From Sphingopyxis sp. DBS4 (GTDB taxonomy: Bacteria; Pseudomonadota; Alphaproteobacteria; Sphingomonadales; Sphingomonadaceae): 64,000 nt of DNA. Below are positions 1 through 64,000 of this stretch, piece by piece. The position numbers were made by a program, and so were the translations under genes. The DNA is taken from the NCBI RefSeq assembly GCF_024628865.1, contig NZ_CP102384.1:4227001-4291000 (forward strand), in the 5' to 3' direction. The notes under the pieces were generated by a model. The model was not told the DNA's origin. It saw nothing but the letters and a program-made list of their open reading frames with translations, and searched no databases. Each line of letters opens with the position of its first letter. The stretch's first letter is position 1.

Positions 1-507
1 CCCAGTCAGACACCAGCGAAGGGCGTGAGGCAGGCCGACGAGCTTGGGAAGAAACCATGCCGCAGCGGCCTCCGGCGCAAGCCCGCGCCGGGTGAATACG
101 AACCCGAGTTTGGCATCATCCGCAACGAGCCGGATATCCATGGGCAAGGTCATCGTCAGACCCACGCCGACCGCCGGGCCATTGATTGCGGCGATCGAAG
201 GCTTTTTGCACCGGAAGATGGATTCCACGAAGCGGCCCGCAGCGCGCGGGCCTCCTTCGCCACCGAACATCTCACCCGATTGACCACCAAAGCTGTCGCC
301 CCCCCTTGAAATATCGGCTCCGGCACAAAAGGCCCGCCCGCGTCCCGTCACCACGATGACACGGACATCGTCGTCCTCGCTCGCCGCGTCGAAGGCGTCC
401 GCGAGTTCATTGTTCATCTGCGGAGTAAACGCATTGAGCTTCTCCGGTCTGTCGAGCGTCAGCGTCAATATGCCGTCCACAAGGGAGGAGGCTATGTGCG
501 ACATCAT
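1..507 (-). CDS. Enoyl-CoA hydratase/isomerase (crotonase) family, 3' end cut by the window edge
   Basis: The first 169 codons are visible, starting at ATG 507 after an AAGGA ribosome site; a second ATG at 504 is possible. The N-terminus (LTLTLDRPEKLNAFT) is the classic crotonase beginning, and VTGRGRAFCAGAD at about residues 60-75 forms the first oxyanion-hole segment. The later part, including APEAAAAWFLPKLVGLPHA, matches the family's second conserved region, with the Glu used for catalysis in many hydratases. The family hydrates or isomerises 2-enoyl-CoA esters in the cytoplasm. It faces the same way as the TonB receptor and the acyl-CoA genes downstream in this window, so it probably serves the same beta-oxidation-like pathway. 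The C-terminal third lies outside, and the substrate cannot be told. Confidence 0.88.
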   Translation of the reverse strand, partial: MMSHIASSLVDGILTLTLDRPEKLNAFTPQMNNELADAFDAASEDDDVRVIVVTGRGRAFCAGADISRGGDSFGGQSGEMFGGEGGPRAAGRFVESIFRCKKPSIAAINGPAVGVGLTMTLPMDIRLVADDAKLGFVFTRRGLAPEAAAAWFLPKLVGLPHALRWCLTG

Positions 508-684
508 TCTATTCCTTCGGGACGGAAACCGGGGAGGGGCGCAAATCTTGCCCGCGCTGCTCACGACTAAGGATTACGTCCTCGGCGGACAGCATCACGG
601 CTTCTCCGGGTAGTCGGTGGAGTGGTGCAGATGCCCCGTCCCACTCTTTGCCTGAAGAAACCCTGTGCACGATCAATCACCCGG

Positions 685-3027
685 CTAGATGCGTATCGAG
701 AGGCTGGCGCCGTAGGTTACCGGCATGCCGGCGAAGCGGAACGCGGCGTCGTTGAGCACCGAGGCGTTGGTCCAGTAATATTTGTTCGTGAGGTTTCGCC
801 CCCAGATCGAGAAGGTCCACCTGCCATCCTCGGCCGCCACGCCGGCGCGCGCATCGAGAAGCGCATAATTGTCGACATCCACAATGCGCAGTTGTCCGAA
901 TCCGCCGTTGGTTTCGCTTTGGTAGGTGATCCCGCCCCCGACAAATGCTTCGAGAGAGCTGGAAACGGGGAAGCGATACTCGCTGTTGATCGAGATTTGC
1001 CACTTTGGCGTGTAGGGGAAGGGTTCCCCCTCGAAGTCACCGAGCTGAACGAGGGGGGTATAGTTGATGAAACTGTCGGTGATCTTGCTGTCGACGTAGC
1101 TGACGCCCACGTCGGTCTTGAAGCCTTCCACCGGAACGATCGACGCCTGTAGTTCGACGCCGAAGATGCGAGATTTCGGAATGTTCACCAGTGCCTCGAA
1201 GTTTCCGAAGATGGCATCAGGAACCTGGCCGCGGATTTGCTTGTTCTTGTAGTCGTAATAGAAAACGGCGCCATTCAGCTGCGCGGTGCGATCGAGGACC
1301 GTCGCCTTGAAGCCGGCTTCGTAAGATGTAACACTTTCCTGGGTTACGGGAGCGAACTGGCTGGAAACCGTAGCCGATAGCGTCGGAAAGCCTCCCGCCT
1401 TGTAGCCGCGGCCGACGTTCGCGTAAAAGAGCAGGTCCGAGTTCGGCTCGTAGCTGATTCCGCCCTTCCACGAGATATTATCTTCATTGAGGCGGCTCGT
1501 CACGAGCCCGGGAAGGAACGTCGTAGAGTCAAGCGTTCCACATTCGCCCGGAGCGATCGGAGGGGTTGGCGTACCCCGGAAAGTTGACGACAGCAGCGTG
1601 TAAAGGGCCGCCATTTCGCCATTGCCATTATCCAGCGTACAGCCGCCAAAGCGTCGCCGCACGTCAGTGTATCGAACACCGCCGCTGAGCTTGAGACGAT
1701 CGGCGATCTCCCATTCGAAGTTGGCAAAGACGGCGGCGGTCTTGATCTTCGTAGCCGCGAAGTTGATGTTCGAATTAATCGGGATGCCAAGTGTCGGATT
1801 CACTGTCGAATCGCTATAATCGAGGGCGAAATTGTCGTTTACCCGGTCGTCCTGATAGTTCGCTCCGACAACCCATTTGATGCCGTCCATGTCGCCCGAG
1901 AGCCGCAACTCCTGAGAGAAAGACTTCGCGCTGCCAAGGCTGCGAACGGCCAGCGAATGCAAATCCATACCGTCACGATCCTGGAGAACATTCTGCCGGA
2001 ACTTCTGGTAGGCCGAGAGGGACGTCAGCGTCAGCGCGTCGGAAAGCTCGATATCGCCGCGCAGCGAGACCTGATAATACCAATCATCGTGCACGAAGTC
2101 GCGACCCGCATCCCAGTCGGCGGCCCGCGCATTTTCAGGCGCCAACGGGTAGGCATTGATAGGCGCCGCATTGGGGCTGGCAGGATTCTGCGGACGCGGG
2201 GCGATGAGCTGGACCGCCTGTGAATCGGACTTGTCGCGCCACCCGTTGACGTTGAGGCTGAAGTTGACCCGATCGCTCGGTGCCCAGTCGAGCAAAAAGC
2301 GACCGACGAGTTGATCCTTGTTACCAAGCTTGTCATCGCGCGTGTAGCTGCGCTGCCATTCGCCACCCTGGATCGTTTTCACGGCCAAGCGAGCATGCAA
2401 TGTGTCGGCGAGCGGGCCGCTGACATAGCCGCTCCCTTCGAAAAGATTGAAGCGCCCGTAGCTGAAGTCGGCGCCGGCTTCGAACGTATCGGCGGGTTTG
2501 GCGGCGACATAGTTGATCGCTCCGCCGGTGGAGTTCTGGCCGAACAGGGTGCCTTGCGGTCCTTTGAGGACCTCGACGCGATCGAGATCGAAGGCCGCTC
2601 CGAGCGTCATAGCCGGAAAGGGAATTGGAACTTCATCGACATAAACGGTGACTGCGGGACTGGCGGCAAGGCTACCTTCCTGGAAGCCGATGCCCCGCAA
2701 TGTGTATACGGGCGCGTTATAGGCGGACGGCGTGTAGTTGAAGCCAGGAACGACCTTCACCAGATCGGCCGCGCTGCTGACACCCTGACGAATGAGGTCG
2801 TCGCCGCCAATCGCGGTGATCGACATGGGAACATCATTCACCGATTCCGAGCGTTTCTGCGCGGTCACGACGATGTCTTGGACACCGCGCGCATCCTGAG
2901 CATCCTCTGCGGTCGACGAGACTTCCCCGGCAGATGCAGAGGCTTCCTGCGCCCAGGCCGTCGTCTGGAGCAACGCGATTGACGACAAAGAAACGGCGGC
3001 CAGCAAGCGGCCAGGAAACCTCAGCAT
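685..3027 (-). CDS. TonB-dependent outer-membrane receptor
   Basis: A 780-residue protein with a Sec signal peptide (about residues 1-26, ending near AWAQ), then a TonB-box/plug start (DIVVTAQKRSESVNDVPMS, about 50-70). The plug motifs VLKGPQGTLFGQNSTGGAIN (about 150-170) are followed by a long beta-barrel that ends in an outer-membrane terminal strand (GASLSIRI). This is the usual size and order for sphingomonad receptors of the kind that take up bulky or hydrophobic compounds, driven by TonB. ATG 3027 has GGGAG just upstream. It is the last clear gene before the crotonase and sits 92 bp after the acyl-CoA dehydrogenase, in an AT-rich gap that may hold its own promoter. The cargo is probably the substrate of the neighbouring acyl-CoA pathway; that is inference. 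Confidence 0.95.
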   Translation of the reverse strand: MLRFPGRLLAAVSLSSIALLQTTAWAQEASASAGEVSSTAEDAQDARGVQDIVVTAQKRSESVNDVPMSITAIGGDDLIRQGVSSAADLVKVVPGFNYTPSAYNAPVYTLRGIGFQEGSLAASPAVTVYVDEVPIPFPAMTLGAAFDLDRVEVLKGPQGTLFGQNSTGGAINYVAAKPADTFEAGADFSYGRFNLFEGSGYVSGPLADTLHARLAVKTIQGGEWQRSYTRDDKLGNKDQLVGRFLLDWAPSDRVNFSLNVNGWRDKSDSQAVQLIAPRPQNPASPNAAPINAYPLAPENARAADWDAGRDFVHDDWYYQVSLRGDIELSDALTLTSLSAYQKFRQNVLQDRDGMDLHSLAVRSLGSAKSFSQELRLSGDMDGIKWVVGANYQDDRVNDNFALDYSDSTVNPTLGIPINSNINFAATKIKTAAVFANFEWEIADRLKLSGGVRYTDVRRRFGGCTLDNGNGEMAALYTLLSSTFRGTPTPPIAPGECGTLDSTTFLPGLVTSRLNEDNISWKGGISYEPNSDLLFYANVGRGYKAGGFPTLSATVSSQFAPVTQESVTSYEAGFKATVLDRTAQLNGAVFYYDYKNKQIRGQVPDAIFGNFEALVNIPKSRIFGVELQASIVPVEGFKTDVGVSYVDSKITDSFINYTPLVQLGDFEGEPFPYTPKWQISINSEYRFPVSSSLEAFVGGGITYQSETNGGFGQLRIVDVDNYALLDARAGVAAEDGRWTFSIWGRNLTNKYYWTNASVLNDAAFRFAGMPVTYGASLSIRI

Positions 3028-3119
3028 CCCAATTCTCCCAAAATATTTTTATAACGCGTAACAATTTATAACATGATCCAGTTATTTGCTGTCAAGCAAA
3101 TTCACCGGGGTGTGCAAAC

Positions 3120-4289
3120 TCAGGGAATTTGGCCCTGCACGGTGAGAAATGGCGGCCGGTCGAGAGCGGCGGCCGACACGAAATCGAGGTGGATCTCGCT
3201 CGATCCCTCGGCGATCATATTGACCCGCGCATCACGGAAATAGCGATTGACGCCGGTGCTGTTCATCATGGCGGCACCGCCCCAGAGCTGAATCAGCTTG
3301 TTGATGCCCTCAAAGGCGGTGTCGCAGACCCAGGCCTTGCACGCAGACGACAGGACCCCGGCGTCGCCGCCTTCATCGAGGAAGCGCGCGGTGTAATATA
3401 CCATCGCTTCGCAGGCTTCGATCTTGCATTGGACTTCGCCGATCCAGTGGCTCACCGGCTGTGTCTGGTCCATCGGGCGGCCATAGATCGTCCGCTCCTT
3501 GATCATCGCGACGGTCTTGGCGAACAGCCCCTTCAGCGCTCCCAGCGACGTCGCGGAATGGCCGATGAAGCTTTTTGCATTGGCGGGCCAAAGGTCGCCG
3601 TTGCCTGTGAGAAGATCGCCGAGAACATTCTTCGGATCGACCATGATATCGTCGTAGACGACTGTCCCGGTGCCTGTGCCGCGCCATCCGAGCTTTTCCT
3701 CAAAGGGCATCGACTTCAAACCCGGCTCGGACGTATCGACGACCACGCAGCCATAGCCCTGCTGGCCCCCGCGTTCCGTTTTGGCCATGACGAGAAAGCT
3801 CTTGGCGGGCCCCTGTGACGTATAGATCTTCAATCCGTTCAGCCGGTACCCATCGCCTTCGCGCACGAGCCGTGTCTGGTGTCCGCCCATATTGGCCGCG
3901 CCGCTCGGTTCGGTCATGGACCACGCCATCAGCCGTTCGCCTTTTGCCGATGGCGGCAGCAATCGCCGTTTCTGCTCGTCATTGCCTGTCTGCAGGACAG
4001 CATCGGGGCACAAGAGCATCTGGACGTTGACGAGACCGGCGAAGGCGGGACTCGCCTTCGCAATTTCCTCGAGGACCACGCAAGCCGTGGTCAGATTTTG
4101 CCCCAGACCTTCATATTCCTCCGGAATGGCCAGCGCGTAAAATCCGAGCTCCGCAGCTTTGGCAATCAGATCGACAGGCACTTCTTCCGCCCCATCGAGT
4201 TCGTTCGCGCGCGGTTCGACCTCCGTTTCGGCAAAGCGACGGGCGGTTTCGCGAAACATCTTCTGCTCTTCGGTGAGAAAGCGTGACAT
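3120..4289 (-). CDS. Acyl-CoA dehydrogenase
   Basis: A 389-residue flavoprotein of the usual acyl-CoA dehydrogenase length. The start at ATG 4289 (MSRFLTEEQ) is chosen because AGGAGAG lies upstream; an in-frame ATG at 4382 would add an unlike extension overlapping the thiolase gene. AWSMTEPSGAANMGG is the FAD/substrate-binding signature, and MIAEGSSEIH near the C-terminus holds a Glu at the usual catalytic-base place. It should oxidise an acyl-CoA to the 2-enoyl-CoA with electron-transfer flavoprotein as acceptor. It lies 19 bp behind the thiolase gene and is almost certainly co-transcribed with thiolase, DUF35 and ligase. Chain type cannot be read from the sequence. Confidence 0.93.
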   Translation of the reverse strand: MSRFLTEEQKMFRETARRFAETEVEPRANELDGAEEVPVDLIAKAAELGFYALAIPEEYEGLGQNLTTACVVLEEIAKASPAFAGLVNVQMLLCPDAVLQTGNDEQKRRLLPPSAKGERLMAWSMTEPSGAANMGGHQTRLVREGDGYRLNGLKIYTSQGPAKSFLVMAKTERGGQQGYGCVVVDTSEPGLKSMPFEEKLGWRGTGTGTVVYDDIMVDPKNVLGDLLTGNGDLWPANAKSFIGHSATSLGALKGLFAKTVAMIKERTIYGRPMDQTQPVSHWIGEVQCKIEACEAMVYYTARFLDEGGDAGVLSSACKAWVCDTAFEGINKLIQLWGGAAMMNSTGVNRYFRDARVNMIAEGSSEIHLDFVSAAALDRPPFLTVQGQIP

Positions 4290-4308
4290 CAAAGTCTCTC
4301 CTGCTTGA

Positions 4309-5469
4309 TCATTGGTTTTCGGGACGTTCAAGAATGTGGATGGCACAAGCGCTTCCGACCTGTTGAGCCCCCCCGACAACATGCGTAAGGCCGAACCGCG
4401 CCTGCGCCACCTGGCGCGCGCCCGCCTCCCCTCGCAAATGGGCTGCTATCTCGCAGATATTGGCAATTCCGGTTGCGCCGAGCGGATGTCCCTTGGACAG
4501 AAGGCCGCCGGACACATTGACCGGGAGACGACCACCAAGAGCCGTCTCTCCCCGGTCGATCAAACTGCCCGCCTCGCCCGGTCCGCAAAGCCCGAGATTT
4601 TCATAATGGACGAGCTCCGCGGTCGCGAAACAGTCGTGGAGTTCGACAAGGTCTAGCTCCCCCGGACCAAGTCCTGCCTGCTCATAGGCCGCCGCCGCGG
4701 CAAGGCGCGTAACTGTGCTAAAATCTGTCGTGGCCAGATCGAGCGTATCGTAAGGATCGCTGCTCATCGCGGACGCGCGGACCCGAACGGCACGACGCCC
4801 AAGACCGAGTCGTTCCACTGCCGACCGCGATGCGAGGATGGCCGCCGCCGCGCCGTCGACATTCGCCGAGCACATCAGCTTTGTATTCGGATAGGCTATC
4901 ATTTCTGCCGCCATGACCTGCTCGAGAGGGGTTTCCAGGCGATACATGGCCTTCGGGTTCAGCGTCGCATGCTTGTGATTCTTCACGGCGACCTTGGCGA
5001 ACTGCGCAAATGTCGTCCCATAGAGACGCTGGTGCTCGCTGCCGACCAGCGCAAACATGGCAGGGGTCGTATCGGATCCGATCACTCCTTCCGATCGGAA
5101 GCCATATTCCTGCGCACTGCCCAGAAGGCCTTTTCCCATCTGCTCCACGCCAACGGCAAGCGCGATATCGCAACTGCCACTCGCAATCGCCAGCAAAGCC
5201 TCGCGAAAGGCCGTTGCGCCGGTTGCGCATGCATTGGCGACGTTGACGACCGGGATACCGGTCATCCCGATCTCGCGCATAAGCCGTTGGCCAACCATCA
5301 TATGGGATTCGTATATATTCCCGCAGTAGAGGGCCTGAATGTCCGAAATTGCGAGTCCGCAATCGTCGAGCGCGAGGCGCGTCGCCTCGGCGGCCAGCTC
5401 CGGCACGCTCTTCTCGGGGAAGCGGCCGAATTTGATCATGTCGGTCCCGACGACGAAGATGTCTTTCAC
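4309..5469 (-). CDS. SCP2/Ltp-type thiolase (acetyl-CoA acetyltransferase family)
   Basis: A 386-residue thiolase-fold protein. The nucleophilic Cys is Cys81 in NVANACATGA, HDCFATAELVHYENLGL is typical of the SCP2/Ltp branch, and GHPLGATG carries the catalytic His. The C-terminal GGAQQVGSACAIHIL lacks the standard second-Cys CxG motif of biosynthetic thiolases, as in SCP2/Ltp proteins. Members cleave 3-oxoacyl-CoA or, as in Ltp2, act as side-chain aldolases on steroid-like CoA esters together with a DUF35 partner. Its start overlaps the DUF35 gene stop by 4 bp, which supports a physical pair. The exact carbon-carbon bond cut is unknown. Confidence 0.9.
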   Translation of the reverse strand: MKDIFVVGTDMIKFGRFPEKSVPELAAEATRLALDDCGLAISDIQALYCGNIYESHMMVGQRLMREIGMTGIPVVNVANACATGATAFREALLAIASGSCDIALAVGVEQMGKGLLGSAQEYGFRSEGVIGSDTTPAMFALVGSEHQRLYGTTFAQFAKVAVKNHKHATLNPKAMYRLETPLEQVMAAEMIAYPNTKLMCSANVDGAAAAILASRSAVERLGLGRRAVRVRASAMSSDPYDTLDLATTDFSTVTRLAAAAAYEQAGLGPGELDLVELHDCFATAELVHYENLGLCGPGEAGSLIDRGETALGGRLPVNVSGGLLSKGHPLGATGIANICEIAAHLRGEAGARQVAQARFGLTHVVGGAQQVGSACAIHILERPENQ

Positions 5470-5912
5470 AGCGCCTCTCCCGAGGCCGCCGCAAACTGGT
5501 AGGCGACATAGGGGCGGTTCTCGGCATCCTTTTGCCCGTCGGCAGCGAGGAATTCGACGCGCACGGGCATGTCGTACCGGATCGCCTCCGGAGCCGGGGC
5601 AATGCCGGTAAGGGTTCCACGAATAGCGGGCCCGTCGTCGAGCCTGACGACCGCCATGACGAAGGGAACCGCCACGCCCGGAAAGCTGCGGTGCACGATC
5701 GTATAGCTATAGAGGCGTCCTGTGGAACCAAGCTCGACCGGCTTCATGGCTCCGCGCGCGTAACATTTCAGACAGTCAATTTGCGGCCCGAGAAAGCGTT
5801 CACCACAGCTCAGGCATTCGCTTCCGGTCAGGTGGAAGCCGTCGTGAGAGCGCCCGATGCAGTCGACGGCAGGGACACAATCTTTCCAGAGGGAATCGAT
5901 GTCCGGCCTCAT
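5466..5912 (-). CDS. DUF35 zinc-ribbon/OB-fold protein, thiolase partner
   Basis: A 148-residue protein. A rubredoxin-like zinc ribbon comes first (Cys33-x2-Cys36 and Cys47-x2-Cys50), then an OB-fold with the family wording GRLYSYTIVHRSFPGVAVPF. DUF35 proteins bind thiolases or aldolases of the SCP2/Ltp type and complete their active sites, as for Ltp2. The 4-bp overlaps on both sides (ligase stop region at 5909-5912 and thiolase start at 5466-5469) place it in a translationally coupled trio. It is about the usual length. Function as a thiolase subunit is inferred from family and position. Confidence 0.9.
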   Translation of the reverse strand: MRPDIDSLWKDCVPAVDCIGRSHDGFHLTGSECLSCGERFLGPQIDCLKCYARGAMKPVELGSTGRLYSYTIVHRSFPGVAVPFVMAVVRLDDGPAIRGTLTGIAPAPEAIRYDMPVRVEFLAADGQKDAENRPYVAYQFAAASGEAL

Positions 5913-7489
5913 TGCGCGATTCCGCAGCTTTGGTCCGCGAACATGTCGCGCACCTGGTTCTTGTCGGGCTTGCCAAGTCCACTCAACGGTATCGTGTCCA
6001 CGAACTTGATGAGCTTGGGCGTTTGCACGGCTCCCTTGCGCTTGCGGACATGGGCCATGAGGTCGGCTTCGCTCACATCTGTGCCCGCCAGCCGGACGAC
6101 GACGGCCGCGACGGCCTCACCCCATTTCGCATCGGGCACCCCCACAACAGCACAGCCCGCCACGCCGTCATGCTCATTGAGGGCATCCTCGACTTCACGT
6201 GCAAAAACGTTGAAGCCCCCTGAAATAATCATGTCCTTCTTGCGATCGACAATCCGGAGGAAGCCTTCCCGATCGCAAACCGCTATGTCGCCTGTACGCA
6301 GCCAGCCGTCGAAGATCGCCTTGGCGGTCTCCTCGGGCTGGTTCACATATCCGCTCATCAACAGCGATCCTTGGACGCAAACCTCGCCGGGATTCCCGTC
6401 GGCAACCTCCCGGCCCCTGTCGTCGCGAAGCGACACACGTACCCAGGGAACCGGGCGACCGCAGGACGCGAGGCGGAGCTCGTCGTCGACATCATGTTCG
6501 GACCTGCGCATGACCGTGACGGTCATCGGGGCCTCGGATTGCCCGTAGAACTGAAAAAAGACGGGCCCGATGCGGGCGATGGCTTCCTTCAGACGCGCCG
6601 GAATGATGGAGGAAGCGCCATAATAGACGCATTCGAGGCTCGAAAGATCGAATTCGGCGAAGCGCGGATGGTCGAGAAGCGCATAGATCATCGTTGGCAC
6701 CAGCAAAGTGCAAGTGATGCGGCGTGCTTCGATCGCCTGCATCACCGCCAGAGGGTCGAACCCGTCGAGAACATACATTGCTCCGCCTCGGTGCAAGGTC
6801 GGTACCAGAAGCGCACTTCCCGAATGACTCAGCGGCGCACAAAGCAGTGCGCGAACTTCGGCGGGCCACTCCCATTCCGACAACTGGATCGCATATGTCG
6901 TCGCCAGCGCCCTTCGGCTCAGCATGATTCCTTTGGGCCGGCCGGTGGTTCCGCCCGAATAGGCCAGACGCTCGATCGCCTCGGGATCGCGGTCGCGTAT
7001 CGATAGCGGCTGCGGCTCGACCTCGGCCGCGAGAGCGCCGATATCGATGCCGATTTGCGCCGGGCCGAACGAGAAAAGCTGCAGGTCCGGGAATCGTGCC
7101 GCAAGCTCGGCGGCAATGTCACAATAATGATCCGGATCGAAGGCGAGCGCGTCGAGGCTCGCATCTTCCGTGACATAGGCGAAATCCTCGACCGATCCGA
7201 ACGGGTGAAGCGGAACGGCGCACAGACCCGAGAAGGGGATGGCGTTCAGAATATGCACCACCTCGGCCCGGTTTCGAGAGAGGACGCCGATTCGCGCATT
7301 CAGCGGGAAAGCGGATAACAGCTGGGCATAGCGGCTGGCTTCGGCTTCCAGTTCGCCGATCGTCAGCGAATTCCCATCCGGCAGGACCAGCCCCACCCGA
7401 CTGCGATTCCCGGAGAATGCCGACTGCAGAAGATCGGCAGGCACGCACGGCATTGCTGCTTGCTCCAGCGCAAGCTCTCCCTCAGCCAT
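5909..7489 (-). CDS. AMP-dependent acyl-CoA synthetase (ligase)
   Basis: A 526-residue ANL-superfamily enzyme. The ATP-binding P-loop YSGGTTGRPKG is at about residues 177-187, FQFYGQSEAP is the acyl-adenylate motif, GWLRTGDIA and DRKKDMIISGG mark the hinge, and GLGKPDKNQVRD near the end carries the catalytic Lys. It activates a carboxylic acid to its CoA thioester with ATP and is likely the entry step of the pathway. It is the first gene of the minus-strand operon ligase-DUF35-thiolase-dehydrogenase. Its start faces the TetR gene across a 137-bp gap that holds a palindrome. Substrate not predictable; fatty, aromatic or steroid-side-chain acids are all possible. Confidence 0.93.
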   Translation of the reverse strand: MAEGELALEQAAMPCVPADLLQSAFSGNRSRVGLVLPDGNSLTIGELEAEASRYAQLLSAFPLNARIGVLSRNRAEVVHILNAIPFSGLCAVPLHPFGSVEDFAYVTEDASLDALAFDPDHYCDIAAELAARFPDLQLFSFGPAQIGIDIGALAAEVEPQPLSIRDRDPEAIERLAYSGGTTGRPKGIMLSRRALATTYAIQLSEWEWPAEVRALLCAPLSHSGSALLVPTLHRGGAMYVLDGFDPLAVMQAIEARRITCTLLVPTMIYALLDHPRFAEFDLSSLECVYYGASSIIPARLKEAIARIGPVFFQFYGQSEAPMTVTVMRRSEHDVDDELRLASCGRPVPWVRVSLRDDRGREVADGNPGEVCVQGSLLMSGYVNQPEETAKAIFDGWLRTGDIAVCDREGFLRIVDRKKDMIISGGFNVFAREVEDALNEHDGVAGCAVVGVPDAKWGEAVAAVVVRLAGTDVSEADLMAHVRKRKGAVQTPKLIKFVDTIPLSGLGKPDKNQVRDMFADQSCGIAQ

Positions 7490-7506
7490 CCTTCAATCCC
7501 TATATT

Positions 7507-7524
7507 TTTAGACCACGTTCTAAA
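7507..7524. promoter_or_regulatory. Candidate TetR operator 1 (divergent ligase/tetR promoter region)
   Basis: The 18-bp imperfect palindrome TTTAGACCACGTTCTAAA lies between the divergent ligase and TetR genes, 18 bp before the ligase start. The outer arms TTTAGA/TCTAAA are exact inverted repeats. A near copy occurs at 8263-8280 downstream of tetR, which makes chance less likely. TetR proteins usually bind such sites and autoregulate. Confidence 0.6.
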
Positions 7525-7626
7525 TTTATCTTATTGTCGTGATTGTCAACGGGGATCTGAAATTTTTTTGAAGCGCGTGCAAAATTTCCCTGTTAGACCA
7601 AGCGCAGAAATCAAGGGGTAGACTCA

Positions 7627-8259
7627 ATGTCACGACGCGAAGAGGCAAAGGAAGAACGGCGGCAACAAATCCTGAATGCCGCAAGGGACATTATTCGCGA
7701 GACCGGCCATATCGGCCTGTCGATGCGTTCGCTTTCGGTCGCCAGCAACGTAAGCGCTGCAACTCTCTACAATCTGTTCGGCTCGAAAAACGAAATCGTC
7801 CTGCAACTTTTCAACAACAATCTGGCTGATTTCGCGAAGCTGATCGAGGAGGCGGAGCCGCGTGACGCCCTCGATCGATTTTTCGTTTCGATTCATGTAG
7901 CCTGTGCACTTTACGGGAGAGAAGAGCGGTTTTTTCGCACTTCTTTCGGCCTGCTCTTCGCCAATGATCCCGAGAATCTGCACTCGGGCTTCCTCGAACC
8001 CCGCGTCATCTTCTTCCGGCGGCTGGCACGCCAAGCCGTTCGCGAGGGATGGCTCGACGAGAAGATCGACATCAACATGCTGGCTGTGACCAGCATCCAT
8101 ATCTTCAGCCATGCGATCATCGACTGGATCCGTAACGATATCGATCTGGCCGGACTTGAGCGACAGCTGAACTTCAGCTTCGCCTTGGTGCTGGGCGGCG
8201 CCGCGACAGATAAGGCACGCGCCAGAGTCGCGGCCAAGCTTCGCGATGCCATGAATTAA
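7627..8259 (+). CDS. TetR/AcrR-family transcriptional regulator
   Basis: A 210-residue protein with an N-terminal TetR helix-turn-helix (about residues 12-55, with the characteristic SAATLYNLFGSKNEIV) and an all-helical ligand-binding C-terminal domain. ATG 7627 follows an AAGGGGTAG Shine-Dalgarno-like stretch. It is transcribed away from the acyl-CoA ligase operon and toward the FMN/FAD oxidoreductase operon. Near-identical palindromes at 7507-7524 and 8263-8280 sit in front of both operons, so it probably represses both until a pathway CoA ester or acid binds. The ligand is unknown. Confidence 0.93.
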   Translation: MSRREEAKEERRQQILNAARDIIRETGHIGLSMRSLSVASNVSAATLYNLFGSKNEIVLQLFNNNLADFAKLIEEAEPRDALDRFFVSIHVACALYGREERFFRTSFGLLFANDPENLHSGFLEPRVIFFRRLARQAVREGWLDEKIDINMLAVTSIHIFSHAIIDWIRNDIDLAGLERQLNFSFALVLGGAATDKARARVAAKLRDAMN

Positions 8260-8262
8260 AAA

Positions 8263-8280
8263 ACTAGGTCGCGTTCTAAA
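8263..8280. promoter_or_regulatory. Candidate TetR operator 2 (upstream of the oxidoreductase operon)
   Basis: ACTAGGTCGCGTTCTAAA begins 4 bp after the tetR stop and 86 bp before the oxidoreductase start. It shares the core TAGNNCRCGTTCTA with the site at 7507-7524. The pairing of the two copies with two divergent arms of one pathway is the evidence for function; no binding data are available. Confidence 0.55.
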
Positions 8281-8365
8281 AAACTTGCGTCCGCCAATAC
8301 ATTCGCTCTAGGATTGCCTCGACAATGCGGCCGCAAAAGGCCGAATCGAGAATCGGGAGAAGGGT

Positions 8366-10558
8366 GTGAGCGACGTTTTTGACCCCATCGCGCTTGGCGG
8401 GCTTACGTTTAAAAATCGGATAGTGCATGTTCCAACAACTCTGAACATGTCCGACCCCATGGGCCACCCGAATGACAAATGCGTCGGGGCCTATGAGTCG
8501 ATCGCGGCAGGCGGCGCGGCAGCCGTCATCGTCGGCGCCACATGTGTCCGGTGGGATGGTCTCATCAACGAACGCATGCTCGGCCTCTACGACGACACCT
8601 ATGTCATCGGCTTTAGGGATGTCGTCGAAGCCATCCACAACAATGGGGCACTGGCGGGCATCCAGCTATTCTATGGCGGTACGATTCCGGGATTGGGCTC
8701 GACGACGCCTCTGGAGCCCGGCAAAGGCTGGATCCCGAACACGGTTTCACATGGTCCAAGCGCTGAATATCCGATCGGGAACCCTTTTCCAGGCGTCTTG
8801 ACCACAGAGCGCTATGAAGAGCTGGCCGAGGATTTCGGGCAGGCCGCACGGCGCGCGAAGGAAGCCGGCTTCGACTTCGTCTCATACCATTTCTGCCACG
8901 GCTCGCTGCCTCATACGACGCTTTCGCTGTTGAGCAACGTCGGACGCGACGACAAATATGCCGATCGCTTTCTCTTCTGCGAAGAGATTATTCGCCGCAC
9001 GCAGGATTTGTGCGGCACCGACTTCCCGCTCTTGCCGCGATTGTGCTGCGACGAGAATCTGGAGGGTGGCTATGATATCGACTATTTTGTCGAACATTAT
9101 GCACCGCGCCTCGCAGCACTCGGAGTGGCAGCCTTTGACTGTACCTTCGGATCGATGGTCCCGGGCACCAGCCGTCGCAAGGATGTCCATAGCACCGAGT
9201 TCATTGGCGGGGGCTTCTTCACGCCACCGCTGGTCAATCTGGACAATATTCGCGAGCTGAAGCGAAAGCTGTCCGAACGCGGCATCGACATGCCGCTTGT
9301 CGGCAGCTGCAAGGTCGACACGCCCGATCGCGTCCGCACCATGGTCGAGGACGGAGCGGCCGATTTCGCCGGCGTCTCCCGTTTCTCGCTCGACGATCCC
9401 GATTTTCCCAACAAGATGTTTGAAGGTCGCGAAGACGAAATTCGCAAGCCGACCCATACGGGCGCATCGCTGCTCCAGGGCAATATTTTCGGCAAAGGCT
9501 GGGCTGGATCGCCGCAGAATGCGGCATTCGGCCGCGACCGCGAATATCGGATTCGTCCTGTCGTCAGGGCGAAGAAGGTTGTGATTATCGGCGGGGGTGC
9601 CGGGGGCATGGAATATGCCCGCGTTGCCAAAAAGATCGGGCATGATGTCGTTCTTTTCGAACGCCGGGACAGGCTCGGCGGTGTGATGGACTGGGCAGGA
9701 AACTATCCGGAACTGCCCAATATGGAGAGCATCCGGTATGAACCGGAATATCTCGCCCGACAGATGGAATTGCTGAAGATTGACGTCCGCCTCGGATTCG
9801 AGCCGGCAATCGAACAGATACTGGCGGAAGCGCCCGATACTGTCGTGATCGCCACGGGTGCCCGCGCCCGCCTGCCCTCTACGCCGGGACTAGACGCGGC
9901 GCTGGAGTCCGGCAGGGCGATGACCATCGATGATGCGATGGATCGATCGCGACCACCGCTTACCGGGGACCGCATCCTTATCTATGGGGCAGGCGAAGGC
10001 ATGGAGCTCGCCGTGAATCTCGCGCGGCAGGGCAAACATGTCCGATTGCTCGATTTTGCTCCTACCCTCGTACCCGCACCTTACATCGGTTCGCGGTCCG
10101 CAGCCGTCAACGCGTGGCTTTCGGCTGCAGGCATAGCGGTCGAGCCGAGCTGCGTGCTTCGGGCATTTACCCACGAGGGCGTGCAGGTGATTCATGGCGC
10201 GCGGGCCGAGCAGCTCGAGCCCTTTCTGCGCGGCAAGCGGCTCACGACCACGGAGATCACGCCGGACGCCATTCGCAAACTGCAGGCAGAGGCAAAAGCC
10301 AGCGCTCTCGCGGCCACAACGGGCTCGACCGAAGCGGATTTCGCTCCCGAGATCAACGCTGGCGACGAGGATGCCAGCGCAATCGAAAACATCACCTGCG
10401 ACACGGTCATATTCGCGCTCGGCCGCCAGCCCAATGACGAGCTTGTTGCGAGTCTCCGGGGACAGAGAGTTCCCGTTCAGGTGATCGGCGATGCCCGGTC
10501 TCCACGCTCATATGGAAACGCTGTGCATGAGGCGGCCTATCTGGCCCGCCAGCTCTGA
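8366..10558 (+). CDS. Old-Yellow-Enzyme-type NADH:flavin oxidoreductase (2,4-dienoyl-CoA reductase-like), without Fe-S cysteines
   Basis: A 730-residue protein starting at GTG 8366 after GGGAGAAGGG. An FMN TIM barrel comes first (about residues 1-345, opening FDPIALGGLTFKNRIV). An FAD/NAD module follows, with VVIIGGGAGGMEYA at about 405 and a second dinucleotide site ILIYGAGEGME at about 536. The layout is that of bacterial 2,4-dienoyl-CoA reductase and trimethylamine dehydrogenase, which reduce a double bond or demethylate through a 4Fe-4S cluster between the halves. The linker here (about 355-395) has no cysteine, so the cluster appears absent. It heads the plus-strand arm with the kinase-like gene 19 bp behind. 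It may reduce an unsaturated CoA ester of the pathway. Confidence 0.9.
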   Translation: MSDVFDPIALGGLTFKNRIVHVPTTLNMSDPMGHPNDKCVGAYESIAAGGAAAVIVGATCVRWDGLINERMLGLYDDTYVIGFRDVVEAIHNNGALAGIQLFYGGTIPGLGSTTPLEPGKGWIPNTVSHGPSAEYPIGNPFPGVLTTERYEELAEDFGQAARRAKEAGFDFVSYHFCHGSLPHTTLSLLSNVGRDDKYADRFLFCEEIIRRTQDLCGTDFPLLPRLCCDENLEGGYDIDYFVEHYAPRLAALGVAAFDCTFGSMVPGTSRRKDVHSTEFIGGGFFTPPLVNLDNIRELKRKLSERGIDMPLVGSCKVDTPDRVRTMVEDGAADFAGVSRFSLDDPDFPNKMFEGREDEIRKPTHTGASLLQGNIFGKGWAGSPQNAAFGRDREYRIRPVVRAKKVVIIGGGAGGMEYARVAKKIGHDVVLFERRDRLGGVMDWAGNYPELPNMESIRYEPEYLARQMELLKIDVRLGFEPAIEQILAEAPDTVVIATGARARLPSTPGLDAALESGRAMTIDDAMDRSRPPLTGDRILIYGAGEGMELAVNLARQGKHVRLLDFAPTLVPAPYIGSRSAAVNAWLSAAGIAVEPSCVLRAFTHEGVQVIHGARAEQLEPFLRGKRLTTTEITPDAIRKLQAEAKASALAATTGSTEADFAPEINAGDEDASAIENITCDTVIFALGRQPNDELVASLRGQRVPVQVIGDARSPRSYGNAVHEAAYLARQL

Positions 10559-10577
10559 CCGCCCGGAAGGAAACGTC

Positions 10578-11558
10578 ATGGATCGTAATCTTCACGCGCT
10601 CGGCGAAGCGCTGCGTTTACTGCCGGAGGCTGCAGCGACGACGGCGGTCGTCCCCTTGTCCACCGGCCACTCGAACGAAACCTATCTGCTTGAGGGAGCC
10701 GACCTGATACTGCGTCTTCCTCCGCGTGCAGAACCTCTTCTCGAAGGTCTGGGTGTGCTGGCGCAGGCAGAAACGATGCGCGTCGTGGCGGCGGCCGACA
10801 ACCCGCCCCCGGTGCCCCGGATCATCTATGTAGACAATGGCTCGCTGATCGGCACGCCCTTCTTTCTGATGGAGCGCATCAAGGGCGAAATGTTCGGCGA
10901 CTATGAAGTTCCCGACTGGCTTTCCACGCCGGATGACTCCTTTCGGGACTCGCTGTCCGCGGCCTATGTTGGAGCGATTGTCGACGTGCATAATGTCGAC
11001 CCGATCGAGCCGTTCGGCGCGCCGGTGACGCCTCTGGAGGAACTGCAACGCTGGCGCCGCCTCGCGGCGCGGGCGGGAAATCACGAGCTTCTGGAAATTA
11101 TGGACCGGCTCTCGAAGCTGCCGGCACCAGTCAGCGGCCCACCTTCGGTTGTTCATGGCGATCCCAAGCCAGGAAACGCGCTTTGGGACGGGTCGCGTCT
11201 GGCGGCCCTTCTGGACTGGGAAATGGGCTATAATGGCGAGCCGCTGGGCGACCTTGGCTATATGCTGTTCTTCTTCGCCAGCGATGATCATCCCGCCTTC
11301 CCCTCCTGCGACGTTCCCGGGATATGGAACCGCGAGCGCATTGTGGCGGCCTGGGAAGAAGGCACCGGCCGCAGCGCATCAGGGGTCGCATGGCATGAGG
11401 CGGCTGCAATCACCAAGATTGCCGCCATCCTGTCGCATGGCAAATATCTCTACGATTCCGGTCAAAGCACCGACGAGCGGATGGGCGGATGGGGCGAGCA
11501 TGTTTCCTACACCGTTTCCCTTTCCCGCGCGATGACCACCTCACTTTTCGCAGATTGA
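10578..11558 (+). CDS. APH-fold phosphotransferase-family protein (ACAD10/11 N-domain-like)
   Basis: A 326-residue protein. The start at ATG 10578 follows GGAAGGAAAC; an in-frame start at 10491 would overlap the oxidoreductase. It shows the choline/aminoglycoside-kinase signature: VVHGDPKPGNALW (HxDxxxxN catalytic loop, about residue 190) and LDWEMGYNGEPLGDLGY (metal-binding DW motif, about 212). PLSTGHSNETYLLEG near the N-terminus is the nucleotide-binding strand region. In animals this domain is joined to acyl-CoA dehydrogenase in ACAD10/11, which handle 4-hydroxyacyl-CoA by phosphorylation. Bacterial stand-alone copies often sit beside such dehydrogenases, as at 12922 here. A role phosphorylating a hydroxyacyl-CoA is plausible but unproven. 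Confidence 0.85.
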   Translation: MDRNLHALGEALRLLPEAAATTAVVPLSTGHSNETYLLEGADLILRLPPRAEPLLEGLGVLAQAETMRVVAAADNPPPVPRIIYVDNGSLIGTPFFLMERIKGEMFGDYEVPDWLSTPDDSFRDSLSAAYVGAIVDVHNVDPIEPFGAPVTPLEELQRWRRLAARAGNHELLEIMDRLSKLPAPVSGPPSVVHGDPKPGNALWDGSRLAALLDWEMGYNGEPLGDLGYMLFFFASDDHPAFPSCDVPGIWNRERIVAAWEEGTGRSASGVAWHEAAAITKIAAILSHGKYLYDSGQSTDERMGGWGEHVSYTVSLSRAMTTSLFAD

Positions 11559-11573
11559 AGGAGCTGTTTCCCC

Positions 11574-12707
11574 ATGGAAGACATTGGCATTTTGACGTCG
11601 CCCGACGAATATATGAACCATCAAATCGTCGACACCTTCACCGTGGTCCAGGAATCGGACCGCGGGTGGACCGAGAAGGTCTGGGCCTCGCTCGCCCGTA
11701 AGGACGGAAGCATGCAGGTCGATTTCGGCCTCGGGAAATACATCAACCGGAACGTGCTCGACGCCTTTGCCGGCGTCGCGCGCGGCCGTGAACAATGGAC
11801 CGTCCGCGGTAGCCGCGCTCTCGACACCGACGTCGAACGGACAGGCGTCGGGCCGATCGACTATGAGGTCGTCAAGCCTCTGAAGTCGGTCCGCTTCAAG
11901 CTCGACCAGAATGATCAGGGGATAGCGTTCGATCTGGTATTCGAAGGCGATCTCCCGCCATTTTTCGAGAAGCGGAACCGTGTCAGGGCCGGCTTCCGCG
12001 TCGCCATGGATGTGATCCGATATCACCAGGGCGGGCGAGTCAGCGGCTGGATCGAGATCGCCGGCGAACGGCATGAGGTTGGTGACGACTGGTACGGGTT
12101 CCGCGACCATAGCTGGGGTATGCGCGGTGACATCATCGGCGCGCCGCCGCCGGATATCACGCCTGGCCTGGCTATCAACAATCGCATGAAAATGTTCTGG
12201 GGTCCGTGGTTGATGCGTCGTCCCGACGGTAGCTTTTATGAAATCCAGCATTTCCTGCTGTCGACCGACCACTATGATTACTACTCGGGTTTCGTGAACC
12301 ATGCGGACGGGACGCAGGAAGCGATCATGAGCATTGACGAGGATGTTCGTTTCGACCGGGACACGCGCGTCTTTCTGGGCGGCACCTTCACCCTCAACAT
12401 GGCCAATGGCCAAAAGCGTGTCGTTGAGGTCGAACCTCTCGGCGACACCGCGTTCCACCTTCGAACGGGCGAGTATGGCTCGTGGAAAGGCGGCCGACAC
12501 GGCTCGTGGCGCGGGGGGCTTCATCTCGACGGTGAATATATCCCGGATACGCGGCAAGCACTTCACGAACTTGGCCAGTTCAGGGACAAGCCTGTCATCG
12601 TGCGGGAAGGCGACGCCGTAGGCTACGGAATCCAGGAATCGATCTTGCGTGGCGACTGGCCCGACTATGGCGTTTCGCCGGAGTCCGATTTTCCCACCGA
12701 CATTTGA
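11574..12707 (+). CDS. Conserved protein of unknown function, possibly DUF7064/DUF7065-like
   Basis: A 377-residue soluble protein with no signal peptide or membrane segment, 15 bp behind the kinase-like gene with GGAGCTG before the ATG. It is rich in beta-strand-like stretches and Trp/Gly/Asp. The most distinctive motif is YGFRDHSWGMRGD in the middle, of a kind I associate with lipocalin-like proteins that accompany acyl-CoA dehydrogenase and APH genes in actinobacteria and sphingomonads. That match is from memory and not certain. The context suggests a binding or isomerising role on the pathway compound. Confidence 0.7.
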   Translation: MEDIGILTSPDEYMNHQIVDTFTVVQESDRGWTEKVWASLARKDGSMQVDFGLGKYINRNVLDAFAGVARGREQWTVRGSRALDTDVERTGVGPIDYEVVKPLKSVRFKLDQNDQGIAFDLVFEGDLPPFFEKRNRVRAGFRVAMDVIRYHQGGRVSGWIEIAGERHEVGDDWYGFRDHSWGMRGDIIGAPPPDITPGLAINNRMKMFWGPWLMRRPDGSFYEIQHFLLSTDHYDYYSGFVNHADGTQEAIMSIDEDVRFDRDTRVFLGGTFTLNMANGQKRVVEVEPLGDTAFHLRTGEYGSWKGGRHGSWRGGLHLDGEYIPDTRQALHELGQFRDKPVIVREGDAVGYGIQESILRGDWPDYGVSPESDFPTDI

Positions 12708-12921
12708 TCCATCCACGAACATTCACGCGGATCCGGGCGCTGAGCCTATCGGGTCGCTCAAATGGATTTTGACAGGGCTTTATCGGGCTTTGAACGGTAC
12801 AGCCCTGGCGGCTTGAAAGTGAGCCGGTCAGGAGTGTTCCCGCGAATTCTCCATTTCCAAATGCCTACTGCCGACGAAACCGTCCTGCAGTTCAGGAAAA
12901 TATCAAAGGGTAGATGCAGAG

Positions 12922-14211
12922 ATGGATTTCGACCTTACCGAACGGCAGCAGCACTGGCAGGGCCGTGTACGCGAGTTCGTCGAGCGCAAGATACGACCCG
13001 CTATCCCGACTTACAAGGAACAGGACGCCGCGGGCGATCGCTGGAAAGTCATTCAGGTCGTCGAGGATCTGAAGGCCGAAGCCAAGGCCGCGGGCATCTG
13101 GAACCTGTTCATGCCGCCCAAGTCGGCCGCGCATCATCATGTCGACGAGACGTTCGAGTTCGAGGGACCCGGCCTTTCCAACCTCGAATATGCGCTGTGC
13201 GCCGAGGAAATGGGCCGCGTCGGTTTTGCGAGCGAGGTGTTCAACTGCTCGGCGCCCGACACCGGCAATATGGAAGTGTTCCACCGTTACGGCACGCGCG
13301 CGCAGAAGGAAAAATATCTCGGCCGGCTGATGAACGGCCAGATCCGTTCGGCCTTTCTGATGACCGAGCCGCGCGTCGCCTCGTCCGACGCGACCAACAT
13401 CGAAACGCGCATCGAGCGAGACGGCGACGACTATGTCATCAACGGCACCAAATGGTGGTCGTCGGGCGCCGGCGATCCGCGCTGCGAAGTCGCGATCGTG
13501 ATGGGCAAGACCGATTTCGCCGCCAAGCGCCACGCGCAGCAGTCGATGGTGCTGATGCCGCTGAACGCCCCCGGCGTGAACATCCTGCGCCACCTGCCCG
13601 TCTTCGGTTATGACGATGCGCCGCACGGTCATATGGAAATCGAGCTGAAGGACGTCCGCGTCAACGCCGAGGAAGCGATGCTGCTCGGCGAAGGCCGCGG
13701 CTTCGAGATCGCGCAGGGCCGCCTCGGGCCGGGCCGCATCCACCATTGCATGCGCACCATCGGGGTCGCCGAGGAAGCAATCGCCAAGATGGCGAAGCGC
13801 CTCCAGTCGCGCGTCGCCTTCGGCCGCAAGGTCGCCGAATACAGTATCTGGGAACATCGCCTCGCCCGCGCCCGCATCGACATCGAAATGACGCGCCTGC
13901 TCTGCCTGAAGGCGGCCGACATGATGGACAAGGTCGGCAACAAGTCCGCCGCGGCCGAGATCGCGATGATCAAGGTACAGGCGCCGAACATGGCGCTGAA
14001 GATCATCGACGATGCGATCCAGGCGCATGGCGGCGCCGGCGTGTCGGAGGATTTCGGCCTCGCCGAAATGTATGCCGGCCAGCGCACGCTGCGGCTCGCC
14101 GATGGTCCCGACGAGGTCCACGAACGCGCGATCGCCCGCATTGAATTCGCCAAGCATTCGGCCGATGCCGATCCTGGCTTTTCGTCGGGTGACATCGGGG
14201 TATCGCGGTAG
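12922..14211 (+). CDS. Acyl-CoA dehydrogenase (ACAD10/11-like)
   Basis: A 429-residue flavoprotein starting [30 protein letters not shown] is the FAD/acyl-CoA signature, and [20 protein letters not shown] replaces the usual YEGT motif, as in ACAD10/11. A kinase-like domain of the type fused to human ACAD10/11 is encoded separately two genes upstream, which supports a shared reaction. A 214-bp gap and visibly more GC-biased codons than the genes before it suggest its own transcription unit or a different origin. The last 15 or so residues ([16 protein letters not shown]) are unlike a normal family end and sit at the border of the accessory island, so the tail may be replaced. Confidence 0.92.
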
Positions 14212-14694
14212 ATTCTCTTTGAAGTGCCTTGATCAACGGCCCGTCCTGATGGGAGATCGCACAAATGCGCGATGGCGCCTACGTGGACATCGGTATCTGG
14301 CGGGACCCTCGAACAGGATGCCGCACTCGCCCGCGCGGCCGCCACCTGGCAGCTTCAAACCAGGCTATCCATTTCGGGCGTTTGCCGGCGAGCAGGCAAT
14401 TGGTCCATTATCCAAATACTTCTCCGCCGGGTTACAATGACTCAATTCCATCGTTCAACGGCCCAGAACGATGGGGCCACTCTTGAAGATCAGGTTCGAG
14501 AGGATCGGTCAGTGGCCGTCATATCCCATGCTGCGATTTATCGCTGATGGCCGTCTGCAGGCTGTCTGGTTTTGGAAGCAGCACCGGCGAAAGCCGACAT
14601 CCGGGCGAACCACCCATATCCCGCGAAGAGCAATCCAAATCTGATTTCCGAGGGCTAATTTTCGTTCATTCAGGCGCAGCAAGCTGACGGCGCC
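14212..14694. other. 483-bp interval without a recognisable gene at the catabolic/accessory border
   Basis: Open frames here are short, overlap each other and have no convincing ribosome sites or family motifs. No tRNA, inverted terminal repeat or copy of the tRNA-Gly 3' end was seen. It may be decayed sequence at an island junction. Confidence 0.5.
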
Positions 14695-15516
14695 GTGCCC
14701 GAATTGCCAAGCCGGATTTTTGACCGGAGTGTCCAGAACCGCTGGGCCATAGGTAGCAAGGAAGACCTCCGTGTCAGCGTGAGATTCGCGTCGAGCGATG
14801 GCGCGCGCGAGATCGACCTGCGGCCGTACGCCCCGATGCCCGCGGCCCTTCTTCAGAATGATGGCGCCCTTCCGGATGCATCCGACATTGGCCAGCCAGA
14901 ATATCTGACCTACATCTTGCCCATGCAGAGAACAGAATCCGATTCTGACATCCAGATCGCCGTGGTCGACGAAACCTATTTCGAAGATGGCGACAACTGG
15001 GATGATCGACGCGAGCAGTTTCGCCTCGGTCTTGAGCGCGAATATGGTGTCTCTTTCCAAGAGGGCGATGTCGGCCCGAGCGTGAGCCTCCCGGCCTTCA
15101 TCACATTTCTTGCCGATAATGCGGAAGCAATCGGCGCAGCTGCCCTCGCCACCTTCTATGCGGGCAAGAATCTCGAAGACAGCTGGAACTGGTGGGTCGA
15201 GAAGGCAAAGCTGCTCAGCGGCTATAGAAAGCGCAGCATCCGCCTCAACCGCAACGGCGCTGCGATCCTCGCGGTCGAAGAGGTGATGAAGGAACGTGGC
15301 GATACCCCGGCGACCTTGAAAATGCTCGGCTATGGCATCGGCAATATGGGCGAGGCCGACGATCTTGCGGCCTTCGACATCGGCGATACGCCGAGCGGCA
15401 CGACCGATACGCTCTTTCTCGCCTTCATCCGGCATGTCTTCGACATCGAAGCCGACGGACAGGTCTACCGCGTCGGTGTCGAAGGCTCCGAGGTCGAGAT
15501 CGTCAAGCGCAAGTAA
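14695..15516 (+). CDS. Hypothetical protein
   Basis: A 273-residue protein that I do not recognise. It starts at GTG 14695 with only a weak ribosome site, so the true start could be a little further in. The N-terminal half is acidic; residues about 130-170 include a hydrophobic Ala-rich segment (AEAIGAAALATFYAG) that could be a weak membrane or amphipathic helix, followed by a Trp-rich turn (DSWNWWVEKAK). It points toward the gene at 15574-16887 on the other strand and stands at the left of the accessory island. No enzymatic motif is visible. Confidence 0.6.
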   Translation: MPELPSRIFDRSVQNRWAIGSKEDLRVSVRFASSDGAREIDLRPYAPMPAALLQNDGALPDASDIGQPEYLTYILPMQRTESDSDIQIAVVDETYFEDGDNWDDRREQFRLGLEREYGVSFQEGDVGPSVSLPAFITFLADNAEAIGAAALATFYAGKNLEDSWNWWVEKAKLLSGYRKRSIRLNRNGAAILAVEEVMKERGDTPATLKMLGYGIGNMGEADDLAAFDIGDTPSGTTDTLFLAFIRHVFDIEADGQVYRVGVEGSEVEIVKRK

Positions 15517-15573
15517 GCGGACAAAGCGTTCAGACGTCGCATTACCAGGCGTTGGACCTCCCGCCTTGCCCGA

Positions 15574-16887
15574 CTATGACTCGCCTTCGCGCCGCCGCGC
15601 AGATTCGCTCTTCCAGTGCGCGATGCGGGCCTCGAGCCCCTCATGATTGGCCATATAGTTGACCGGAAGGAATGCCTCCACGCGGCCCAGCAGGTCGCGG
15701 CTATCGCTGTCGTAGAAATGGAGCTCGCCGTTTCCGATATATTCGAGGATGAAGCGGACAACCTCGGCGCCATTTTCTGCGGCGGCGGATGTGCCGTCGT
15801 CGATACCACTAATACCGGTATCCCACGCGAACCGAAGCCGCTCTTGGATGAAGTCGAGGCCGATATGAATCGTAACGAGACCGTCGGGCGACTGGAAATT
15901 AAGATCGAGTATACCCGCCTCGATCGACGCGCCGACCGGGACCATCGCTTTCAGCGGGGCGTAGGGCTCGCGTCGCCGGATCTCGATGTCAATTCTGGGG
16001 ATATCGATCCCGCCGCCCTCGGGGAGCGTGTCGGCGATGATGGCGGCGACCAGATCTGCACCAATTCGCTGTTTGAAACCGGCGAGCTCGTACAGATGCT
16101 CGCTGTAGATAGTCGACCGGGTTTTGATCCCGAGGATTCGCTCGATCGCGAGCTCCGCCAGACTGCGCAGGATCGGCAATTCACTCGCGATGCGGTCATA
16201 GGCCGACGCATCGTCGGGATTGATGACCGGGTCGGCACGGGCATGGGCGATCGCCATTCGCCCCGATTTGTAGAGATGGGTCCCGACATCTTCGATCCCC
16301 GCTTCCGCCAGCCTCGCCAGGGCGCGCTGTCCGCTATGATCGGCGATCTGCGCGATATTGTCGGCGACCCATTTCTTTTGGTCTTTGCCTTCCCGAAACG
16401 CCACTTCGAGAACGCGGAAAAAGGACAGAAAGGCGTAAGCGGGATGATTGAGACCGCGCCCCTCGCGCATAAGCGCGAGCCCGAGCGCCTGCCGTTCATT
16501 GGCGGGCTCGGGAAGATAGGTGAGATTGAGATCGGCGGTGATGCTGAGCCCGAAATCGCCGCCCCGGCGCTGCGGTCTCGGTAGCCTGTCGTTGCCGAAC
16601 GACAGGACAATTGCCCCCGCACTCTGGCTCCACGACATGGCGCTCAGAAAACGCAGCAGCGCCGAACGGCATTGCTGCAAGGAGTCGTCGCCGCGCTTCA
16701 ACGCCACCGCCGGGCAGCGATCCTTCGTCAGCGGTATGATGAAGAAGGTCCGTCCGCCGTACTCCTGCATTTGATAGGAAACCGGCCAGCTGATTGCAGT
16801 TTCGAGATTGGCGACAATCCAGTCGGCCTGCTCGGCGATCGCGCCCACCAACGCATCTTCAAGTGTCGGTATTTCCAGTTTGATCAT
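15574..16887 (-). CDS. Hypothetical protein, weakly MauJ-like
   Basis: A 437-residue soluble protein. The central stretch GLNHPAYAFLSFFRVLEVAF resembles the segment that gives many proteins the database name methylamine-utilisation MauJ, but no other mau gene is near, so a methylamine role is not supported. The C-terminal half is beta-rich. The ATG at 16887 follows AAGCCCCC, a poor ribosome site. It converges on the gene at 14695 and runs in the same direction as the 17090-20397 operon, 202 bp downstream of it. Proteins of this kind occur in variable islands; function unknown. Confidence 0.6.
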   Translation of the reverse strand: MIKLEIPTLEDALVGAIAEQADWIVANLETAISWPVSYQMQEYGGRTFFIIPLTKDRCPAVALKRGDDSLQQCRSALLRFLSAMSWSQSAGAIVLSFGNDRLPRPQRRGGDFGLSITADLNLTYLPEPANERQALGLALMREGRGLNHPAYAFLSFFRVLEVAFREGKDQKKWVADNIAQIADHSGQRALARLAEAGIEDVGTHLYKSGRMAIAHARADPVINPDDASAYDRIASELPILRSLAELAIERILGIKTRSTIYSEHLYELAGFKQRIGADLVAAIIADTLPEGGGIDIPRIDIEIRRREPYAPLKAMVPVGASIEAGILDLNFQSPDGLVTIHIGLDFIQERLRFAWDTGISGIDDGTSAAAENGAEVVRFILEYIGNGELHFYDSDSRDLLGRVEAFLPVNYMANHEGLEARIAHWKSESARRREGES

Positions 16888-17089
16888 GGGGGCTTGCTAC
16901 CAGATTCGCCCGATGTCCGCCCGCTCTTTGGCAGCGAACGAACTCTGGCCGCTAGTTGACTGCCGACGTTTATCCACAAATTGGCAAAAGCAGACTCTCA
17001 TCTAAACGGCGAGCCTGAAGCTCGGATTGTCGCCTCTCCGCGCATTTGGGAACAGAAACCGAGCACACACGCCCGTGCGCACCCAGCCC

Positions 17090-19528
17090 TTAAGCTTGGG
17101 AGCCCCCTTTTTCCCGCGACCGGCGCGCCCACTTTCGCCGCTCAGTGTTGTGATACGGCTCGAGCCCAAGATAGAGTTGTTGCGTCAAATCGGCGAGAAC
17201 GCGTAGATTGGCCAGTCGGACATAGGCGGGCTTCACGAATTCGGCATGGCGGCCGCCAAACTTTTCCCAGCTTTTGCTGACCGCATAATCCGAGAATAGT
17301 TCGGTTCCCGTCAGAATGATAACCGGCGCGCGCGACTGGCGCCGTTGGCGCTCATAATGACGCCCCCAAAGCGCGAGCGATGACAAACGCTTGATCTCGT
17401 CGCGCGACAGCTCACTCGCCGGCTTCATCGTCGCAAAAACCAGAATCGCTCCCGGAAACGCAAGCGAGAGGGCTTTCATTCGCGCCACATCGTCCGCCCC
17501 GAAACATTCCTTGCCGAAGCTTTTGGCTTCGCCAAACACGAGTTGAGTGCGCGGAGTATTTCCAAAAATCTCGCGGCGCCGATACCAGAGGATGAAATCT
17601 GCCTCGATCTTCGGACCGTTGGGAAAACTCATCTCCTGCCCCGCGCACCATGTCAGGCTCTGGTTGGGACCACTTTCGAGGAGTTCCGCGAAAAGACGAA
17701 TCGAAAGCGCCGCGGCATATCCGCCCTGCGCGTAGTTCGGCTGCGCGAATGGTCCAATGAGCCGATACGCCCAACGGGCCCGATCACTCCCGGTGGGATC
17801 GATCGCTGGAAATGCGAATGTCTTGAGGCAGAGGCCGCATTTCAATGCCGTGTCTAATCCCGACAGTTGGTACCAACTCCAGCTTCCGCACTTATCACAG
17901 CGGACCTCCAGCCCGAGTTCGACCGCATTCTGCTCGATCAGTGTCCGCACGGCATCGCGGTTCCAAAGATTGCCTTTAACCGCTTGGGCGATGCGATTAC
18001 GAAACTGATTATGTTCCATGCTTTTCGAAATCGGCCTTCGGCTGATTTTTTCGAGGAACTGCACGATTGCCGGATTTGCGATCGAGGAGACGCGATGAAG
18101 TCCTCCAAGCGTCTGGACGATCTGTTGGGTGGCGCGGCCTGAATCTGAAAGAACCGTCTTGATATTCCGATCAGCGAGCCAAGTGGTAATCGCAGATGCG
18201 TTGGACTCAAGTTGCCAGTAATGCCGGCTGAGGACATAATCCGCGAGTTCCACAAAGCCTTCGCTCGTCGAACGAATCTTGCCTAGCCCGCCGCCGAAAT
18301 TGGGGCGCCGGGATTCACGATACTCCTCGGGATAGGTCGTTGCCACGCGCCCGTCACGTGACCAGTCGGATAACTTCACGACGTTGGCCCAGCGCGCCTG
18401 ACCGCCAAACCTGTCCGCAAAGGGATGCTTCAGCATGTCGAACTGCAACGCTGGCGATTCTTCGTCAAGCGGAAGGCTGTGGCTTGCTTCGGCTGCCGTA
18501 AGCTTAGGTCGGGTTGGACTGACCATGATATCCGACGTCGGTCTCCAGAAGGCCGGGTACCAAGGCTGGACGCAATTCGCTCCCTCGATGTCGACTCTGA
18601 AATGTTTCTCGAACAATGGCTCGATCGCCTCGGTTGCGATCGAGCGCCCGAACATGACCGTTGGGTGGATCATCACTCCATTGGAATTTCCCGGAAGCGG
18701 CCGGTAGTTGAGTTTGACAAACTCACGGACGAACGACCCGAGTTCGGATGCGTACTGGATAGGTATGGGTACGACGGGCTGGACGCCTGCACGGAGATTC
18801 CAATAGTCGATGAGATCCCCTGAATGGGTGCCATCGAACACGAACACACGGGGATCGATGCGATGACAATATTCCACCTCGAGCCCGTCATGCGTGATGC
18901 GTAGCGGATTCAGCCAATTGTTGGCGATGAGGTCGGCCGCGGTATCGCCAGAGAGGATAATGTGATCGGGTGCAAATACTTCATCGAAAGCGTGCTCAAG
19001 CTCGTTGAAGGCGCCGTCCTGCGGAAAAGCGCCGAACAGGCAGCCAACTAAATTGGCAAGAGAGGGCTGCTCCGGCGAAATCCTCACCACTTTTACGGGA
19101 CGGTTCCTCGCAAACTGAAACTCGCGTTCATAGAGGTGACGGTATAGCGGACCGACATCGAGGCCGGATGTTTCAATCCAAGCGTTTCTTGCCTGTTTCG
19201 ACGGGGGCGCCACATCCTGCAACGTGATGACACGTTCGCTGGCATAACCCATCCCTTCCGCTTGCCCCGGGCGAGTTTCGACGAGGATATCGGGCTCGAA
19301 ATAGTCGAGATATCCGTTGATGATCTGCTCGGCATTTTCGATCCGCGGCCCACCTCGGTCCCACCAGACGGGGCGGCTCGCAAAGACAGGAATGATTGGA
19401 TTATATTTCCCGCCCCATAAACAGGTAGATATCTCAAAAATCGTTGCAAGCGCCGCCCTGTCACTCGGCACGACCAGAAAGCCGAAGCGGGTCGGACGAA
19501 GCCGGGTATCGACATGCATATTCGTCAT
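17090..19528 (-). CDS. Large uncharacterised protein with a four-Cys zinc ribbon and PD-(D/E)XK-like motif
   Basis: An 812-residue protein of no family I can name. A zinc-ribbon-like pair (CDKC and CGLC, 19 residues between) lies at about residues 530-560. About 100 residues later come EADFILWYRRRE and then LVFGEAKSFG, the ExD...ExK spacing of restriction-like PD-(D/E)XK nucleases. The N-terminal 500 residues are featureless by eye. Its start overlaps the stop of the membrane-protein gene at 19525 by 4 bp (ATGA), so the two are made together. Nuclease plus zinc ribbon plus a membrane partner in an accessory island is compatible with a defence or DNA-quality system, but this is inference. Confidence 0.7.
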   Translation of the reverse strand: MTNMHVDTRLRPTRFGFLVVPSDRAALATIFEISTCLWGGKYNPIIPVFASRPVWWDRGGPRIENAEQIINGYLDYFEPDILVETRPGQAEGMGYASERVITLQDVAPPSKQARNAWIETSGLDVGPLYRHLYEREFQFARNRPVKVVRISPEQPSLANLVGCLFGAFPQDGAFNELEHAFDEVFAPDHIILSGDTAADLIANNWLNPLRITHDGLEVEYCHRIDPRVFVFDGTHSGDLIDYWNLRAGVQPVVPIPIQYASELGSFVREFVKLNYRPLPGNSNGVMIHPTVMFGRSIATEAIEPLFEKHFRVDIEGANCVQPWYPAFWRPTSDIMVSPTRPKLTAAEASHSLPLDEESPALQFDMLKHPFADRFGGQARWANVVKLSDWSRDGRVATTYPEEYRESRRPNFGGGLGKIRSTSEGFVELADYVLSRHYWQLESNASAITTWLADRNIKTVLSDSGRATQQIVQTLGGLHRVSSIANPAIVQFLEKISRRPISKSMEHNQFRNRIAQAVKGNLWNRDAVRTLIEQNAVELGLEVRCDKCGSWSWYQLSGLDTALKCGLCLKTFAFPAIDPTGSDRARWAYRLIGPFAQPNYAQGGYAAALSIRLFAELLESGPNQSLTWCAGQEMSFPNGPKIEADFILWYRRREIFGNTPRTQLVFGEAKSFGKECFGADDVARMKALSLAFPGAILVFATMKPASELSRDEIKRLSSLALWGRHYERQRRQSRAPVIILTGTELFSDYAVSKSWEKFGGRHAEFVKPAYVRLANLRVLADLTQQLYLGLEPYHNTERRKWARRSREKGGSQA

Positions 19529-20397
19529 GCCGCTACTGACTCTCCGATTCTCGGAGCTCCGCGCCCGCGAACCGAAACCTCGGCCTTGCCTCGCTGAATG
19601 CCATTCGCAGGACGCTCCCCTGCCTCGGCAATGATCTCGAGTTCGATCTGTTGCGGCGGAATATTCTTGCCATCGACCTGAATGAGCAGACGATAGGTAC
19701 CGGGTTCTCCGAGTAATTGCTGATGTTCGAGCGGCAAGCTTTTCGCAGAGCGGAAAAGCCAGATATGACCGCTTCCGCGAACGCCTCCGATCCAGATGCG
19801 CCGCGTTTCGCTGGGGGCGATGTCAGTTACCAGATGTGTTTCGGGGTCTTCTTTTTCCCACGGGAGCAGTACCGGCGTAATCACGCGAAGATGCTCCTCG
19901 CCCGCGATGGCGATTTTCATTACCGACATCAATCGCGCGCGGCATTCTTCAGCGACCTGCTCGCCAGCGTTGAAGCAGGTCAGCGCGGCGACATCGAGTT
20001 CCCAGCCCGTGACTGTCGTTTGACGCGTGCCGCCGAGAGATTCAGACGTATTTCCTTGGAGATGGACCGACTGAATCAGTGGCGGGTCCGGCAAGGCCAA
20101 CTCGAGCAAAGGTCGCCTCGCCCGTTCGATCGCTTCACGAGCGGCGTGCTCGTCGCTGAAAAGCTGATAAGGCGCAAGGATGAGACGGAAGACGACGAGG
20201 CCCACAAACACAGCGAGAAAGAACCATGTGGGCGCATCTTTCAGCGCGGCTTCAATCGAGGCCGGCAGCGTGACAAAAAGCAGGATGATGGCAACGAGCA
20301 GGGCTACGGTGCTCGCCCAGCCCTCCACCCGTTTGAACCAGCCGGTGAAGGCGCGCCGCGCGCAATTGCGGTAAAAATTAAAAATGCCCCCTGCCAT
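19525..20397 (-). CDS. Two-helix membrane protein of unknown function
   Basis: A 290-residue protein with two predicted transmembrane helices near the N-terminus (about residues 29-50, ASTVALLVAIILLFVTLPAS, and 58-78, TWFFLAVFVGLVVFRLILA). A soluble C-terminal domain of about 200 residues follows that looks beta-sandwich-like and ends in a basic tail. It is the first gene of a two-gene operon with the 812-residue nuclease-like protein, sharing a 4-bp overlap. The 168-bp gap to the divergent SEC-C gene should contain the promoters of both. It could anchor or sense for its partner; no known family recognised. Confidence 0.7.
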   Translation of the reverse strand: MAGGIFNFYRNCARRAFTGWFKRVEGWASTVALLVAIILLFVTLPASIEAALKDAPTWFFLAVFVGLVVFRLILAPYQLFSDEHAAREAIERARRPLLELALPDPPLIQSVHLQGNTSESLGGTRQTTVTGWELDVAALTCFNAGEQVAEECRARLMSVMKIAIAGEEHLRVITPVLLPWEKEDPETHLVTDIAPSETRRIWIGGVRGSGHIWLFRSAKSLPLEHQQLLGEPGTYRLLIQVDGKNIPPQQIELEIIAEAGERPANGIQRGKAEVSVRGRGAPRIGESVAA

Positions 20398-20565
20398 GGG
20401 TATGGTCTAGTCTGGCGGACGGGCTTCCACAACTCACAGCTATAGTCAGCCGGTCCAGCTCGTTTAACTCTGGTAGTTCGTCTCGCGCTCCAATATTCGA
20501 GCTCAAGAATAATCGAACGCCGTCGCAGGATCGCAGCACGGGTCGATCGTTTGAGGGATATCGCT

Positions 20566-21507
20566 ATGGGAGAAGCGAGGCGGAAGCGCGAAATCGTGGT
20601 GGGCCGGCCTTGCCCCTGCGGATCGGCAAATGCTGGCCGCGACTGCTGTTTTGACGGTCGCCGATGGCATCGGCCGGCATGCGTCCTCGGGCTTCGCATG
20701 CTGCCAGCAGCCTCAACGGTCGAGCGTTGTTATATGAAGGAACTGGGGTCCTGCATCGGGCCAATATCTGGCGAGCATCTCATCTCGGAATCCGTAATCG
20801 AGGTCTTGCAGGGAGACGGCGGTTTTTCGATCTCGGGCGTGCCTTGGCTCGACAAGGGTGAAGAAAAGATACTGGGTGCGCAGAGCCTCAGAGCCAATTG
20901 TCTGTGCACGAAACATAATAGCGCCCTCAGTCCGATCGACAGTGCGGCGCGTCACTTCTTCGCTTCGCTAAAGAATTATCTTGAGGTGGACGCTGGAGAA
21001 CCCCGCATGGCCTTAGTTTCGGGACACGACATAGAGGTTTGGCTGCTGAAGACAGCGAAAGCGCTTGCAGTGTCCGGCAATCTCGCCCGGGGCAACGAAA
21101 AATTATCAGGTGTCTTCACACAGGATCGCATGCTGGTGACCATGCTCGATGATCCGGCGGCATGGCCCGACGGAGCCGGCCTTTATTGCCTCATGAGCGA
21201 AGGCGACATGATAGTGAATCATTCACGGTTTCAGCTCGTGCCATGGTTAAATGAAGCGGAAGAAATTGTCGCTCTACAGGTCGGCATCCTGGGCTTCATG
21301 TTTCTGCTCCTGCTCGAAAAACTCGATACCGAGAAATATCCGCTCCTCGCGACAGCCAAGTATCGGCCAAGCCGAATTGAAATCAGGCATCCGGCTTCCG
21401 AGAGCTGGGTATCGATGAGCTGGCAAGACAAGCGTAACCATGATGATTTGAAAGTCGAGTTCGTCCAGAATGCTCCACGGCATCAGGTGTTACCGGAGAG
21501 AAAATAG
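20566..21507 (+). CDS. SEC-C motif protein with HNH-like zinc site
   Basis: A 313-residue protein. ATG 20566 is preferred to the TTG at 20551, with GAGGGA upstream. The N-terminus has a SEC-C zinc motif (RPCPCGSANAGRDCC, about residues 15-30). A region at about 60-130 has Cys pairs around GEHLISESVIEV and CLCTKHNSALSPID, which looks like an HNH/treble-clef endonuclease core with EH as the catalytic start. The rest is soluble and unfamiliar. It is divergent from the membrane/nuclease-like operon. SEC-C/HNH proteins of this shape are common in mobile islands; the target is unknown. Confidence 0.65.
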   Translation: MGEARRKREIVVGRPCPCGSANAGRDCCFDGRRWHRPACVLGLRMLPAASTVERCYMKELGSCIGPISGEHLISESVIEVLQGDGGFSISGVPWLDKGEEKILGAQSLRANCLCTKHNSALSPIDSAARHFFASLKNYLEVDAGEPRMALVSGHDIEVWLLKTAKALAVSGNLARGNEKLSGVFTQDRMLVTMLDDPAAWPDGAGLYCLMSEGDMIVNHSRFQLVPWLNEAEEIVALQVGILGFMFLLLLEKLDTEKYPLLATAKYRPSRIEIRHPASESWVSMSWQDKRNHDDLKVEFVQNAPRHQVLPERK

Positions 21508-21547
21508 CCCAGACGTTTGTGGGCAATTTGTGTCGCCGCCCGGGTGT

Positions 21548-21555
21548 CCACGGGT
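21548..21555. repeat. IS66 target-site duplication, left copy
   Basis: CCACGGGT directly precedes the left inverted repeat and is repeated exactly at 24626-24633. Eight base pairs is the duplication length of the IS66 family. Confidence 0.95.
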
Positions 21556-21580
21556 GTAACCGTGGTGTGAAGGCCGCCTT
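21556..21580 (+). repeat. IS66 left terminal inverted repeat
   Basis: This 25-bp end begins GTAACCGTGGTG and matches the reverse complement of 24601-24625 at 18 of 25 positions. GTAA at the tip is typical of the family. Confidence 0.9.
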
Positions 21581-21630
21581 GCGGGACGGCGTTCCGGGGT
21601 GCTGATAGCCGCTCTTTGCGAGGAGCGGTG

Positions 21631-22050
21631 ATGAGCGAGGATATCGGAGCGGCGGGAGCGAGTGCTCTTGTGACTGGTCATATGAGTGATCGTATGAGCA
21701 GTCGGATCGCGGTCGTTGGCGGCCGTCGCCGTTGGTCGGTGGATCAGAAGCTGTCGATCCTGCGCGAGGCATTTGGCCCCGACGGCTCGGTCTCGGCGAC
21801 ATGCCAGCGGCACGCGGTCGGCAGCGGGCTGCTCTATACGTGGCGCCGACAGGCCCTGGCTGGCGATCTGACGGGAGCGAAGCGCACGCCGGCACCCTCG
21901 TTCGCCGAGGTGGAGGTGTCCGTTCCGGCCCCGGCAACGGCAGGCAGCGGCCAGATCGGGATCGAGCTGCCGTCAGGCGTGCGGCTCACCGTCGACGCGG
22001 CGGTCGATGCCGATGCGCTGGCACGGGTGATGTCCGTCCTTGCCCGATGA
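21631..22050 (+). CDS. tnpA: IS66 accessory protein TnpA
   Basis: A 139-residue protein starting at ATG 21631 behind AGGAGCGGTG. RRRWSVDQKLSILREAF followed by ATCQRHAVGSGLLYTWRRQ is the helix-turn-helix of the IS66 Orf1/IS3 Orf1-like group. IS66 elements need TnpA and TnpB beside the DDE transposase. The stop overlaps the tnpB start (ATGA at 22047-22050), the normal coupled arrangement. An upstream in-frame TTG at 21616 is less likely. Confidence 0.93.
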   Translation: MSEDIGAAGASALVTGHMSDRMSSRIAVVGGRRRWSVDQKLSILREAFGPDGSVSATCQRHAVGSGLLYTWRRQALAGDLTGAKRTPAPSFAEVEVSVPAPATAGSGQIGIELPSGVRLTVDAAVDADALARVMSVLAR

Positions 22051-22394
22051 TCCCGTTACCGCCGACGACACGGATATATCTGGCCTGCGGCGCCACCGAT
22101 ATGCGCAAGGGGTTCGACGGCCTCGCGGTGCTAGTGCAGCAGGTGCTGGAGAAGAGTCCGCACTCGGGCGCGCTGTTCGCGTTCCGCGGCAAGCGCGGCG
22201 ATCTGGTCAAGCTGCTCTGGTATGATGGCCAGGGCCTGTGCCTCTTCTCGAAGCGCATGGACCGTGGCCGGTTCGTCTGGCCGATCACCAAGGCGGGCAA
22301 GGTCAGCCTCACCGCGGCGCAGCTTTCGATGCTGCTCGAAGGCATTGACTGGCGGCGTCCCGAACGCACCGCGGCGCCCTTGCTCGCAGGGTAA
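22047..22394 (+). CDS. tnpB: IS66 accessory protein TnpB (Orf2)
   Basis: A 115-residue IS66 Orf2 protein recognised by YLACGATDMRKGFDGLA at the N-terminus and LLWYDGQGLCLFSKRMDRGRF in the middle, both highly conserved in the family. ATG 22047 overlaps the tnpA stop. Its exact biochemical role in transposition is not known. It is full length and is followed by tnpC after 53 bp. Confidence 0.95.
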   Translation: MIPLPPTTRIYLACGATDMRKGFDGLAVLVQQVLEKSPHSGALFAFRGKRGDLVKLLWYDGQGLCLFSKRMDRGRFVWPITKAGKVSLTAAQLSMLLEGIDWRRPERTAAPLLAG

Positions 22395-22447
22395 AAAGTG
22401 GCGGATTAGTGAGGGTTTTACTGGCATCGCGGAGCCACTTTTGCTAG

Positions 22448-23989
22448 ATGTTCCGCGTGTCGGAACCAGCCTCTTCCAGCATCGACAAGGACGCCCGGAT
22501 CGCCGAGCTCGAAGCCGCTTTGGCGGCGCGCGATACGCTGATCGACACCCTCCGCCACCAGCTCGCGCAGCTTCGCCGCATGACCTTCGGCCAGTCCTCG
22601 GAGAAGCTCGCGCTCCAGATCGAGCAGCTCGAGCTGGCCCTCGAAGAACTCGAAGGCGAGGCTGAGGTCGCCGACAGCCGGACGAGTGAGCGGGCACCCG
22701 CCGAACGGGTATCGCCGGTGCGCGCATTGCCCGATCATCTGCCGCGCGCGGAACGGCGGATCGAGCCCGAGGCCGGCAGCTGCACCTGTCCCGATTGCGG
22801 CGGCGCGCTGCGCCCGCTTGGCGACGACAGTGATGAGCAGCTCGATATTGCCCCGGTCCAGTGGCGCGTCATCCGCACCGTGCGGCCCAAGTATAGCTGC
22901 CGCGCCTGCGACAGGATTGTCCAGGCACCGGCGCCGGTGAAGGCCATAGCACGTGGCAAGGCCAGCTTCGCGACGCTCGCCCATGTCGTCGTCCACAAGT
23001 TCGATCACCATCTCCCCCTCTATCGCCAGGCAGAGATGATGGCGGCGCAGGGCATCGACATCGATCGTTCAACCCTCGCCGGCTGGGCGGGCCAGGCCGC
23101 GCACCTGCTCGACCCCATCGTCAGCCGGATCCGCGAGGAAGGGCTGAAGGCCGCCAAGCTCCACACCGACGACACGCCGGTGCCGATGCTCGTGCCGGGC
23201 AAGGGCCGCACCGCGCAGGCGCGGCTCTGGGCCTATGTCGTCGATGACCGCGCATCGGGCGCCGCCACCCCGGCGCTCGCCTGGTATCGGTTCACTCCCG
23301 ATCGCAGCGGCATCCATCCACAGAGCGAGCTGGGGCCGTTCACCGGCCTCCTCCAAGCCGACGGCTATGCCGGATATGAGAAGCTGTACGAGGGAGGTCG
23401 CATCCAGGAGGTCGCCTGCTGGGCGCACTTCCGCCGCAAGATCTTCGAGTGCCACCAGACGAGTCCGACGCCACTCACCACCGACCTGCTCGATCGTATC
23501 GCCGGGCTTTACCGGATCGAAGAGGAGGTGCGCGGCCAGCCGCCCGATGTCCGGCGCCGACATCGACAAGAGCAGGCCAGGCCGCAGATCGACGCGCTTC
23601 GCGGCGCGATCGACGACGCCCTGCGCCGCCTGTCGCCCAAGTCGGCGATGGCAAAGGCGCTCGCCTATGGCCGCAAGCGCTGGGATGCGCTGACCCGCTA
23701 CACGGGCGAGGGCATGGCGGAGATCGACAACAATATCGCCGAGCGCGCCATCCGATCGATCGCGATCGGGCGCAAGAACTGGCTGTTCGCCGGATCGAAG
23801 GCCGGCGGCGAACGCGCCGCCGCCATCTACTCCGTCATCGAGACCGCCAAGCTCAACGGCGTCGAGCCGCAGGCCTATATCGCCGATGTCATCGAGAAGA
23901 TCGCCTCAGGCTGGCCCGCCTCCCGCTGGGACGAGCTCATGCCGTGGAACTGGACAGCACAGACCGCGTCCGTATGCATGGCGGCATGA
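22448..23989 (+). CDS. tnpC: IS66 transposase TnpC
   Basis: A 513-residue DDE transposase. It opens with a coiled-coil/leucine-rich segment (about 15-75), then a zinc-finger-like region (CTCPDCGG ... CRACD). The catalytic core has Asp in KLHTDDTPVPML, Asp in LLQADGYAGYEKLY and Glu in NNIAERAIRSIAIGRKNW. No frameshift or stop interrupts it. It catalyses DNA cleavage and strand transfer at the element ends. The element should be mobile if tnpA and tnpB are also made. Confidence 0.96.
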   Translation: MFRVSEPASSSIDKDARIAELEAALAARDTLIDTLRHQLAQLRRMTFGQSSEKLALQIEQLELALEELEGEAEVADSRTSERAPAERVSPVRALPDHLPRAERRIEPEAGSCTCPDCGGALRPLGDDSDEQLDIAPVQWRVIRTVRPKYSCRACDRIVQAPAPVKAIARGKASFATLAHVVVHKFDHHLPLYRQAEMMAAQGIDIDRSTLAGWAGQAAHLLDPIVSRIREEGLKAAKLHTDDTPVPMLVPGKGRTAQARLWAYVVDDRASGAATPALAWYRFTPDRSGIHPQSELGPFTGLLQADGYAGYEKLYEGGRIQEVACWAHFRRKIFECHQTSPTPLTTDLLDRIAGLYRIEEEVRGQPPDVRRRHRQEQARPQIDALRGAIDDALRRLSPKSAMAKALAYGRKRWDALTRYTGEGMAEIDNNIAERAIRSIAIGRKNWLFAGSKAGGERAAAIYSVIETAKLNGVEPQAYIADVIEKIASGWPASRWDELMPWNWTAQTASVCMAA

Positions 23990-24597
23990 CCGATCAGATC
24001 GCCCGGATTCGCATAACGCTCGAAGACATGAAGCCCGCCATCTGGCGCCGTGTCGAACTTCCCGTTACCAACAGCCTCAAGACCCTGCACCTCGCGATCC
24101 AGGCCTGCATGCTCTTCGAGAACTACCATCTGTTCCAGTTCGACATTGGCGATGCCGCCTATGGCATCCGCTTCGATGATGACGATGCTTTCATGGTCCG
24201 CACCCGCGACGCCGCCCATATGCGCATCAACAAGCTCGTCGAGCGCGGCATAACCAGCTTCACCTACACCTATGATTTCGGCGACAACTGGCGACATCGT
24301 ATCGAGATCGAAGAGATCTCATCCACCATTCCCGGCACCAATTACCCCCGCTTCGTCGATGGCGAACGGCGAGCCCCGCCCGAAGATGTCGGTGGCACAC
24401 CAGGGTTCGAAGAGTTCCTTGAGGCCATGTCCAAGCCGCGTCATCCCGAACGCAAATCCATGATCGAATGGTATGGCCGACCCTTCGACCCCGCCGATAT
24501 CAGCCCCGACGAGATCAGCGCACGCATGGCAAAGCTCGCCAAGCGAAGGGCGCAGGGAAAAGCCGCCTACGCCGACGCTAAATCCCGCGACAGCTAA
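23986..24597 (+). CDS. pRiA4b ORF-3-like passenger protein of the IS66 element
   Basis: A 203-residue protein starting at ATG 23986, overlapping the tnpC stop by 4 bp. IRITLEDMKPAIWRRVELP is the signature of the plasmid pRiA4b ORF-3 family, and FTYTYDFGDNWRHRIEIEE follows as expected. Members are often linked to IS66 and other transposases but have no established function. It lies inside the inverted repeats, so it moves with the element. A much longer in-frame opening upstream runs through tnpC in another frame and is not real. Confidence 0.93.
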   Translation: MTDQIARIRITLEDMKPAIWRRVELPVTNSLKTLHLAIQACMLFENYHLFQFDIGDAAYGIRFDDDDAFMVRTRDAAHMRINKLVERGITSFTYTYDFGDNWRHRIEIEEISSTIPGTNYPRFVDGERRAPPEDVGGTPGFEEFLEAMSKPRHPERKSMIEWYGRPFDPADISPDEISARMAKLAKRRAQGKAAYADAKSRDS

Positions 24598-24600
24598 TCG

Positions 24601-24625
24601 ATGGCGGTTTCCTGACCACGCTTAC
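24601..24625 (-). repeat. IS66 right terminal inverted repeat
   Basis: The end reads CCACGCTTAC on the plus strand, the reverse complement of a GTAAGCGTGG tip. It pairs with 21556-21580. Confidence 0.9.
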
Positions 24626-24633
24626 CCACGGGT
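24626..24633. repeat. IS66 target-site duplication, right copy
   Basis: CCACGGGT, identical to 21548-21555. Confidence 0.95.
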
Positions 24634-24783
24634 ATGGCGCAGCCTCCTTTCGGAGCGCAGGAAAATGCCGCAACGAAATGGAGCCCGAAGACGCTTCGGA
24701 CATTATTTGGCCAGCATTGAACCAGCAGCTTTCAGATAATATCCCAAGACGCGAACTTTCGCAGTCCGTTGGGTCGTGATGGC

Positions 24784-27700
24784 CTAAAAGTCCTCCTCTG
24801 CGCCTTTCTCGTCGGACAAAATACGAAGCGCAATTTCACGTGCGCGACGTGTGTCGGGCAGCGGATCGCAGTTGATCGCATCGGACCAAGCTGTGTGCAT
24901 CGGCGCGTCGCCACGTCCCCGCTCCTGCATGATCGTAACGAGAAACGCCGCGTAGAATCGGACCATGAAAGGGTCATATTCCGGATGGGTTGTCGGGGCG
25001 GCTCTATCTGTCTCTGACAAGATAAGCATCAACCCAAGACTTAGCATGTCGTCCAGACTGTTGGGGATCCGCTCGGGTGCGACACGCATCACATGGCCCA
25101 TGAGGCGTAAAATCCGTGCCAACGAGCCAAGCCTGCGAACGACCACTGATTGCGTAAATTCGGTCCAAATAGTTTTCTCAAGCCGCGCTTCGCATTCCCC
25201 GAATAGCACGAGTTGATCGGCGAAGACGCCGACGGTGACGATATCGTCTTCCCCGGATTGCGCGAGTAACCGGCGCACATGCCCAATAGCTGTGTCGACG
25301 TCCATTAGCCCCTCCGCGACTAAGACCGGGATCATCGGTTCCCGTCGAAAGGGATAATTTTCCAACGCCGCGAGGTCTGCCACCGGTGCTTTCAGATCTT
25401 CGATTCCAATCCCGCGACGTGCTAGGGCGGCGGCTGCGCGGGCCGTACAGTCCACGAGATCGGAACGATTGTCGCGAAAAATTTCAGGATGCCGTGGCTC
25501 AGGACCATGGTCGACAATGAATTTATGGAGCCGTTCGATCTGAATGCGAAGGTCATCCTTCCCGAGGGCCAACGACGTGCGATCGAGCGCAAACGCAAAC
25601 TCTCCGCTCGCCATTTCGTCGTCCGTAAGCGGAGCGGTCGTGAAGAGCTGAGCCGCGACCAAGGGGAGGACATCGACCCCGTCGGGATGCGGCAACGAAA
25701 GGAACGCGTGTGGGAAAAATACAGTTCCACCCGGAAGACCGTCCGCGAGAAATTCCGGATGCCAAAGCGCCTCGGCGCATTGCAAGCGCTGCGCATCTGA
25801 AGGAATTTTGGCGGCAAGTAGCCAGTGAAGACGGTTCGATGCGGCTTTTCTCCGGAGAGGGTCGATCAGCGAAGCCAGCAAGGCCGTAATGATGTCGGTC
25901 CAACGTTCCGCCGGAGCGCCTACCCTGATGTCCGCTGACAGCTCGCTCGCGAGATCCGGGGTTTCCAAATAGACATCCGGCTTCTCGACCGGAACGTCGC
26001 TTTCGAAAAGTGACAAGATGATCGCGTCTCGATCACCGGGTTCGGCAGCCTCGATCGAACGGCGCACGAGATGCCTGACCTCGCTGCCGAAACCGATTTT
26101 GCCGGTAGTCAGGTTCGAGCCATTAATGTCGAGCGCAATGCCCGTTAGTTGTCGAGCGCGGCCGGGGGCGCGGAGGACCAGACGCGACGCCACTTCCAAG
26201 ATGGCTTTCAGGCATTCGACCCAATGATTTCGATCGTCACCGTTCCGCTCGATCCGGGCCTTGGCCGCCGCGATCAGGCTCATCGCGCGCTCGAGCTGAC
26301 TGTCCGCTTCGTGGGCTTCGACCTTCGCAACTGCGCTGCGCGTGAGAAAGCCGTCAATTTGCTTGTTCGACACCGAAGGCGCGGCGATGATGAAGGCATC
26401 GAGCGCTCGGCCGGGGGCGACGTCTATTAGCCACCGGGCAGCATCAGAATAGATTTGGAGCGCGAAGCCACTGGAAGATATCCGGATGGGCAAGCCTGCC
26501 TCCTCGACGAACCGAAGGGCTTGGAAGGCTACGAGACGCCGTTCGCGGTGGTCGATGCGCCCCATATGGTGCGTCTTGTATTTTGACCCCATGTCGAACC
26601 GGGATGTGACCTCGAAAGGCTTCTTGAATGGCGGAGGCTCTTGCGCGAGACGTTGCACCAGTTCGAAGAAATCCTTCTTCCCAGGACACCCCCGAGCGTG
26701 GAGTTCCTCCTGCCTGAGATCGAAGCGATCGCGCACGGGCTTTGTTTCCAGCCAGCGCCCGAAATTGGCGTTGAGATCGGAACTGCGAACAAGCATCGCG
26801 AAGCTCTCGCGCGACCAGGAGGCAATATCTTTTGCGTTCCGCGATGTCTGCTCGCGTATCGCCGCCAGTGCCGTTCCTGAAATCTCGGACGCCTCTTTGT
26901 TCAGCCCCAACTCCGAGAGTAGCGCTGCCTTACGCACGTTCCAGAATGTATCGCTCTCGACCATCCACGAGCGCACAAGCGCTTCCAACCGGTCGACATC
27001 GAGATCGGCGCGGAGCTTCAAGCAACGCTCATAGATCAGCCGGTCGCGCGCCTCGCTGTCGTCCATCACCCGGCCATCGAGCCAGTCCGACCATTGTTCG
27101 AACAGCGCAGAATCGCGAACCTCGCGCGCATGACGGATCAACGCGAGCACCAACGCGCGAAATTGGCCAGCCATCTGCTGAGACAGTGAAGAATATTTCG
27201 CTGCCATCGAGCTGAGAAGCTCGCTCACGATGTCATCGACGGTCAGATCGAGCGGGGCCAGCGCGCATTCCTGCTGCCAGTTGAGTTCGAACAAGGCGGT
27301 CAGTCGCTCCTGCTCTTCCATCGCGCGCAGACCGACGACTATTTCGTGCAGGTTTTGATCGATACTCGCCCATATCCGCTCGGCGGCATCGAAGGGAGGG
27401 ACAACCCACCCCGGATAGACCGAGCGCAATTGCGCCCAGTGCTGCACCAGTTCACGGACCACCTCGATGGGAGGTTGATTACCGCCAATGGCGGGGGCAG
27501 CTTTGGGCGCCAGGGGATCGGGCGCAGCAGAAACCAACTCAAGCGGTGGCACGAAACCAGCAATTGGTCGGGGCCAGCGGCGCGAGGGATAGGGCTCAGC
27601 CGCCCTCAATCGTTCTAGGAACCACTGGTTCGCGCTCTCGATCTGCCGCGAGGCGGGCCATTTCCCGATCATCGGCAGCGCCGCGAGATCGATAGGCTGG

Positions 27701-28509
27701 ATATGGCGGCTCTCAAGCATCTTTCGTTTCGCCGGCGTCAGGTCAAGGACGCCCACAAGATAGATAAGAGGAGCCCTCGGTCCGAGCCTGTCGCGAACCC
27801 AGCCTGACCAGAAGAGGAAGTTTGGATCGTCGCCGGAAAACCCGAGCAGAACGAGCGTTTTCTCCATGGCGAGCTGTTGCGCAAGGTTTACGAACGCGCC
27901 AGCGCGCGCAGGATAGGTCCGGAAATCCTCTTCAGTGAAAATGAAGGGCCGATGCGAGGGGAAACTGCCGTGTAGTTTCACGATGCGGGGCGCGTGCGCC
28001 TCGGGAATTTCCTCAACCGTGCGCAGAACCTCATAGACACGCTCTTCGGCCTTTTCAGCGGCGCGCTCCAGCAACGTATCCCAGTTCGTAGTCAAAATAT
28101 CCGCCCACGGCAGTTCCACCAGCATGCGGTGAAGTTTGCCCGGCGTGAACTCGTTGTCAGGGACGTGCCGAAGGATCAATTTGTCCAGCGCGTCGCGCCC
28201 GAATTGCGCTTCGAACTCCTCAGCCACCCGCAGATAAGCACTAGTCGCTCCGGTCAGGCCGAGTAGCCAGGTGCGGTTGTCCGCATCTTTGCCCGCGCTC
28301 TCGCTTGCCGGATAAAGCTGGTGGATCATCGTCGTGTAGATGTCGTTCCAGCCGGGCATTGTTCCGGCGCCCGGTCCTCTGGGGACGGCGTTGCGGCTAA
28401 AGCCTGCCCCCACGAGAAGGGCGGCGGTTCCATAAGGCTCTCGAGACCAGAGTGCCTCGGCGATCCTGGCAATATGCGGATCATCCACAAATTGGGCTTC
28501 GCCGACCAC
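24784..28509 (-). CDS. Large SIR2-domain protein, putative defence-associated NADase
   Basis: A protein of 1241 residues. GTG 28509 is preferred because GGAGGGG lies 7 bp upstream; the ATG at 28545 has no ribosome site but would add only 12 residues. The N-terminal SIR2 domain shows LLVGAGFSRN (NAD Rossmann motif, about 32-41), ILTTNWDTLLE with the catalytic Asn (about 142), VKLHGSF with the catalytic His (about 180) and LLGFSGDDPNF (about 225). The remaining 900 residues are helix-rich and repeat-like without a known domain, as in DSR-type anti-phage proteins that deplete NAD when triggered. No partner gene overlaps it. Anti-phage activity is inferred from architecture and island context. 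Confidence 0.85.
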   Translation of the reverse strand: MVGEAQFVDDPHIARIAEALWSREPYGTAALLVGAGFSRNAVPRGPGAGTMPGWNDIYTTMIHQLYPASESAGKDADNRTWLLGLTGATSAYLRVAEEFEAQFGRDALDKLILRHVPDNEFTPGKLHRMLVELPWADILTTNWDTLLERAAEKAEERVYEVLRTVEEIPEAHAPRIVKLHGSFPSHRPFIFTEEDFRTYPARAGAFVNLAQQLAMEKTLVLLGFSGDDPNFLFWSGWVRDRLGPRAPLIYLVGVLDLTPAKRKMLESRHIQPIDLAALPMIGKWPASRQIESANQWFLERLRAAEPYPSRRWPRPIAGFVPPLELVSAAPDPLAPKAAPAIGGNQPPIEVVRELVQHWAQLRSVYPGWVVPPFDAAERIWASIDQNLHEIVVGLRAMEEQERLTALFELNWQQECALAPLDLTVDDIVSELLSSMAAKYSSLSQQMAGQFRALVLALIRHAREVRDSALFEQWSDWLDGRVMDDSEARDRLIYERCLKLRADLDVDRLEALVRSWMVESDTFWNVRKAALLSELGLNKEASEISGTALAAIREQTSRNAKDIASWSRESFAMLVRSSDLNANFGRWLETKPVRDRFDLRQEELHARGCPGKKDFFELVQRLAQEPPPFKKPFEVTSRFDMGSKYKTHHMGRIDHRERRLVAFQALRFVEEAGLPIRISSSGFALQIYSDAARWLIDVAPGRALDAFIIAAPSVSNKQIDGFLTRSAVAKVEAHEADSQLERAMSLIAAAKARIERNGDDRNHWVECLKAILEVASRLVLRAPGRARQLTGIALDINGSNLTTGKIGFGSEVRHLVRRSIEAAEPGDRDAIILSLFESDVPVEKPDVYLETPDLASELSADIRVGAPAERWTDIITALLASLIDPLRRKAASNRLHWLLAAKIPSDAQRLQCAEALWHPEFLADGLPGGTVFFPHAFLSLPHPDGVDVLPLVAAQLFTTAPLTDDEMASGEFAFALDRTSLALGKDDLRIQIERLHKFIVDHGPEPRHPEIFRDNRSDLVDCTARAAAALARRGIGIEDLKAPVADLAALENYPFRREPMIPVLVAEGLMDVDTAIGHVRRLLAQSGEDDIVTVGVFADQLVLFGECEARLEKTIWTEFTQSVVVRRLGSLARILRLMGHVMRVAPERIPNSLDDMLSLGLMLILSETDRAAPTTHPEYDPFMVRFYAAFLVTIMQERGRGDAPMHTAWSDAINCDPLPDTRRAREIALRILSDEKGAEEDF

Positions 28510-28703
28510 AACAGTTCCCCTCCCATGCAACGCAGTGCGTCGCATAGCGCAACGACAATTGACTGACTATCGCGCCCTTTTTCTGAACCTACGCGAGAGG
28601 CGCTTGCGGCGGCCCCTCGAATAATTAAGGGCAGCTTTCGGGATTGCTACCCATCGATTTGGGCGTCCAATTTCAGGCGCACAGCGGTCAGCAAGCCGAC
28701 TGC

Positions 28704-29213
28704 TTATTCCGGTCGTACGGCGGCCCGCCGACATCGGGCCAATGCTCGCATCATATGGTACTCTACGCCCTTCTCGCCGACGCCAAGTTGCTCCGCGATT
28801 TCCCGATAGGACATGCCCTTTAGGCGATGCATGAGAAATATGCGTCGGGTTCTCAACGGCAAGGCAAGGAGCGCCCGACGGTAGGCTGCTCGAAGTTCCC
28901 GCGCTTCGATCCCCCATTCCTGGCGCGGGTGGATTGGAGCATCGCGCGCTTCGTCTAGCGGATAGAGCATGCACTTCTTCCGACGCCAAGTCCGCGCTCG
29001 GTTGATCAGAAGATTTTGGGCTGTCCGCGTTAGGTAACCTTGCGGATTTTCCAACCGTTCGAATGCCCCGCTTCGCAACACGCAGGTAAATGCCTCCTGC
29101 ACAAGGTCTGGCGCCTCTTCGCGCCCGACTTTCCGCCGGAAGAAATGAAACAGTCGTTCATGCTGCGCCCGATAAAATGCATCAAAAGTTTGGTAAGGGC
29201 CGGCGGGGATCAT
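28704..29213 (-). CDS. ECF sigma factor (sigma-70 family)
   Basis: A 169-residue protein with sigma region 2 (FYRAQHERLFHFFRRKVG, then PDLVQEAFTCVLR, residues about 12-50) and region 4 (LPLRTRRIFLMHRLKGMSYREIAEQLGV, about 118-145). No region 3 lies between them, the mark of extracytoplasmic-function sigma factors; the pattern leans to the FecI-like group. Its start overlaps the stop of the nucleotidyltransferase gene by 4 bp. No anti-sigma factor or FecR-like gene is next to it, which is unusual, so its control is not apparent. It directs RNA polymerase to a small set of promoters that cannot be named. Confidence 0.9.
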   Translation of the reverse strand: MIPAGPYQTFDAFYRAQHERLFHFFRRKVGREEAPDLVQEAFTCVLRSGAFERLENPQGYLTRTAQNLLINRARTWRRKKCMLYPLDEARDAPIHPRQEWGIEARELRAAYRRALLALPLRTRRIFLMHRLKGMSYREIAEQLGVGEKGVEYHMMRALARCRRAAVRPE

Positions 29214-29704
29214 GACCGTTCCTCCCGAGGGCCGTGCGCAGGCAGCGGCGCATCTCGCGACGCGCGGTAGAGGGTGATACCGGCTTCAATCCGGTCGAGA
29301 ATGAAAGTATCGCGTTCAGCTTTGGCCGTGCGGATATCGGACTTGGAATAGATATCGACATCGACGGCGCAGCGACTGCCGAGTTCCCGATCGATAGTCG
29401 TTCGTGCGCGCCGCCAGCACCGTTCATCCGTGAAGAGGGGATGATTGACGACGACCCAGAATTCGTAATCGGAAAATTCGATGGTCCGGCTGTCTTCGTA
29501 CCAGGATCGCCGCGCATAGGGACCGATCAAGATGATCCGTCTGATCCGTCCCGGTTCGGGTGGCTGAACCTGCGACGGGTCGAAAAGGCCTCGCAATATG
29601 CGGGTGATTCGCTCAATCTCTCGTTGCTTGCGCCGAATGAGATGGCCGACACGCGCCATCACGACCTCGCGTGCATAAACGTCGTTCGAATGTGGGGTAG
29701 TCAT
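29210..29704 (-). CDS. Nucleotidyltransferase (MNT/pol-beta superfamily) coupled to ECF sigma gene
   Basis: A 164-residue protein starting at ATG 29704 (MTTPHSND); an in-frame TTG at 29752 is an alternative, and neither has a good ribosome site. IILIGPYARRSW followed by FSDYEFWVVV matches the GS...DxD active site of minimal nucleotidyltransferases, although GP replaces the usual GS, and VDVDIYSKSD may hold the third acidic residue. The end (DRIEAGITLYRAS) resembles the end of the MNT domain in the MNT-HEPN protein encoded at 29922. It is translated into the ECF sigma gene. Target unknown; activity is uncertain because of the GP change. Confidence 0.75.
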   Translation of the reverse strand: MTTPHSNDVYAREVVMARVGHLIRRKQREIERITRILRGLFDPSQVQPPEPGRIRRIILIGPYARRSWYEDSRTIEFSDYEFWVVVNHPLFTDERCWRRARTTIDRELGSRCAVDVDIYSKSDIRTAKAERDTFILDRIEAGITLYRASRDAPLPAHGPREERS

Positions 29705-29921
29705 TTGCAGCTCGCACCGCGGCGGTCCGCGCATTTGTGCGCGGATAGGCAAGCGGTGTTCGCTGTCGGGCCGCTGGTGCGGCTATCAGCAACCGTCCGA
29801 CACGCAGCCGGACCTACATGATGCCTGGCAGGATTATCCCCGGAATGGCCGCCAGTCGTTCCATTCCGTGAGGCGGATTATGCCAGAATCCGGGAGTCCC
29901 GGCAAGTCACGAGGGGGGCGT

Positions 29922-30842
29922 CTACTTGCGTGCCGCCGCCTCAAGCTCGGCGATCTTGTCGGAGCAGACCTGATGCACGACGCGGCCAAGTTCCTCGACG
30001 CGCTCGCCCAGCCAAGTCAGTTCATCTTCGCTGATCTTGTAGTGCTTCGAATAACGGGCCTTGGTGTAGGCTTCCTTCAGCTTCTGGAACATCGATCGAT
30101 CGCGATGCGTGTCGTCCGGCCAGATGCCGTAGAGACGGCGATCCAACCCCTCGGCGAGCGACCGGAGGAATGCGATATTGTGGTTGTACGGAGTGTAGAA
30201 GGTTAGCGTCAGCAACAAGCATCCGTAGAGCCGCTCGGTTGCCTGATGTAGCTGAAAGGCCGATTCCTTCAGCCTGCCGCGGCTGAGGGCATACTTCGAC
30301 GTATCGAGAAAGCCGGCCGCGCTCGGCATCCATTCTTCAAAATACTCTCGAGCAGCCTCGACCGCTTGCTGAGCAGTTTTAGGCTTCGGCGCAGCCAATT
30401 CTCGGTCGTCGGCGTCGTATAGCGCGATGCCGTCTTTCACGACCTCCATGAAGAAGACGCGCCCGTGCGACAGCCCGTCATTCACCTCATGCAGGCTGTG
30501 GACGATGAAGTTGACCGGCGTGTGGAGCGTCTTCTCGATCGTATAGGCCCGGATCAGCCGTTCCTCGGCCTTCGCCCAATAGGCAGCGCGATCCGTCAGC
30601 TCCTTCTGGCTGACGATGATGAGGATATCGTAATCGGATTTATATTGGTTCGCCGACAAGGGTGCATCGACCCAATCGCCCCGCGCGTGGCTGCCGAACA
30701 GTATGATCTTGAGAATGCGCGCGCCCTTGCGCGGACCGGTGGCATTCTCCGTGCTCCCACGAAACTCGTCGAAGATCATCTCGACAACGCGTTCAAGCTC
30801 GCGCTGCTTGGCGGCAGGAAGATGATCAAGATCGGTGCGCAT
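29922..30842 (-). CDS. MNT-HEPN fusion protein
   Basis: A 306-residue two-domain protein. The N-terminal half is a nucleotidyltransferase (IILFGSHARGDW, then KSDYDILIIV, with a further acidic strand). The C-terminal half is a HEPN domain of helices (YALSRGRLKESAFQLHQATERLY ... TPYNHNIAFLRSL) and ends in RYSKHYKI, which may be the RNase-like Rx4-6H motif. Separate MNT and HEPN genes form toxin-antitoxin pairs in which MNT modifies and quiets the HEPN RNase; here they are one chain. It lies in the same direction as the MNT/ECF pair, 217 bp away. Toxin-antitoxin-like or housekeeping roles are both possible. Confidence 0.88.
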   Translation of the reverse strand: MRTDLDHLPAAKQRELERVVEMIFDEFRGSTENATGPRKGARILKIILFGSHARGDWVDAPLSANQYKSDYDILIIVSQKELTDRAAYWAKAEERLIRAYTIEKTLHTPVNFIVHSLHEVNDGLSHGRVFFMEVVKDGIALYDADDRELAAPKPKTAQQAVEAAREYFEEWMPSAAGFLDTSKYALSRGRLKESAFQLHQATERLYGCLLLTLTFYTPYNHNIAFLRSLAEGLDRRLYGIWPDDTHRDRSMFQKLKEAYTKARYSKHYKISEDELTWLGERVEELGRVVHQVCSDKIAELEAAARK

Positions 30843-30883
30843 GTCTCAAGAATCTTCGGCAAGATCATACGGTTTGGCAAGGA

Positions 30884-33667
30884 CTAAAGCCCGGCCCCGA
30901 ATTTTGAAGCCAGAGTTTGCGCCAATCCGGACGCGCTTGTCTTCGCGGCAACCGGCTGCGGAAGGGCAGTGTGTGCGATCGCGGTCTGGACCGTCCCGGC
31001 GCGTTCGTTGATCGCCGACACCAGCTTTGCGCGGTCGTTGGTGAAAATCGTGGCCGACTGCTTCGCGCGGGATATACAAACATAGAAGCTTTTCTGGTCG
31101 ACGAGATTGGTAGCGCGGCTGTCCGCATGAATGATGACATGATCGGCAGTGCGACCTTGAGCGGCAAAGGCGGTGTCGACATAGCCATGCGCGATATGCC
31201 GATCGCGGGCGGCATCGACTTCTAGCGTCTGAACCTGACCCCGCGTACCCCGCACAGTGACCGTCTTTGCCTCTGCATCGACCGCCGTCACCTCCGCGCG
31301 CGCGCCGTTCACCCTGCCGACCTCGCGATCGTTGCGCGTGAACCGGATGATGTCCCCGGCCCTCAGCTCAAGACGCTGCGCTTCGAACACCTGCACGTTG
31401 CCGGCACCCCATTGCCGCAAACGCCAATCTACCTCGCGCCCGTCCTCCGATCGCAATGCGACCGACGCCTTGGCCGGATCGAAGCCTTCCACCCGGAACG
31501 CCTCGCCACGCGCGACGCCCTTGTCGGCATAATCTCGGGTAAAGCGGACCACGTCACCTTTATCATAGCTCAGCGGGTCGCCCGCTTCGGCGCGGGTCAG
31601 TCCTTTGTTGACGAGGCTTTCGACGGCCACAGCCGGTCCCCTAAGCGCGCCCGATCGGCCGAGCGCCTTACGAATATCGGCGGTCAATGCGTCGCGGCCT
31701 TCGCGCGAAGGTTCGATGACGAGCGTGCGACCGCGGCTGGTCTTGTCGAGTCCGACATAGCGCTCGGCGATGGCGGCAAAGCGTTCGGTGCGGTCCGCAC
31801 CCTCGATGATCGCGCCCCCACCGCGATCGAGAGCGGCCAGGGCCTTCTTCACATCGCCCTCGATCGACGCCAACACAGCGCCCTTCGTAGCCGCATTGGT
31901 CTGACGGACGATCTCGCCAAGCTTGGCGGTTTCCATGCCAGCGGTCTGAAGTTGCGCGAATGCCGCGCCAGCCTCGACGGATCCAAGTTGCTTCACGTCG
32001 CCGACGAGGACGATGCGGGCATCGTGCTTTTGGGCCAGAGAGAACAGCCGCGCCGTATCTCGGGCAGAAAGCAGCGAAGCCTCGTCAACAATCCACGCTG
32101 CGGGTTGATCGGACGCGGAATGTCCCGGCGACAGCATATGGCGCGCGACCGTATCGCCGCGCGTTCCCAGCGCCTCGCCGAGTACCATCGCCGCCGATGC
32201 CGTTGGGGCAAGCGCGACGACAGATACCCCGCGCGCCGCCGCTTCGCGGGCGAAGGTCGCCAGCACGGTCGTGGTCTTCGCTGTGCCGGCATAGCCCTGC
32301 ACCGCGGTGATCCGGTTGCGGCTGGTCAGAAGCTGCTCGGTGGCCGCGCGCTGATCGGCATTCCAGGCGAAGCCGTTGCGCTCGGCCTGTCGTGAGGCGG
32401 TGGCGACTGCCTTCGCCGCCGCGAGCGGTGACGCGATTGGTGCAAAGGCTCCGCGCCCGGCTGCCTCAATGCGAAGCAACCGAGTTTCCGCTTCGATGTT
32501 CTGCCGCGTGGTGAGCCCGGCGAACTCTGCACCGCGCCGATCCAGAAAGGTGCGATCAATTAGGTCGCCCCGCGCGATTGCCGCCTCGATCGCCTGCCCG
32601 ATCCGCGCATAGCCGACCTTTCCGAGGCCGACACGTCCCGCTTCCTCGTGCAGGGCCGCTACCGAGAAGACCGACTGCCGCTCGCCGAGTTTGTCGGCGG
32701 CATGGGCGACGACGCGTTCGACTGTGTCGGTCCGCTCCAAAATTCCCGCCCCACGCGTGGCGGTGGCCTGTGCGTTTCGAATGAGTGCAAGACGCGCGCT
32801 GGCATCGAACCCCGCCCGGTCGGCGGTCTCGCGCCACTCCGCGACCAAGGAAGCCTGATCGGCCGCGACCTTCGCCTGCCGCGTGTCGAGCGCCGCGACC
32901 TGCTTCTCGGCCGCACTGGCTTCTTCGCGCGAGGTGCCGCGCTCGCCCAGCGCGGCTTCGATCTCGGCGCTGCGGGTGCTGAACGCGGCCATGACCTCGG
33001 TAGAGACACCCTTGATCTCAAACATCGACTCCTTGCCGGCCTCGATCTCATAGCCGAGTTCGCGAACCTTGAGTGCCAGCTCTTGCCGGTAGATCGCGCC
33101 GATCTGCTTCTGGAGCTGATAGACGGCGCGCGGTTCAAGGCTGCGCCATGATCCGTCGTCACCCCGCGTCGCGTTCATGATGACATTATGGGTATGGAGC
33201 TGCGGATCTTGTGCCCGGCTGGTCCCATGCTGGAAGCTCGCGACGATAAGATTGCCGGTCGCCTCGCGATTCACCGCACCGCCGTGCCGAACCCGCGTCG
33301 CGGCCATATGGGTTTCGACATGCGCGAGCGCTGCCTTCACCGCTTCGCCATGCGCCTCGATCAACCGTCGGTCGCCCGCAACCTCCGCCATGATCGACAC
33401 CGACTTGGGGGCACTGAGGGTCACGTCCCAGCCGGGACGATGCTCAAGCTGTCCGTCGCGGACCGTGCCGAGCTGCTGGTCGCCGACCTTTCCGTTGAGC
33501 AGTTCGCGGAAGCGCTCGCGCTCGACATCGCCCGACAGCCCAAGCTCCTCGGCGCCCTTGCCATGCCATTCCGATGGCGACAGTCCGCCCTCGGCATAAT
33601 AGTCGTCGGCCTCATAGTAGCTGCTGGCCTGCGCCGAGCTGGTCAGCGCCGAAACGGATGCGACCAT
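30884..33667 (-). CDS. MobF-family conjugative relaxase/helicase (TraI/TrwC-like)
   Basis: A 927-residue protein. The N-terminus carries paired tyrosines (Tyr17-18 and Tyr23-24), the MobF nicking residues. HGTSRAQDPQLHTHN (about residue 150) is the three-His metal site. The C-terminal half is a superfamily-1 helicase with Walker A GYAGTAKTTT (about 460) and WIVDEASLL. Such enzymes nick oriT, stay bound to the 5' end and unwind the strand for transfer. It is joined to the coupling-protein gene by a 1-bp overlap (TGATG). Mating-pair genes are absent, so transfer would depend on another system. Confidence 0.95.
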   Translation of the reverse strand: MVASVSALTSSAQASSYYEADDYYAEGGLSPSEWHGKGAEELGLSGDVERERFRELLNGKVGDQQLGTVRDGQLEHRPGWDVTLSAPKSVSIMAEVAGDRRLIEAHGEAVKAALAHVETHMAATRVRHGGAVNREATGNLIVASFQHGTSRAQDPQLHTHNVIMNATRGDDGSWRSLEPRAVYQLQKQIGAIYRQELALKVRELGYEIEAGKESMFEIKGVSTEVMAAFSTRSAEIEAALGERGTSREEASAAEKQVAALDTRQAKVAADQASLVAEWRETADRAGFDASARLALIRNAQATATRGAGILERTDTVERVVAHAADKLGERQSVFSVAALHEEAGRVGLGKVGYARIGQAIEAAIARGDLIDRTFLDRRGAEFAGLTTRQNIEAETRLLRIEAAGRGAFAPIASPLAAAKAVATASRQAERNGFAWNADQRAATEQLLTSRNRITAVQGYAGTAKTTTVLATFAREAAARGVSVVALAPTASAAMVLGEALGTRGDTVARHMLSPGHSASDQPAAWIVDEASLLSARDTARLFSLAQKHDARIVLVGDVKQLGSVEAGAAFAQLQTAGMETAKLGEIVRQTNAATKGAVLASIEGDVKKALAALDRGGGAIIEGADRTERFAAIAERYVGLDKTSRGRTLVIEPSREGRDALTADIRKALGRSGALRGPAVAVESLVNKGLTRAEAGDPLSYDKGDVVRFTRDYADKGVARGEAFRVEGFDPAKASVALRSEDGREVDWRLRQWGAGNVQVFEAQRLELRAGDIIRFTRNDREVGRVNGARAEVTAVDAEAKTVTVRGTRGQVQTLEVDAARDRHIAHGYVDTAFAAQGRTADHVIIHADSRATNLVDQKSFYVCISRAKQSATIFTNDRAKLVSAINERAGTVQTAIAHTALPQPVAAKTSASGLAQTLASKFGAGL

Positions 33668-35550
33668 CAGATCGGCCCATCATCCCGATCGGCCGGGGGA
33701 GCCGCCGGTTTCTTCTTTGCCTTCGGCTTCTCGGTCGCTGCTTGCGCCGGATCATTCGGCGTTTCCGGTTGAGGTGCCAATGATCGATGCCACAGGCTTG
33801 TCTCAGGGTCCGCTTCGACGAAAGCAGGTTGTCTCGGCTCGCCACGTCGCGCAATATGATCGGCGGTGAGCGAGATGCGGGCGACCGGGAACCCGTCGGG
33901 GAAAAGCAAATAGCCTTCGTGGCGCGGGAGGCGAAGTTCGCTTTCGAACACGGCGGGGCGGTCCTTGCGCTGCCGACCGAGCGTTATCCTGGGCTTGTCG
34001 TCCCCATCGCCGAACCCGCCGCTCATCGTATGGACCTCCACTTCGCAGGTGCCGATCGTGTCGCTCGCCCATTGGCGTGACTCGCCTTCGGTCATCTGGA
34101 GGAAGAGCTTGGTGTTGCAGCAGCCGAGCATGGATTCGGCCAGATCCTTGCCGTAGCGATGCCGCATCAAGCCTATTGCCTGGAAGGTGATAACGACCGC
34201 CGCGCCGAACTTGCGGCCCTCAGGCAGCAGACGTGCAAGGTTGTCGACGCGAGGGAGGTCGGCGAGCTCGTCGAGGAGGAACCAGATGCGCCGCTCGGAC
34301 GACGGTGAAAGCCCGAGAACGGCGCTTGCGGCGCATTCAAGCCAGCAGGCGAGCAGCGGCTTCGACGCTGCGAAATGCTCCTCCTTGCGCGGTACGAAGA
34401 TCCACGGCTTCGCGCCCTTCCGTTCGTCGAGGCGGGTTATGAAATCGCGGAAGGCGAAGGCTTTCTCGCCTTCCTCGGGCATCCGAAGGAACTGTATCAG
34501 GTTCGCGGCTTTCGCGAGCATGAAGAGCACACTGCCGGTGGCCCGGTCGGCATCGTCGGAGAATGTGCGGGCCGACGATGTGTCCTTCAGCCAGGTCTTG
34601 AGCTTGTCCTTGTCCCACTTCTGCAGCGCTTCAAGCAGGTCCGGCAGCGTGCATTTCTTCTCCTTCCACAATTCCCGGAGCATGTTGGCGACGAGGATAC
34701 GGCTCGTCTCCAGCCATACGTCGTTGTCCTTGTCGCCGGTATCGGGAATGAGCTGCTGCGCAATACGATCAGCGTCGGCCGGATGCGCGATCTCGGCGAA
34801 GGGCGACCAATAGACGCAGCGGGCATCGAACGGATTGAGGATGATGTCACCGCACTCGGGCCGGTAATAATGGGCGATGAACTCGCCGCTCGTGTCGTAG
34901 ACCAGCGCCGCTTCGCCGCGCGCCGCAATCCCGTCGAGCATTTGGCGCAGCACCGTCGTCTTGCCGCTGCCGGTGGTTCCGACCATCGCCATGTGCCGGG
35001 TTTCTAGGCGGCGGGGAAAGGGGACGGGGCCGATCGCCAGCGGATGCGTGCCGGATTCGGGTCGTGCGAGCTTCGCGAGTTCCTTCTCGGTGGTCACCTT
35101 GGTGCCGCCGATGACGCGATCCCGGAGCGCGCGTTCGCGTCGCCGTGCCGCGACACCGCGAAGCAGGAACAGGCCCGACAGCCATGCGGCAAATCCGAGC
35201 AAGCTGCCGCGCATGACAAATGACTTGGTGATGCTTGCCCGGCGAACCCAATAGGGATCGGTCGCGACTGTGCGGGCGGGCGTCAAATAGTCCGCCCCCT
35301 CGTAATGGATCACCATCCCGGGATCGCCGCCCGAGCCGGCCGCAAACCAAGCGAGCATCTTGGCATGATAATGAGTGCCGGTGTCCTGAACGATGCGCGG
35401 ATCGAGCATCAGATAGGGGGCGGCCAGACCGCCGAGCGCGATTGACGAAAGCATGATCGCAATTTGCCGTTTGAACCGCCGCGTCTGGCTGTAGCGAAGA
35501 TGACGCCGCAGCGTCTCGGCATGGAGCCGGCGATCATGAAGCTCGCTCAT
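33667..35550 (-). CDS. Type IV coupling protein (TraD/TrwB/VirD4-like)
   Basis: A 627-residue protein. Two transmembrane helices lie near the N-terminus (about 30-50 and 110-130). MVGTTGSGKTTVLRQML is the Walker A, and RIWFLLDELADLPRVDNLARLL is the Walker B and coupling-protein signature. The C-terminal tail is Lys/Ala/Pro-rich. It would sit in the inner membrane and hand the relaxase-DNA complex to a type IV secretion channel. It lies between the accessory RHH gene (4-bp overlap) and the relaxase (1-bp overlap), so the three form one coupled operon. Confidence 0.95.
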   Translation of the reverse strand: MSELHDRRLHAETLRRHLRYSQTRRFKRQIAIMLSSIALGGLAAPYLMLDPRIVQDTGTHYHAKMLAWFAAGSGGDPGMVIHYEGADYLTPARTVATDPYWVRRASITKSFVMRGSLLGFAAWLSGLFLLRGVAARRRERALRDRVIGGTKVTTEKELAKLARPESGTHPLAIGPVPFPRRLETRHMAMVGTTGSGKTTVLRQMLDGIAARGEAALVYDTSGEFIAHYYRPECGDIILNPFDARCVYWSPFAEIAHPADADRIAQQLIPDTGDKDNDVWLETSRILVANMLRELWKEKKCTLPDLLEALQKWDKDKLKTWLKDTSSARTFSDDADRATGSVLFMLAKAANLIQFLRMPEEGEKAFAFRDFITRLDERKGAKPWIFVPRKEEHFAASKPLLACWLECAASAVLGLSPSSERRIWFLLDELADLPRVDNLARLLPEGRKFGAAVVITFQAIGLMRHRYGKDLAESMLGCCNTKLFLQMTEGESRQWASDTIGTCEVEVHTMSGGFGDGDDKPRITLGRQRKDRPAVFESELRLPRHEGYLLFPDGFPVARISLTADHIARRGEPRQPAFVEADPETSLWHRSLAPQPETPNDPAQAATEKPKAKKKPAAPPADRDDGPI

Positions 35551-35915
35551 GGCCGTTCCGCCATCGCGGCGCGCTGCCGGTCATAGGCCCGGTTGGTCTC
35601 GGCGCTGATGACCTCGTCGGTCTTTTCGTCGCCCATCGCCGCGCTGCGCGCATAGCAATAAGCTGCGCACGCTGTGAACAAGGTGCGGTCGAGCATGCGC
35701 TCGACATCGGCGAGACGGGTGCTGATCGATGCGACCTCGGCGACAAGTTCACGCGACCCGTCATCGGCAACTGGCGGTTTCGTCTCGGCGGCGACACCGG
35801 CCTTCACGCAACGCTGGAGCATTTCGTAGGGGGTGACATTTTGCTGGGCAGCGAGCTTCTGCATGGCCTTGTCGACGGCGGTCGGCACGCGGACGGTGTA
35901 TTGGGTCGTCCTCAT
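35547..35915 (-). CDS. Ribbon-helix-helix mobilisation accessory protein
   Basis: A 122-residue protein starting at ATG 35915 (MRTTQYTVRVPTAVDKAMQ), behind a GGGGA-containing ribosome site. The N-terminal 45 residues are a MetJ/Arc-type ribbon-helix-helix (TQYTVRVPTAVDKAMQKLA). The rest is helical and ends in a basic tail. Small RHH proteins of this kind bind oriT next to MobF relaxases and may repress the operon. Its stop overlaps the coupling-protein start by 4 bp. A longer in-frame opening to 36041 has no support. Confidence 0.8.
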   Translation of the reverse strand: MRTTQYTVRVPTAVDKAMQKLAAQQNVTPYEMLQRCVKAGVAAETKPPVADDGSRELVAEVASISTRLADVERMLDRTLFTACAAYCYARSAAMGDEKTDEVISAETNRAYDRQRAAMAERP

Positions 35916-35960
35916 CGCGCCATCCCCGCGAGAGTGCGGGTAGCAGTCTCGAAAACGCCT

Positions 35961-35994
35961 GGGAAACCGCCGCTTTGACGCAGGCGGAACTCCC
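35961..35994. other. Candidate oriT-like hairpin upstream of the mobilisation operon
   Basis: In the 207-bp gap before the RHH gene, an imperfect hairpin has CCGCC/GGCGG inner arms around a 10-base loop and GGGA/TCCC outer arms. In MobF plasmids the transfer origin usually lies here, beside the accessory gene. The nick sequence of this group is unknown to me, so this is only a location guess. Confidence 0.25.
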
Positions 35995-36122
35995 TGTAGT
36001 CTAATCGTACTCTCGAAAAGTGGCGAAAAAGCTGGATGCACCCGTGCGTGAGGTGTGTATCCAAATTACGGGTCCGATGCGTAGCATCGCGGCCCAGCGA
36101 CATCGCCTCAAAAGCAGTCGTC

Positions 36123-36671
36123 TCAGACATGATCCGAGCCCTCCTTGCGGGGGGCTGCAACCATGCGATCCTGATCGAAGATGTCGCCCCTTGCCGCGAT
36201 CATCGTCTTGGCCTTGCGATCGGCAGCCTCGCGATCAAAGGCTACCGGCGTCATCGGGCACTCGCGCAAACCATTATCCGCAATCCACGCTTGAATCGCC
36301 CGCTCGATCGCCGCCCGCATTTGAAAATGAAGATCGCTCGCCTGATAAGGATCGAGGTGAGCAGTAACGCCGGAGCTGAGAACGAGGCCACCCAGCGGGA
36401 AAACATGATTGCCTGCCCACTGGTACGGCCCATCGATTCGGCAAAAGCTCGTTTCGCCGTCATAGAGAGCGAGAGGCGGGCGCTCTGCCCGGTTCCACGC
36501 AGCCAGCGCGGACCGGTAGGTATCTCCGTCTTCACCGTCAGCGATCAGCTTCTCGATCAGCGGAACTACGCAAGGTGCGTTGTATCGATCGACGGCGAAA
36601 CGCAGGGTGACCTTGTGGTCAAAGCGGAAAAAATTGGAGAGCTGGTCGGCGGCTTTGCGCAGAATGGACAT
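36123..36671 (-). CDS. Hypothetical protein
   Basis: A 182-residue soluble protein starting at ATG 36671, behind AAAGGA. I do not recognise the family. It opens MSILRKAADQLSNFFRFD, has a central beta-rich part with YDGETSFCRIDGPYQWAG, and ends acidic/basic mixed with a possible KTMIAARGDIFD helix. It lies between the mobilisation operon and the small HTH gene and faces the same way, so it may belong to the same mobile module. Confidence 0.6.
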   Translation of the reverse strand: MSILRKAADQLSNFFRFDHKVTLRFAVDRYNAPCVVPLIEKLIADGEDGDTYRSALAAWNRAERPPLALYDGETSFCRIDGPYQWAGNHVFPLGGLVLSSGVTAHLDPYQASDLHFQMRAAIERAIQAWIADNGLRECPMTPVAFDREAADRKAKTMIAARGDIFDQDRMVAAPRKEGSDHV

Positions 36672-36744
36672 GCGGTGTCCTTTCAATAAAATGGGATGTG
36701 TCGGTGGGATGGTGGGCGATGTGTCGCCCTCCAGGGGATAAGGC

Positions 36745-36912
36745 CTAAGCCTGAGCTTGGGTCAGCCGTCTGATCGACTCGGTGGTGATCAGCGTCCGCG
36801 TCCCGATCTTGAGGGCATCGACCTGTCCGGCCTTGATGAGCTTGTAGATCGTGCTGCGACCGACGCCGAGCGCCTTCGCTGTACGGTTAATCGAATATGC
36901 GAGTTCATCCAT
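36745..36912 (-). CDS. Small helix-turn-helix protein, excisionase/AlpA-like
   Basis: A 55-residue protein too short for many gene callers. ATG 36912 follows GGAGG. YSINRTAKALGVGRSTIYKLIKAG is a winged HTH of the MerR/excisionase (Xis, AlpA) type, followed by the usual wing (ALKIGTRTLITTESIRR). Such proteins bend DNA for excision of integrated elements or activate their genes. It sits near the end of the island beside tRNA-Gly, as expected for an integrated mobile element, although no integrase is within view. Confidence 0.8.
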   Translation of the reverse strand: MDELAYSINRTAKALGVGRSTIYKLIKAGQVDALKIGTRTLITTESIRRLTQAQA

Positions 36913-37082
36913 TGTCGCCTCCGTTCGAGTGCCGCGATGCGGCGGGCGACAGGTTCATTTGCACGCAAGCGCCCACATTCCCAACGGTGTGCAGAAGCGC
37001 CTATTTCAGCCGGTTGGGGAGTTTCCCGGCAATTGGTTTCGACCAGAAACTACGCAAAAGCGTTATTCCTTGGTAATTCAGG

Positions 37083-37940
37083 CTAGGAATCAGAAGAGCG
37101 ATTTTTTTTGATCGCTCCCAGAATATCGTTTGCGTAACCTGCAAGCTGGGTGTCGCTAGGGACATCAAGCCGCCTGCCGATATACCAATGCACTAGTAGG
37201 CCTATGATCACCTTCTGATTTCCGCTCTTTTTAGTGATGTCGAGCGCGCGCACCTTGGGATGGTCTATCAGCGAGATGATCGCGCCGGTGTAATCATACT
37301 TCTTGGGCACGCCAGACCGCTTGGGTTTGGCCTTGGCGTCAGCGATCAGTTTGTCGACGTCCGCCTCAAGGAACAATTCCCGGGCGAACCAGAAACCGAC
37401 AGGCCCGAAGAGGGCGTTGCGGATCGTGCTGTCGTTGGCCACATGCGCAGCACGAAGTTTGCCGAAGAAGTAGCGATGATCGACATAGCGGCGCGCGCCG
37501 TTTCGAGCGAAGTAAAAGGCGCGCGGTGACGATTCGAGTTGGAGGATGGCGAACAGGTGCTCCAAATTTCGGACGGCCGGGTCTTCGGGGTCCGCATAAA
37601 CCGGCTTCTGGGGCGTGGCAGCCTTCATACCGCCATACTGAAAAACGCGCCACGAGGCGCCAGCCGCCATCATTAAACCAAAACAACCCAAACCGGTCAG
37701 CCCGATGGCATCGGCTCCGGGCGCCTGATTCAGAGTGAGAGCGAGCCAAGGAAGCAAGATAATAACAGTCGCGAAAGCGGCGGCCGCAGATGTGGTGGAT
37801 AAGAGCCAGTATCTCTTTTGAATGACGCGTGAGGCATCCGCCGCGATGCGATCGAGCTCAGCAAGGCCAGTCTGCCCATTCGTGTTGATGAAGCGGGCCG
37901 CAACTCTGCGAAGCGGCAATACTTCTGTTCGGTCATCCAC
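37083..37940 (-). CDS. Hypothetical two-helix membrane protein
   Basis: A 285-residue protein. The start is set at GTG 37940 with AGGAG 6 bp upstream. The open frame continues to 38384, but that extension runs through tRNA-Gly and cannot be coding. Two transmembrane helices lie at about 48-66 (STTSAAAAFATVIILLPWLAL) and 72-95 (IGLTGLGCFGLMMAAGASW). The rest is cytoplasmic-looking and basic, ending KKNRSSDS. I do not recognise the family. It is the last gene of the accessory island before the tRNA. Confidence 0.65.
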   Translation of the reverse strand: MDDRTEVLPLRRVAARFINTNGQTGLAELDRIAADASRVIQKRYWLLSTTSAAAAFATVIILLPWLALTLNQAPGADAIGLTGLGCFGLMMAAGASWRVFQYGGMKAATPQKPVYADPEDPAVRNLEHLFAILQLESSPRAFYFARNGARRYVDHRYFFGKLRAAHVANDSTIRNALFGPVGFWFARELFLEADVDKLIADAKAKPKRSGVPKKYDYTGAIISLIDHPKVRALDITKKSGNQKVIIGLLVHWYIGRRLDVPSDTQLAGYANDILGAIKKNRSSDS

Positions 37941-38134
37941 CGGCTTCTCCTCGGGCAAGAGATAATACAGCGGCGAAGGAGAGCCAATTACAAACACTTG
38001 CTCGGTTACCAAAACACGGCGCCCGACAAAGATAGACGGCTCGCAGCGTGGTAGCCCGGTGGTAGCCCAGCGAAATACGCATCGCGCGGCGCCAAACGCC
38101 GCGCCGCTTAAATGGCTGAATTTGTAGGAAAAAC

Positions 38135-38209
38135 TGGAGCGGGCGAAGGGATTCGAACCCTCGACCCCAACCTTGGCAAGGTTGTGCTCTACCCCTGAGC
38201 TACGCCCGC
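38135..38209 (-). tRNA. tRNA-Gly (anticodon GCC)
   Basis: A complete 75-nt tRNA with encoded CCA (CCA at 38135-38137). The 7-bp acceptor stem is GCGGGCG/CGCCCGC, and the D-loop contains AGGGGTAGA. The anticodon loop TTGCCAA gives GCC, and the T-arm contains GGTTCGAATCC. It marks the right border of the accessory island; tRNA 3' ends are frequent integration sites, and here the 3' end faces the island. Confidence 0.97.
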
Positions 38210-38411
38210 TCTGGCGGCTGGAAACGGGTCGCTCCCAGCGGGTGAGGCGCGCGATTAGCACCGGCTTTCGGAGTCGGCAAGCCCTGTTTGCGCTTTTTCC
38301 GCGAAGGATTGGCATTGGCGCGCCAAATCCCACATAAGCGCGTGAAGAGTCTTTTTCGCCCATGCGGAAGCGCGCCGGGCTCATGCGTATATACTAAGGA
38401 GCATCATCACC

Positions 38412-39323
38412 GTGGCCACGCTCGGTCTGAACCCGCAAGAGAAGGAAGCCGTCGAAGCCTTCCGCCGCGACGTCGTCGATCCGTCGATGAAAAGCCTCGT
38501 CATCCTCGATTTCTGGGCCGAATGGTGCGGGCCGTGCAAGCAGCTTGCGCCGGTGCTCGAAAAGGTCGCCGCGGATTATGCCGACAAGGGCGTCGTCCTG
38601 GTGAAGGTCGATGTCGATGCGAACGGCTTCATCGCCAGCCAGTTCCAGGTCCAGTCGATCCCGACCGTCTATGCGATCTTTCAGGGCCAACCGGTCGCCA
38701 ACCTGACCAATGCGCGGACCGAAAGCCAGCTCAAGGCGCTACTCGACCAGTTGCTCGCGCAGCTTCCGATCGAGAGCGAGGCGAGCGCCCGCGCGGTCGA
38801 GATCGCGCCGGTGATCGAGATGGGCGAGGGCGTGCTGGCCGAGGGCGACGGGCCGCGCGCCGCGGGCATTTTTTCGCAGATCGTCGAGATGGCGCCCGAC
38901 AATGCCGCGGCGCACGGCGGGCTGATCCGCGCGCTGCTGCTGGCGGGCGACACCGAAGCCGCCCAGGCGGCGCTTGATGCGGTGCCTGCCGAGATCGCCG
39001 CCGACCCTGCGATCGCGCAGGCGAAAAGCGCGCTTGCGCTCGCTGCCGACGCTCCCGATGCGGGCGAGCTTGCGGGGTTCGAGGCCGCGGTCGCGGCGGA
39101 CCCCGACGACCATCAGGCGCGCTTCGACCTTGCCGCGGCGCAGATCGGCGCCGGGCAGCGCGATGCCGCCGCCGACAATCTGCTCCACATCGTCGCCGCC
39201 GACCGCGAATGGAACGACGGCGCCGCGCGCGCCAAACTGCTGTCGCTGTTCGAAGCCGTGGGCCTCGAAGACCCGTGGGTCGCGGCGCAGCGCCGCCGCC
39301 TGTCGCTGATCCTGTTCGGCTGA
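38412..39323 (+). CDS. ybbN: Thioredoxin-TPR protein (YbbN/CnoX-like)
   Basis: A 303-residue protein starting at GTG 38412. The N-terminal thioredoxin fold has the active-site motif DFWAEWCGPCKQLAP (about 36-50), followed by a C-terminal TPR-like helical part of about 170 residues (GIFSQIVEMAPDNAAAHGGL and repeats). This is the layout of YbbN/CnoX, which combines holdase and redox roles in protein quality control. The CxxC is intact, unlike the E. coli protein. It begins the core segment right of the tRNA and is followed 6 bp later by the LON-N gene. Confidence 0.9.
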   Translation: MATLGLNPQEKEAVEAFRRDVVDPSMKSLVILDFWAEWCGPCKQLAPVLEKVAADYADKGVVLVKVDVDANGFIASQFQVQSIPTVYAIFQGQPVANLTNARTESQLKALLDQLLAQLPIESEASARAVEIAPVIEMGEGVLAEGDGPRAAGIFSQIVEMAPDNAAAHGGLIRALLLAGDTEAAQAALDAVPAEIAADPAIAQAKSALALAADAPDAGELAGFEAAVAADPDDHQARFDLAAAQIGAGQRDAAADNLLHIVAADREWNDGAARAKLLSLFEAVGLEDPWVAAQRRRLSLILFG

Positions 39324-39329
39324 CGCGCC

Positions 39330-39980
39330 ATGACCGAAGCCGCACCCCTCACCATCCAGCGGATCGCGATCTTTCCGCTGCCCGGCGCGGTGCTGTTTCC
39401 GGGGCTGCACCTGCCACTCCACATCTTCGAACCGCGCTACAAGGCGATGGTGCAGGAGGTGCTCGCGCGCGACCGCCAGATCGGAATGATCCAGCCGCGC
39501 CAGATCCCCGGCGAGGAAGCCCGCGAACCTCCCGCGCTTTACGATGTCGGCTGTGTCGGGCGCATCGTCGACGTCGAGGCGCTCGATGAAGGTCGCTTCA
39601 ATCTGGTGCTCGAAGGCGTCGCGCGCTTCCGCGTCCGCCGCGAGCTCGACGTCACGACGCCGTTCCGGCAGGTCGAAGCCGAGATCGAGGTCGAGGCCGA
39701 AGAGGATGCCGTGCTGTCGAGCATCGAGCGCGCGAGCCTCGAACGCGAGGCGAAGCGCTTCGCGGCGCGGCAGGGCTATGTCGTCGACTGGGATTCGGTC
39801 GGCCAGCTCGACGACGCGACTTTGGTCAACGGCATCGCGCAGGTCGCGCCGTTCGACGCGGCGGCGAAGCAGGCACTCCTCGAGACAAGCCCGATCGACG
39901 CGCGCGCCGAGCTGGTCGTGCAGATGATGCAATTCTTCGGCCGTTTCGACGGCGACGATGGGCGCGCGACGCTGCAGTAG
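39330..39980 (+). CDS. LON-N (substrate-binding) domain protein
   Basis: A 216-residue protein that matches only the N-terminal domain of Lon protease, opening IQRIAIFPLPGAVLFPGLHLPLHIFEPRYKAM. It has no ATPase or protease domain. These stand-alone proteins are widespread in alphaproteobacteria and have no settled role, possibly substrate recognition. It is 6 bp downstream of the thioredoxin-TPR gene and so shares its operon. Confidence 0.92.
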   Translation: MTEAAPLTIQRIAIFPLPGAVLFPGLHLPLHIFEPRYKAMVQEVLARDRQIGMIQPRQIPGEEAREPPALYDVGCVGRIVDVEALDEGRFNLVLEGVARFRVRRELDVTTPFRQVEAEIEVEAEEDAVLSSIERASLEREAKRFAARQGYVVDWDSVGQLDDATLVNGIAQVAPFDAAAKQALLETSPIDARAELVVQMMQFFGRFDGDDGRATLQ

Positions 39981-39994
39981 CCCTCTGTACCGGC

Positions 39995-40702
39995 TCAATG
40001 CGGCTTGGCGCCCACCATGCGGGCCATGTCGGCGAAGGCCCGGCGCACGATATGGCGATCGGCTTCGCCGAGCCGTTCGATCAGCGCTTCGGTGTGAGTG
40101 AGTTGGCGGCGTACCAGCGCGCCTTCTTCGCTTACTTTCGCCGCTACCCGTGCGGGCGCCGCCGCGCCGCGCGGGGTGCGCATGAGCGCCTTTTCGCGCC
40201 GCATCGCCCAGCCGGCAACGAGTCGATCAGCGACAAGATTTGCCAGACCGTCGGCAGCCGCCTGCTCGGTTGCCGCTTCAGCGCGGGGATCGACAAGCCC
40301 GTCATCGACACCCTCGTCCGCCAGCGCGTCGAGCGACAGCGTCGCACCCACCGCGCGCCGGCCGGCGCAGCGCTGATCGCCATGGAGTCGCAGGCGCAGC
40401 GCCTGCAATTCGGCGCGGATCTGCCAATTGACATAGGTGGTGAAAAGCGCCCGTGACGGATCGTAGCGTTCGGCGGCGCGGTGGAGCGCGATCGCGCACG
40501 CCTGCGCCGCATCGTCAGCGGCGTCGGCGAGGCCGTAGGTCCGGGTGAAATAACGGATGCGCGGCGCGACCTGCGCGAAAAGATGCTGGAAAGCACGGTC
40601 GACGCGCGCTCGCGCGCGCGCTCCCGGTGCTGCTTCGAGCGCGGTGCGCGTCTGGATCAATTCGGTGACAGCATCTTCGAGGGCGTCGCTTTTGGCCGAC
40701 AT
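39995..40702 (-). CDS. Sigma-70 region-2-like protein
   Basis: A 235-residue protein with a region-2-like helix set (DRAFQHLFAQVAPRIRYFTRTYGL, then DAADDAAQACAIALHRAAERYDPSRALFTTYVNWQIRAELQ, residues about 35-105). The spacing FTTYVNWQIR is typical of sigma region 2.3/2.4. No clear region 4 is seen; the C-terminus ends in a helix (ERLGEADRHIVRRAF) that could be a degenerate region 4. The start at 40702 is preceded by GGGGAACGACC. It may be a small divergent sigma factor or an evolved relative; it converges on the LON-N gene. Confidence 0.7.
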   Translation of the reverse strand: MSAKSDALEDAVTELIQTRTALEAAPGARARARVDRAFQHLFAQVAPRIRYFTRTYGLADAADDAAQACAIALHRAAERYDPSRALFTTYVNWQIRAELQALRLRLHGDQRCAGRRAVGATLSLDALADEGVDDGLVDPRAEAATEQAAADGLANLVADRLVAGWAMRREKALMRTPRGAAAPARVAAKVSEEGALVRRQLTHTEALIERLGEADRHIVRRAFADMARMVGAKPH

Positions 40703-40837
40703 GGTCGTTCCCCATCCTGCGCGGGCCCAGTTGCCCGCAGGACAGGGGATAGGCTGCGATGGTTAGCGGCGACGTGCCGGGCGGCTAGGTATAAATACAT
40801 ATCCGTCGCCCCTGCGCGGACGGGACCGACGATCGGG

Positions 40838-42067
40838 TCAGATTTCGGCGCCCGCCAGCAGGCGCGGCAGGTCGCCCGCCTCGCCGCGCGCCTCGTCCAT
40901 GAAGAAGCGCTTGAGCATCGGCATGCGCTGCACCGCGCCGAGCCCGGCGCGGCGGACGGCGGAGGCGGTCTTGCCCGGAATCCCGAACAGGCGGGTGAGG
41001 CCGTCGGTCGCGAGGCTGACCATCAGATTGTCGAGCCCGCGCCAGCGCTGATAGCGCGCGAGCAAGGCCGCGTCGCCGAGATCGAGCCCGATTCGCGCGC
41101 CCTCGACGAGCACCTCGGTCAGCGCCGCGACGTCGCGCAGACCCAGGTTGAGCCCCTGCCCCGCGATCGGGTGGATACCGTGCGCGGCGTCGCCGACGAG
41201 CGCGATGCGGTCGGCGACGATCTTCGCGCTGTGATGGAAACCGAGCGGATAGGTCATGCGCGGCGCGACGAGCTCCATCGCGCCGAGCAGCCCGCTCGCG
41301 CGCTTTTCGAGCTCGGCGGTGAAGCCGCGGTCGCCGAGCTTGGCGAAGCCCGGCCCGTCCTTTTCGGACACGGTCCACACGAACGCCGAGCGATGCCGCC
41401 CCTGCTCGTCGTCGACGAGCGGGAGCAGCGCGAAAGGCCCCGAGGGGAAGAAGATTTCGTGCGCGACGTGATCGTGCGGCCTGGCGTGCGCGACCGCGCC
41501 GATCATCGCGTGATGATGATAGGACCAGTTCGCGATGCTGAACCCCGCCGCGTCGCGCGTCGGCGAGCGCCGACCCTCGGCGACGATCAGCAACGGCGCC
41601 GCGAGCTGCGTCCCGTCGGCGAGCGTCAGCGTCACGCCATGCGGCCCGACGTCGCGCGCCACGACCTTCGCGGGCGCGAAGAGCCGCACGAGCGGCGCTT
41701 CTGCGATCCCCGCCGCGAGCGCGAGACGAAGGCGACGATTCTCGACCATTGTCCCCAGGGCCGGGGCATCCTCGGCAGTGACGAAATCGAGCTCGCCAGC
41801 CTGCCCGCCGTCGCTGACCTTGATCGCGCGGATCGGGCAGCCGTGATCGGCCAGCCGGTCGGCGATGCCGATGACCTCGAACATCCGCCACACCGCGCTC
41901 GCGATCGCCGAGGCGCGGCCGTCGAAGCCCGGCGCGGTCGTCGCCACCGGATCGGCGGGATCGACGATCTGACTCGACAGGCCGTGGCGAGCGAGGGCGA
42001 GGGCCAGCGCCTGTCCGACGAGGCCGCCGCCGGAGATCAGAACATCGCTGCGCAGAGGTTCGGTCAT
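40838..42067 (-). CDS. UbiH/UbiF/COQ6-type FAD-dependent hydroxylase
   Basis: A 409-residue flavoprotein monooxygenase. DVLISGGGLVGQALALALARHG is the N-terminal FAD Rossmann motif, and RIALVGDAAHGIHPIAGQGLNLGLRD (about residue 290) is the DG/GD motif of the ubiquinone hydroxylase family. It likely hydroxylates the ubiquinone ring; which carbon (UbiH, UbiF or UbiL-like) cannot be told. Its start is followed upstream by the ftsK promoter region with GC-rich hairpins. Confidence 0.9.
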   Translation of the reverse strand: MTEPLRSDVLISGGGLVGQALALALARHGLSSQIVDPADPVATTAPGFDGRASAIASAVWRMFEVIGIADRLADHGCPIRAIKVSDGGQAGELDFVTAEDAPALGTMVENRRLRLALAAGIAEAPLVRLFAPAKVVARDVGPHGVTLTLADGTQLAAPLLIVAEGRRSPTRDAAGFSIANWSYHHHAMIGAVAHARPHDHVAHEIFFPSGPFALLPLVDDEQGRHRSAFVWTVSEKDGPGFAKLGDRGFTAELEKRASGLLGAMELVAPRMTYPLGFHHSAKIVADRIALVGDAAHGIHPIAGQGLNLGLRDVAALTEVLVEGARIGLDLGDAALLARYQRWRGLDNLMVSLATDGLTRLFGIPGKTASAVRRAGLGAVQRMPMLKRFFMDEARGEAGDLPRLLAGAEI

Positions 42068-42165
42068 GCACCCGCCCTAGCGCGTTTTGGGGCAGGATGA
42101 AAAGGACGGCGTTTGACCGAAAGAGAGAGGAACGTCTGAAAACGACCGGAAGCGGCCGCTCCTCT

Positions 42166-42187
42166 CCCCTCCCGCAGGCGGGAGGGG
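42166..42187. repeat. GC-rich REP-like hairpin, copy 1
   Basis: Perfect 10-bp arms CCCCTCCCGC and GCGGGAGGGG around a 2-base AG centre. The same hairpin recurs at 42260-42281. Confidence 0.8.
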
Positions 42188-42259
42188 TCGGGGGTGGGCA
42201 GCGACGGTGCAATGGCCCACCCCGCTGCGACTAACGAACAAAGTTCGTAAGTCTCGCTG

Positions 42260-42281
42260 CCCCTCCCGCTTGCGGGAGGGG
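42260..42281. repeat. GC-rich REP-like hairpin, copy 2
   Basis: Arms identical to copy 1 with TT at the centre. Two copies 94 bp apart between divergent genes argue for a REP-type repeat rather than a terminator. Confidence 0.8.
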
Positions 42282-42610
42282 AAAGGAGCGCCATCCTTCA
42301 ACGTCCGCTCCCCACCCCGAAGCCGACATCGGCTTCAAATAGGCCTTTCCTACATTATCCAGCTGTGTCAGCCTTCATCCGGCTCTTTTATTTGGTGAAC
42401 AAAAACGGTCGCTAGCCGGTTTGCGGTGCAGCCATCGCGCGGCGCGTCCAGCACGCCGCAAGACCCGAACCGACGCGCGCATTGGGCTGAACTTTCCTGA
42501 ACTTCGGAATAATATCGTGCACGCTTGCACGCCTCGCCGAGGGGCTGCTTGACGGCGAGTCCGCCCCGTGTGCATATCGCCGTGGTTAATAGTTGAGGAC
42601 CGTTTCCAGC

Positions 42611-44923
42611 ATGGCCAGCCGCAAGCCCATCGCCGCAAAGGCCGATTGGCGCACGATTTTCCGCCAGAGCATCGCCCGGTCGCTCGTGATCGCGGCGGCG
42701 GTGGCGCTCGCCGCCTTCACCCTGTTCCTGACGCTCGCCTTCCTCACCTACGACAGCACCGACGCGGCGCTCAACACCGCGGCAAACGGCAACGCCGCGA
42801 ACTGGATGGGCGGCCCAGGCGCCTGGTTCGCCGACCTCGGCCTGTCGATCGGCGGCGCGCCGATCATCCTGTTGCTGCCCCTGCTCGGCGTCATGGCATG
42901 GCGGCTATGGAGCGGCGAGCCGCAACCCTATTGGCTGCGCCAGCTCACCTATTGCTTTGCCGGAATCCTCTTCGTCGGACTGGGCGCCGAACTCTGGGCT
43001 CCCGCGAGCGGCTCGCCGATGCCCGCGGGTTGGGGCGGGATCATTGCGCTCGTCGTCGGCGGCGCGATCACCCCGCTCTTCGCGCTCGCCGGTGAACCCG
43101 GCGCGGCGCTCGCGCGCGTCGCCGCGATCCTGTTCCTGGTGATCCTCGGCCTGTGGCTCGCCTTTCGCTCGCTGCGGCTCGAAAAGGGTTGGGCGTCGCG
43201 GCTCAAGCTACCCGCGGCGGCAGGCAGCCGCGTCGTCGAACCGGCGAAGGCGGTCGAGGTCGGGACCAAGGCCCCCAATCTGATGGAGCGCGTGATCCGC
43301 CCGCGCCCGCGCGCCGAGCCGAGCGACCGCGCCCCGCCCGAGATCGCCGATCCGGTCGAGCGCACCGCGCCGTCGAAGCCCAGGGCCAAGCCGCAGACCG
43401 AGCTGTTCACCAATTACCAGCTTCCCTCGATCGACCTGCTCACTCCTGCACCTGAGGGGCGGAGCGGACAGATCGACAAGGCGGCGCTCGAACGCAACGC
43501 ACGGCTGCTTGAATCGGTGCTCGAGGATTTCCAGGTCAAGGGCGTCGTCACGGCGGTGCGCCCCGGCCCCGTCGTCACCATGTACGAGCTCGAACCCGCG
43601 CCGGGCACCAAGGCGAGCCGCGTCTCGAACCTCGCCGACGACATTGCGCGCAACATGTCGGCGCTCTCGGCGCGCATCGCGCCGATTCCCGGCCGCACGG
43701 TGATCGGTATCGAACTCCCCAACGCAAATCGCGAGGCGGTGGTGCTGCACGAGATCATCGGCAGCGCGCTGTTCCAGGACCAGAACGGCGCGCTTCCCAT
43801 CATCCTCGGCAAGAATATCAGCGGCGACGCGATGATCGCCGACCTCGCCCCGATGCCGCACCTGCTGATCGCGGGCACCACCGGATCGGGCAAGTCGGTC
43901 GGGCTCAACGCGATGATCCTCTCGCTCCTCTATCGCCTCGGCCCCGACCAGGTGAAGATGATCATGATCGATCCGAAGATGCTGGAGCTCAGTGTCTATG
44001 ACGACATTCCTCACTTGCTCGCCCCGGTGGTGACCGAGCCCAAGAAGGCGATCCGGGCGCTCAAATGGGCGGTCGAGCAGATGGAGGACCGCTACCGGAT
44101 GATGTCGTCGCTGTCGGTGCGCAACCTCGCCTCCTACAACGACAAGGTGCGCGGCGCGCTCGCCAAGGGCAAATCGCTGGGGCGGCGTGTCCAGACCGGC
44201 TACGACCCCGACACCGGGCAGCCGGTCTATGAGGAGGAAGCGCTCGACTATCAGCCGCTGCCGCAGATCGTCGTCGTCGTCGACGAGCTCGCCGACCTGA
44301 TGATGACCGCGGGCAAGGAGGTCGAATTCCTGATCCAGCGCCTCGCGCAAAAGGCGCGCGCGGCGGGGATCCACCTGATCCTCGCGACGCAGCGCCCGTC
44401 GGTCGACGTCATCACCGGCGTCATCAAGGCGAATCTGCCGACGCGCATCAGCTTCAACGTCACCTCGAAGATCGACAGCCGCACGATCCTGGGCGAGGCG
44501 GGCGCCGAGCAACTGCTCGGCAAGGGCGACATGCTCTACGTCCCCGGCGGCAAGCAGATCACGCGTATTCACGGCCCGTTCGTGTCGGACGACGAAGTGC
44601 GCGCGGTCGCCGATCACTGGCGCGGCCAGGGCCGCCCCGACTATGTCGAGAGCGTCACCGAGGACCCCGAGGACGGCGGTTTCGCGATGGAAGGCGCCCC
44701 CGCAGGCGGCGACAGCGCCGAGGACCGTATGTATGCCAAGGCCTGCCAGATCGTCGCCGAAAGCCAGAAGGCCTCGACGAGCTGGCTGCAGCGGCAGCTC
44801 CGCATCGGCTACAACAGCGCCGCGCGCCTGATCGAGCGGATGGAGGAGGAGGGGCTGGTGAGCCCGCCCAACCATGTCGGCCGCCGCGACGTGCTGACTG
44901 ACCAATATGGCCAGCCGCGATAG
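42611..44923 (+). CDS. ftsK: DNA translocase FtsK
   Basis: A 770-residue FtsK. ATG 42611 is chosen with GAGGA about 12 bp upstream. Membrane helices occupy about residues 25-170. A proline/basic linker runs to about 270. The motor has Walker A AGTTGSGKSVGLNAM (about 420) and VVVDELADLM as Walker B. The C-terminal gamma winged-helix (SWLQRQLRIGYNSAARLI) reads KOPS sites. It pumps chromosome ends at the septum and activates XerCD at dif. Full length and unbroken; it starts a plus-strand run ending with ribA. Confidence 0.97.
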   Translation: MASRKPIAAKADWRTIFRQSIARSLVIAAAVALAAFTLFLTLAFLTYDSTDAALNTAANGNAANWMGGPGAWFADLGLSIGGAPIILLLPLLGVMAWRLWSGEPQPYWLRQLTYCFAGILFVGLGAELWAPASGSPMPAGWGGIIALVVGGAITPLFALAGEPGAALARVAAILFLVILGLWLAFRSLRLEKGWASRLKLPAAAGSRVVEPAKAVEVGTKAPNLMERVIRPRPRAEPSDRAPPEIADPVERTAPSKPRAKPQTELFTNYQLPSIDLLTPAPEGRSGQIDKAALERNARLLESVLEDFQVKGVVTAVRPGPVVTMYELEPAPGTKASRVSNLADDIARNMSALSARIAPIPGRTVIGIELPNANREAVVLHEIIGSALFQDQNGALPIILGKNISGDAMIADLAPMPHLLIAGTTGSGKSVGLNAMILSLLYRLGPDQVKMIMIDPKMLELSVYDDIPHLLAPVVTEPKKAIRALKWAVEQMEDRYRMMSSLSVRNLASYNDKVRGALAKGKSLGRRVQTGYDPDTGQPVYEEEALDYQPLPQIVVVVDELADLMMTAGKEVEFLIQRLAQKARAAGIHLILATQRPSVDVITGVIKANLPTRISFNVTSKIDSRTILGEAGAEQLLGKGDMLYVPGGKQITRIHGPFVSDDEVRAVADHWRGQGRPDYVESVTEDPEDGGFAMEGAPAGGDSAEDRMYAKACQIVAESQKASTSWLQRQLRIGYNSAARLIERMEEEGLVSPPNHVGRRDVLTDQYGQPR

Positions 44924-44951
44924 GGGGATTGAATATCGCCTTCCTCGTATC

Positions 44952-45027
44952 GTCATCCCGGCGCAGGCCGGGATCTCGCCGATGCGTCATGACGATATGG
45001 TGAGATCCCGGCCTTCGCCGGGATGAC
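44952..45027. repeat. Inverted repeat, 26-bp arms, between ftsK and lolA
   Basis: Arms 44952-44977 and 45002-45027 match at 23 of 26 positions (GTCATCCCGGC.../...GGGATGAC), each arm being itself a small hairpin (CCCGG...CCGGG). A 24-base spacer separates them. This is the REP/BIME type of intergenic repeat rather than a simple terminator. Confidence 0.8.
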
Positions 45028-45106
45028 GGGGAGATGAAACGGCAATTCAGGGCGCGTTCAATGCCAAGACCCCAAGACTTGGTCAGATAAACAAGATGAG
45101 AGCAGT

Positions 45107-45748
45107 ATGATCTTCAAGACACTTTCAACCCGCGCCGCCGCCTGGACGCTGACGCCGCTCGCTGCGGCAGGCCTCGCGGTCGCCGCCCCCGCCATTGCCC
45201 AGTCGGCGAACGCGCTGGCGTCGGTGCAGGCGCATCTCAAGTCGACGAGTTCGATGACCGCCGATTTCGTCCAGACCGACCGCAACGGCCAGCGGCTGAC
45301 CGGCAAGCTGACGCTGAAGCGCCCCGGCAAGATCCGCTTCCAGTATCAGAAAGATGTGCCGCTGCTGATCGTCGGCGACGGCAGCCGCCTGACGATGATC
45401 GATTATCAGGTGAAGCAGGTGCAGAGCTGGCCGGTCAAGAATTCGCCGCTCGGCGCGCTGCTCGACCCCGACCGCGACCTGTCGAAATATGCCAAGGTGC
45501 TGCCCACCGGCAGCGGCGACGTGCTGAGCGTCGAGGTCAAGGACCCGAAACGCCCCGAATATGGCACGATCACCATGGTGTTCGTCCGCGACGGGGCGTC
45601 GCCGGCGGGGCTTCGCCTGCGCGGCTGGGTGGCGCTCGATTCGCAGAACAACCGCACGCGCATCGACCTCAGCAACCAGAAGTTCAACGTCGCGGTCGCC
45701 GATTCGGCGTTCAAATGGACCGACCCGCGCCCACGCAAGCGCAAGTGA
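45107..45748 (+). CDS. lolA: Outer-membrane lipoprotein carrier LolA
   Basis: A 213-residue periplasmic protein with a signal peptide (about residues 1-32, ending near APAIAQ). The mature part has the LolA beta-half-barrel pattern, including TADFVQTDRNGQRLTGKL and GKIRFQYQKDVPLLIVGDG. LolA takes lipoproteins from LolCDE and delivers them to the outer membrane. It lies after ftsK, a common order in alphaproteobacteria. The 184-bp gap before it holds an inverted repeat, so separate transcription is possible. Confidence 0.93.
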   Translation: MIFKTLSTRAAAWTLTPLAAAGLAVAAPAIAQSANALASVQAHLKSTSSMTADFVQTDRNGQRLTGKLTLKRPGKIRFQYQKDVPLLIVGDGSRLTMIDYQVKQVQSWPVKNSPLGALLDPDRDLSKYAKVLPTGSGDVLSVEVKDPKRPEYGTITMVFVRDGASPAGLRLRGWVALDSQNNRTRIDLSNQKFNVAVADSAFKWTDPRPRKRK

Positions 45749-45946
45749 TCGCCGGGCCATCGACGAACGGCCTTCCCTGACCGACGAACGACGGCGAAGC
45801 GGCGCTTGTTCAGCTTGGCGACAGGGAAAGGCGGCTATTTCAACTCTCGAAGGCGCCAACGGGTCTCCGGTTTTTGGGTTTCCCCCTGTTGCCCCATCCG
45901 GATCGCCCGGTGTCTTCATTCAAGAGCGTGACGAACGCTGACCTTG

Positions 45947-45979
45947 AACCCCCGTTCCACCGCCCCTGGAACGGGGGTT
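45947..45979 (+). terminator. Hairpin terminator downstream of lolA
   Basis: Perfect 13-bp arms (AACCCCCGTTCCA and its complement) around a 7-base loop, ending in TTTAT on the plus strand. It lies 200 bp behind lolA. Confidence 0.7.
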
Positions 45980-46076
45980 TATGATTCCCGCACCGACAAG
46001 CCGAGCATCCCGGTGCATGAATATGCAACCCGAGGGCAGGTGTCGCCTTTGGGGTGGGGAGCGGCCATTCCCCATC

Positions 46077-46163
46077 TTCGTCATTCCCGCGAAAGCGGGA
46101 ACCCAGTGTGGGGTTAGCCGACGCACGCTCTGGGTCCCCGCTTTCGCGGGGATGACAAAGTTA
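46077..46163. repeat. Dispersed inverted repeat, copy A
   Basis: About 30-bp arms containing CCCGCGAAAGCGGG hairpins around a 23-bp centre. The reverse complement occurs at 53607-53692, the centres differing at only 3 of 23 bases. Together with its flanks this is a repeat family of the genome. Confidence 0.85.
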
Positions 46164-46267
46164 GGAGAGGCCGGGCGTCCGCAACCGCTCGCTAGCCGCC
46201 GGTGCGACCTCGCATTTGCGCGGCGGCGCCATTGCGAACCGCATCCGGCCTCGATAGAGCCGACGGC

Positions 46268-47056
46268 ATGACAAGCATCGCGTCCTGGAACATCAACAGC
46301 GTCCGCGCACGAATCGGCATCGTCGAAAAATTCCTGCGCGAAGAAGCCCCCGACATCCTCTGCCTGCAGGAGACGAAGGTCGAATGCGGCCTGTTCCCCA
46401 AGGGCATGTTCGAGCAGCTCGGCTATACCCATATCGTCACCAACGGTCAGCGGATGCACCATGGCGTCGCGATCGTCAGCAGGCTGCCGCTGACCGACGT
46501 CCGCAAATATGACTGGCAGGCGAACGGCGAGGCGCGGCATATCGGCGTCACGCTGCCGTCGGGGGTCCGGCTCGACAATGTCTATATCCCCGCGGGCGGC
46601 GACATCCCCGACCGCACCCTCAACCCCAAATTCGGCCAGAAGCTCGATTTCTTCGGCCGCATGACCGACTGGTCGCGCGCGCTCGTCGATACGCCGACCA
46701 TCCTGACCGGCGACTTCAACGTCGCCCCGCTCGAAAGCGACGTCTGGAACCACAAGGCGCTGCTCGACGTCGTCAGCCACACGCCGATCGAGGTCGAAAC
46801 GCTCGCACGATTGCAGGCGGCGTCGGACTGGGTCGACCTCGGCCGCCATTTCGTTGCGGCGCCGACGCCGCTCTATACCTGGTGGAGCTACCGCGCGAAG
46901 GATTGGGAAGCGTCGAACCGTGGCCGCCGGCTCGATCATATGTGGGCGACCCCCGACCTGGCCCCGAAAGCGGTTTCGCACCGGGTGGTGCAGCCGGCGC
47001 GGAGCTGGGAGCGGCCGTCGGACCATATTCCGCTAGTGACGGAGTTTGCCATTTGA
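46268..47056 (+). CDS. xth: Exodeoxyribonuclease III (Xth)
   Basis: A 262-residue exonuclease III/AP endonuclease. ATG 46268 (MTSIASWNINSVRARIG) is used; an in-frame opening from 46202 adds an unrelated stretch. LCLQETKVE has the metal-binding Glu, LTGDFNVAP the catalytic Asp/Asn, and RRLDHMWAT plus SDHIPLVTEF the final Asp-His motif. It repairs abasic sites and trims 3' ends. Its stop overlaps the ribA start, so the two are coupled. Confidence 0.95.
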   Translation: MTSIASWNINSVRARIGIVEKFLREEAPDILCLQETKVECGLFPKGMFEQLGYTHIVTNGQRMHHGVAIVSRLPLTDVRKYDWQANGEARHIGVTLPSGVRLDNVYIPAGGDIPDRTLNPKFGQKLDFFGRMTDWSRALVDTPTILTGDFNVAPLESDVWNHKALLDVVSHTPIEVETLARLQAASDWVDLGRHFVAAPTPLYTWWSYRAKDWEASNRGRRLDHMWATPDLAPKAVSHRVVQPARSWERPSDHIPLVTEFAI

Positions 47057-48120
47057 GCGATGCGCTAAAGGACATGGGCGCCCGGAGAGCCGCGCGCGCG
47101 ATCGATGCGCTGCGCCGGGGCTGGCCGTTCCGCGTGATCGCGACCGAAGGCGCGCTCGACCTGATCGCGGTCGAAAGCGCGCGCGATCCAGCGCTGGCGG
47201 CGTTCGACAGCCATGACGTGCTGATCTCGGGCGAGCGCGCGGTGACGCTGAAGCTCACCAACCAGCGCGCAGCGGCGACGCCGGGGCCGGTGCGGCTTTC
47301 CGATGCCGCCGATAGCGTCGCCGCAGCACTCGCCATCGCCGACCCCGCGCTCGATCTTGCACATCCGCTGAAAGGCCCGTTCCGCACCGTGCCTACCGGC
47401 GGCGAGACCGCCGCAGCGGCCGCGATGACGATGGCGCGGCACGCGGGGCTGCTCCCCGCCTTCTTCGTGCGCGCAGCGTCAGGCGAGGCCGAAACCGAAG
47501 CCAGCGCCGACGACGTCGCCGCGCTGCTCGACCCGGCACGGCTCGAAATCGCGGCGCGGGCGCGCTTGCCCGTCGAGGCGAGCGAAAGCGCCGAGATCGT
47601 CGCCTTTCGCAGCCCCGAGGAAGCCTCGGACCATGTCGCGCTGATCATCGGCAAGCGCGACGGCCAGCCGCCGGTCGTGCGGCTGCACAGCGAATGCCTG
47701 ACCGGCGATGTACTCGGCAGCCTCAAATGCGATTGCGGACCGCAGCTCCACGCCGCGCTCCACGCGATGGCCGACGCGCCGTGGGGGGTGCTGCTTTATT
47801 TGCGGCAGGAGGGGCGCGGGATCGGGCTGGTCAACAAGCTGCGCGCCTATGCGCTGCAGGATCAGGGATATGACACGGTCGACGCCAATCTGCGGCTCGG
47901 CTTTCCGGTCGAGGCGCGCGATTTCGCGATCGCCGGACGAATGCTGGAATTGCTGGGCATCCCGCGCATCCGGCTGATGACGAACAATCCCGAAAAGGTC
48001 GCGCGGCTGGAGAAGGAAGGCGTCGCGGTGATCGAACGCATCCCGCTCGCGCTGCCGACGAACCCGCATAACGAGCACTATCTCGCCACGAAGCGCGACC
48101 GGACGGGGCACCAGCTTTAA
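47053..48120 (+). CDS. ribA: GTP cyclohydrolase II (RibA), with N-terminal extension
   Basis: A 355-residue protein from TTG 47053 (GGAG 9 bp upstream, 4-bp overlap with xth); ATG 47074 is an alternative start. The C-terminal half is GTP cyclohydrolase II: RLHSECLTGDVLGSLKCDCG holds the three zinc Cys, RQEGRGIGLVNKLRAY the catalytic segment and MTNNPEKVARLE the end motif. The N-terminal 150 residues take the place of the DHBP-synthase domain found in fused RibBA but lack its acidic signature, so that part looks inactive. It makes the first riboflavin intermediate from GTP. Confidence 0.93.
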   Translation: MSDALKDMGARRAARAIDALRRGWPFRVIATEGALDLIAVESARDPALAAFDSHDVLISGERAVTLKLTNQRAAATPGPVRLSDAADSVAAALAIADPALDLAHPLKGPFRTVPTGGETAAAAAMTMARHAGLLPAFFVRAASGEAETEASADDVAALLDPARLEIAARARLPVEASESAEIVAFRSPEEASDHVALIIGKRDGQPPVVRLHSECLTGDVLGSLKCDCGPQLHAALHAMADAPWGVLLYLRQEGRGIGLVNKLRAYALQDQGYDTVDANLRLGFPVEARDFAIAGRMLELLGIPRIRLMTNNPEKVARLEKEGVAVIERIPLALPTNPHNEHYLATKRDRTGHQL

Positions 48121-48140
48121 TCGCGAAGTTGCGATTTTGG

Positions 48141-48302
48141 CTCGCACAAAGCCACGAAGCCACAAAGAGGCCCTCTCATCCCGTTCGTGCTGAGCTTGTC
48201 GAAGCACTGCTCTTTTTCACCATCGAATGAAAGAACGGCCCTTCGACAGGCTCAGGGCGAACGGTGTTTGGAATTCTTTGTGGCTTCGTGGCTTCGTGCG
48301 AG
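48141..48302. repeat. Nested inverted repeat between ribA and the response regulator gene
   Basis: Outer arms of 28 bp (48141-48168 and 48275-48302) match at 27 positions. Inside them a second pair of arms near 48181-48207 and 48238-48264 (CCGTTCG...GTCGAAG) pairs with a few mismatches. It lies between convergent ribA and the LytTR regulator gene and may serve as a two-way terminator, but its length is greater than needed. Confidence 0.8.
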
Positions 48303-48307
48303 TCCAA

Positions 48308-49114
48308 TCAATGCACGAAGCGCGCGACCACATCCCGATAGCTGCGGCTGACCTTCACCTGCGCGCCCGAACCCAAAACGAGAAAGCATTCGCCGTTGGT
48401 GTGCGGCTTGACCTGCTTGACCTGTGACAGGTTGACGATCGTCGAGCGGTGGACGCGCTGGAAGTTGCGCGGGTCGAGCCGCTTTTCCAGATCCTTCATC
48501 GTCTCGCGCAGGATCAGACTGTTGTCGGCGGTATAGATGCACATATAGTCGCCCGCGGCGTCGATCCGCTCGATGCTGTCGACGTCGACGCGGAAAATCT
48601 GGCCGCGATCCTTGATGTTGATCATCTTCTCATAGCGGTCGGCGGCGGGGGCTTCGGCGGCGGTTTCGGCGTCATATTCCTCGACCGCGTCGGGGGCGAC
48701 CTCGGCGAGCACGGTCTTCAATCGCTCGACCTCGGCAACGCCGCGCTTTTCGGCCAGTCGCTGGCGTACGCGGTCGAGCGCGTCGGCGAGCCGTTCGGGT
48801 TCGACCGGCTTGACCAGATAGTCGACCGCCTGCGCCTCGAAGGCGCGGATCGCGTGGTCCGAATAAGCGGTGACGAAGACGACGAGCGGCGGCTCGACCT
48901 CCATCAATCCCTGGATGACCGAAAAGCCGTCGAACCCCGGCATCTGGATGTCGAGGAAGACGAGGTCGGGTTTGTGGGTCTTGATCTTTCGGATGGCCTC
49001 GCGGCCGTTCTGGGCGGTGTCGACGATTTCGACATCTCCGTGCGCTTCGAGCCGCAGTTGCAGGCCCTGGGTCGCCAATTTTTCATCATCCACCAGGATG
49101 GTTCTGATCGTCAT
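48308..49114 (-). CDS. LytTR-family response regulator
   Basis: A 268-residue regulator. The receiver domain has the phospho-acceptor Asp55 in LVFLDIQMPG, Asp9-10 in LVDDEK and the Lys of YLVKPVEPERLADAL. The C-terminal LytTR DNA-binding domain (about 165-265) has IERIDAAGDYMCIYT and FQRVHRSTIVNLSQVKQV. Its start overlaps the stop of the sensor kinase gene by 4 bp (49111-49114), so they are one two-component system. Its targets are not visible here. Confidence 0.93.
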   Translation of the reverse strand: MTIRTILVDDEKLATQGLQLRLEAHGDVEIVDTAQNGREAIRKIKTHKPDLVFLDIQMPGFDGFSVIQGLMEVEPPLVVFVTAYSDHAIRAFEAQAVDYLVKPVEPERLADALDRVRQRLAEKRGVAEVERLKTVLAEVAPDAVEEYDAETAAEAPAADRYEKMINIKDRGQIFRVDVDSIERIDAAGDYMCIYTADNSLILRETMKDLEKRLDPRNFQRVHRSTIVNLSQVKQVKPHTNGECFLVLGSGAQVKVSRSYRDVVARFVH

Positions 49115-50268
49115 GTGCGTTCGGTTCCAATCGTCACTTGTCCGTCGGGCTGGAACGGAATCTCGATAATAACCGTGAAGCCGCCATCGGCGCCCGACTG
49201 CACCTCGAACCGTTGCTGATCGCCATAAGCCTGCGCCAGCCGGTCCCTGATATTGGCTAAACCCACACCGGTCGATTCCGTTGCAGCGCCCGTGGTGGGA
49301 TCGACCGCCCCCTCTGACAATCCCGACCCCGTGTCGGACACGGTAATCCGAACCTTTTCACCGGCAAGCTGAGCCGAGAGCGTGATATCGGCGCCCTCCT
49401 CCTGCGGAGTGACGGCATATTTGATCGCATTCTCGATCAGCGGCTGGAGCAGCAGCGACGGCAGCCGCGCGCGCTGCGCGGCGGGATCGATGTTGAAGTG
49501 CGGGCGCAGCCGGTCCTCGAAGCGCATCTTCTCGATATCGAGGTAGAGCTTCAGCGTCTCGACCTCCTGCGCCAGCGTCACCTGCGCGGTCGGCTCGTTG
49601 GCGAGCGTGTAGCGCAGGAAAGCCGACAGGCGTGAGAGCATCGCGTTCGCGGGTTCGGACTGTTTGAGCAATACCAGCGTCGAGATGCTGTTCAGCGTGT
49701 TGAACAGGAAATGCGGATTGAGCTGATAGCGCAGCATCGCGAGCTGCGCCGAGGCGGCCTGCGCCTCGAGCCGCAGCATCCGGTCGTTCTGCTCCTCGAG
49801 CTGGAGGAAATAGTTGATCGCGAAATAGAGCGCCGACCAGGCGCCGAGCGAGGTCGCGTCGATATAGATCGCGCCGAGCAGCAGGCTGGTGAAGCCCGCT
49901 TCGCTCGCCGGATTCTGGATCTGCGAGACCCACGCGTCGATGAACGCCCAGAGCATCGTCGCCAGCCCCGCGAGGCCGAAGCTGACGCCCCACATCAGGA
50001 TCGGACGCCGACTGATCAGGGCACGATAGCAGACCGACAGGATCAGCGTCAGCGAAAAGCCGGTGATCGCCGAAATCACCTGCGGGATGAGAAAGGTGAG
50101 GGATTGGCCGTTGGCGAGTCCCGACACCCCGCGCAGGCCGAGCCAAGCGGCCCAGCCCAGGAACTGGAGGTTCCAGAACGCCCGCACCTTGTTGCCGAAA
50201 AAGGGGCCGGGCGAGGAAAATCCGAACAGCGGCATCGACGCCGGCCGCGATGCTGGCTGGCTCGCCAT
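49111..50268 (-). CDS. LytS/YehU-type sensor histidine kinase
   Basis: A 385-residue membrane kinase. ATG 50268 follows GGAGG; the open frame reaches 50403 but without a ribosome site. Four hydrophobic helices fall within about residues 20-170. A His_kinase (PF06580-like) box LRYQLNPHFLFNTLNSIST carries the phosphorylated His. An HATPase_c domain has LLLQPLIENAIKYAV (N-box) and VSDTGSGLS (G1). It phosphorylates the LytTR regulator. No sensor domain outside the membrane is clear, so the signal may be membrane-borne. Confidence 0.93.
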   Translation of the reverse strand: MASQPASRPASMPLFGFSSPGPFFGNKVRAFWNLQFLGWAAWLGLRGVSGLANGQSLTFLIPQVISAITGFSLTLILSVCYRALISRRPILMWGVSFGLAGLATMLWAFIDAWVSQIQNPASEAGFTSLLLGAIYIDATSLGAWSALYFAINYFLQLEEQNDRMLRLEAQAASAQLAMLRYQLNPHFLFNTLNSISTLVLLKQSEPANAMLSRLSAFLRYTLANEPTAQVTLAQEVETLKLYLDIEKMRFEDRLRPHFNIDPAAQRARLPSLLLQPLIENAIKYAVTPQEEGADITLSAQLAGEKVRITVSDTGSGLSEGAVDPTTGAATESTGVGLANIRDRLAQAYGDQQRFEVQSGADGGFTVIIEIPFQPDGQVTIGTERT

Positions 50269-50317
50269 CGTCAGCCTCCGGGGATTGAAATGCGAAGCGT
50301 GCGCGCGGCGCCGGGGG

Positions 50318-50827
50318 TCATTCGGCCGCGACCGGAGCCATCCGTACGCGCGCCTGTCCGAGCGGCTGCAGCTCCGAGCGATGCTTCCACACCAGCTCGC
50401 CATAGCCGAGCGGCCGGCCGTCGTGCGCGGTGATCGTCACCGGGCCGATCGGCTGCTCGTCGGTCGTGTCGACGAGCACCGGGGTCGATGCCACGCCGGC
50501 GCCCCATTTTTCGCCCCACTGGCGCAGCGCGATCATCGCGGGCAGCAGTTCGACGCCCTTCTGCGTAAGCTGATAAAGCACCTTGCGACGATCCTCGGCC
50601 ATCACCTCGCGCTCCATGATGCCATGGTCGACGAGTTTCGACAGCCGGTTCGACAATATGTTGCGCGCGATGCTGAGCTCCTGCTGGAACTCCTCGAAAT
50701 GATGGACGCCGTTGAAGGCGGCGCGAAGGATCATGAACGACCAGCGCTCGCCCATCGCCTCGAGCGCGAGCGGCAGCGCGCAATTATTGCCGTAAATGTC
50801 GTTCAACGGTTCGCGTAATTTTCCCAT
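50318..50827 (-). CDS. HxlR-family transcriptional regulator
   Basis: A 169-residue HxlR/MarR-like winged-helix protein starting at ATG 50827 (MGKLREPLNDIYG). GERWSFMILRAAFNGVHHFEEFQQELSIARNILSNRLSKLVDHG is the HxlR DNA-binding fold. The additional C-terminal 60 residues are longer than usual. It is divergent from the CC_3452-like secreted protein gene, so it may control it through the 128-bp gap. A frame extending upstream to 51073 overlaps that gene and is not credible. Confidence 0.92.
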   Translation of the reverse strand: MGKLREPLNDIYGNNCALPLALEAMGERWSFMILRAAFNGVHHFEEFQQELSIARNILSNRLSKLVDHGIMEREVMAEDRRKVLYQLTQKGVELLPAMIALRQWGEKWGAGVASTPVLVDTTDEQPIGPVTITAHDGRPLGYGELVWKHRSELQPLGQARVRMAPVAAE

Positions 50828-50955
50828 GAGCCTAGCACTAACGTAAAATCGCCCCCCGCACAAAAAATATATGGCGTCCGTTGCAATTTGCAACTCATGT
50901 CCTACATCGCATCGTGCAACGCTTTGCGCTGCCCAGGAAAACAGGAGGACTCCCC

Positions 50956-51264
50956 ATGTCGAAGCTTTCAACAGCGGCGTTTGCGCTGCCCTTTCTCGCT
51001 GCCGCTTTTGCGCCGGTTGCCGCCGGCGCGGCGAGCAGCGCCTATTATCGCGCCGAACTCGCCAATCCGGCACCGAAGGCCAAATTCGTCGCGCGCGATG
51101 TCGTATGGGCCTGCGAGGGCGCCAGTTGCGTTGCCGGCCGCGGGACGAGCCGCCCGCTGATCATGTGCGCGAGCCTCGCCCGCGCAGCCGGCGAAGTGAA
51201 GAGCTTCACGGTCGACGGCGCGGCGATCACGGCCGAAGACCTCGCGCGCTGCAACGGCAAATAG
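50956..51264 (+). CDS. CC_3452-like small secreted protein
   Basis: A 102-residue protein starting at ATG 50956, behind AGGAGGAC. The signal peptide ends near AAGAASS. A mature region of about 75 residues contains FVARDVVWACEGASCVAGRG and RPLIMCASLAR, with three or four Cys that could form a disulphide. I recall this as the CC_3452 family found across caulobacters and sphingomonads; its function is unknown. It is followed by a clear terminator at 51313. Confidence 0.8.
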   Translation: MSKLSTAAFALPFLAAAFAPVAAGAASSAYYRAELANPAPKAKFVARDVVWACEGASCVAGRGTSRPLIMCASLARAAGEVKSFTVDGAAITAEDLARCNGK

Positions 51265-51312
51265 CCGTCCGGTCGGGCGCTTCTCCCCTCTTTCTCTCGC
51301 CCGGACCATTGG

Positions 51313-51346
51313 AAGGCCGCCCGCTCCCTGGAGTCGGCGGCCTTTT
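51313..51346 (+). terminator. Rho-independent terminator after the CC_3452-like gene
   Basis: Arms AAGGCCGCC and GGCGGCCTT with a 14-base loop, followed by TTTTC. Plus-strand orientation, 49 bp after the stop. Confidence 0.8.
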
Positions 51347-51465
51347 CGATGCAGGCGACCACGAACGATGCTTCTAGCAGGCTTTGTCAAAATTGCGGGG
51401 GTTCGCGAAGACGCGACAGCAAATTTCGCATTGCAATTAAGTCCGCATGAACGACATTGATAGCG

Positions 51466-53559
51466 ATGCTGAGGCAATATGAACTTGTCGAGCGCGTGCG
51501 CGCTTATGATCCCGACGTCGACGAGGGGCTACTCAATCGCGCCTATGTCTTCACCGTGCAGAAGCACGGCAGCCAGAAACGCGCCTCGGGCGACCCCTAT
51601 TTCAGCCATCCGGTCGAGGTCGCGGGCATTTTGACCGATCTTCACCTCGACAGCGAGACGATCGTCACCGCGCTGCTCCACGACACGCTGGAAGACACGC
51701 TGACGACGCCCGAGGAGATCGAGCGGCTGTTCGGCAGCGACGTCGGCCGCCTCGTCGACGGCGTCACCAAATTGAGCAAGATCGAGGCGCAGACCGAAAA
51801 CGAGCGCGCGGCCGAGAATCTGCGCAAATTCCTGCTCGCCATGTCCGACGACATCCGCGTGCTGCTGGTCAAGCTCGCCGACCGGCTGCACAATATGCGG
51901 ACGCTGCATTTCATCAAGAATCCCGACAAGCGCCGCCGCATCGCCAGGGAGACGATGGACATCTATGCCCCGCTCGCCGAACGGATCGGCATGTATGAAT
52001 ATATGCGCGAGATGCAGCTCCTCGCCTTTCGCGAGCTCGAGCCCGAGGCCTATGCGACGATCACCGGCCGCCTCGCCAAGCTGACCGCGGGGGGCAAGGA
52101 TCAGGTCGCCGCGATCAGCCGCGATTTCAAGGAATTGCTCGCGAAACACGGGATCGAGGCCGAGGTGTCGGGGCGCGAGAAGCATCCCTATTCGATCTGG
52201 CGCAAGATGCAGGAACGCCACGTCAGCTTCGAGCAGGTGACCGACATCATCGCCTTTCGCATCGTCACCCCGACGACCGCCGACTGCTATGCCGCGCTGG
52301 GGCTGATCCACGGCAAGTGGAAGATGGTGCCGGGGCGCTTCAAGGATTATATCTCGACCCCCAAGCGCAACGGCTACAAGTCGCTGCACACGACGATCAT
52401 GCACCAGCAGAATATGCGGATCGAGATCCAGATCCGCAGCCTGGACATGCACCAGCAGTCCGAGTTCGGGCTGGCGGCGCATTGGGCCTATAAACAGGGC
52501 GGCGCGGCGCCCGACGGACAGGCGGGGTGGATTCGCGACCTGCTCGAAATCCTCGAACAGACGCACGATCCCGACGAGTTCCTCGAGAATACGCGCATCG
52601 CGATGTATCAGGACCGCATCTTCGCCTTCACCCCGAAGGGAAGTCTGCATCAGCTCCCCAAGGGCGCAACGCCGGTCGATTTCGCTTATGCCGTCCATAC
52701 CGGGCTGGGCGACCGCACCGTCGGGGCCAAAGTCAACGGCCGGCTGGTGCCGCTGCGCACCCAGCTTGCGAACGGCGACACGGTCGAGATATTGTCCTCC
52801 GACAAGCAGACGCCGCAGCCTGCCTGGCTGGGCTTCGCGGTCACCGGCAAGGCCCGCGCCGCGATCCGCCGCCACGTCCGTTCGAAGGAGAAGGTCGAAC
52901 TCGCCGCGCTCGGGCGCAAGATGTACGACGAGATCGCCCGCCGCCTGCCGAACAAGGTCGGCGACAAGGCGCGCGCCGCGGCGCTGACGCGGCTGAAGAT
53001 CGAAGACGACAGCGCGCTCTATGTCGCGATCGCCAAGCAGCGCGTGTCGGACAATGCGCTGCTCGAGGCGCTGGTCCCCGGCATCACCGCCGACATGAAG
53101 AGCAAGCCCGGCAAGCTCGTCCAGGGCGCCGCGGTGTCGATCGCGGGGCTGACGCCGGGGGTCGCCTATCAACTCGCTGACTGCTGCCACCCGGTGCCCG
53201 GCGACCGCATCGTCGGCCTGTCGCGCCCCGGCGAGGGGATCGAGGTGCATGTCATCGACTGCCCGAGCCTTGCCGACGGAGTCGATGCCGACTGGATCGA
53301 CCTTCGCTGGCAGGAGGATAGCGAAGGCGGCAACGCGCGCCTTTGCGTCGTCATCCTCAACGAGCCCGGAACGCTCGCCGAAATGTCGGGCATCCTCGCC
53401 GCCAATTCGGCGAACATCACCAATTTGCGGCTGTCGAACCGCGAAGGCGATTTCCACACCTATGACGTCGTCGTCGAGGTGCGCGACGTCCAGCATGTGA
53501 TGCGCATCCTGTCGGCACTGCGCGCGTCGGACAGCGTGGTGCAGGCGGAGCGGCTTTAG
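51466..53559 (+). CDS. rsh: Bifunctional (p)ppGpp synthetase/hydrolase (RelA/SpoT homologue)
   Basis: A 697-residue RSH protein. ATG 51466 is used; an in-frame TTG at 51457 is possible. The HD hydrolase domain has ALLHDTLEDT (about residue 65) and RLHNMRTL. The synthetase has RFKDYISTPKRNGYKSLHT. A TGS domain (IFAFTPKGSLHQLPKGATP) and a C-terminal ACT domain (CVVILNEPGTLAEMSGILA) follow. HD and GYKSLHT motifs are both intact, so it can make and break the stringent alarmone. It is a single-copy housekeeping gene in most alphaproteobacteria. Confidence 0.96.
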   Translation: MLRQYELVERVRAYDPDVDEGLLNRAYVFTVQKHGSQKRASGDPYFSHPVEVAGILTDLHLDSETIVTALLHDTLEDTLTTPEEIERLFGSDVGRLVDGVTKLSKIEAQTENERAAENLRKFLLAMSDDIRVLLVKLADRLHNMRTLHFIKNPDKRRRIARETMDIYAPLAERIGMYEYMREMQLLAFRELEPEAYATITGRLAKLTAGGKDQVAAISRDFKELLAKHGIEAEVSGREKHPYSIWRKMQERHVSFEQVTDIIAFRIVTPTTADCYAALGLIHGKWKMVPGRFKDYISTPKRNGYKSLHTTIMHQQNMRIEIQIRSLDMHQQSEFGLAAHWAYKQGGAAPDGQAGWIRDLLEILEQTHDPDEFLENTRIAMYQDRIFAFTPKGSLHQLPKGATPVDFAYAVHTGLGDRTVGAKVNGRLVPLRTQLANGDTVEILSSDKQTPQPAWLGFAVTGKARAAIRRHVRSKEKVELAALGRKMYDEIARRLPNKVGDKARAAALTRLKIEDDSALYVAIAKQRVSDNALLEALVPGITADMKSKPGKLVQGAAVSIAGLTPGVAYQLADCCHPVPGDRIVGLSRPGEGIEVHVIDCPSLADGVDADWIDLRWQEDSEGGNARLCVVILNEPGTLAEMSGILAANSANITNLRLSNREGDFHTYDVVVEVRDVQHVMRILSALRASDSVVQAERL

Positions 53560-53606
53560 GCGGTCAAAGCGGTCGGTTTTGAGGTGGGGAGCGGACACTC
53601 CCCACC

Positions 53607-53692
53607 TTCGTCATTCCCGCGAAAGCGGGAACCCAGAGCGTGCGTAGGCTGATCCCACACTGGGTTCCCGCTTTCGCGGGAATGACGAAGTT
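53607..53692. repeat. Dispersed inverted repeat, copy B
   Basis: The reverse complement of copy A (46077-46163), with 3 of 23 centre bases different and closely similar flanks on the left (GGTGGGGAGCGG). It lies between the convergent rsh and decaheme cytochrome genes. Confidence 0.85.
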
Positions 53693-53731
53693 ATATTATC
53701 GAATGTCGTCTATCGGTCGATTGCAGACCCC

Positions 53732-53760
53732 CGTTATCCCGGATCAATTCCGGGATAACG
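53732..53760. terminator. Hairpin between convergent rsh and cytochrome genes
   Basis: 12-bp arms CGTTATCCCGGA / TCCGGGATAACG around a 5-base loop, 43 bp before the cytochrome stop. The hairpin could stop transcription from either side; no T-run follows. Confidence 0.5.
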
Positions 53761-53802
53761 ATGTAAGATAGGCCGACTTCAGCCCGTTAGCTGCCGTCAC
53801 CT

Positions 53803-56800
53803 TCAGTTCGGATAAGCCAGCGGCGGGCGCCACGCGCTCTGGTCGACCGCATCGCTGACCTTGTAGACCAGCCCCTTGCTGTTCAGGAAGAATTTCTCCA
53901 TCTCGCTGCGCGTGAAGGGGCGCGAGCCGACGCGGCCGAAGATCGCGATCTGGCCGCCGGTCTCGTCGACCGCGCGGTCGCGGTCGAGGCCCTTCGACAG
54001 CGCGAGCGCCGGCGACGGGGTCTTCGCCCAGGCGATCAGCTCGGGGGTCGGTTTCGGCGAGAAGCCGTAGAGGCCCGGATTGTCGGGACTGGTGAGCTGG
54101 AGCACCTTGATGCCGTTCCGCCCGTCGGCGACATAGGCGAAGAGCGAGGCGTTGGTCGATCCGACGATCACATCCTCGGCATCGTTCATCGCGCCGCCAA
54201 AGGTCAGTCCCGGCCAGACGATCGGCGCCGCGGGGCGCGTCACGTCGACGATGACGAGCCCGTCCTGCTTCGCCGCGACATACATATAGGTGCGCGCGAC
54301 ATAGATTTTCCGCGCATCGGCAAGCCGCACCGCCCCGCTCGGCACCGGCACCGGCCGGTCCATATGGGTGATGTCGAACAGGCTGACGCCCTCGGCATCG
54401 GTGACCCAGAGGTAGCGGAACTGCACCGCGCTGGCGCGCGCGTCGCTCAGCGGCAATTGCGCCGTGACCTTGGGCTCCAGCGGGGTCGAGAGGTCGACGA
54501 CGACGAGCCCGGCGTCGGTGGTGATATAGGCATAATCGCCCGCGAGCGTGACGTGCCGCGCCCCGGCAAGGACATTGTCGGGGTTCCAGGTCAGCGCCCG
54601 CGTCAGCCGGTTGTTGCGGAATTCGCCGTCGGCCATCGTGTCGATGTCGACGAGGATCAGACCTTCGACGCTGTCGGTGATCACCGCGTAGCGATAGAGC
54701 GGGTGCAGCGCCTGCTCGTGATTCTCGGGGAAATTCTTCCGGATATTGTCGTTGCGTTCCATGCTGATCGGCTGGTTGGTGCCGATCGCCATGCAGGTCG
54801 CGTTCGTGGTCTTGACGTGCGTGTCGTGGCCGAGCGGCGAGAAGGGCGCGCGGACGATGCGTTCGGAGAAGCCCTTGTTGCCGACCGAGGCGACGTCATA
54901 GACGCGGAAGCCACCCTTGCCCTCCGCCACGAACATATATTCGCCGCGCTGCTGGAGGCAGTTCACCCGGCCGCTCGTCCCCTGAACGATGTTGCGGAAT
55001 TCCTCGAGCGACTTGCTTTCGCCCGACACTTTCTTGTCGAACGTCTTGCCGCGCACCCAATTCTTGAGCTCGCGCCCGTTCTGGTTGACGTGCAGGTTCC
55101 AATAGTCGGGATAGGCATATTTCTGCAGATAACTGCCGATCACCGCCTGCGGCTCTTCCCATTCGGTGACGCGGGTCGCCTGGAAGCTGTCCTCCTGCCC
55201 CGACCAGACGTTGAGGCCGACGAAATTGACGAAATTGGTGCCCATCAACATGAGCTGCGACATGATCGCATTATTGTCGTCGGCCGCCGACAGATGGCAG
55301 TCGGTGCACTGCTTGGTTTCCTGGCGGCGCACCGTGTGCGGGAAATGCGGCGCGAACGCCTGGCTCGAGAAGCCCGCGGCCGAGATCGGCGGTTGCTGCA
55401 CATAGATGCGTTCGCGGTTGATGTTGGTCGAGGACAATATCAGCGCCGAGGAGGATCGGACCGGGGTGATGATGCCGCGCGGATTGCCGTCCGCGTCGGG
55501 TTCGCCAGGCTTGGTGAGCATGTGCCGGCCGAGCTGGAACATCTCGTCGCGCGCCACTTGCGGATTGTAGGTCGCGAAGTTGCGCGTCTCCTCGCCCTCG
55601 AAATGATGCATCTTGGTCTTCCAGTTCGCCTCGATCGGCAAATGGCAACCGCCGCAACTCGTCGTCCACGACAGGTGGCAGGTGAAGCAGGTCATGCGGT
55701 CGTCGCCGTGCGCGCGATCCTCCTTCGGAACTCCCGGCCCCCAGGCGAAGCTGCCGTCGTCGGCGCCCGACCGCGACATCAGCTTGGCGCGCGCCGCCTT
55801 GGCGTTGAAATGCGGCCCCGGCGTCACCGACTGCTTGACGAGACTGACCTGCCATTCGAGCTTCGGATCGACGATCGAGCGCTGGATCAGCCCGGTGACC
55901 TCGCCATCGTCATTATACTGGAATTCGAAGCGCCGACGGCCGTCCATGTTGCGCAGCAGCGCCAGATTGGTGCCCTGCGGCCGCGCCGCGACGTTCGAGG
56001 TGAGCAGATTCGGATAGGCATCGGCGGTGCCGTGGCAGTCCTTGCAGCTGATCTCGATCGCGTTCGCGACCTCGCCCTGGATATAGCCGTTGCCGTGCGC
56101 GTCCTGCGCGAAGTGGCAGTCGGCGCACTGCATCCCCTTTTCGGCATGGATGTCCATCATATGGACGGTCTTGCCGGGGTTGAGGCCGGGGGGCACGAAC
56201 TTGCCCTCGACCCCCGGCTTGCCGGGATCGGCGCTCGACAGGCAAAGTTCGCGCTCCTTCGCGCCCTCATAATGGTCGCAGCTCTTGCGCCATTTCTCGG
56301 GATCCTTGGGATCGACGATATGCGCGGTGTCGGTGCCGTAGGTCGACATATTGCCGTCGGCGTCGAGCAGATTGCCGTTCCGATCGCGCTTGAAGATGCC
56401 GCGAAAGTTCCAGCCGTGGCCGTGATAGTCGGCAAACTGGGTGTTCTGGTTGGTGTCGTTGATGTCGTAGACGTCGCGCAGGAACTCGACGTTCGACCAC
56501 AGGCCGCGCGGATTCGCGCCCTCGGGATTGCGTTCGAGCGCCTGGTGAACCTCGGCCGCGGTCGGATAATGCTGCTGCTTGTAGGTCTTCTGATACTCCT
56601 CGTCGCTCATCCCCGGCGGGCGCGGCGCTGTGTTGTTCGGTCCCGGCCACATCTGCGGCGCGTCGGATTCATAATCCCACATCGTGTAGCCGAGGTAGGA
56701 GTTCAGGAAGATGTTCGGCTGGTGCATGTGGCAGGTCATGCACTGGGAGGTCGGGATCGCGCGGGTGAAGGCGTGGCCGATCGGATGCCCCGATTCGAGC

Positions 56801-58107
56801 CTTTCCCTGACCGGCTTCACCTGCGGTCCGGCCGCCGCGGCGGCGGGATCGACGAGCGCGCCATGCTCGCTGGCGTCGGGCGCGTGACTTCCGGCGGCGT
56901 CGTGGCCGCCGCCGTGTCCGTCCGCATCGGGCTTCCACTTGCGCTCCGCGATCGTCGGATCGACCGTCGCGGTCTCGCCGTCGCGGCCATATTGCGCATA
57001 GATCAGGCTGTGCCGCGGCTCGCGGTCGTTGGCGTAGATGACATGGCACCCGGCGCAGCCCGAATGGCGATAGTCGCCCGGCTGGTCGTTGGTGCCCATG
57101 AACCACATATAGGGGTCGTTGAGGCGGGTCTTGTGGAGGTTGAGGATCGCGATCGCGACGCGCAGCCCGGTGCCGGGACCGCGGTTCGACTGCTTGAGGT
57201 CGGGGCGTCCCGGTTCCTCGAGCCGCTGGATGCTGCCGGTCGGGTTGGGCAGGCCGATTTCGGAGAATTGGGTGCCGATGTTGCGCCCGCCGCGCTCGAA
57301 GACGCGGAAGACGTCGCTCGGCGGGGTGACGTTCCAGCGCGGCAGCGGATAGACTTTGGCGAGCGCGCCGCGCTTCTTTTCGGCATCGGTCAATATCTTG
57401 TCGAAGCCGAAGGCCGGATCGCACGCCTGCTTATATTGTTCGGCGGTCAGCCGCGACGAGGGTGAGAGCAGGCACGCCGCCTTGCCGTCGCGCGTATAAG
57501 CCTCGCCGAAGATCGAATTCTTGAACGGGACAATGCCGTTGTTATAGGCGCCGCCCGCCCAGAACATCGCCGCGGTCGACATCAGCGAGCGCTCGGCCGC
57601 CTCGATCACCTCGAGGTGGCAGGACCCGCACGCCTCGCGCGCGACGCGATAGTCGCTCGGGTTGACGAAGCGGATGAACTCGGGGGCTTCCTTGTTGAGC
57701 AAGGTATAGCTTCGCTTGGGGTTCGCCGGACTGTCGCCCCATGCGCCGGGCAGCGTCGGCTGCGGATGCGCGACCTTCTTGGCCGCGAGATTATAGGGGC
57801 TGTCGTAACCGAGTTCGGGCTTGCCGAACGCGGCGGGCGAGGTCGAATCGCCGCCGTGGCAATCGGTGCAGCCGAGCCGCACCGCCGGGGATTTGTGCAT
57901 CGTCGGCAGGTCGGTGCGGACGTGGCAGCTATAGCAGCCCTCCGACTTCGTCTGCATGTCCGCCTCGCTCTGCTCCTTGGGCGCGGGCGGAGTGAAGCGA
58001 TAGGTCACCTGGACCGGCTTTTCCTCTTCGGAGGCGCGGACGCCTTGCGCGCCGACCGCCGCCATCATCAGCACGAAGGCAAGAAGGGCGAAGAGCTTGC
58101 GCGCCAT
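53803..58107 (-). CDS. Decaheme c-type cytochrome fused to an LVIVD-type beta-propeller
   Basis: A 1434-residue exported protein. A signal peptide covers about residues 1-26. Ten CxxCH sites (first pair near 58 and 80, last near 935) include an adjacent pair CFTCH/CGGCH. From about 1040 to 1400 there are LVIVD-like repeats (GLILVDIDTMADGEF, GLVVVDLSTPLEPK, GVSLFDITHMDRP, GLVIVDVTRPAAP), a probable propeller. Large cytochromes of this kind can pass electrons to or from acceptors outside the cell. It is the last gene of the four-gene operon, one codon after the barrel gene stop. No known family name fits the whole length; role is inferred. Confidence 0.9.
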   Translation of the reverse strand: MARKLFALLAFVLMMAAVGAQGVRASEEEKPVQVTYRFTPPAPKEQSEADMQTKSEGCYSCHVRTDLPTMHKSPAVRLGCTDCHGGDSTSPAAFGKPELGYDSPYNLAAKKVAHPQPTLPGAWGDSPANPKRSYTLLNKEAPEFIRFVNPSDYRVAREACGSCHLEVIEAAERSLMSTAAMFWAGGAYNNGIVPFKNSIFGEAYTRDGKAACLLSPSSRLTAEQYKQACDPAFGFDKILTDAEKKRGALAKVYPLPRWNVTPPSDVFRVFERGGRNIGTQFSEIGLPNPTGSIQRLEEPGRPDLKQSNRGPGTGLRVAIAILNLHKTRLNDPYMWFMGTNDQPGDYRHSGCAGCHVIYANDREPRHSLIYAQYGRDGETATVDPTIAERKWKPDADGHGGGHDAAGSHAPDASEHGALVDPAAAAAGPQVKPVRERLESGHPIGHAFTRAIPTSQCMTCHMHQPNIFLNSYLGYTMWDYESDAPQMWPGPNNTAPRPPGMSDEEYQKTYKQQHYPTAAEVHQALERNPEGANPRGLWSNVEFLRDVYDINDTNQNTQFADYHGHGWNFRGIFKRDRNGNLLDADGNMSTYGTDTAHIVDPKDPEKWRKSCDHYEGAKERELCLSSADPGKPGVEGKFVPPGLNPGKTVHMMDIHAEKGMQCADCHFAQDAHGNGYIQGEVANAIEISCKDCHGTADAYPNLLTSNVAARPQGTNLALLRNMDGRRRFEFQYNDDGEVTGLIQRSIVDPKLEWQVSLVKQSVTPGPHFNAKAARAKLMSRSGADDGSFAWGPGVPKEDRAHGDDRMTCFTCHLSWTTSCGGCHLPIEANWKTKMHHFEGEETRNFATYNPQVARDEMFQLGRHMLTKPGEPDADGNPRGIITPVRSSSALILSSTNINRERIYVQQPPISAAGFSSQAFAPHFPHTVRRQETKQCTDCHLSAADDNNAIMSQLMLMGTNFVNFVGLNVWSGQEDSFQATRVTEWEEPQAVIGSYLQKYAYPDYWNLHVNQNGRELKNWVRGKTFDKKVSGESKSLEEFRNIVQGTSGRVNCLQQRGEYMFVAEGKGGFRVYDVASVGNKGFSERIVRAPFSPLGHDTHVKTTNATCMAIGTNQPISMERNDNIRKNFPENHEQALHPLYRYAVITDSVEGLILVDIDTMADGEFRNNRLTRALTWNPDNVLAGARHVTLAGDYAYITTDAGLVVVDLSTPLEPKVTAQLPLSDARASAVQFRYLWVTDAEGVSLFDITHMDRPVPVPSGAVRLADARKIYVARTYMYVAAKQDGLVIVDVTRPAAPIVWPGLTFGGAMNDAEDVIVGSTNASLFAYVADGRNGIKVLQLTSPDNPGLYGFSPKPTPELIAWAKTPSPALALSKGLDRDRAVDETGGQIAIFGRVGSRPFTRSEMEKFFLNSKGLVYKVSDAVDQSAWRPPLAYPN

Positions 58108-58110
58108 GGT

Positions 58111-60051
58111 CTAAAAACTCACGATCAGGTTGGCGAGGATCGAGACATAGGCCTTGTCGCGTTCCTTGTTGTCGAACAAATCCTTGAACCCCTTGCCGGG
58201 CAGAAGAACCGCGGCGCTGAGGCGGCCGACGATATTCTGCGTCGCCTTCGGCCGCCAGATGCTGGCGATCGAGAGGTCCCAGCCGATATCCTTGGGAATC
58301 GAGCCCTCGACGCGCAGATTCTGGAGCACCTTCGTATTGTCGAACCAGAGGTGGTTGGCGTTGACGCTGACGCGCATCTGCGGCGACAGGTCGAAATCGC
58401 CGCCCGCCCCGACGAAGACGGTGCCGGGGTTGTTGAAGTTCGACTGCCCCTCTTCCTTCGACGAGCGCAGCGAGTTCAATATGCCGTTGCGGCCGTTGAT
58501 CGAGATGACGCGTCCGCCGCCCGCGAAGGGGATCGTCTGCCTGATCCAGTAGCTGGTGTCGGCGCCGCCGAAGATTGGATTCTCGAAGATCGCGTCGAAG
58601 CCGCCCTCGGTATTATTATAGGGATCACGGTCGCCGCTGGCGTAGAGACCCGAGAGGCGGAAGCGCATCCAGTCGTGATCGTAACTGAGTTCGGCGGCGG
58701 CGAAGCCGGCACGGATCTTCGCAGGTTTGTCGGTAAAGAAGCTGTTCCGGTCCTCGCCCAGCGCGGCGTAGAGACTGGCGGTGACGTTGATCCGCCCGAT
58801 CCGCCCGTCGGCGCTGTAGCCCAGATAAGTGACGTCATATTCGCGCCCGCGCAGCGTCCCCAGCAAGGCCGGCCGCACCGGAAAGCCGTTGTGGTCGATC
58901 TGCACGTCATTCTTTTCGCGGTTCATATTATAGGTCACGCTGACCTGGCTGGTCAGCCCGACGAACGGGAAATCCTGGCGATAGAGGTTGGCGGTGAAGA
59001 TGAAATCGTCGCGCGGCGTCTGGGTGATGTCGTTGAGGCCGCTGTTGGTGTCCTTTTCCAGCCGCCAGAAGGCCGCGACATTATATTGGAAGCGGTTGTT
59101 GTCGCGGTTCCCGAACAGGCGGACGCCGAGCTGGCTGTCGTTGAACAGGAAACCGCGGAAGTCGCTCTGGAACGGCTGAATGCCGATACGGATCGAGTGG
59201 AAGTCATAGCGGTCGCTGTCGTTGCCGAGATGCTTGTCGATGAAGGCTTCCTGCACGCCGATGAAATGATCGAAGCGATGGCTCTTCTTCGAAGGGCGCA
59301 CGTCGAGGACGCGCCGTTCGGGCACGTCGACATAATTGGCGTTATAGGCAAGCGTCAGGCGATATTCGACATCGGGCGGCTTGTAGGCAGTGTTGCCCTT
59401 GATCAGCGCGACCCCGCCGATGAACGTCTGCGACAGCACGAAGCTGCGATTCTTGCCGAAGACGTCGAGGCTGCCCGGCCGTGACGTCGTCTGGACGCCG
59501 ACCGGAATCGGGAAGGTGCGCGGTTCGAACACCGTGTCCGAGATCGCGTTGAGGACGAAGAACCAGTCGTCGCCGTTGATCGGCAGCCATTTGACCTTGC
59601 TGCGATCGATCGGCCGGTCGCCCTTCAGCGTATTCTGGTGATAGGGATCGAACCAGCGTTCCTTGACCACCCCCAGGCTTTCGATCAGGCGCCAGCGGTC
59701 GGGGATCGGAAGCTGGTCCTCGATTCCCGGAAAGGCCTGCGGCGGCGGTGGACGCAGCGCGCCGACATTGTCCTGCGTCAACTGGTCGGGAAGGTCGGGG
59801 GTATAGCCGGGGCGGCGGCGGCCCTCGATGATCTGGGTGACGAGATCGTCATTGACCATCAGCTGCCAGTCGACCGGCGGCGGGGGCGGGGTCAGTTCCT
59901 CGGCCGGCGGCTGGTCGGCAGGCGCAGTAGCGGCGCCTTGGTCGGTCGCGGGCGGATCGGCGGCGGGCGGCGGCGGCGGCACTTCAGCCGCGGGCGCGCC
60001 CTGCGCCGCGAGCGTCGCGATAATCGGCCAAAGGCTGACTTCGATGCTCAT
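58111..60051 (-). CDS. Predicted outer-membrane beta-barrel (porin-like) protein
   Basis: A 646-residue protein. ATG 60051 immediately follows the UAG of the lipoprotein gene in the same frame. The N-terminus (MSIEVSLWPIIATLAAQG) is hydrophobic but has no basic residue, an odd signal peptide. A proline-rich linker (about 22-65) follows. The rest has long alternating beta-strand patterns with many aromatic girdle residues and ends in Phe (ANLIVSF), as outer-membrane barrels do. In the operon it would be the channel for the cytochromes, as MtrB is for MtrA/MtrC, though no sequence relation to MtrB is claimed. Confidence 0.8.
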   Translation of the reverse strand: MSIEVSLWPIIATLAAQGAPAAEVPPPPPAADPPATDQGAATAPADQPPAEELTPPPPPVDWQLMVNDDLVTQIIEGRRRPGYTPDLPDQLTQDNVGALRPPPPQAFPGIEDQLPIPDRWRLIESLGVVKERWFDPYHQNTLKGDRPIDRSKVKWLPINGDDWFFVLNAISDTVFEPRTFPIPVGVQTTSRPGSLDVFGKNRSFVLSQTFIGGVALIKGNTAYKPPDVEYRLTLAYNANYVDVPERRVLDVRPSKKSHRFDHFIGVQEAFIDKHLGNDSDRYDFHSIRIGIQPFQSDFRGFLFNDSQLGVRLFGNRDNNRFQYNVAAFWRLEKDTNSGLNDITQTPRDDFIFTANLYRQDFPFVGLTSQVSVTYNMNREKNDVQIDHNGFPVRPALLGTLRGREYDVTYLGYSADGRIGRINVTASLYAALGEDRNSFFTDKPAKIRAGFAAAELSYDHDWMRFRLSGLYASGDRDPYNNTEGGFDAIFENPIFGGADTSYWIRQTIPFAGGGRVISINGRNGILNSLRSSKEEGQSNFNNPGTVFVGAGGDFDLSPQMRVSVNANHLWFDNTKVLQNLRVEGSIPKDIGWDLSIASIWRPKATQNIVGRLSAAVLLPGKGFKDLFDNKERDKAYVSILANLIVSF

Positions 60052-62040
60052 CTACAGCCCGTCGCAGACATTTTGCTTCGACGTGTCGAGGAACGGCGCG
60101 AAGGGGCAACTGACATAGCGCAGGCGCACCTTTGTATTGTCCGCCAGCGTCACGACGACCGTATCGGTGCGGATATCCTTCGGCGCATTGCCGATGGCGC
60201 CGGGGCCGCTGAAACGCGCGCCGCCATTGTGCGCGCCGAGGAAGCTGATCATGTCGTCCTGATCGATGCCGTCACCCGACACGCCGATCCCGCCGACGAG
60301 CTGATTGCCGCGATAGATGGGCACCGATCCGGGGAAGATCTGGATGCCGTTCTGCAGCCGGTTCTGCCCCGGCCGGGCGTCGGGCAGGGTCGTGCAGCGC
60401 GCCGGCGTGTCGGCGTTCTTGTTCTGCAAGAAGCCGACATGCTGGCCGATGTTGCCGATGATCAGCGCCGATTGCAGCCCGGTCGAAAAGGGATTGAACT
60501 GCGCGATCGGGCGCGAGAAGGGACCGTTCGGACGGCCGACCTCGCCATCGGGGAAATAGGGCCGCGACAGATTGCCGCCCGCGCGGTCGGGAAAGGCGAG
60601 CGTGCCGGTCAGCACCGTCTGGTCGTTCAGGAAACTGCGCACCGCGGTGACGAACTGGCGGATGTCGGCGCTCGCATTGGCGCTGAGCTCCGCTCCCGCC
60701 TGCGCGTTCGAGAAGAAAGCGGCCGTGCGCGCCTTCTGCAAGGACACGTCGGAGCCGAAGATCGGCGCATCGGGCGCGCGAACGATACCGAGCGGGGTGC
60801 CGAAGGTATCAACGACGCTGATCGTCACCTGCGCGCGGCTGTCGAGCGGCTTGCGGATCTGCGCGCGCGCGCGGCTCATCACCGTGAACGCTTCCTCGAG
60901 CAGCGCGCGCACCTCGGCGGCGGTGAGCGGGGCGCTGTTCGCGGCGCCGTCGGTGCCGGCGCGGATCGGGTAGCGGTTTGCGCCGCTGCCGTCGGTGAAG
61001 ACGAAAGCGTCGCGGTTCGCGAATTCGGCGGTGGTCGAGGCGCGGACGCCCGACGCCTCGCTGCCATAGGCGGCCCCAGCGCTGATCGCGGCATTGGCAT
61101 AGCCGGGGACCGCGACGAGATTGCCCGCGGTGCCGTTCAGCGACGCGAAGCTCGCGCCGCCGCTCGATTTCAGCCCCGCGGCGGTCGCGTCGGAAAAGCG
61201 CAGGCTGGTTCCGTCGACGCTGATCTTGTCGGCGGTGATCGCCGCCGGCGCTTCGAACCCGCGCGTGCCCGCGAGCGCGATAAATTCCTCGGCATCGTCA
61301 TCGACGTCGAGGATATTGGTGTCGAGGCCATAGACCCCGTCGCCCATCACCCCGACCGCGCCAACGAGCACGCCATTCTTGTAGAGCGGCAGCCCGCCGG
61401 GATCGGCGGCGAGGCCGAGTGGCGAGCGTTTCGGCCCGATCATCGCCGCCGCACCGGCCGCGCCGAAGCGCGACGAGAAATCGCTGCACGGAAGCTGGCT
61501 GAACTGCACGCCGAACAAGGGCCCGCTTTCGAGGCCGACGGTGGTCGGCGCGGGCGGGAAATGCTGCTGGACGATCTGGCTCGCGGTACGGGTCGAAAAG
61601 GCGTTGCCGCCGCTCGACAGGTAAGCGCCGGTGATCGCCTTGGCGATCGCGCCGCCCTCGGCGGGGAAGGTGACGTTCTGCGCGTCCATATTGACGCCGT
61701 TCGGCGCCGGCGCGGTCGTCGCGGTCGCGCGCGCGCCGGTCATGCGGAAAACGCCAAGGACGTTGCCGACGCGGTCGGTCACCGCGATCACCGACGGCAG
61801 ACCGCGCGCCTGCGCTTCCGAAATCGCGTTGGCGAGCACCGTCTGCACCTCGGCGACGCTCAGCGATTCGGCGGCGGGCGGCGTATAGAGCCCGCCCGTG
61901 GGGGTGGGCGTGGGGGTCGGGGTGGGCGTCGGCGTGGGGGTCGGCGTGCCGCCGCCTCCGCCTCCACCGCACGAGGCAAGAAGAAGCGAGCCGATCGCGG
62001 CAAAGGCCGCCGAACGGAAGAGATGGGATTTGCTTTGCAT
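60052..62040 (-). CDS. Lipoprotein with tandem HbpS/GlcG-like (DUF336) domains
   Basis: A 662-residue predicted lipoprotein. The lipobox LLASC puts the lipid on Cys24, followed by seven Gly and about eight Thr-Pro repeats, a flexible tether. Two HbpS/GlcG-type domains follow: the first opens LSVAEVQTVLANAISEAQARG and ends around GAVGVMGDGVYG; the second has LTAAEVRALLEEAFTVMSRAR ... GGIGVSGDGIDQD. HbpS proteins bind haem and sense redox in Streptomyces. Here haem handling or a structural role beside the cytochromes is likely. It begins 6 bp after the upstream cytochrome stop. Confidence 0.85.
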   Translation of the reverse strand: MQSKSHLFRSAAFAAIGSLLLASCGGGGGGGTPTPTPTPTPTPTPTPTGGLYTPPAAESLSVAEVQTVLANAISEAQARGLPSVIAVTDRVGNVLGVFRMTGARATATTAPAPNGVNMDAQNVTFPAEGGAIAKAITGAYLSSGGNAFSTRTASQIVQQHFPPAPTTVGLESGPLFGVQFSQLPCSDFSSRFGAAGAAAMIGPKRSPLGLAADPGGLPLYKNGVLVGAVGVMGDGVYGLDTNILDVDDDAEEFIALAGTRGFEAPAAITADKISVDGTSLRFSDATAAGLKSSGGASFASLNGTAGNLVAVPGYANAAISAGAAYGSEASGVRASTTAEFANRDAFVFTDGSGANRYPIRAGTDGAANSAPLTAAEVRALLEEAFTVMSRARAQIRKPLDSRAQVTISVVDTFGTPLGIVRAPDAPIFGSDVSLQKARTAAFFSNAQAGAELSANASADIRQFVTAVRSFLNDQTVLTGTLAFPDRAGGNLSRPYFPDGEVGRPNGPFSRPIAQFNPFSTGLQSALIIGNIGQHVGFLQNKNADTPARCTTLPDARPGQNRLQNGIQIFPGSVPIYRGNQLVGGIGVSGDGIDQDDMISFLGAHNGGARFSGPGAIGNAPKDIRTDTVVVTLADNTKVRLRYVSCPFAPFLDTSKQNVCDGL
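61898..61947. repeat. Coding 6-bp tandem repeat (Thr-Pro linker)
   Basis: About eight copies of a degenerate 6-bp unit encode the Thr-Pro tether of the lipoprotein. Slippage would change length in steps of two residues and keep the frame, so it is a length-variable linker and not an on/off switch. Confidence 0.8.
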
Positions 62041-62046
62041 ATCGCT

Positions 62047-63483
62047 TTACCGCAGCGCCCGGATCGCGCCGACCGCGCTGCCGAACGAGGTCTGGAAATC
62101 GGTGGGTTTATAGAGGTTGGGGTCCTTGACCGACGTATAGGCGCGGTCGATGTCGGCCCGGATTCCGGCTGCGGCGCCGACCGTGACCCGGCCCGATGAG
62201 ACCATCGCGTTGAGCAAGGTGTCGATCCCCATCACCGCCTGCTGCGATCCCGTATAGTCGGTGAAGCGGTCGGCGGACGCCTTTGCCGCGATCGCATCGA
62301 CCAGCGTGAAGGCGTCGGCGCCCGAGAAACCGCGCGATGCGAAGGCGCTCTTGAGCGCCGACACGGTCTGGCCGAGTTCGGCCGCGGCGGCGACCGCACT
62401 CGCGCGGTCGATGGTCATCGCCTTGTGGAACGCCGCGGTGCGCGCCGCAAGCTGCTCGGCAAGCGCGGGCGCGGCGACGCGCGCGGCGGCCGCCAGCATG
62501 ATCAGATTCTCGTCATTATAGGGCGGCATGCCTTCGGGAAGCGCGGCACGGCCGGGATTGTCGACGCTGGTCTTCACCGGCTTCGCCTGGTCGTAGATGC
62601 GACGGTGGCAGCTATGGCAGTCGAGGAAATAGAATTCGGGGAACATCCCCTCGGTCCCGCGCCGCGACTGGAAGAGCGACAGGCTGCGTTCGAGCGCGGT
62701 CGCCTGTCCCACCGCCCACATCTGGACATGGTCGGTGCGCGCATTGGCGGCGCCGAACTTGCGCCAGCCATAATCACTGTCTTCGTGATGATGCGCCTGG
62801 AGCGAAGAAAAGAGATCGAGCTCGAACGAGATGCGCGGATGGCCCGCCGCCATGATGCGGTGGGTGACGAACTGCCCCTCGCCCGCCGCGCCGAAGTGGC
62901 AATCGACGCAGACGCCCGCGCGCACCACCGGATCCTCGAGCTTGCGAAGCCCCGCGCGCAGGTTGGCGAGATGCTTTTCGCGCATTTCGCGGTCGGGGTC
63001 GGCGGTGGCGGCGATCCCGGCATAATGGCTGGCGATCCAGCCGCCCGCCGGGCCGTGGCACGATTCGCAGCCGACGCCGTCCTCGGCCGGCACCGCGCGC
63101 GCCGTCCCCGCGGTGCTGTGGCAGCCGAGGCACATCGGCGCCCTTGCCGGATCGCCGATGCCGAGATTGCGCGCGATGAACTGGCTGCGGCTGCCCTGCA
63201 GCACCGCCCAGGCACGGCTATGCGCGCCGCCGGGAGTTGAGGGCTCCTGCCATTTCATCAACTCGTCCTGGCGGACGACAGTGCCGTCGCCTTCCATCCG
63301 GCCGTGGCAGGTCGATCCGGCGCAGGAGGCCACCCCGACATAGCGCGCGCCGCCCTCGCCTTGCGAACGCGCAGGCGGGGCGGAGACGAGCGCCGCGACG
63401 ATCAACGCGAGCAAAAGAAGCGCGAGCGCACCCATGGCCGCCCATGGTCGCTCGCCGCGCCTCGCTATCGCGTCGGTCGTCAT
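62047..63483 (-). CDS. Multiheme c-type cytochrome, cytochrome c554-like
   Basis: A 478-residue exported protein. A single hydrophobic helix (about 15-35, GALALLLLALIVAALVSA) is a signal or inner-membrane anchor. Four CxxCH sites follow: CLGCH (about 116), CESCH (138), CVDCH (192) and CHSCH (291). An earlier CAGSTCH (about 54) has a longer CX4CH spacing and may bind a fifth haem. YVGVASCAGSTCHGR is the opening of cytochrome c554-type proteins. The C-terminal 150 residues are helical without Cys. It is the first gene of the operon and would feed electrons through the periplasm. Confidence 0.88.
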   Translation of the reverse strand: MTTDAIARRGERPWAAMGALALLLLALIVAALVSAPPARSQGEGGARYVGVASCAGSTCHGRMEGDGTVVRQDELMKWQEPSTPGGAHSRAWAVLQGSRSQFIARNLGIGDPARAPMCLGCHSTAGTARAVPAEDGVGCESCHGPAGGWIASHYAGIAATADPDREMREKHLANLRAGLRKLEDPVVRAGVCVDCHFGAAGEGQFVTHRIMAAGHPRISFELDLFSSLQAHHHEDSDYGWRKFGAANARTDHVQMWAVGQATALERSLSLFQSRRGTEGMFPEFYFLDCHSCHRRIYDQAKPVKTSVDNPGRAALPEGMPPYNDENLIMLAAAARVAAPALAEQLAARTAAFHKAMTIDRASAVAAAAELGQTVSALKSAFASRGFSGADAFTLVDAIAAKASADRFTDYTGSQQAVMGIDTLLNAMVSSGRVTVGAAAGIRADIDRAYTSVKDPNLYKPTDFQTSFGSAVGAIRALR

Positions 63484-63531
63484 GCCCTGTGTCCCCTTTT
63501 CCCGCCTGACGCTTTTGCGCCTAGACTCTGA

Positions 63532-64000
63532 TCACACAACCCCGAAAGCGAGCATCGCGTCGGCAACCTTCTTGAAACCCGCGATATTCGCGCCCTTCAC
63601 ATAATCGATATAGCCGTCGCCGCGATCGCCATAGGTCAGACAGCTCTTGTGGATGCCGTCCATGATGTCCTTGAGCATCTGCTGCAGCTCGCCCTCGCTC
63701 CACGCGCGGCGGCCGCTGTTCTGGCTCATTTCGAGGCCCGACACCGCGACGCCGCCGGCATTGGCGGCCTTGCCCGGCGCAAACATGATCTTCGCGTCGC
63801 GGAAGTGATGCGCGCCTTCGAGGTTGGTCGGCATGTTGGCGCCCTCGCTGACCGCGATGCAGCCGTTGGCGACGAGCGTCTTGGCATCCGCGCCGAGCAG
63901 CTCGTTCTGCGTCGCGCACGGCAGCGCGACGTCGCACGGGACGCCCCACGGCGTCTTGCCGGCGGTGAAGCTCGCGCTCTTGAACTCGGCGCAATAATCC
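63532..64000 (-). CDS. gdhA: NADP-type glutamate dehydrogenase, C-terminal part (cut by window edge)
   Basis: The visible 155 residues end ADAMLAFGVV. WGVPCDVALPCATQNELLG and GCIAVSEGANMPTN are hallmark segments of hexameric GdhA, followed by GAHHFRDAKIMFAPGKAAN and GGVAVSGLEMSQNS. It interconverts glutamate with 2-oxoglutarate and ammonium. Its stop lies 48 bp before the cytochrome operon start, on the same strand, so read-through into the operon is possible. The N-terminal two thirds are outside the window. Confidence 0.95.
   Translation of the reverse strand, partial: DYCAEFKSASFTAGKTPWGVPCDVALPCATQNELLGADAKTLVANGCIAVSEGANMPTNLEGAHHFRDAKIMFAPGKAANAGGVAVSGLEMSQNSGRRAWSEGELQQMLKDIMDGIHKSCLTYGDRGDGYIDYVKGANIAGFKKVADAMLAFGVV

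What the first reader, a model, noticed from the sequence alone, without database searches (positions are those of the whole stretch)
53803..63483. A tight operon combining two multiheme cytochromes, an HbpS-like lipoprotein and an outer-membrane barrel
Seen: four genes on one strand with gaps of 6, 0 and 3 bp. They encode an N-terminally anchored multiheme cytochrome, a haem-binding-type lipoprotein, a predicted outer-membrane beta-barrel and a ten-haem protein with an LVIVD-type C-terminus. Known: porin-cytochrome complexes such as MtrABC move electrons across the outer membrane, but they do not contain HbpS/GlcG domains or LVIVD propellers. Inference: this could be an undescribed trans-envelope electron conduit or haem-dependent redox system in a sphingomonad.
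Basis: partly seen in the sequence, partly recalled or inferred. Interest (0 to 1): 0.82.

Follow-up and report, generated by a model that had tools for sequence, protein, structure and literature searches.

The report
Split NAD(P)H-to-surface multihaem electron line
The four genes are real and are half of a widespread, apparently unnamed seven-gene system that looks built to carry electrons from the inside of the cell, through many haem groups, to the outer membrane.

Summary
In detail: four same-strand genes with gaps of 6, 0 and 3 bp encode a five-haem-site cytochrome (G1), an HbpS-like lipoprotein (G2), an outer-membrane barrel (G3) and a ten-haem/LVIVD protein (G4). In alpha- and gammaproteobacteria the genes also form one collinear operon, B1-B2-B3-G2-G3-G4-G1 (33 of 108 distinct loci; many others are short contigs or lack G1). 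The added half is an NAD(P)H-type flavoprotein with two cyclic-nucleotide domains and 16 ferredoxin cysteines (B1), a b561-like membrane protein (B2) and a membrane-anchored decahaem cytochrome (B3). In the window's genome B1-B2-B3 lies 1.8 Mb away, yet across 149 genomes of the family G3 and B3 occur together in 52, G3 alone in one (67% complete) and neither in 96. Best reading: NAD(P)H to B1 to B2 to B3/G1 to G4 at the outer membrane, probably cAMP-gated. The barrel is predicted 18-stranded and AlgE/OprD-like, unlike the 26-strand MtrB sheath. Gene content, order and co-occurrence are shown; direction, gating, surface location, outer-membrane crossing and acceptor are inferred. No description was found in 10 full-text searches of an open-access library.

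The parts
62047..63483 (-). G1: c-type cytochrome with five haem sites (4 CxxCH + 1 CX4CH), cytochrome c554-like, 478 aa; exported, probably periplasmic
   Evidence: CX4CH kept in 77 of 77 distinct homologues
60052..62040 (-). G2: HbpS/GlcG-like protein, 662 aa, PF03928, lipobox-like LASC
   Evidence: PDB sequence relative EfgA 6bws, E 1.7e-6; lipobox-like motif in 57 of 96 homologues
58111..60051 (-). G3: outer-membrane beta-barrel, 646 aa, no cysteine, about 18 strands predicted, AlgE/OprD-like fold
53803..58107 (-). G4: decahaem cytochrome with C-terminal LVIVD repeats, 1434 aa, signal-peptide-like N-terminus, no lipobox seen
   Evidence: 10 CxxCH in 108 of 108 distinct homologues; ten alpha-/gammaproteobacterial rows 57-67% identical to the first row

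Best explanation
G1-G4 are the outer half of a seven-gene NAD(P)H-driven electron-transfer line that spans the envelope. Cytosolic B1 oxidises NAD(P)H with FAD and passes electrons along four [4Fe-4S] clusters; its two cyclic-nucleotide domains probably gate it. B2, a b561-like membrane protein with conserved histidines, takes them across the inner membrane to B3, an inner-membrane-anchored periplasmic decahaem. B3 and G1 relay to G4, a decahaem/LVIVD protein held at the outer membrane, probably outside, with the barrel G3 and the lipoprotein G2, where an outer acceptor (mineral, humic, quinone, metal or oxyanion) is reduced. Shown: gene content, order, haem and cluster motifs, co-occurrence. 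Inferred: outward direction, cAMP gating, surface location of G4, passage across the outer membrane, and the acceptor.
For: Collinear B1-B2-B3-G2-G3-G4-G1 in 33 of 108 distinct loci and B3-G2-G3-G4 adjacent (among labelled genes) in 68 of 108; in the 41 loci at least 23 kb long, B1, B2 and B3 are each present in 39. In Sphingomonadaceae, G3 and B3 occur together in 52 of 149 genomes, G3 alone in 1 (67% complete), B3 alone in 0 after one weak hit (G144) was set aside, neither in 96. 16 C-terminal cysteines in 63 of 63 distinct B1 and no CxxC in the first 330 residues in 63 of 63, so not a thioredoxin reductase. Cyclic-nucleotide cassette Arg kept in 64 of 64 at both domains. Nine loci carry a class III cyclase domain nearby, and the sphingomonad module ends in a phosphoesterase whose best NCBIfam hits, both under cut-off, are cyclic-nucleotide phosphodiesterases. 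A GspF-family (T2SS) gene lies nearby in nine distinct loci (T2SS or prepilin-peptidase genes checked by Pfam in three), which fits secretion of G4.
Against: The barrel is predicted 18-stranded and closest to AlgE/OprD, so a haem chain through it, as in MtrAB, is not supported. G4 has no lipobox and its AlphaFold model is poor (mean pLDDT 54.4), so neither its location nor its fold is established. G2 lacks a lipobox-like motif in 39 of 96 homologues. Two long loci (L154, L161) hold no B gene and ten of 41 hold no G1. Named carriers include aerobes not known for mineral respiration (aerobic habit recalled). The cyclase, T2SS and phosphatase neighbours occur only in some loci. B3's FHA-like domain lacks the SRxH signature in 87 of 90.
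Confidence: 0.55

Rival explanations
1. A dedicated reductase rather than a general electron outlet: the AlgE/OprD-like barrel admits a specific small solute (metalloid oxyanion, quinone, nitro or other compound) and G4 is a periplasmic or outer-membrane multihaem enzyme that reduces it with electrons from B1-B2-B3, much as the Geobacter Ext cluster is tied to selenite/tellurite.
For: G4 is as conserved as an enzyme (57-67% identity to the first row across classes); the barrel is porin-like and well conserved, 42-56% identical to the window's for the 54 rows from named genome loci; G4's best NCBIfam hit is ExtM, 73.9 bits against a cut-off of 800; ExtI is a porin-like protein encoded beside multihaem cytochromes (PMC5877670, passages seen).
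Against: The ExtM match is two stretches, the best of 53 residues, far under cut-off; T2SS genes nearby in some loci and the lipoprotein G2 point outwards; no obvious substrate gene was seen among the neighbour clusters that I annotated.
Confidence: 0.25
2. The line runs inwards: G4 collects electrons from an outer donor such as Fe(II), Mn(II), a reduced organic or a cathode, and B1 makes NAD(P)H.
For: Multihaem chains can run both ways (recalled); a Haliea MAG whose isolate name suggests a biocathode carries the operon (L114).
Against: The flavin part of B1 is nearest to YpdA/thioredoxin-reductase-type NAD(P)H flavoproteins, under cut-off; driving NAD(P)+ reduction from such donors is uphill and no proton-motive coupling subunit was recognised (inference).
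Confidence: 0.1
3. A haem or iron acquisition system: HbpS-like G2 binds or degrades haem and the cytochromes reduce ferric iron at the surface.
For: PF03928 in G2.
Against: No haem or iron transport family was recognised among the recurring neighbour clusters that I annotated (not exhaustive); 25 c-type haem sites per set cost much iron (inference).
Confidence: 0.07
4. A plain member of the MtrCAB/porin-cytochrome family.
For: Two decahaem proteins plus a barrel. Sub-threshold matches to Pfam PF22113 (MtrC/MtrF domains II/IV, cut-off 30 bits): B3 28.9, G4 19.5, G1 12.9; the G4 homologue P0048 is listed with that domain.
Against: Barrel predicted 18-stranded and AlgE/OprD-like; the decahaem B3 is TM-anchored and scores 17 bits against a DmsE-family cut-off of 192.
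Confidence: 0.03

Closest known systems
MtrCAB / PioAB / porin-cytochrome complexes
   Same: Two ten-haem cytochromes and an outer-membrane barrel in one cluster; presumed electron passage through the envelope; sub-threshold PF22113 (MtrC/MtrF) matches in B3, G4 and G1
   Different: Barrel predicted 18-stranded and AlgE/OprD-like, not 26; decahaem B3 is anchored in the inner membrane behind an FHA-like domain; electrons seem to enter from a cytosolic NAD(P)H flavo-Fe-S protein rather than a quinol oxidase (the latter recalled for Shewanella); HbpS and LVIVD domains present
Geobacter ExtHIJKLMNOPQS (selenite/tellurite) cluster
   Same: Porin-like protein, five-, ten- and twelve-haem cytochromes, a b-type cytochrome and an Fe-S protein in one cluster (PMC5877670 passages); best NCBIfam hit of G4 is ExtM
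   Different: Only short-stretch similarity, far under cut-off; Rieske/cytochrome b pair instead of B1/B2; the passages name no HbpS, LVIVD or cNMP protein
AlgE / OprD-family 18-stranded outer-membrane channels
   Different: 13-14% identity to AlgE; poorly modelled N-terminal stretch of about 160 residues; found beside multihaem cytochromes
HbpS/GlcG (DUF336) proteins, e.g. EfgA
   Same: PF03928 domains in G2
   Different: HbpS-like stretches inside a much larger exported protein; ligand unknown

Membership tests
MtrCAB/porin-cytochrome | Large MtrB-type barrel (26 strands) sheathing a cytochrome | tested here: not met
   By predicted strand count, not by absence from a hit list: 18 strands of nine or more residues by my count, best matches AlgE/OprD; MtrB 26 strands per PMC7198977 passages. 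Prediction only, mean pLDDT 75, first ~160 residues poorly modelled
MtrCAB/porin-cytochrome | Soluble periplasmic MtrA/DmsE-family decahaem | tested here: not met
   B3 has 10 CxxCH but a TM-like segment before the first haem in 89 of 90, and scores 17.2 bits vs cut-off 192.2 for TIGR03508
MtrCAB/porin-cytochrome | MtrC/MtrF-type domain (PF22113 gathering score) | tested here: not met
   B3 28.9, G4 19.5, G1 12.9 bits vs 30; B3 is close, and one G4 homologue (P0048) is listed with the domain
MtrCAB/porin-cytochrome | Cell-surface multihaem protein | tested here: inconclusive
   G4 has ten haem sites and a signal-peptide-like start but no lipobox; T2SS genes in nine distinct loci are indirect
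MtrCAB/porin-cytochrome | Measured electron transfer across the outer membrane | not testable with these tools
   needs protein or cells
Geobacter Ext (ExtM) | NCBIfam equivalog score | tested here: not met
   G4 73.9 bits against 800
HbpS-like (PF03928) | Pfam gathering score | tested here: met
   85.1 vs 25 bits
LVIVD repeat (PF08309) | Pfam gathering score | tested here: met
   58.5 vs 20.2 bits
AlgE/OprD-type 18-strand porin fold | Barrel fold and strand number | tested here: met
Cyclic-nucleotide-binding protein (B1) | cNMP domains with phosphate-binding cassette (cassette residues recalled) | tested here: met
   PF00027 two stretches, 113 bits; cassette Arg 64 of 64 at both domains, Glu 63 and Asp 1 of 64 at the first, Glu 48 of 64 at the second; binding itself untested
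FHA phosphothreonine reader (B3) | SRxH pThr-contact signature (recalled) | tested here: not met
   [ST]RxH in 3 of 90 B3 N-termini, but SRxH in 20 of 21 separate haem-free FHA-type proteins near the operon. PF00498 itself passes for some B3 and was not hit for the window host's own B3

The most novel reading that the evidence does not exclude
A second-messenger-gated electron outlet: the cytosolic NAD(P)H pool is wired directly, without quinones, through a cAMP-switched flavo-iron-sulfur gate, a b-type membrane relay and 25 c-type haem sites, out past an 18-stranded AlgE-like barrel to a surface decahaem/LVIVD protein, in probably several hundred proteobacterial species, many not known to respire minerals. 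It would let cells dump reducing power outside on a signalling command.
Probability: 0.3. Interest if true: 0.92.

Novelty: new variant of a known kind. Interest (0 to 1): 0.78.

Why it matters
Envelope-spanning electron transfer is mostly studied in metal-respiring Shewanella and Geobacter (recalled). This would place a conserved and differently built chain in probably several hundred species, including culturable sphingomonads, where its role (redox balance, pollutant or metalloid reduction, electrode coupling) can be tested directly. The near-perfect pairing of two unlinked operons also shows which genes to knock out.

Tried and rejected
MtrCAB membership: rejected on predicted barrel size and decahaem type, with sub-threshold PF22113 hits told above. 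ExtM membership: rejected on score. Thioredoxin reductase function for B1: rejected, no CxxC in the first 330 residues (0 of 63). Phosphothreonine reading by B3: doubted. The G4 AlphaFold model (residues 26-1043, mean pLDDT 54.4) was judged too poor for a fold search and was not used. PDB sequence searches with the G4 and G3 alignments found nothing; single-sequence searches gave G4 and G1 only weak hits, the best to cytochrome c552/nitrite reductase and c554, and G3 none. Promoter and terminator scans were at chance level. MtrB is not among the 50 rows, which is no evidence of absence. Whether B1 prefers NADH or NADPH was not settled.

Literature, ten searches. Searches returned no paper. Of the 19 papers ('LVIVD') one passage was read (PMC6315138: LVIVD surface proteins of Methanosarcina, not this system); the rest were seen as listing only. 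PMC10654088 was seen by passages (only a remark on other proteins of Sphingomonadales).

Dropped rows and limits: G144 (E 8.9e-6, 448 aa open frame, a short partial match) was removed from the B3 count. Three loci duplicated between collections (L113, L118, L148) were removed from the 108; counts are before that removal, after. Loci were chosen by a G3 or G4 match, so presence of other genes is conditional. Gene labels come from my own HMMs with length and score limits. Neighbour clusters come from mechanical ORFs and only some members were checked by Pfam or NCBIfam.
Full report
WHAT IS THERE. Four minus-strand ORFs, 63483 down to 53803, gaps 6, 0 and 3 bp, GC3 0.85-0.87. G1 is cytochrome c554-like with 4 CxxCH and one CX4CH; G2 is HbpS-like with a lipobox-like LASC; G3 has no family hit; G4 has ten CxxCH and LVIVD repeats. 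Closest relatives are Sphingopyxis proteins. The gene upstream on the same strand, ending 48 bp before G1, is a glutamate dehydrogenase, NADP-type by best (partial, sub-cut-off) NCBIfam hit.

HOW WIDESPREAD. G3 is in 53 of 149 Sphingomonadaceae genomes. G4 is in 26 of 289 genomes of the class at E <= 0.001: 19 strong (3 of the window's own family, itself included, and 16 outside it), one contig-end fragment (G155) and six weak or partial. The G4 profile is in 11 of 274 gammaproteobacterial genomes at E <= 1e-20, and G3 is in 6 of 299 genomes sampled from the phylum, the window's own included. The 80 loci kept include Haliea, Parahaliea, Steroidobacter, Limnobacter, Oceanibacterium, Alcanivoracaceae and Woeseiaceae. 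Ten G4 proteins are 57-67% identical to the first row of the alignment, high for cytochromes of this kind (judgement).

THE MISSING HALF. Around related loci a second set of genes recurs. Pfam reads them as B1: pyridine-nucleotide flavoprotein, two cNMP-binding domains and 4Fe-4S ferredoxin domains; B2: cytochrome b561-like, under cut-off; B3: FHA-like N-terminus in several members (not hit in the window host's own copy), one TM segment and ten haem sites; and, in sphingomonads, B4: a metallophosphoesterase. With profiles built from these, 108 distinct loci show B1-B2-B3-G2-G3-G4-G1 in 33, the same without G1 in 18 and with G1 inverted in 7; G2-G3-G4 are consecutive among labelled genes in 95 of 108. 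In the 41 loci that are at least 23 kb long, G4 and G3 are in 41, G2 in 40, B1, B2 and B3 each in 39, G1 in 31. The two loci without any B gene (L154, L161) count against strict linkage.

SPLIT IN THE WINDOW'S HOST. Its B genes lie at G000:C1 about 2,483,271-2,489,440, 1.8 Mb from the window. Across the same 149 genomes G3 and B3 are both present in 52, G3 alone in 1 (G022, 67% complete), B3 alone in 0 after setting aside weak G144, neither in 96; Fisher p about 1e-39, which ignores shared ancestry. Shared ancestry is not the whole reason: in four genera (g15, g35, g78, g79) one sampled member has both and another has neither. In 23 of 52 the two sets lie within 15 kb. On the conjugative plasmid pMSHV of Sphingobium herbicidovorans both sets sit side by side, annotated only piecemeal.

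PARTS AND MECHANISM. B1: 16 cysteines in its last 230 residues in 63 of 63 distinct proteins, as for four [4Fe-4S] clusters, and no CxxC in its first 330 residues in 63 of 63; the cassette arginine is kept in 64 of 64 at both cNMP domains. B2 has histidines kept in at least 95% of 77 proteins at positions 145, 159, 169, 313 and 327 of the window host's ORF. B3 has ten CxxCH in 83 of 86 and nine in 3, and a TM-like segment before the first haem in 89 of 90. G1 has five sites in 77 of 77 and G4 ten in 108 of 108, so 25 c-type haem sites per set. The order of electron flow is inferred from topology. Gating by cAMP rests on the cNMP domains, on nine loci with a class III cyclase domain nearby, three of them fused to FHA (a tenth member of that cluster, L139, had no such domain), and on B4, whose hits to SpdA (140.8 bits vs 400) and CpdA (82.1 vs 225) are under cut-off. 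A PP2C-type phosphatase family follows in 25 loci (Pfam check on one), and separate FHA proteins lie near by. A GspF family (T2SS) lies near the operon in nine distinct loci, ten before one duplicate is removed (Pfam checks of T2SS or prepilin-peptidase genes in L066, L065 and L157); export of surface cytochromes by that route in Shewanella is recalled, not looked up.

NOVELTY. No named family or paper covering this gene set was found: LVIVD (one passage), multiheme cytochrome with FHA domain and porin, porin-cytochrome with sphingomonad and extracellular electron transfer (PMC10654088, passages), multiheme with cyclic nucleotide-binding, HbpS and others, Ext names, HbpS-like with multiheme cytochrome, multiheme with cNMP and extracellular electron transfer, multiheme cytochrome with Sphingopyxis (passages of PMC8258643, where Sphingopyxis appears once, for acetate), barrel terms, multiheme with alginate export. 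The main text of PMC5566968 holds none of six related terms. The library lacks most subscription papers, so absence is provisional. Some annotators do call single genes 'multiheme c-type cytochrome' or 'LVIVD repeat-containing protein'. I file it as a new variant of envelope-spanning multihaem electron transfer.

Noticed in passing
63532-64000 and L037:12536-13888: A glutamate dehydrogenase gene lies directly upstream of G1 on the same strand (48 bp), with PutA further out; the same gene cluster is near the operon in 10 loci of alpha- and gammaproteobacteria. Three members were checked by HMM.
   Followed up: partly
L039, L040, L046, L047, L049, L050, L068, L110, L137, L142, L151, L156, L181: An acetolactate-synthase-like TPP enzyme (PRK08322 family in the two checked, L050 and L151), in 12 of 13 loci with a member of an aldehyde dehydrogenase cluster, recurs beside the operon across classes; a link to the electron donor is possible.
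   Followed up: partly
L106:14871-16950 and similar: A PP2C phosphatase family (25 loci, one checked) and double-FHA proteins (two checked) follow G1, hinting at phosphothreonine control.
   Followed up: partly
L064:15635-16075 and similar: A small protein of about 150-170 aa, without Pfam hit in the two checked, sits upstream of G4 on its strand, between B3 and G2 where I looked, in 19 loci (18 distinct).
   Followed up: no
L184: Both modules on a conjugative megaplasmid of Sphingobium herbicidovorans; 13 of 72,556 plasmid records hold at least 80% of G4 in one place.
   Followed up: partly
L179: A MAG titled Klebsiella pneumoniae carries the whole operon; the name is probably wrong.
   Followed up: no
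L162, L167: MAGs titled Vicinamibacteria and Marinimicrobia carry the operon or most of it: transfer, or binning or naming error.
   Followed up: no
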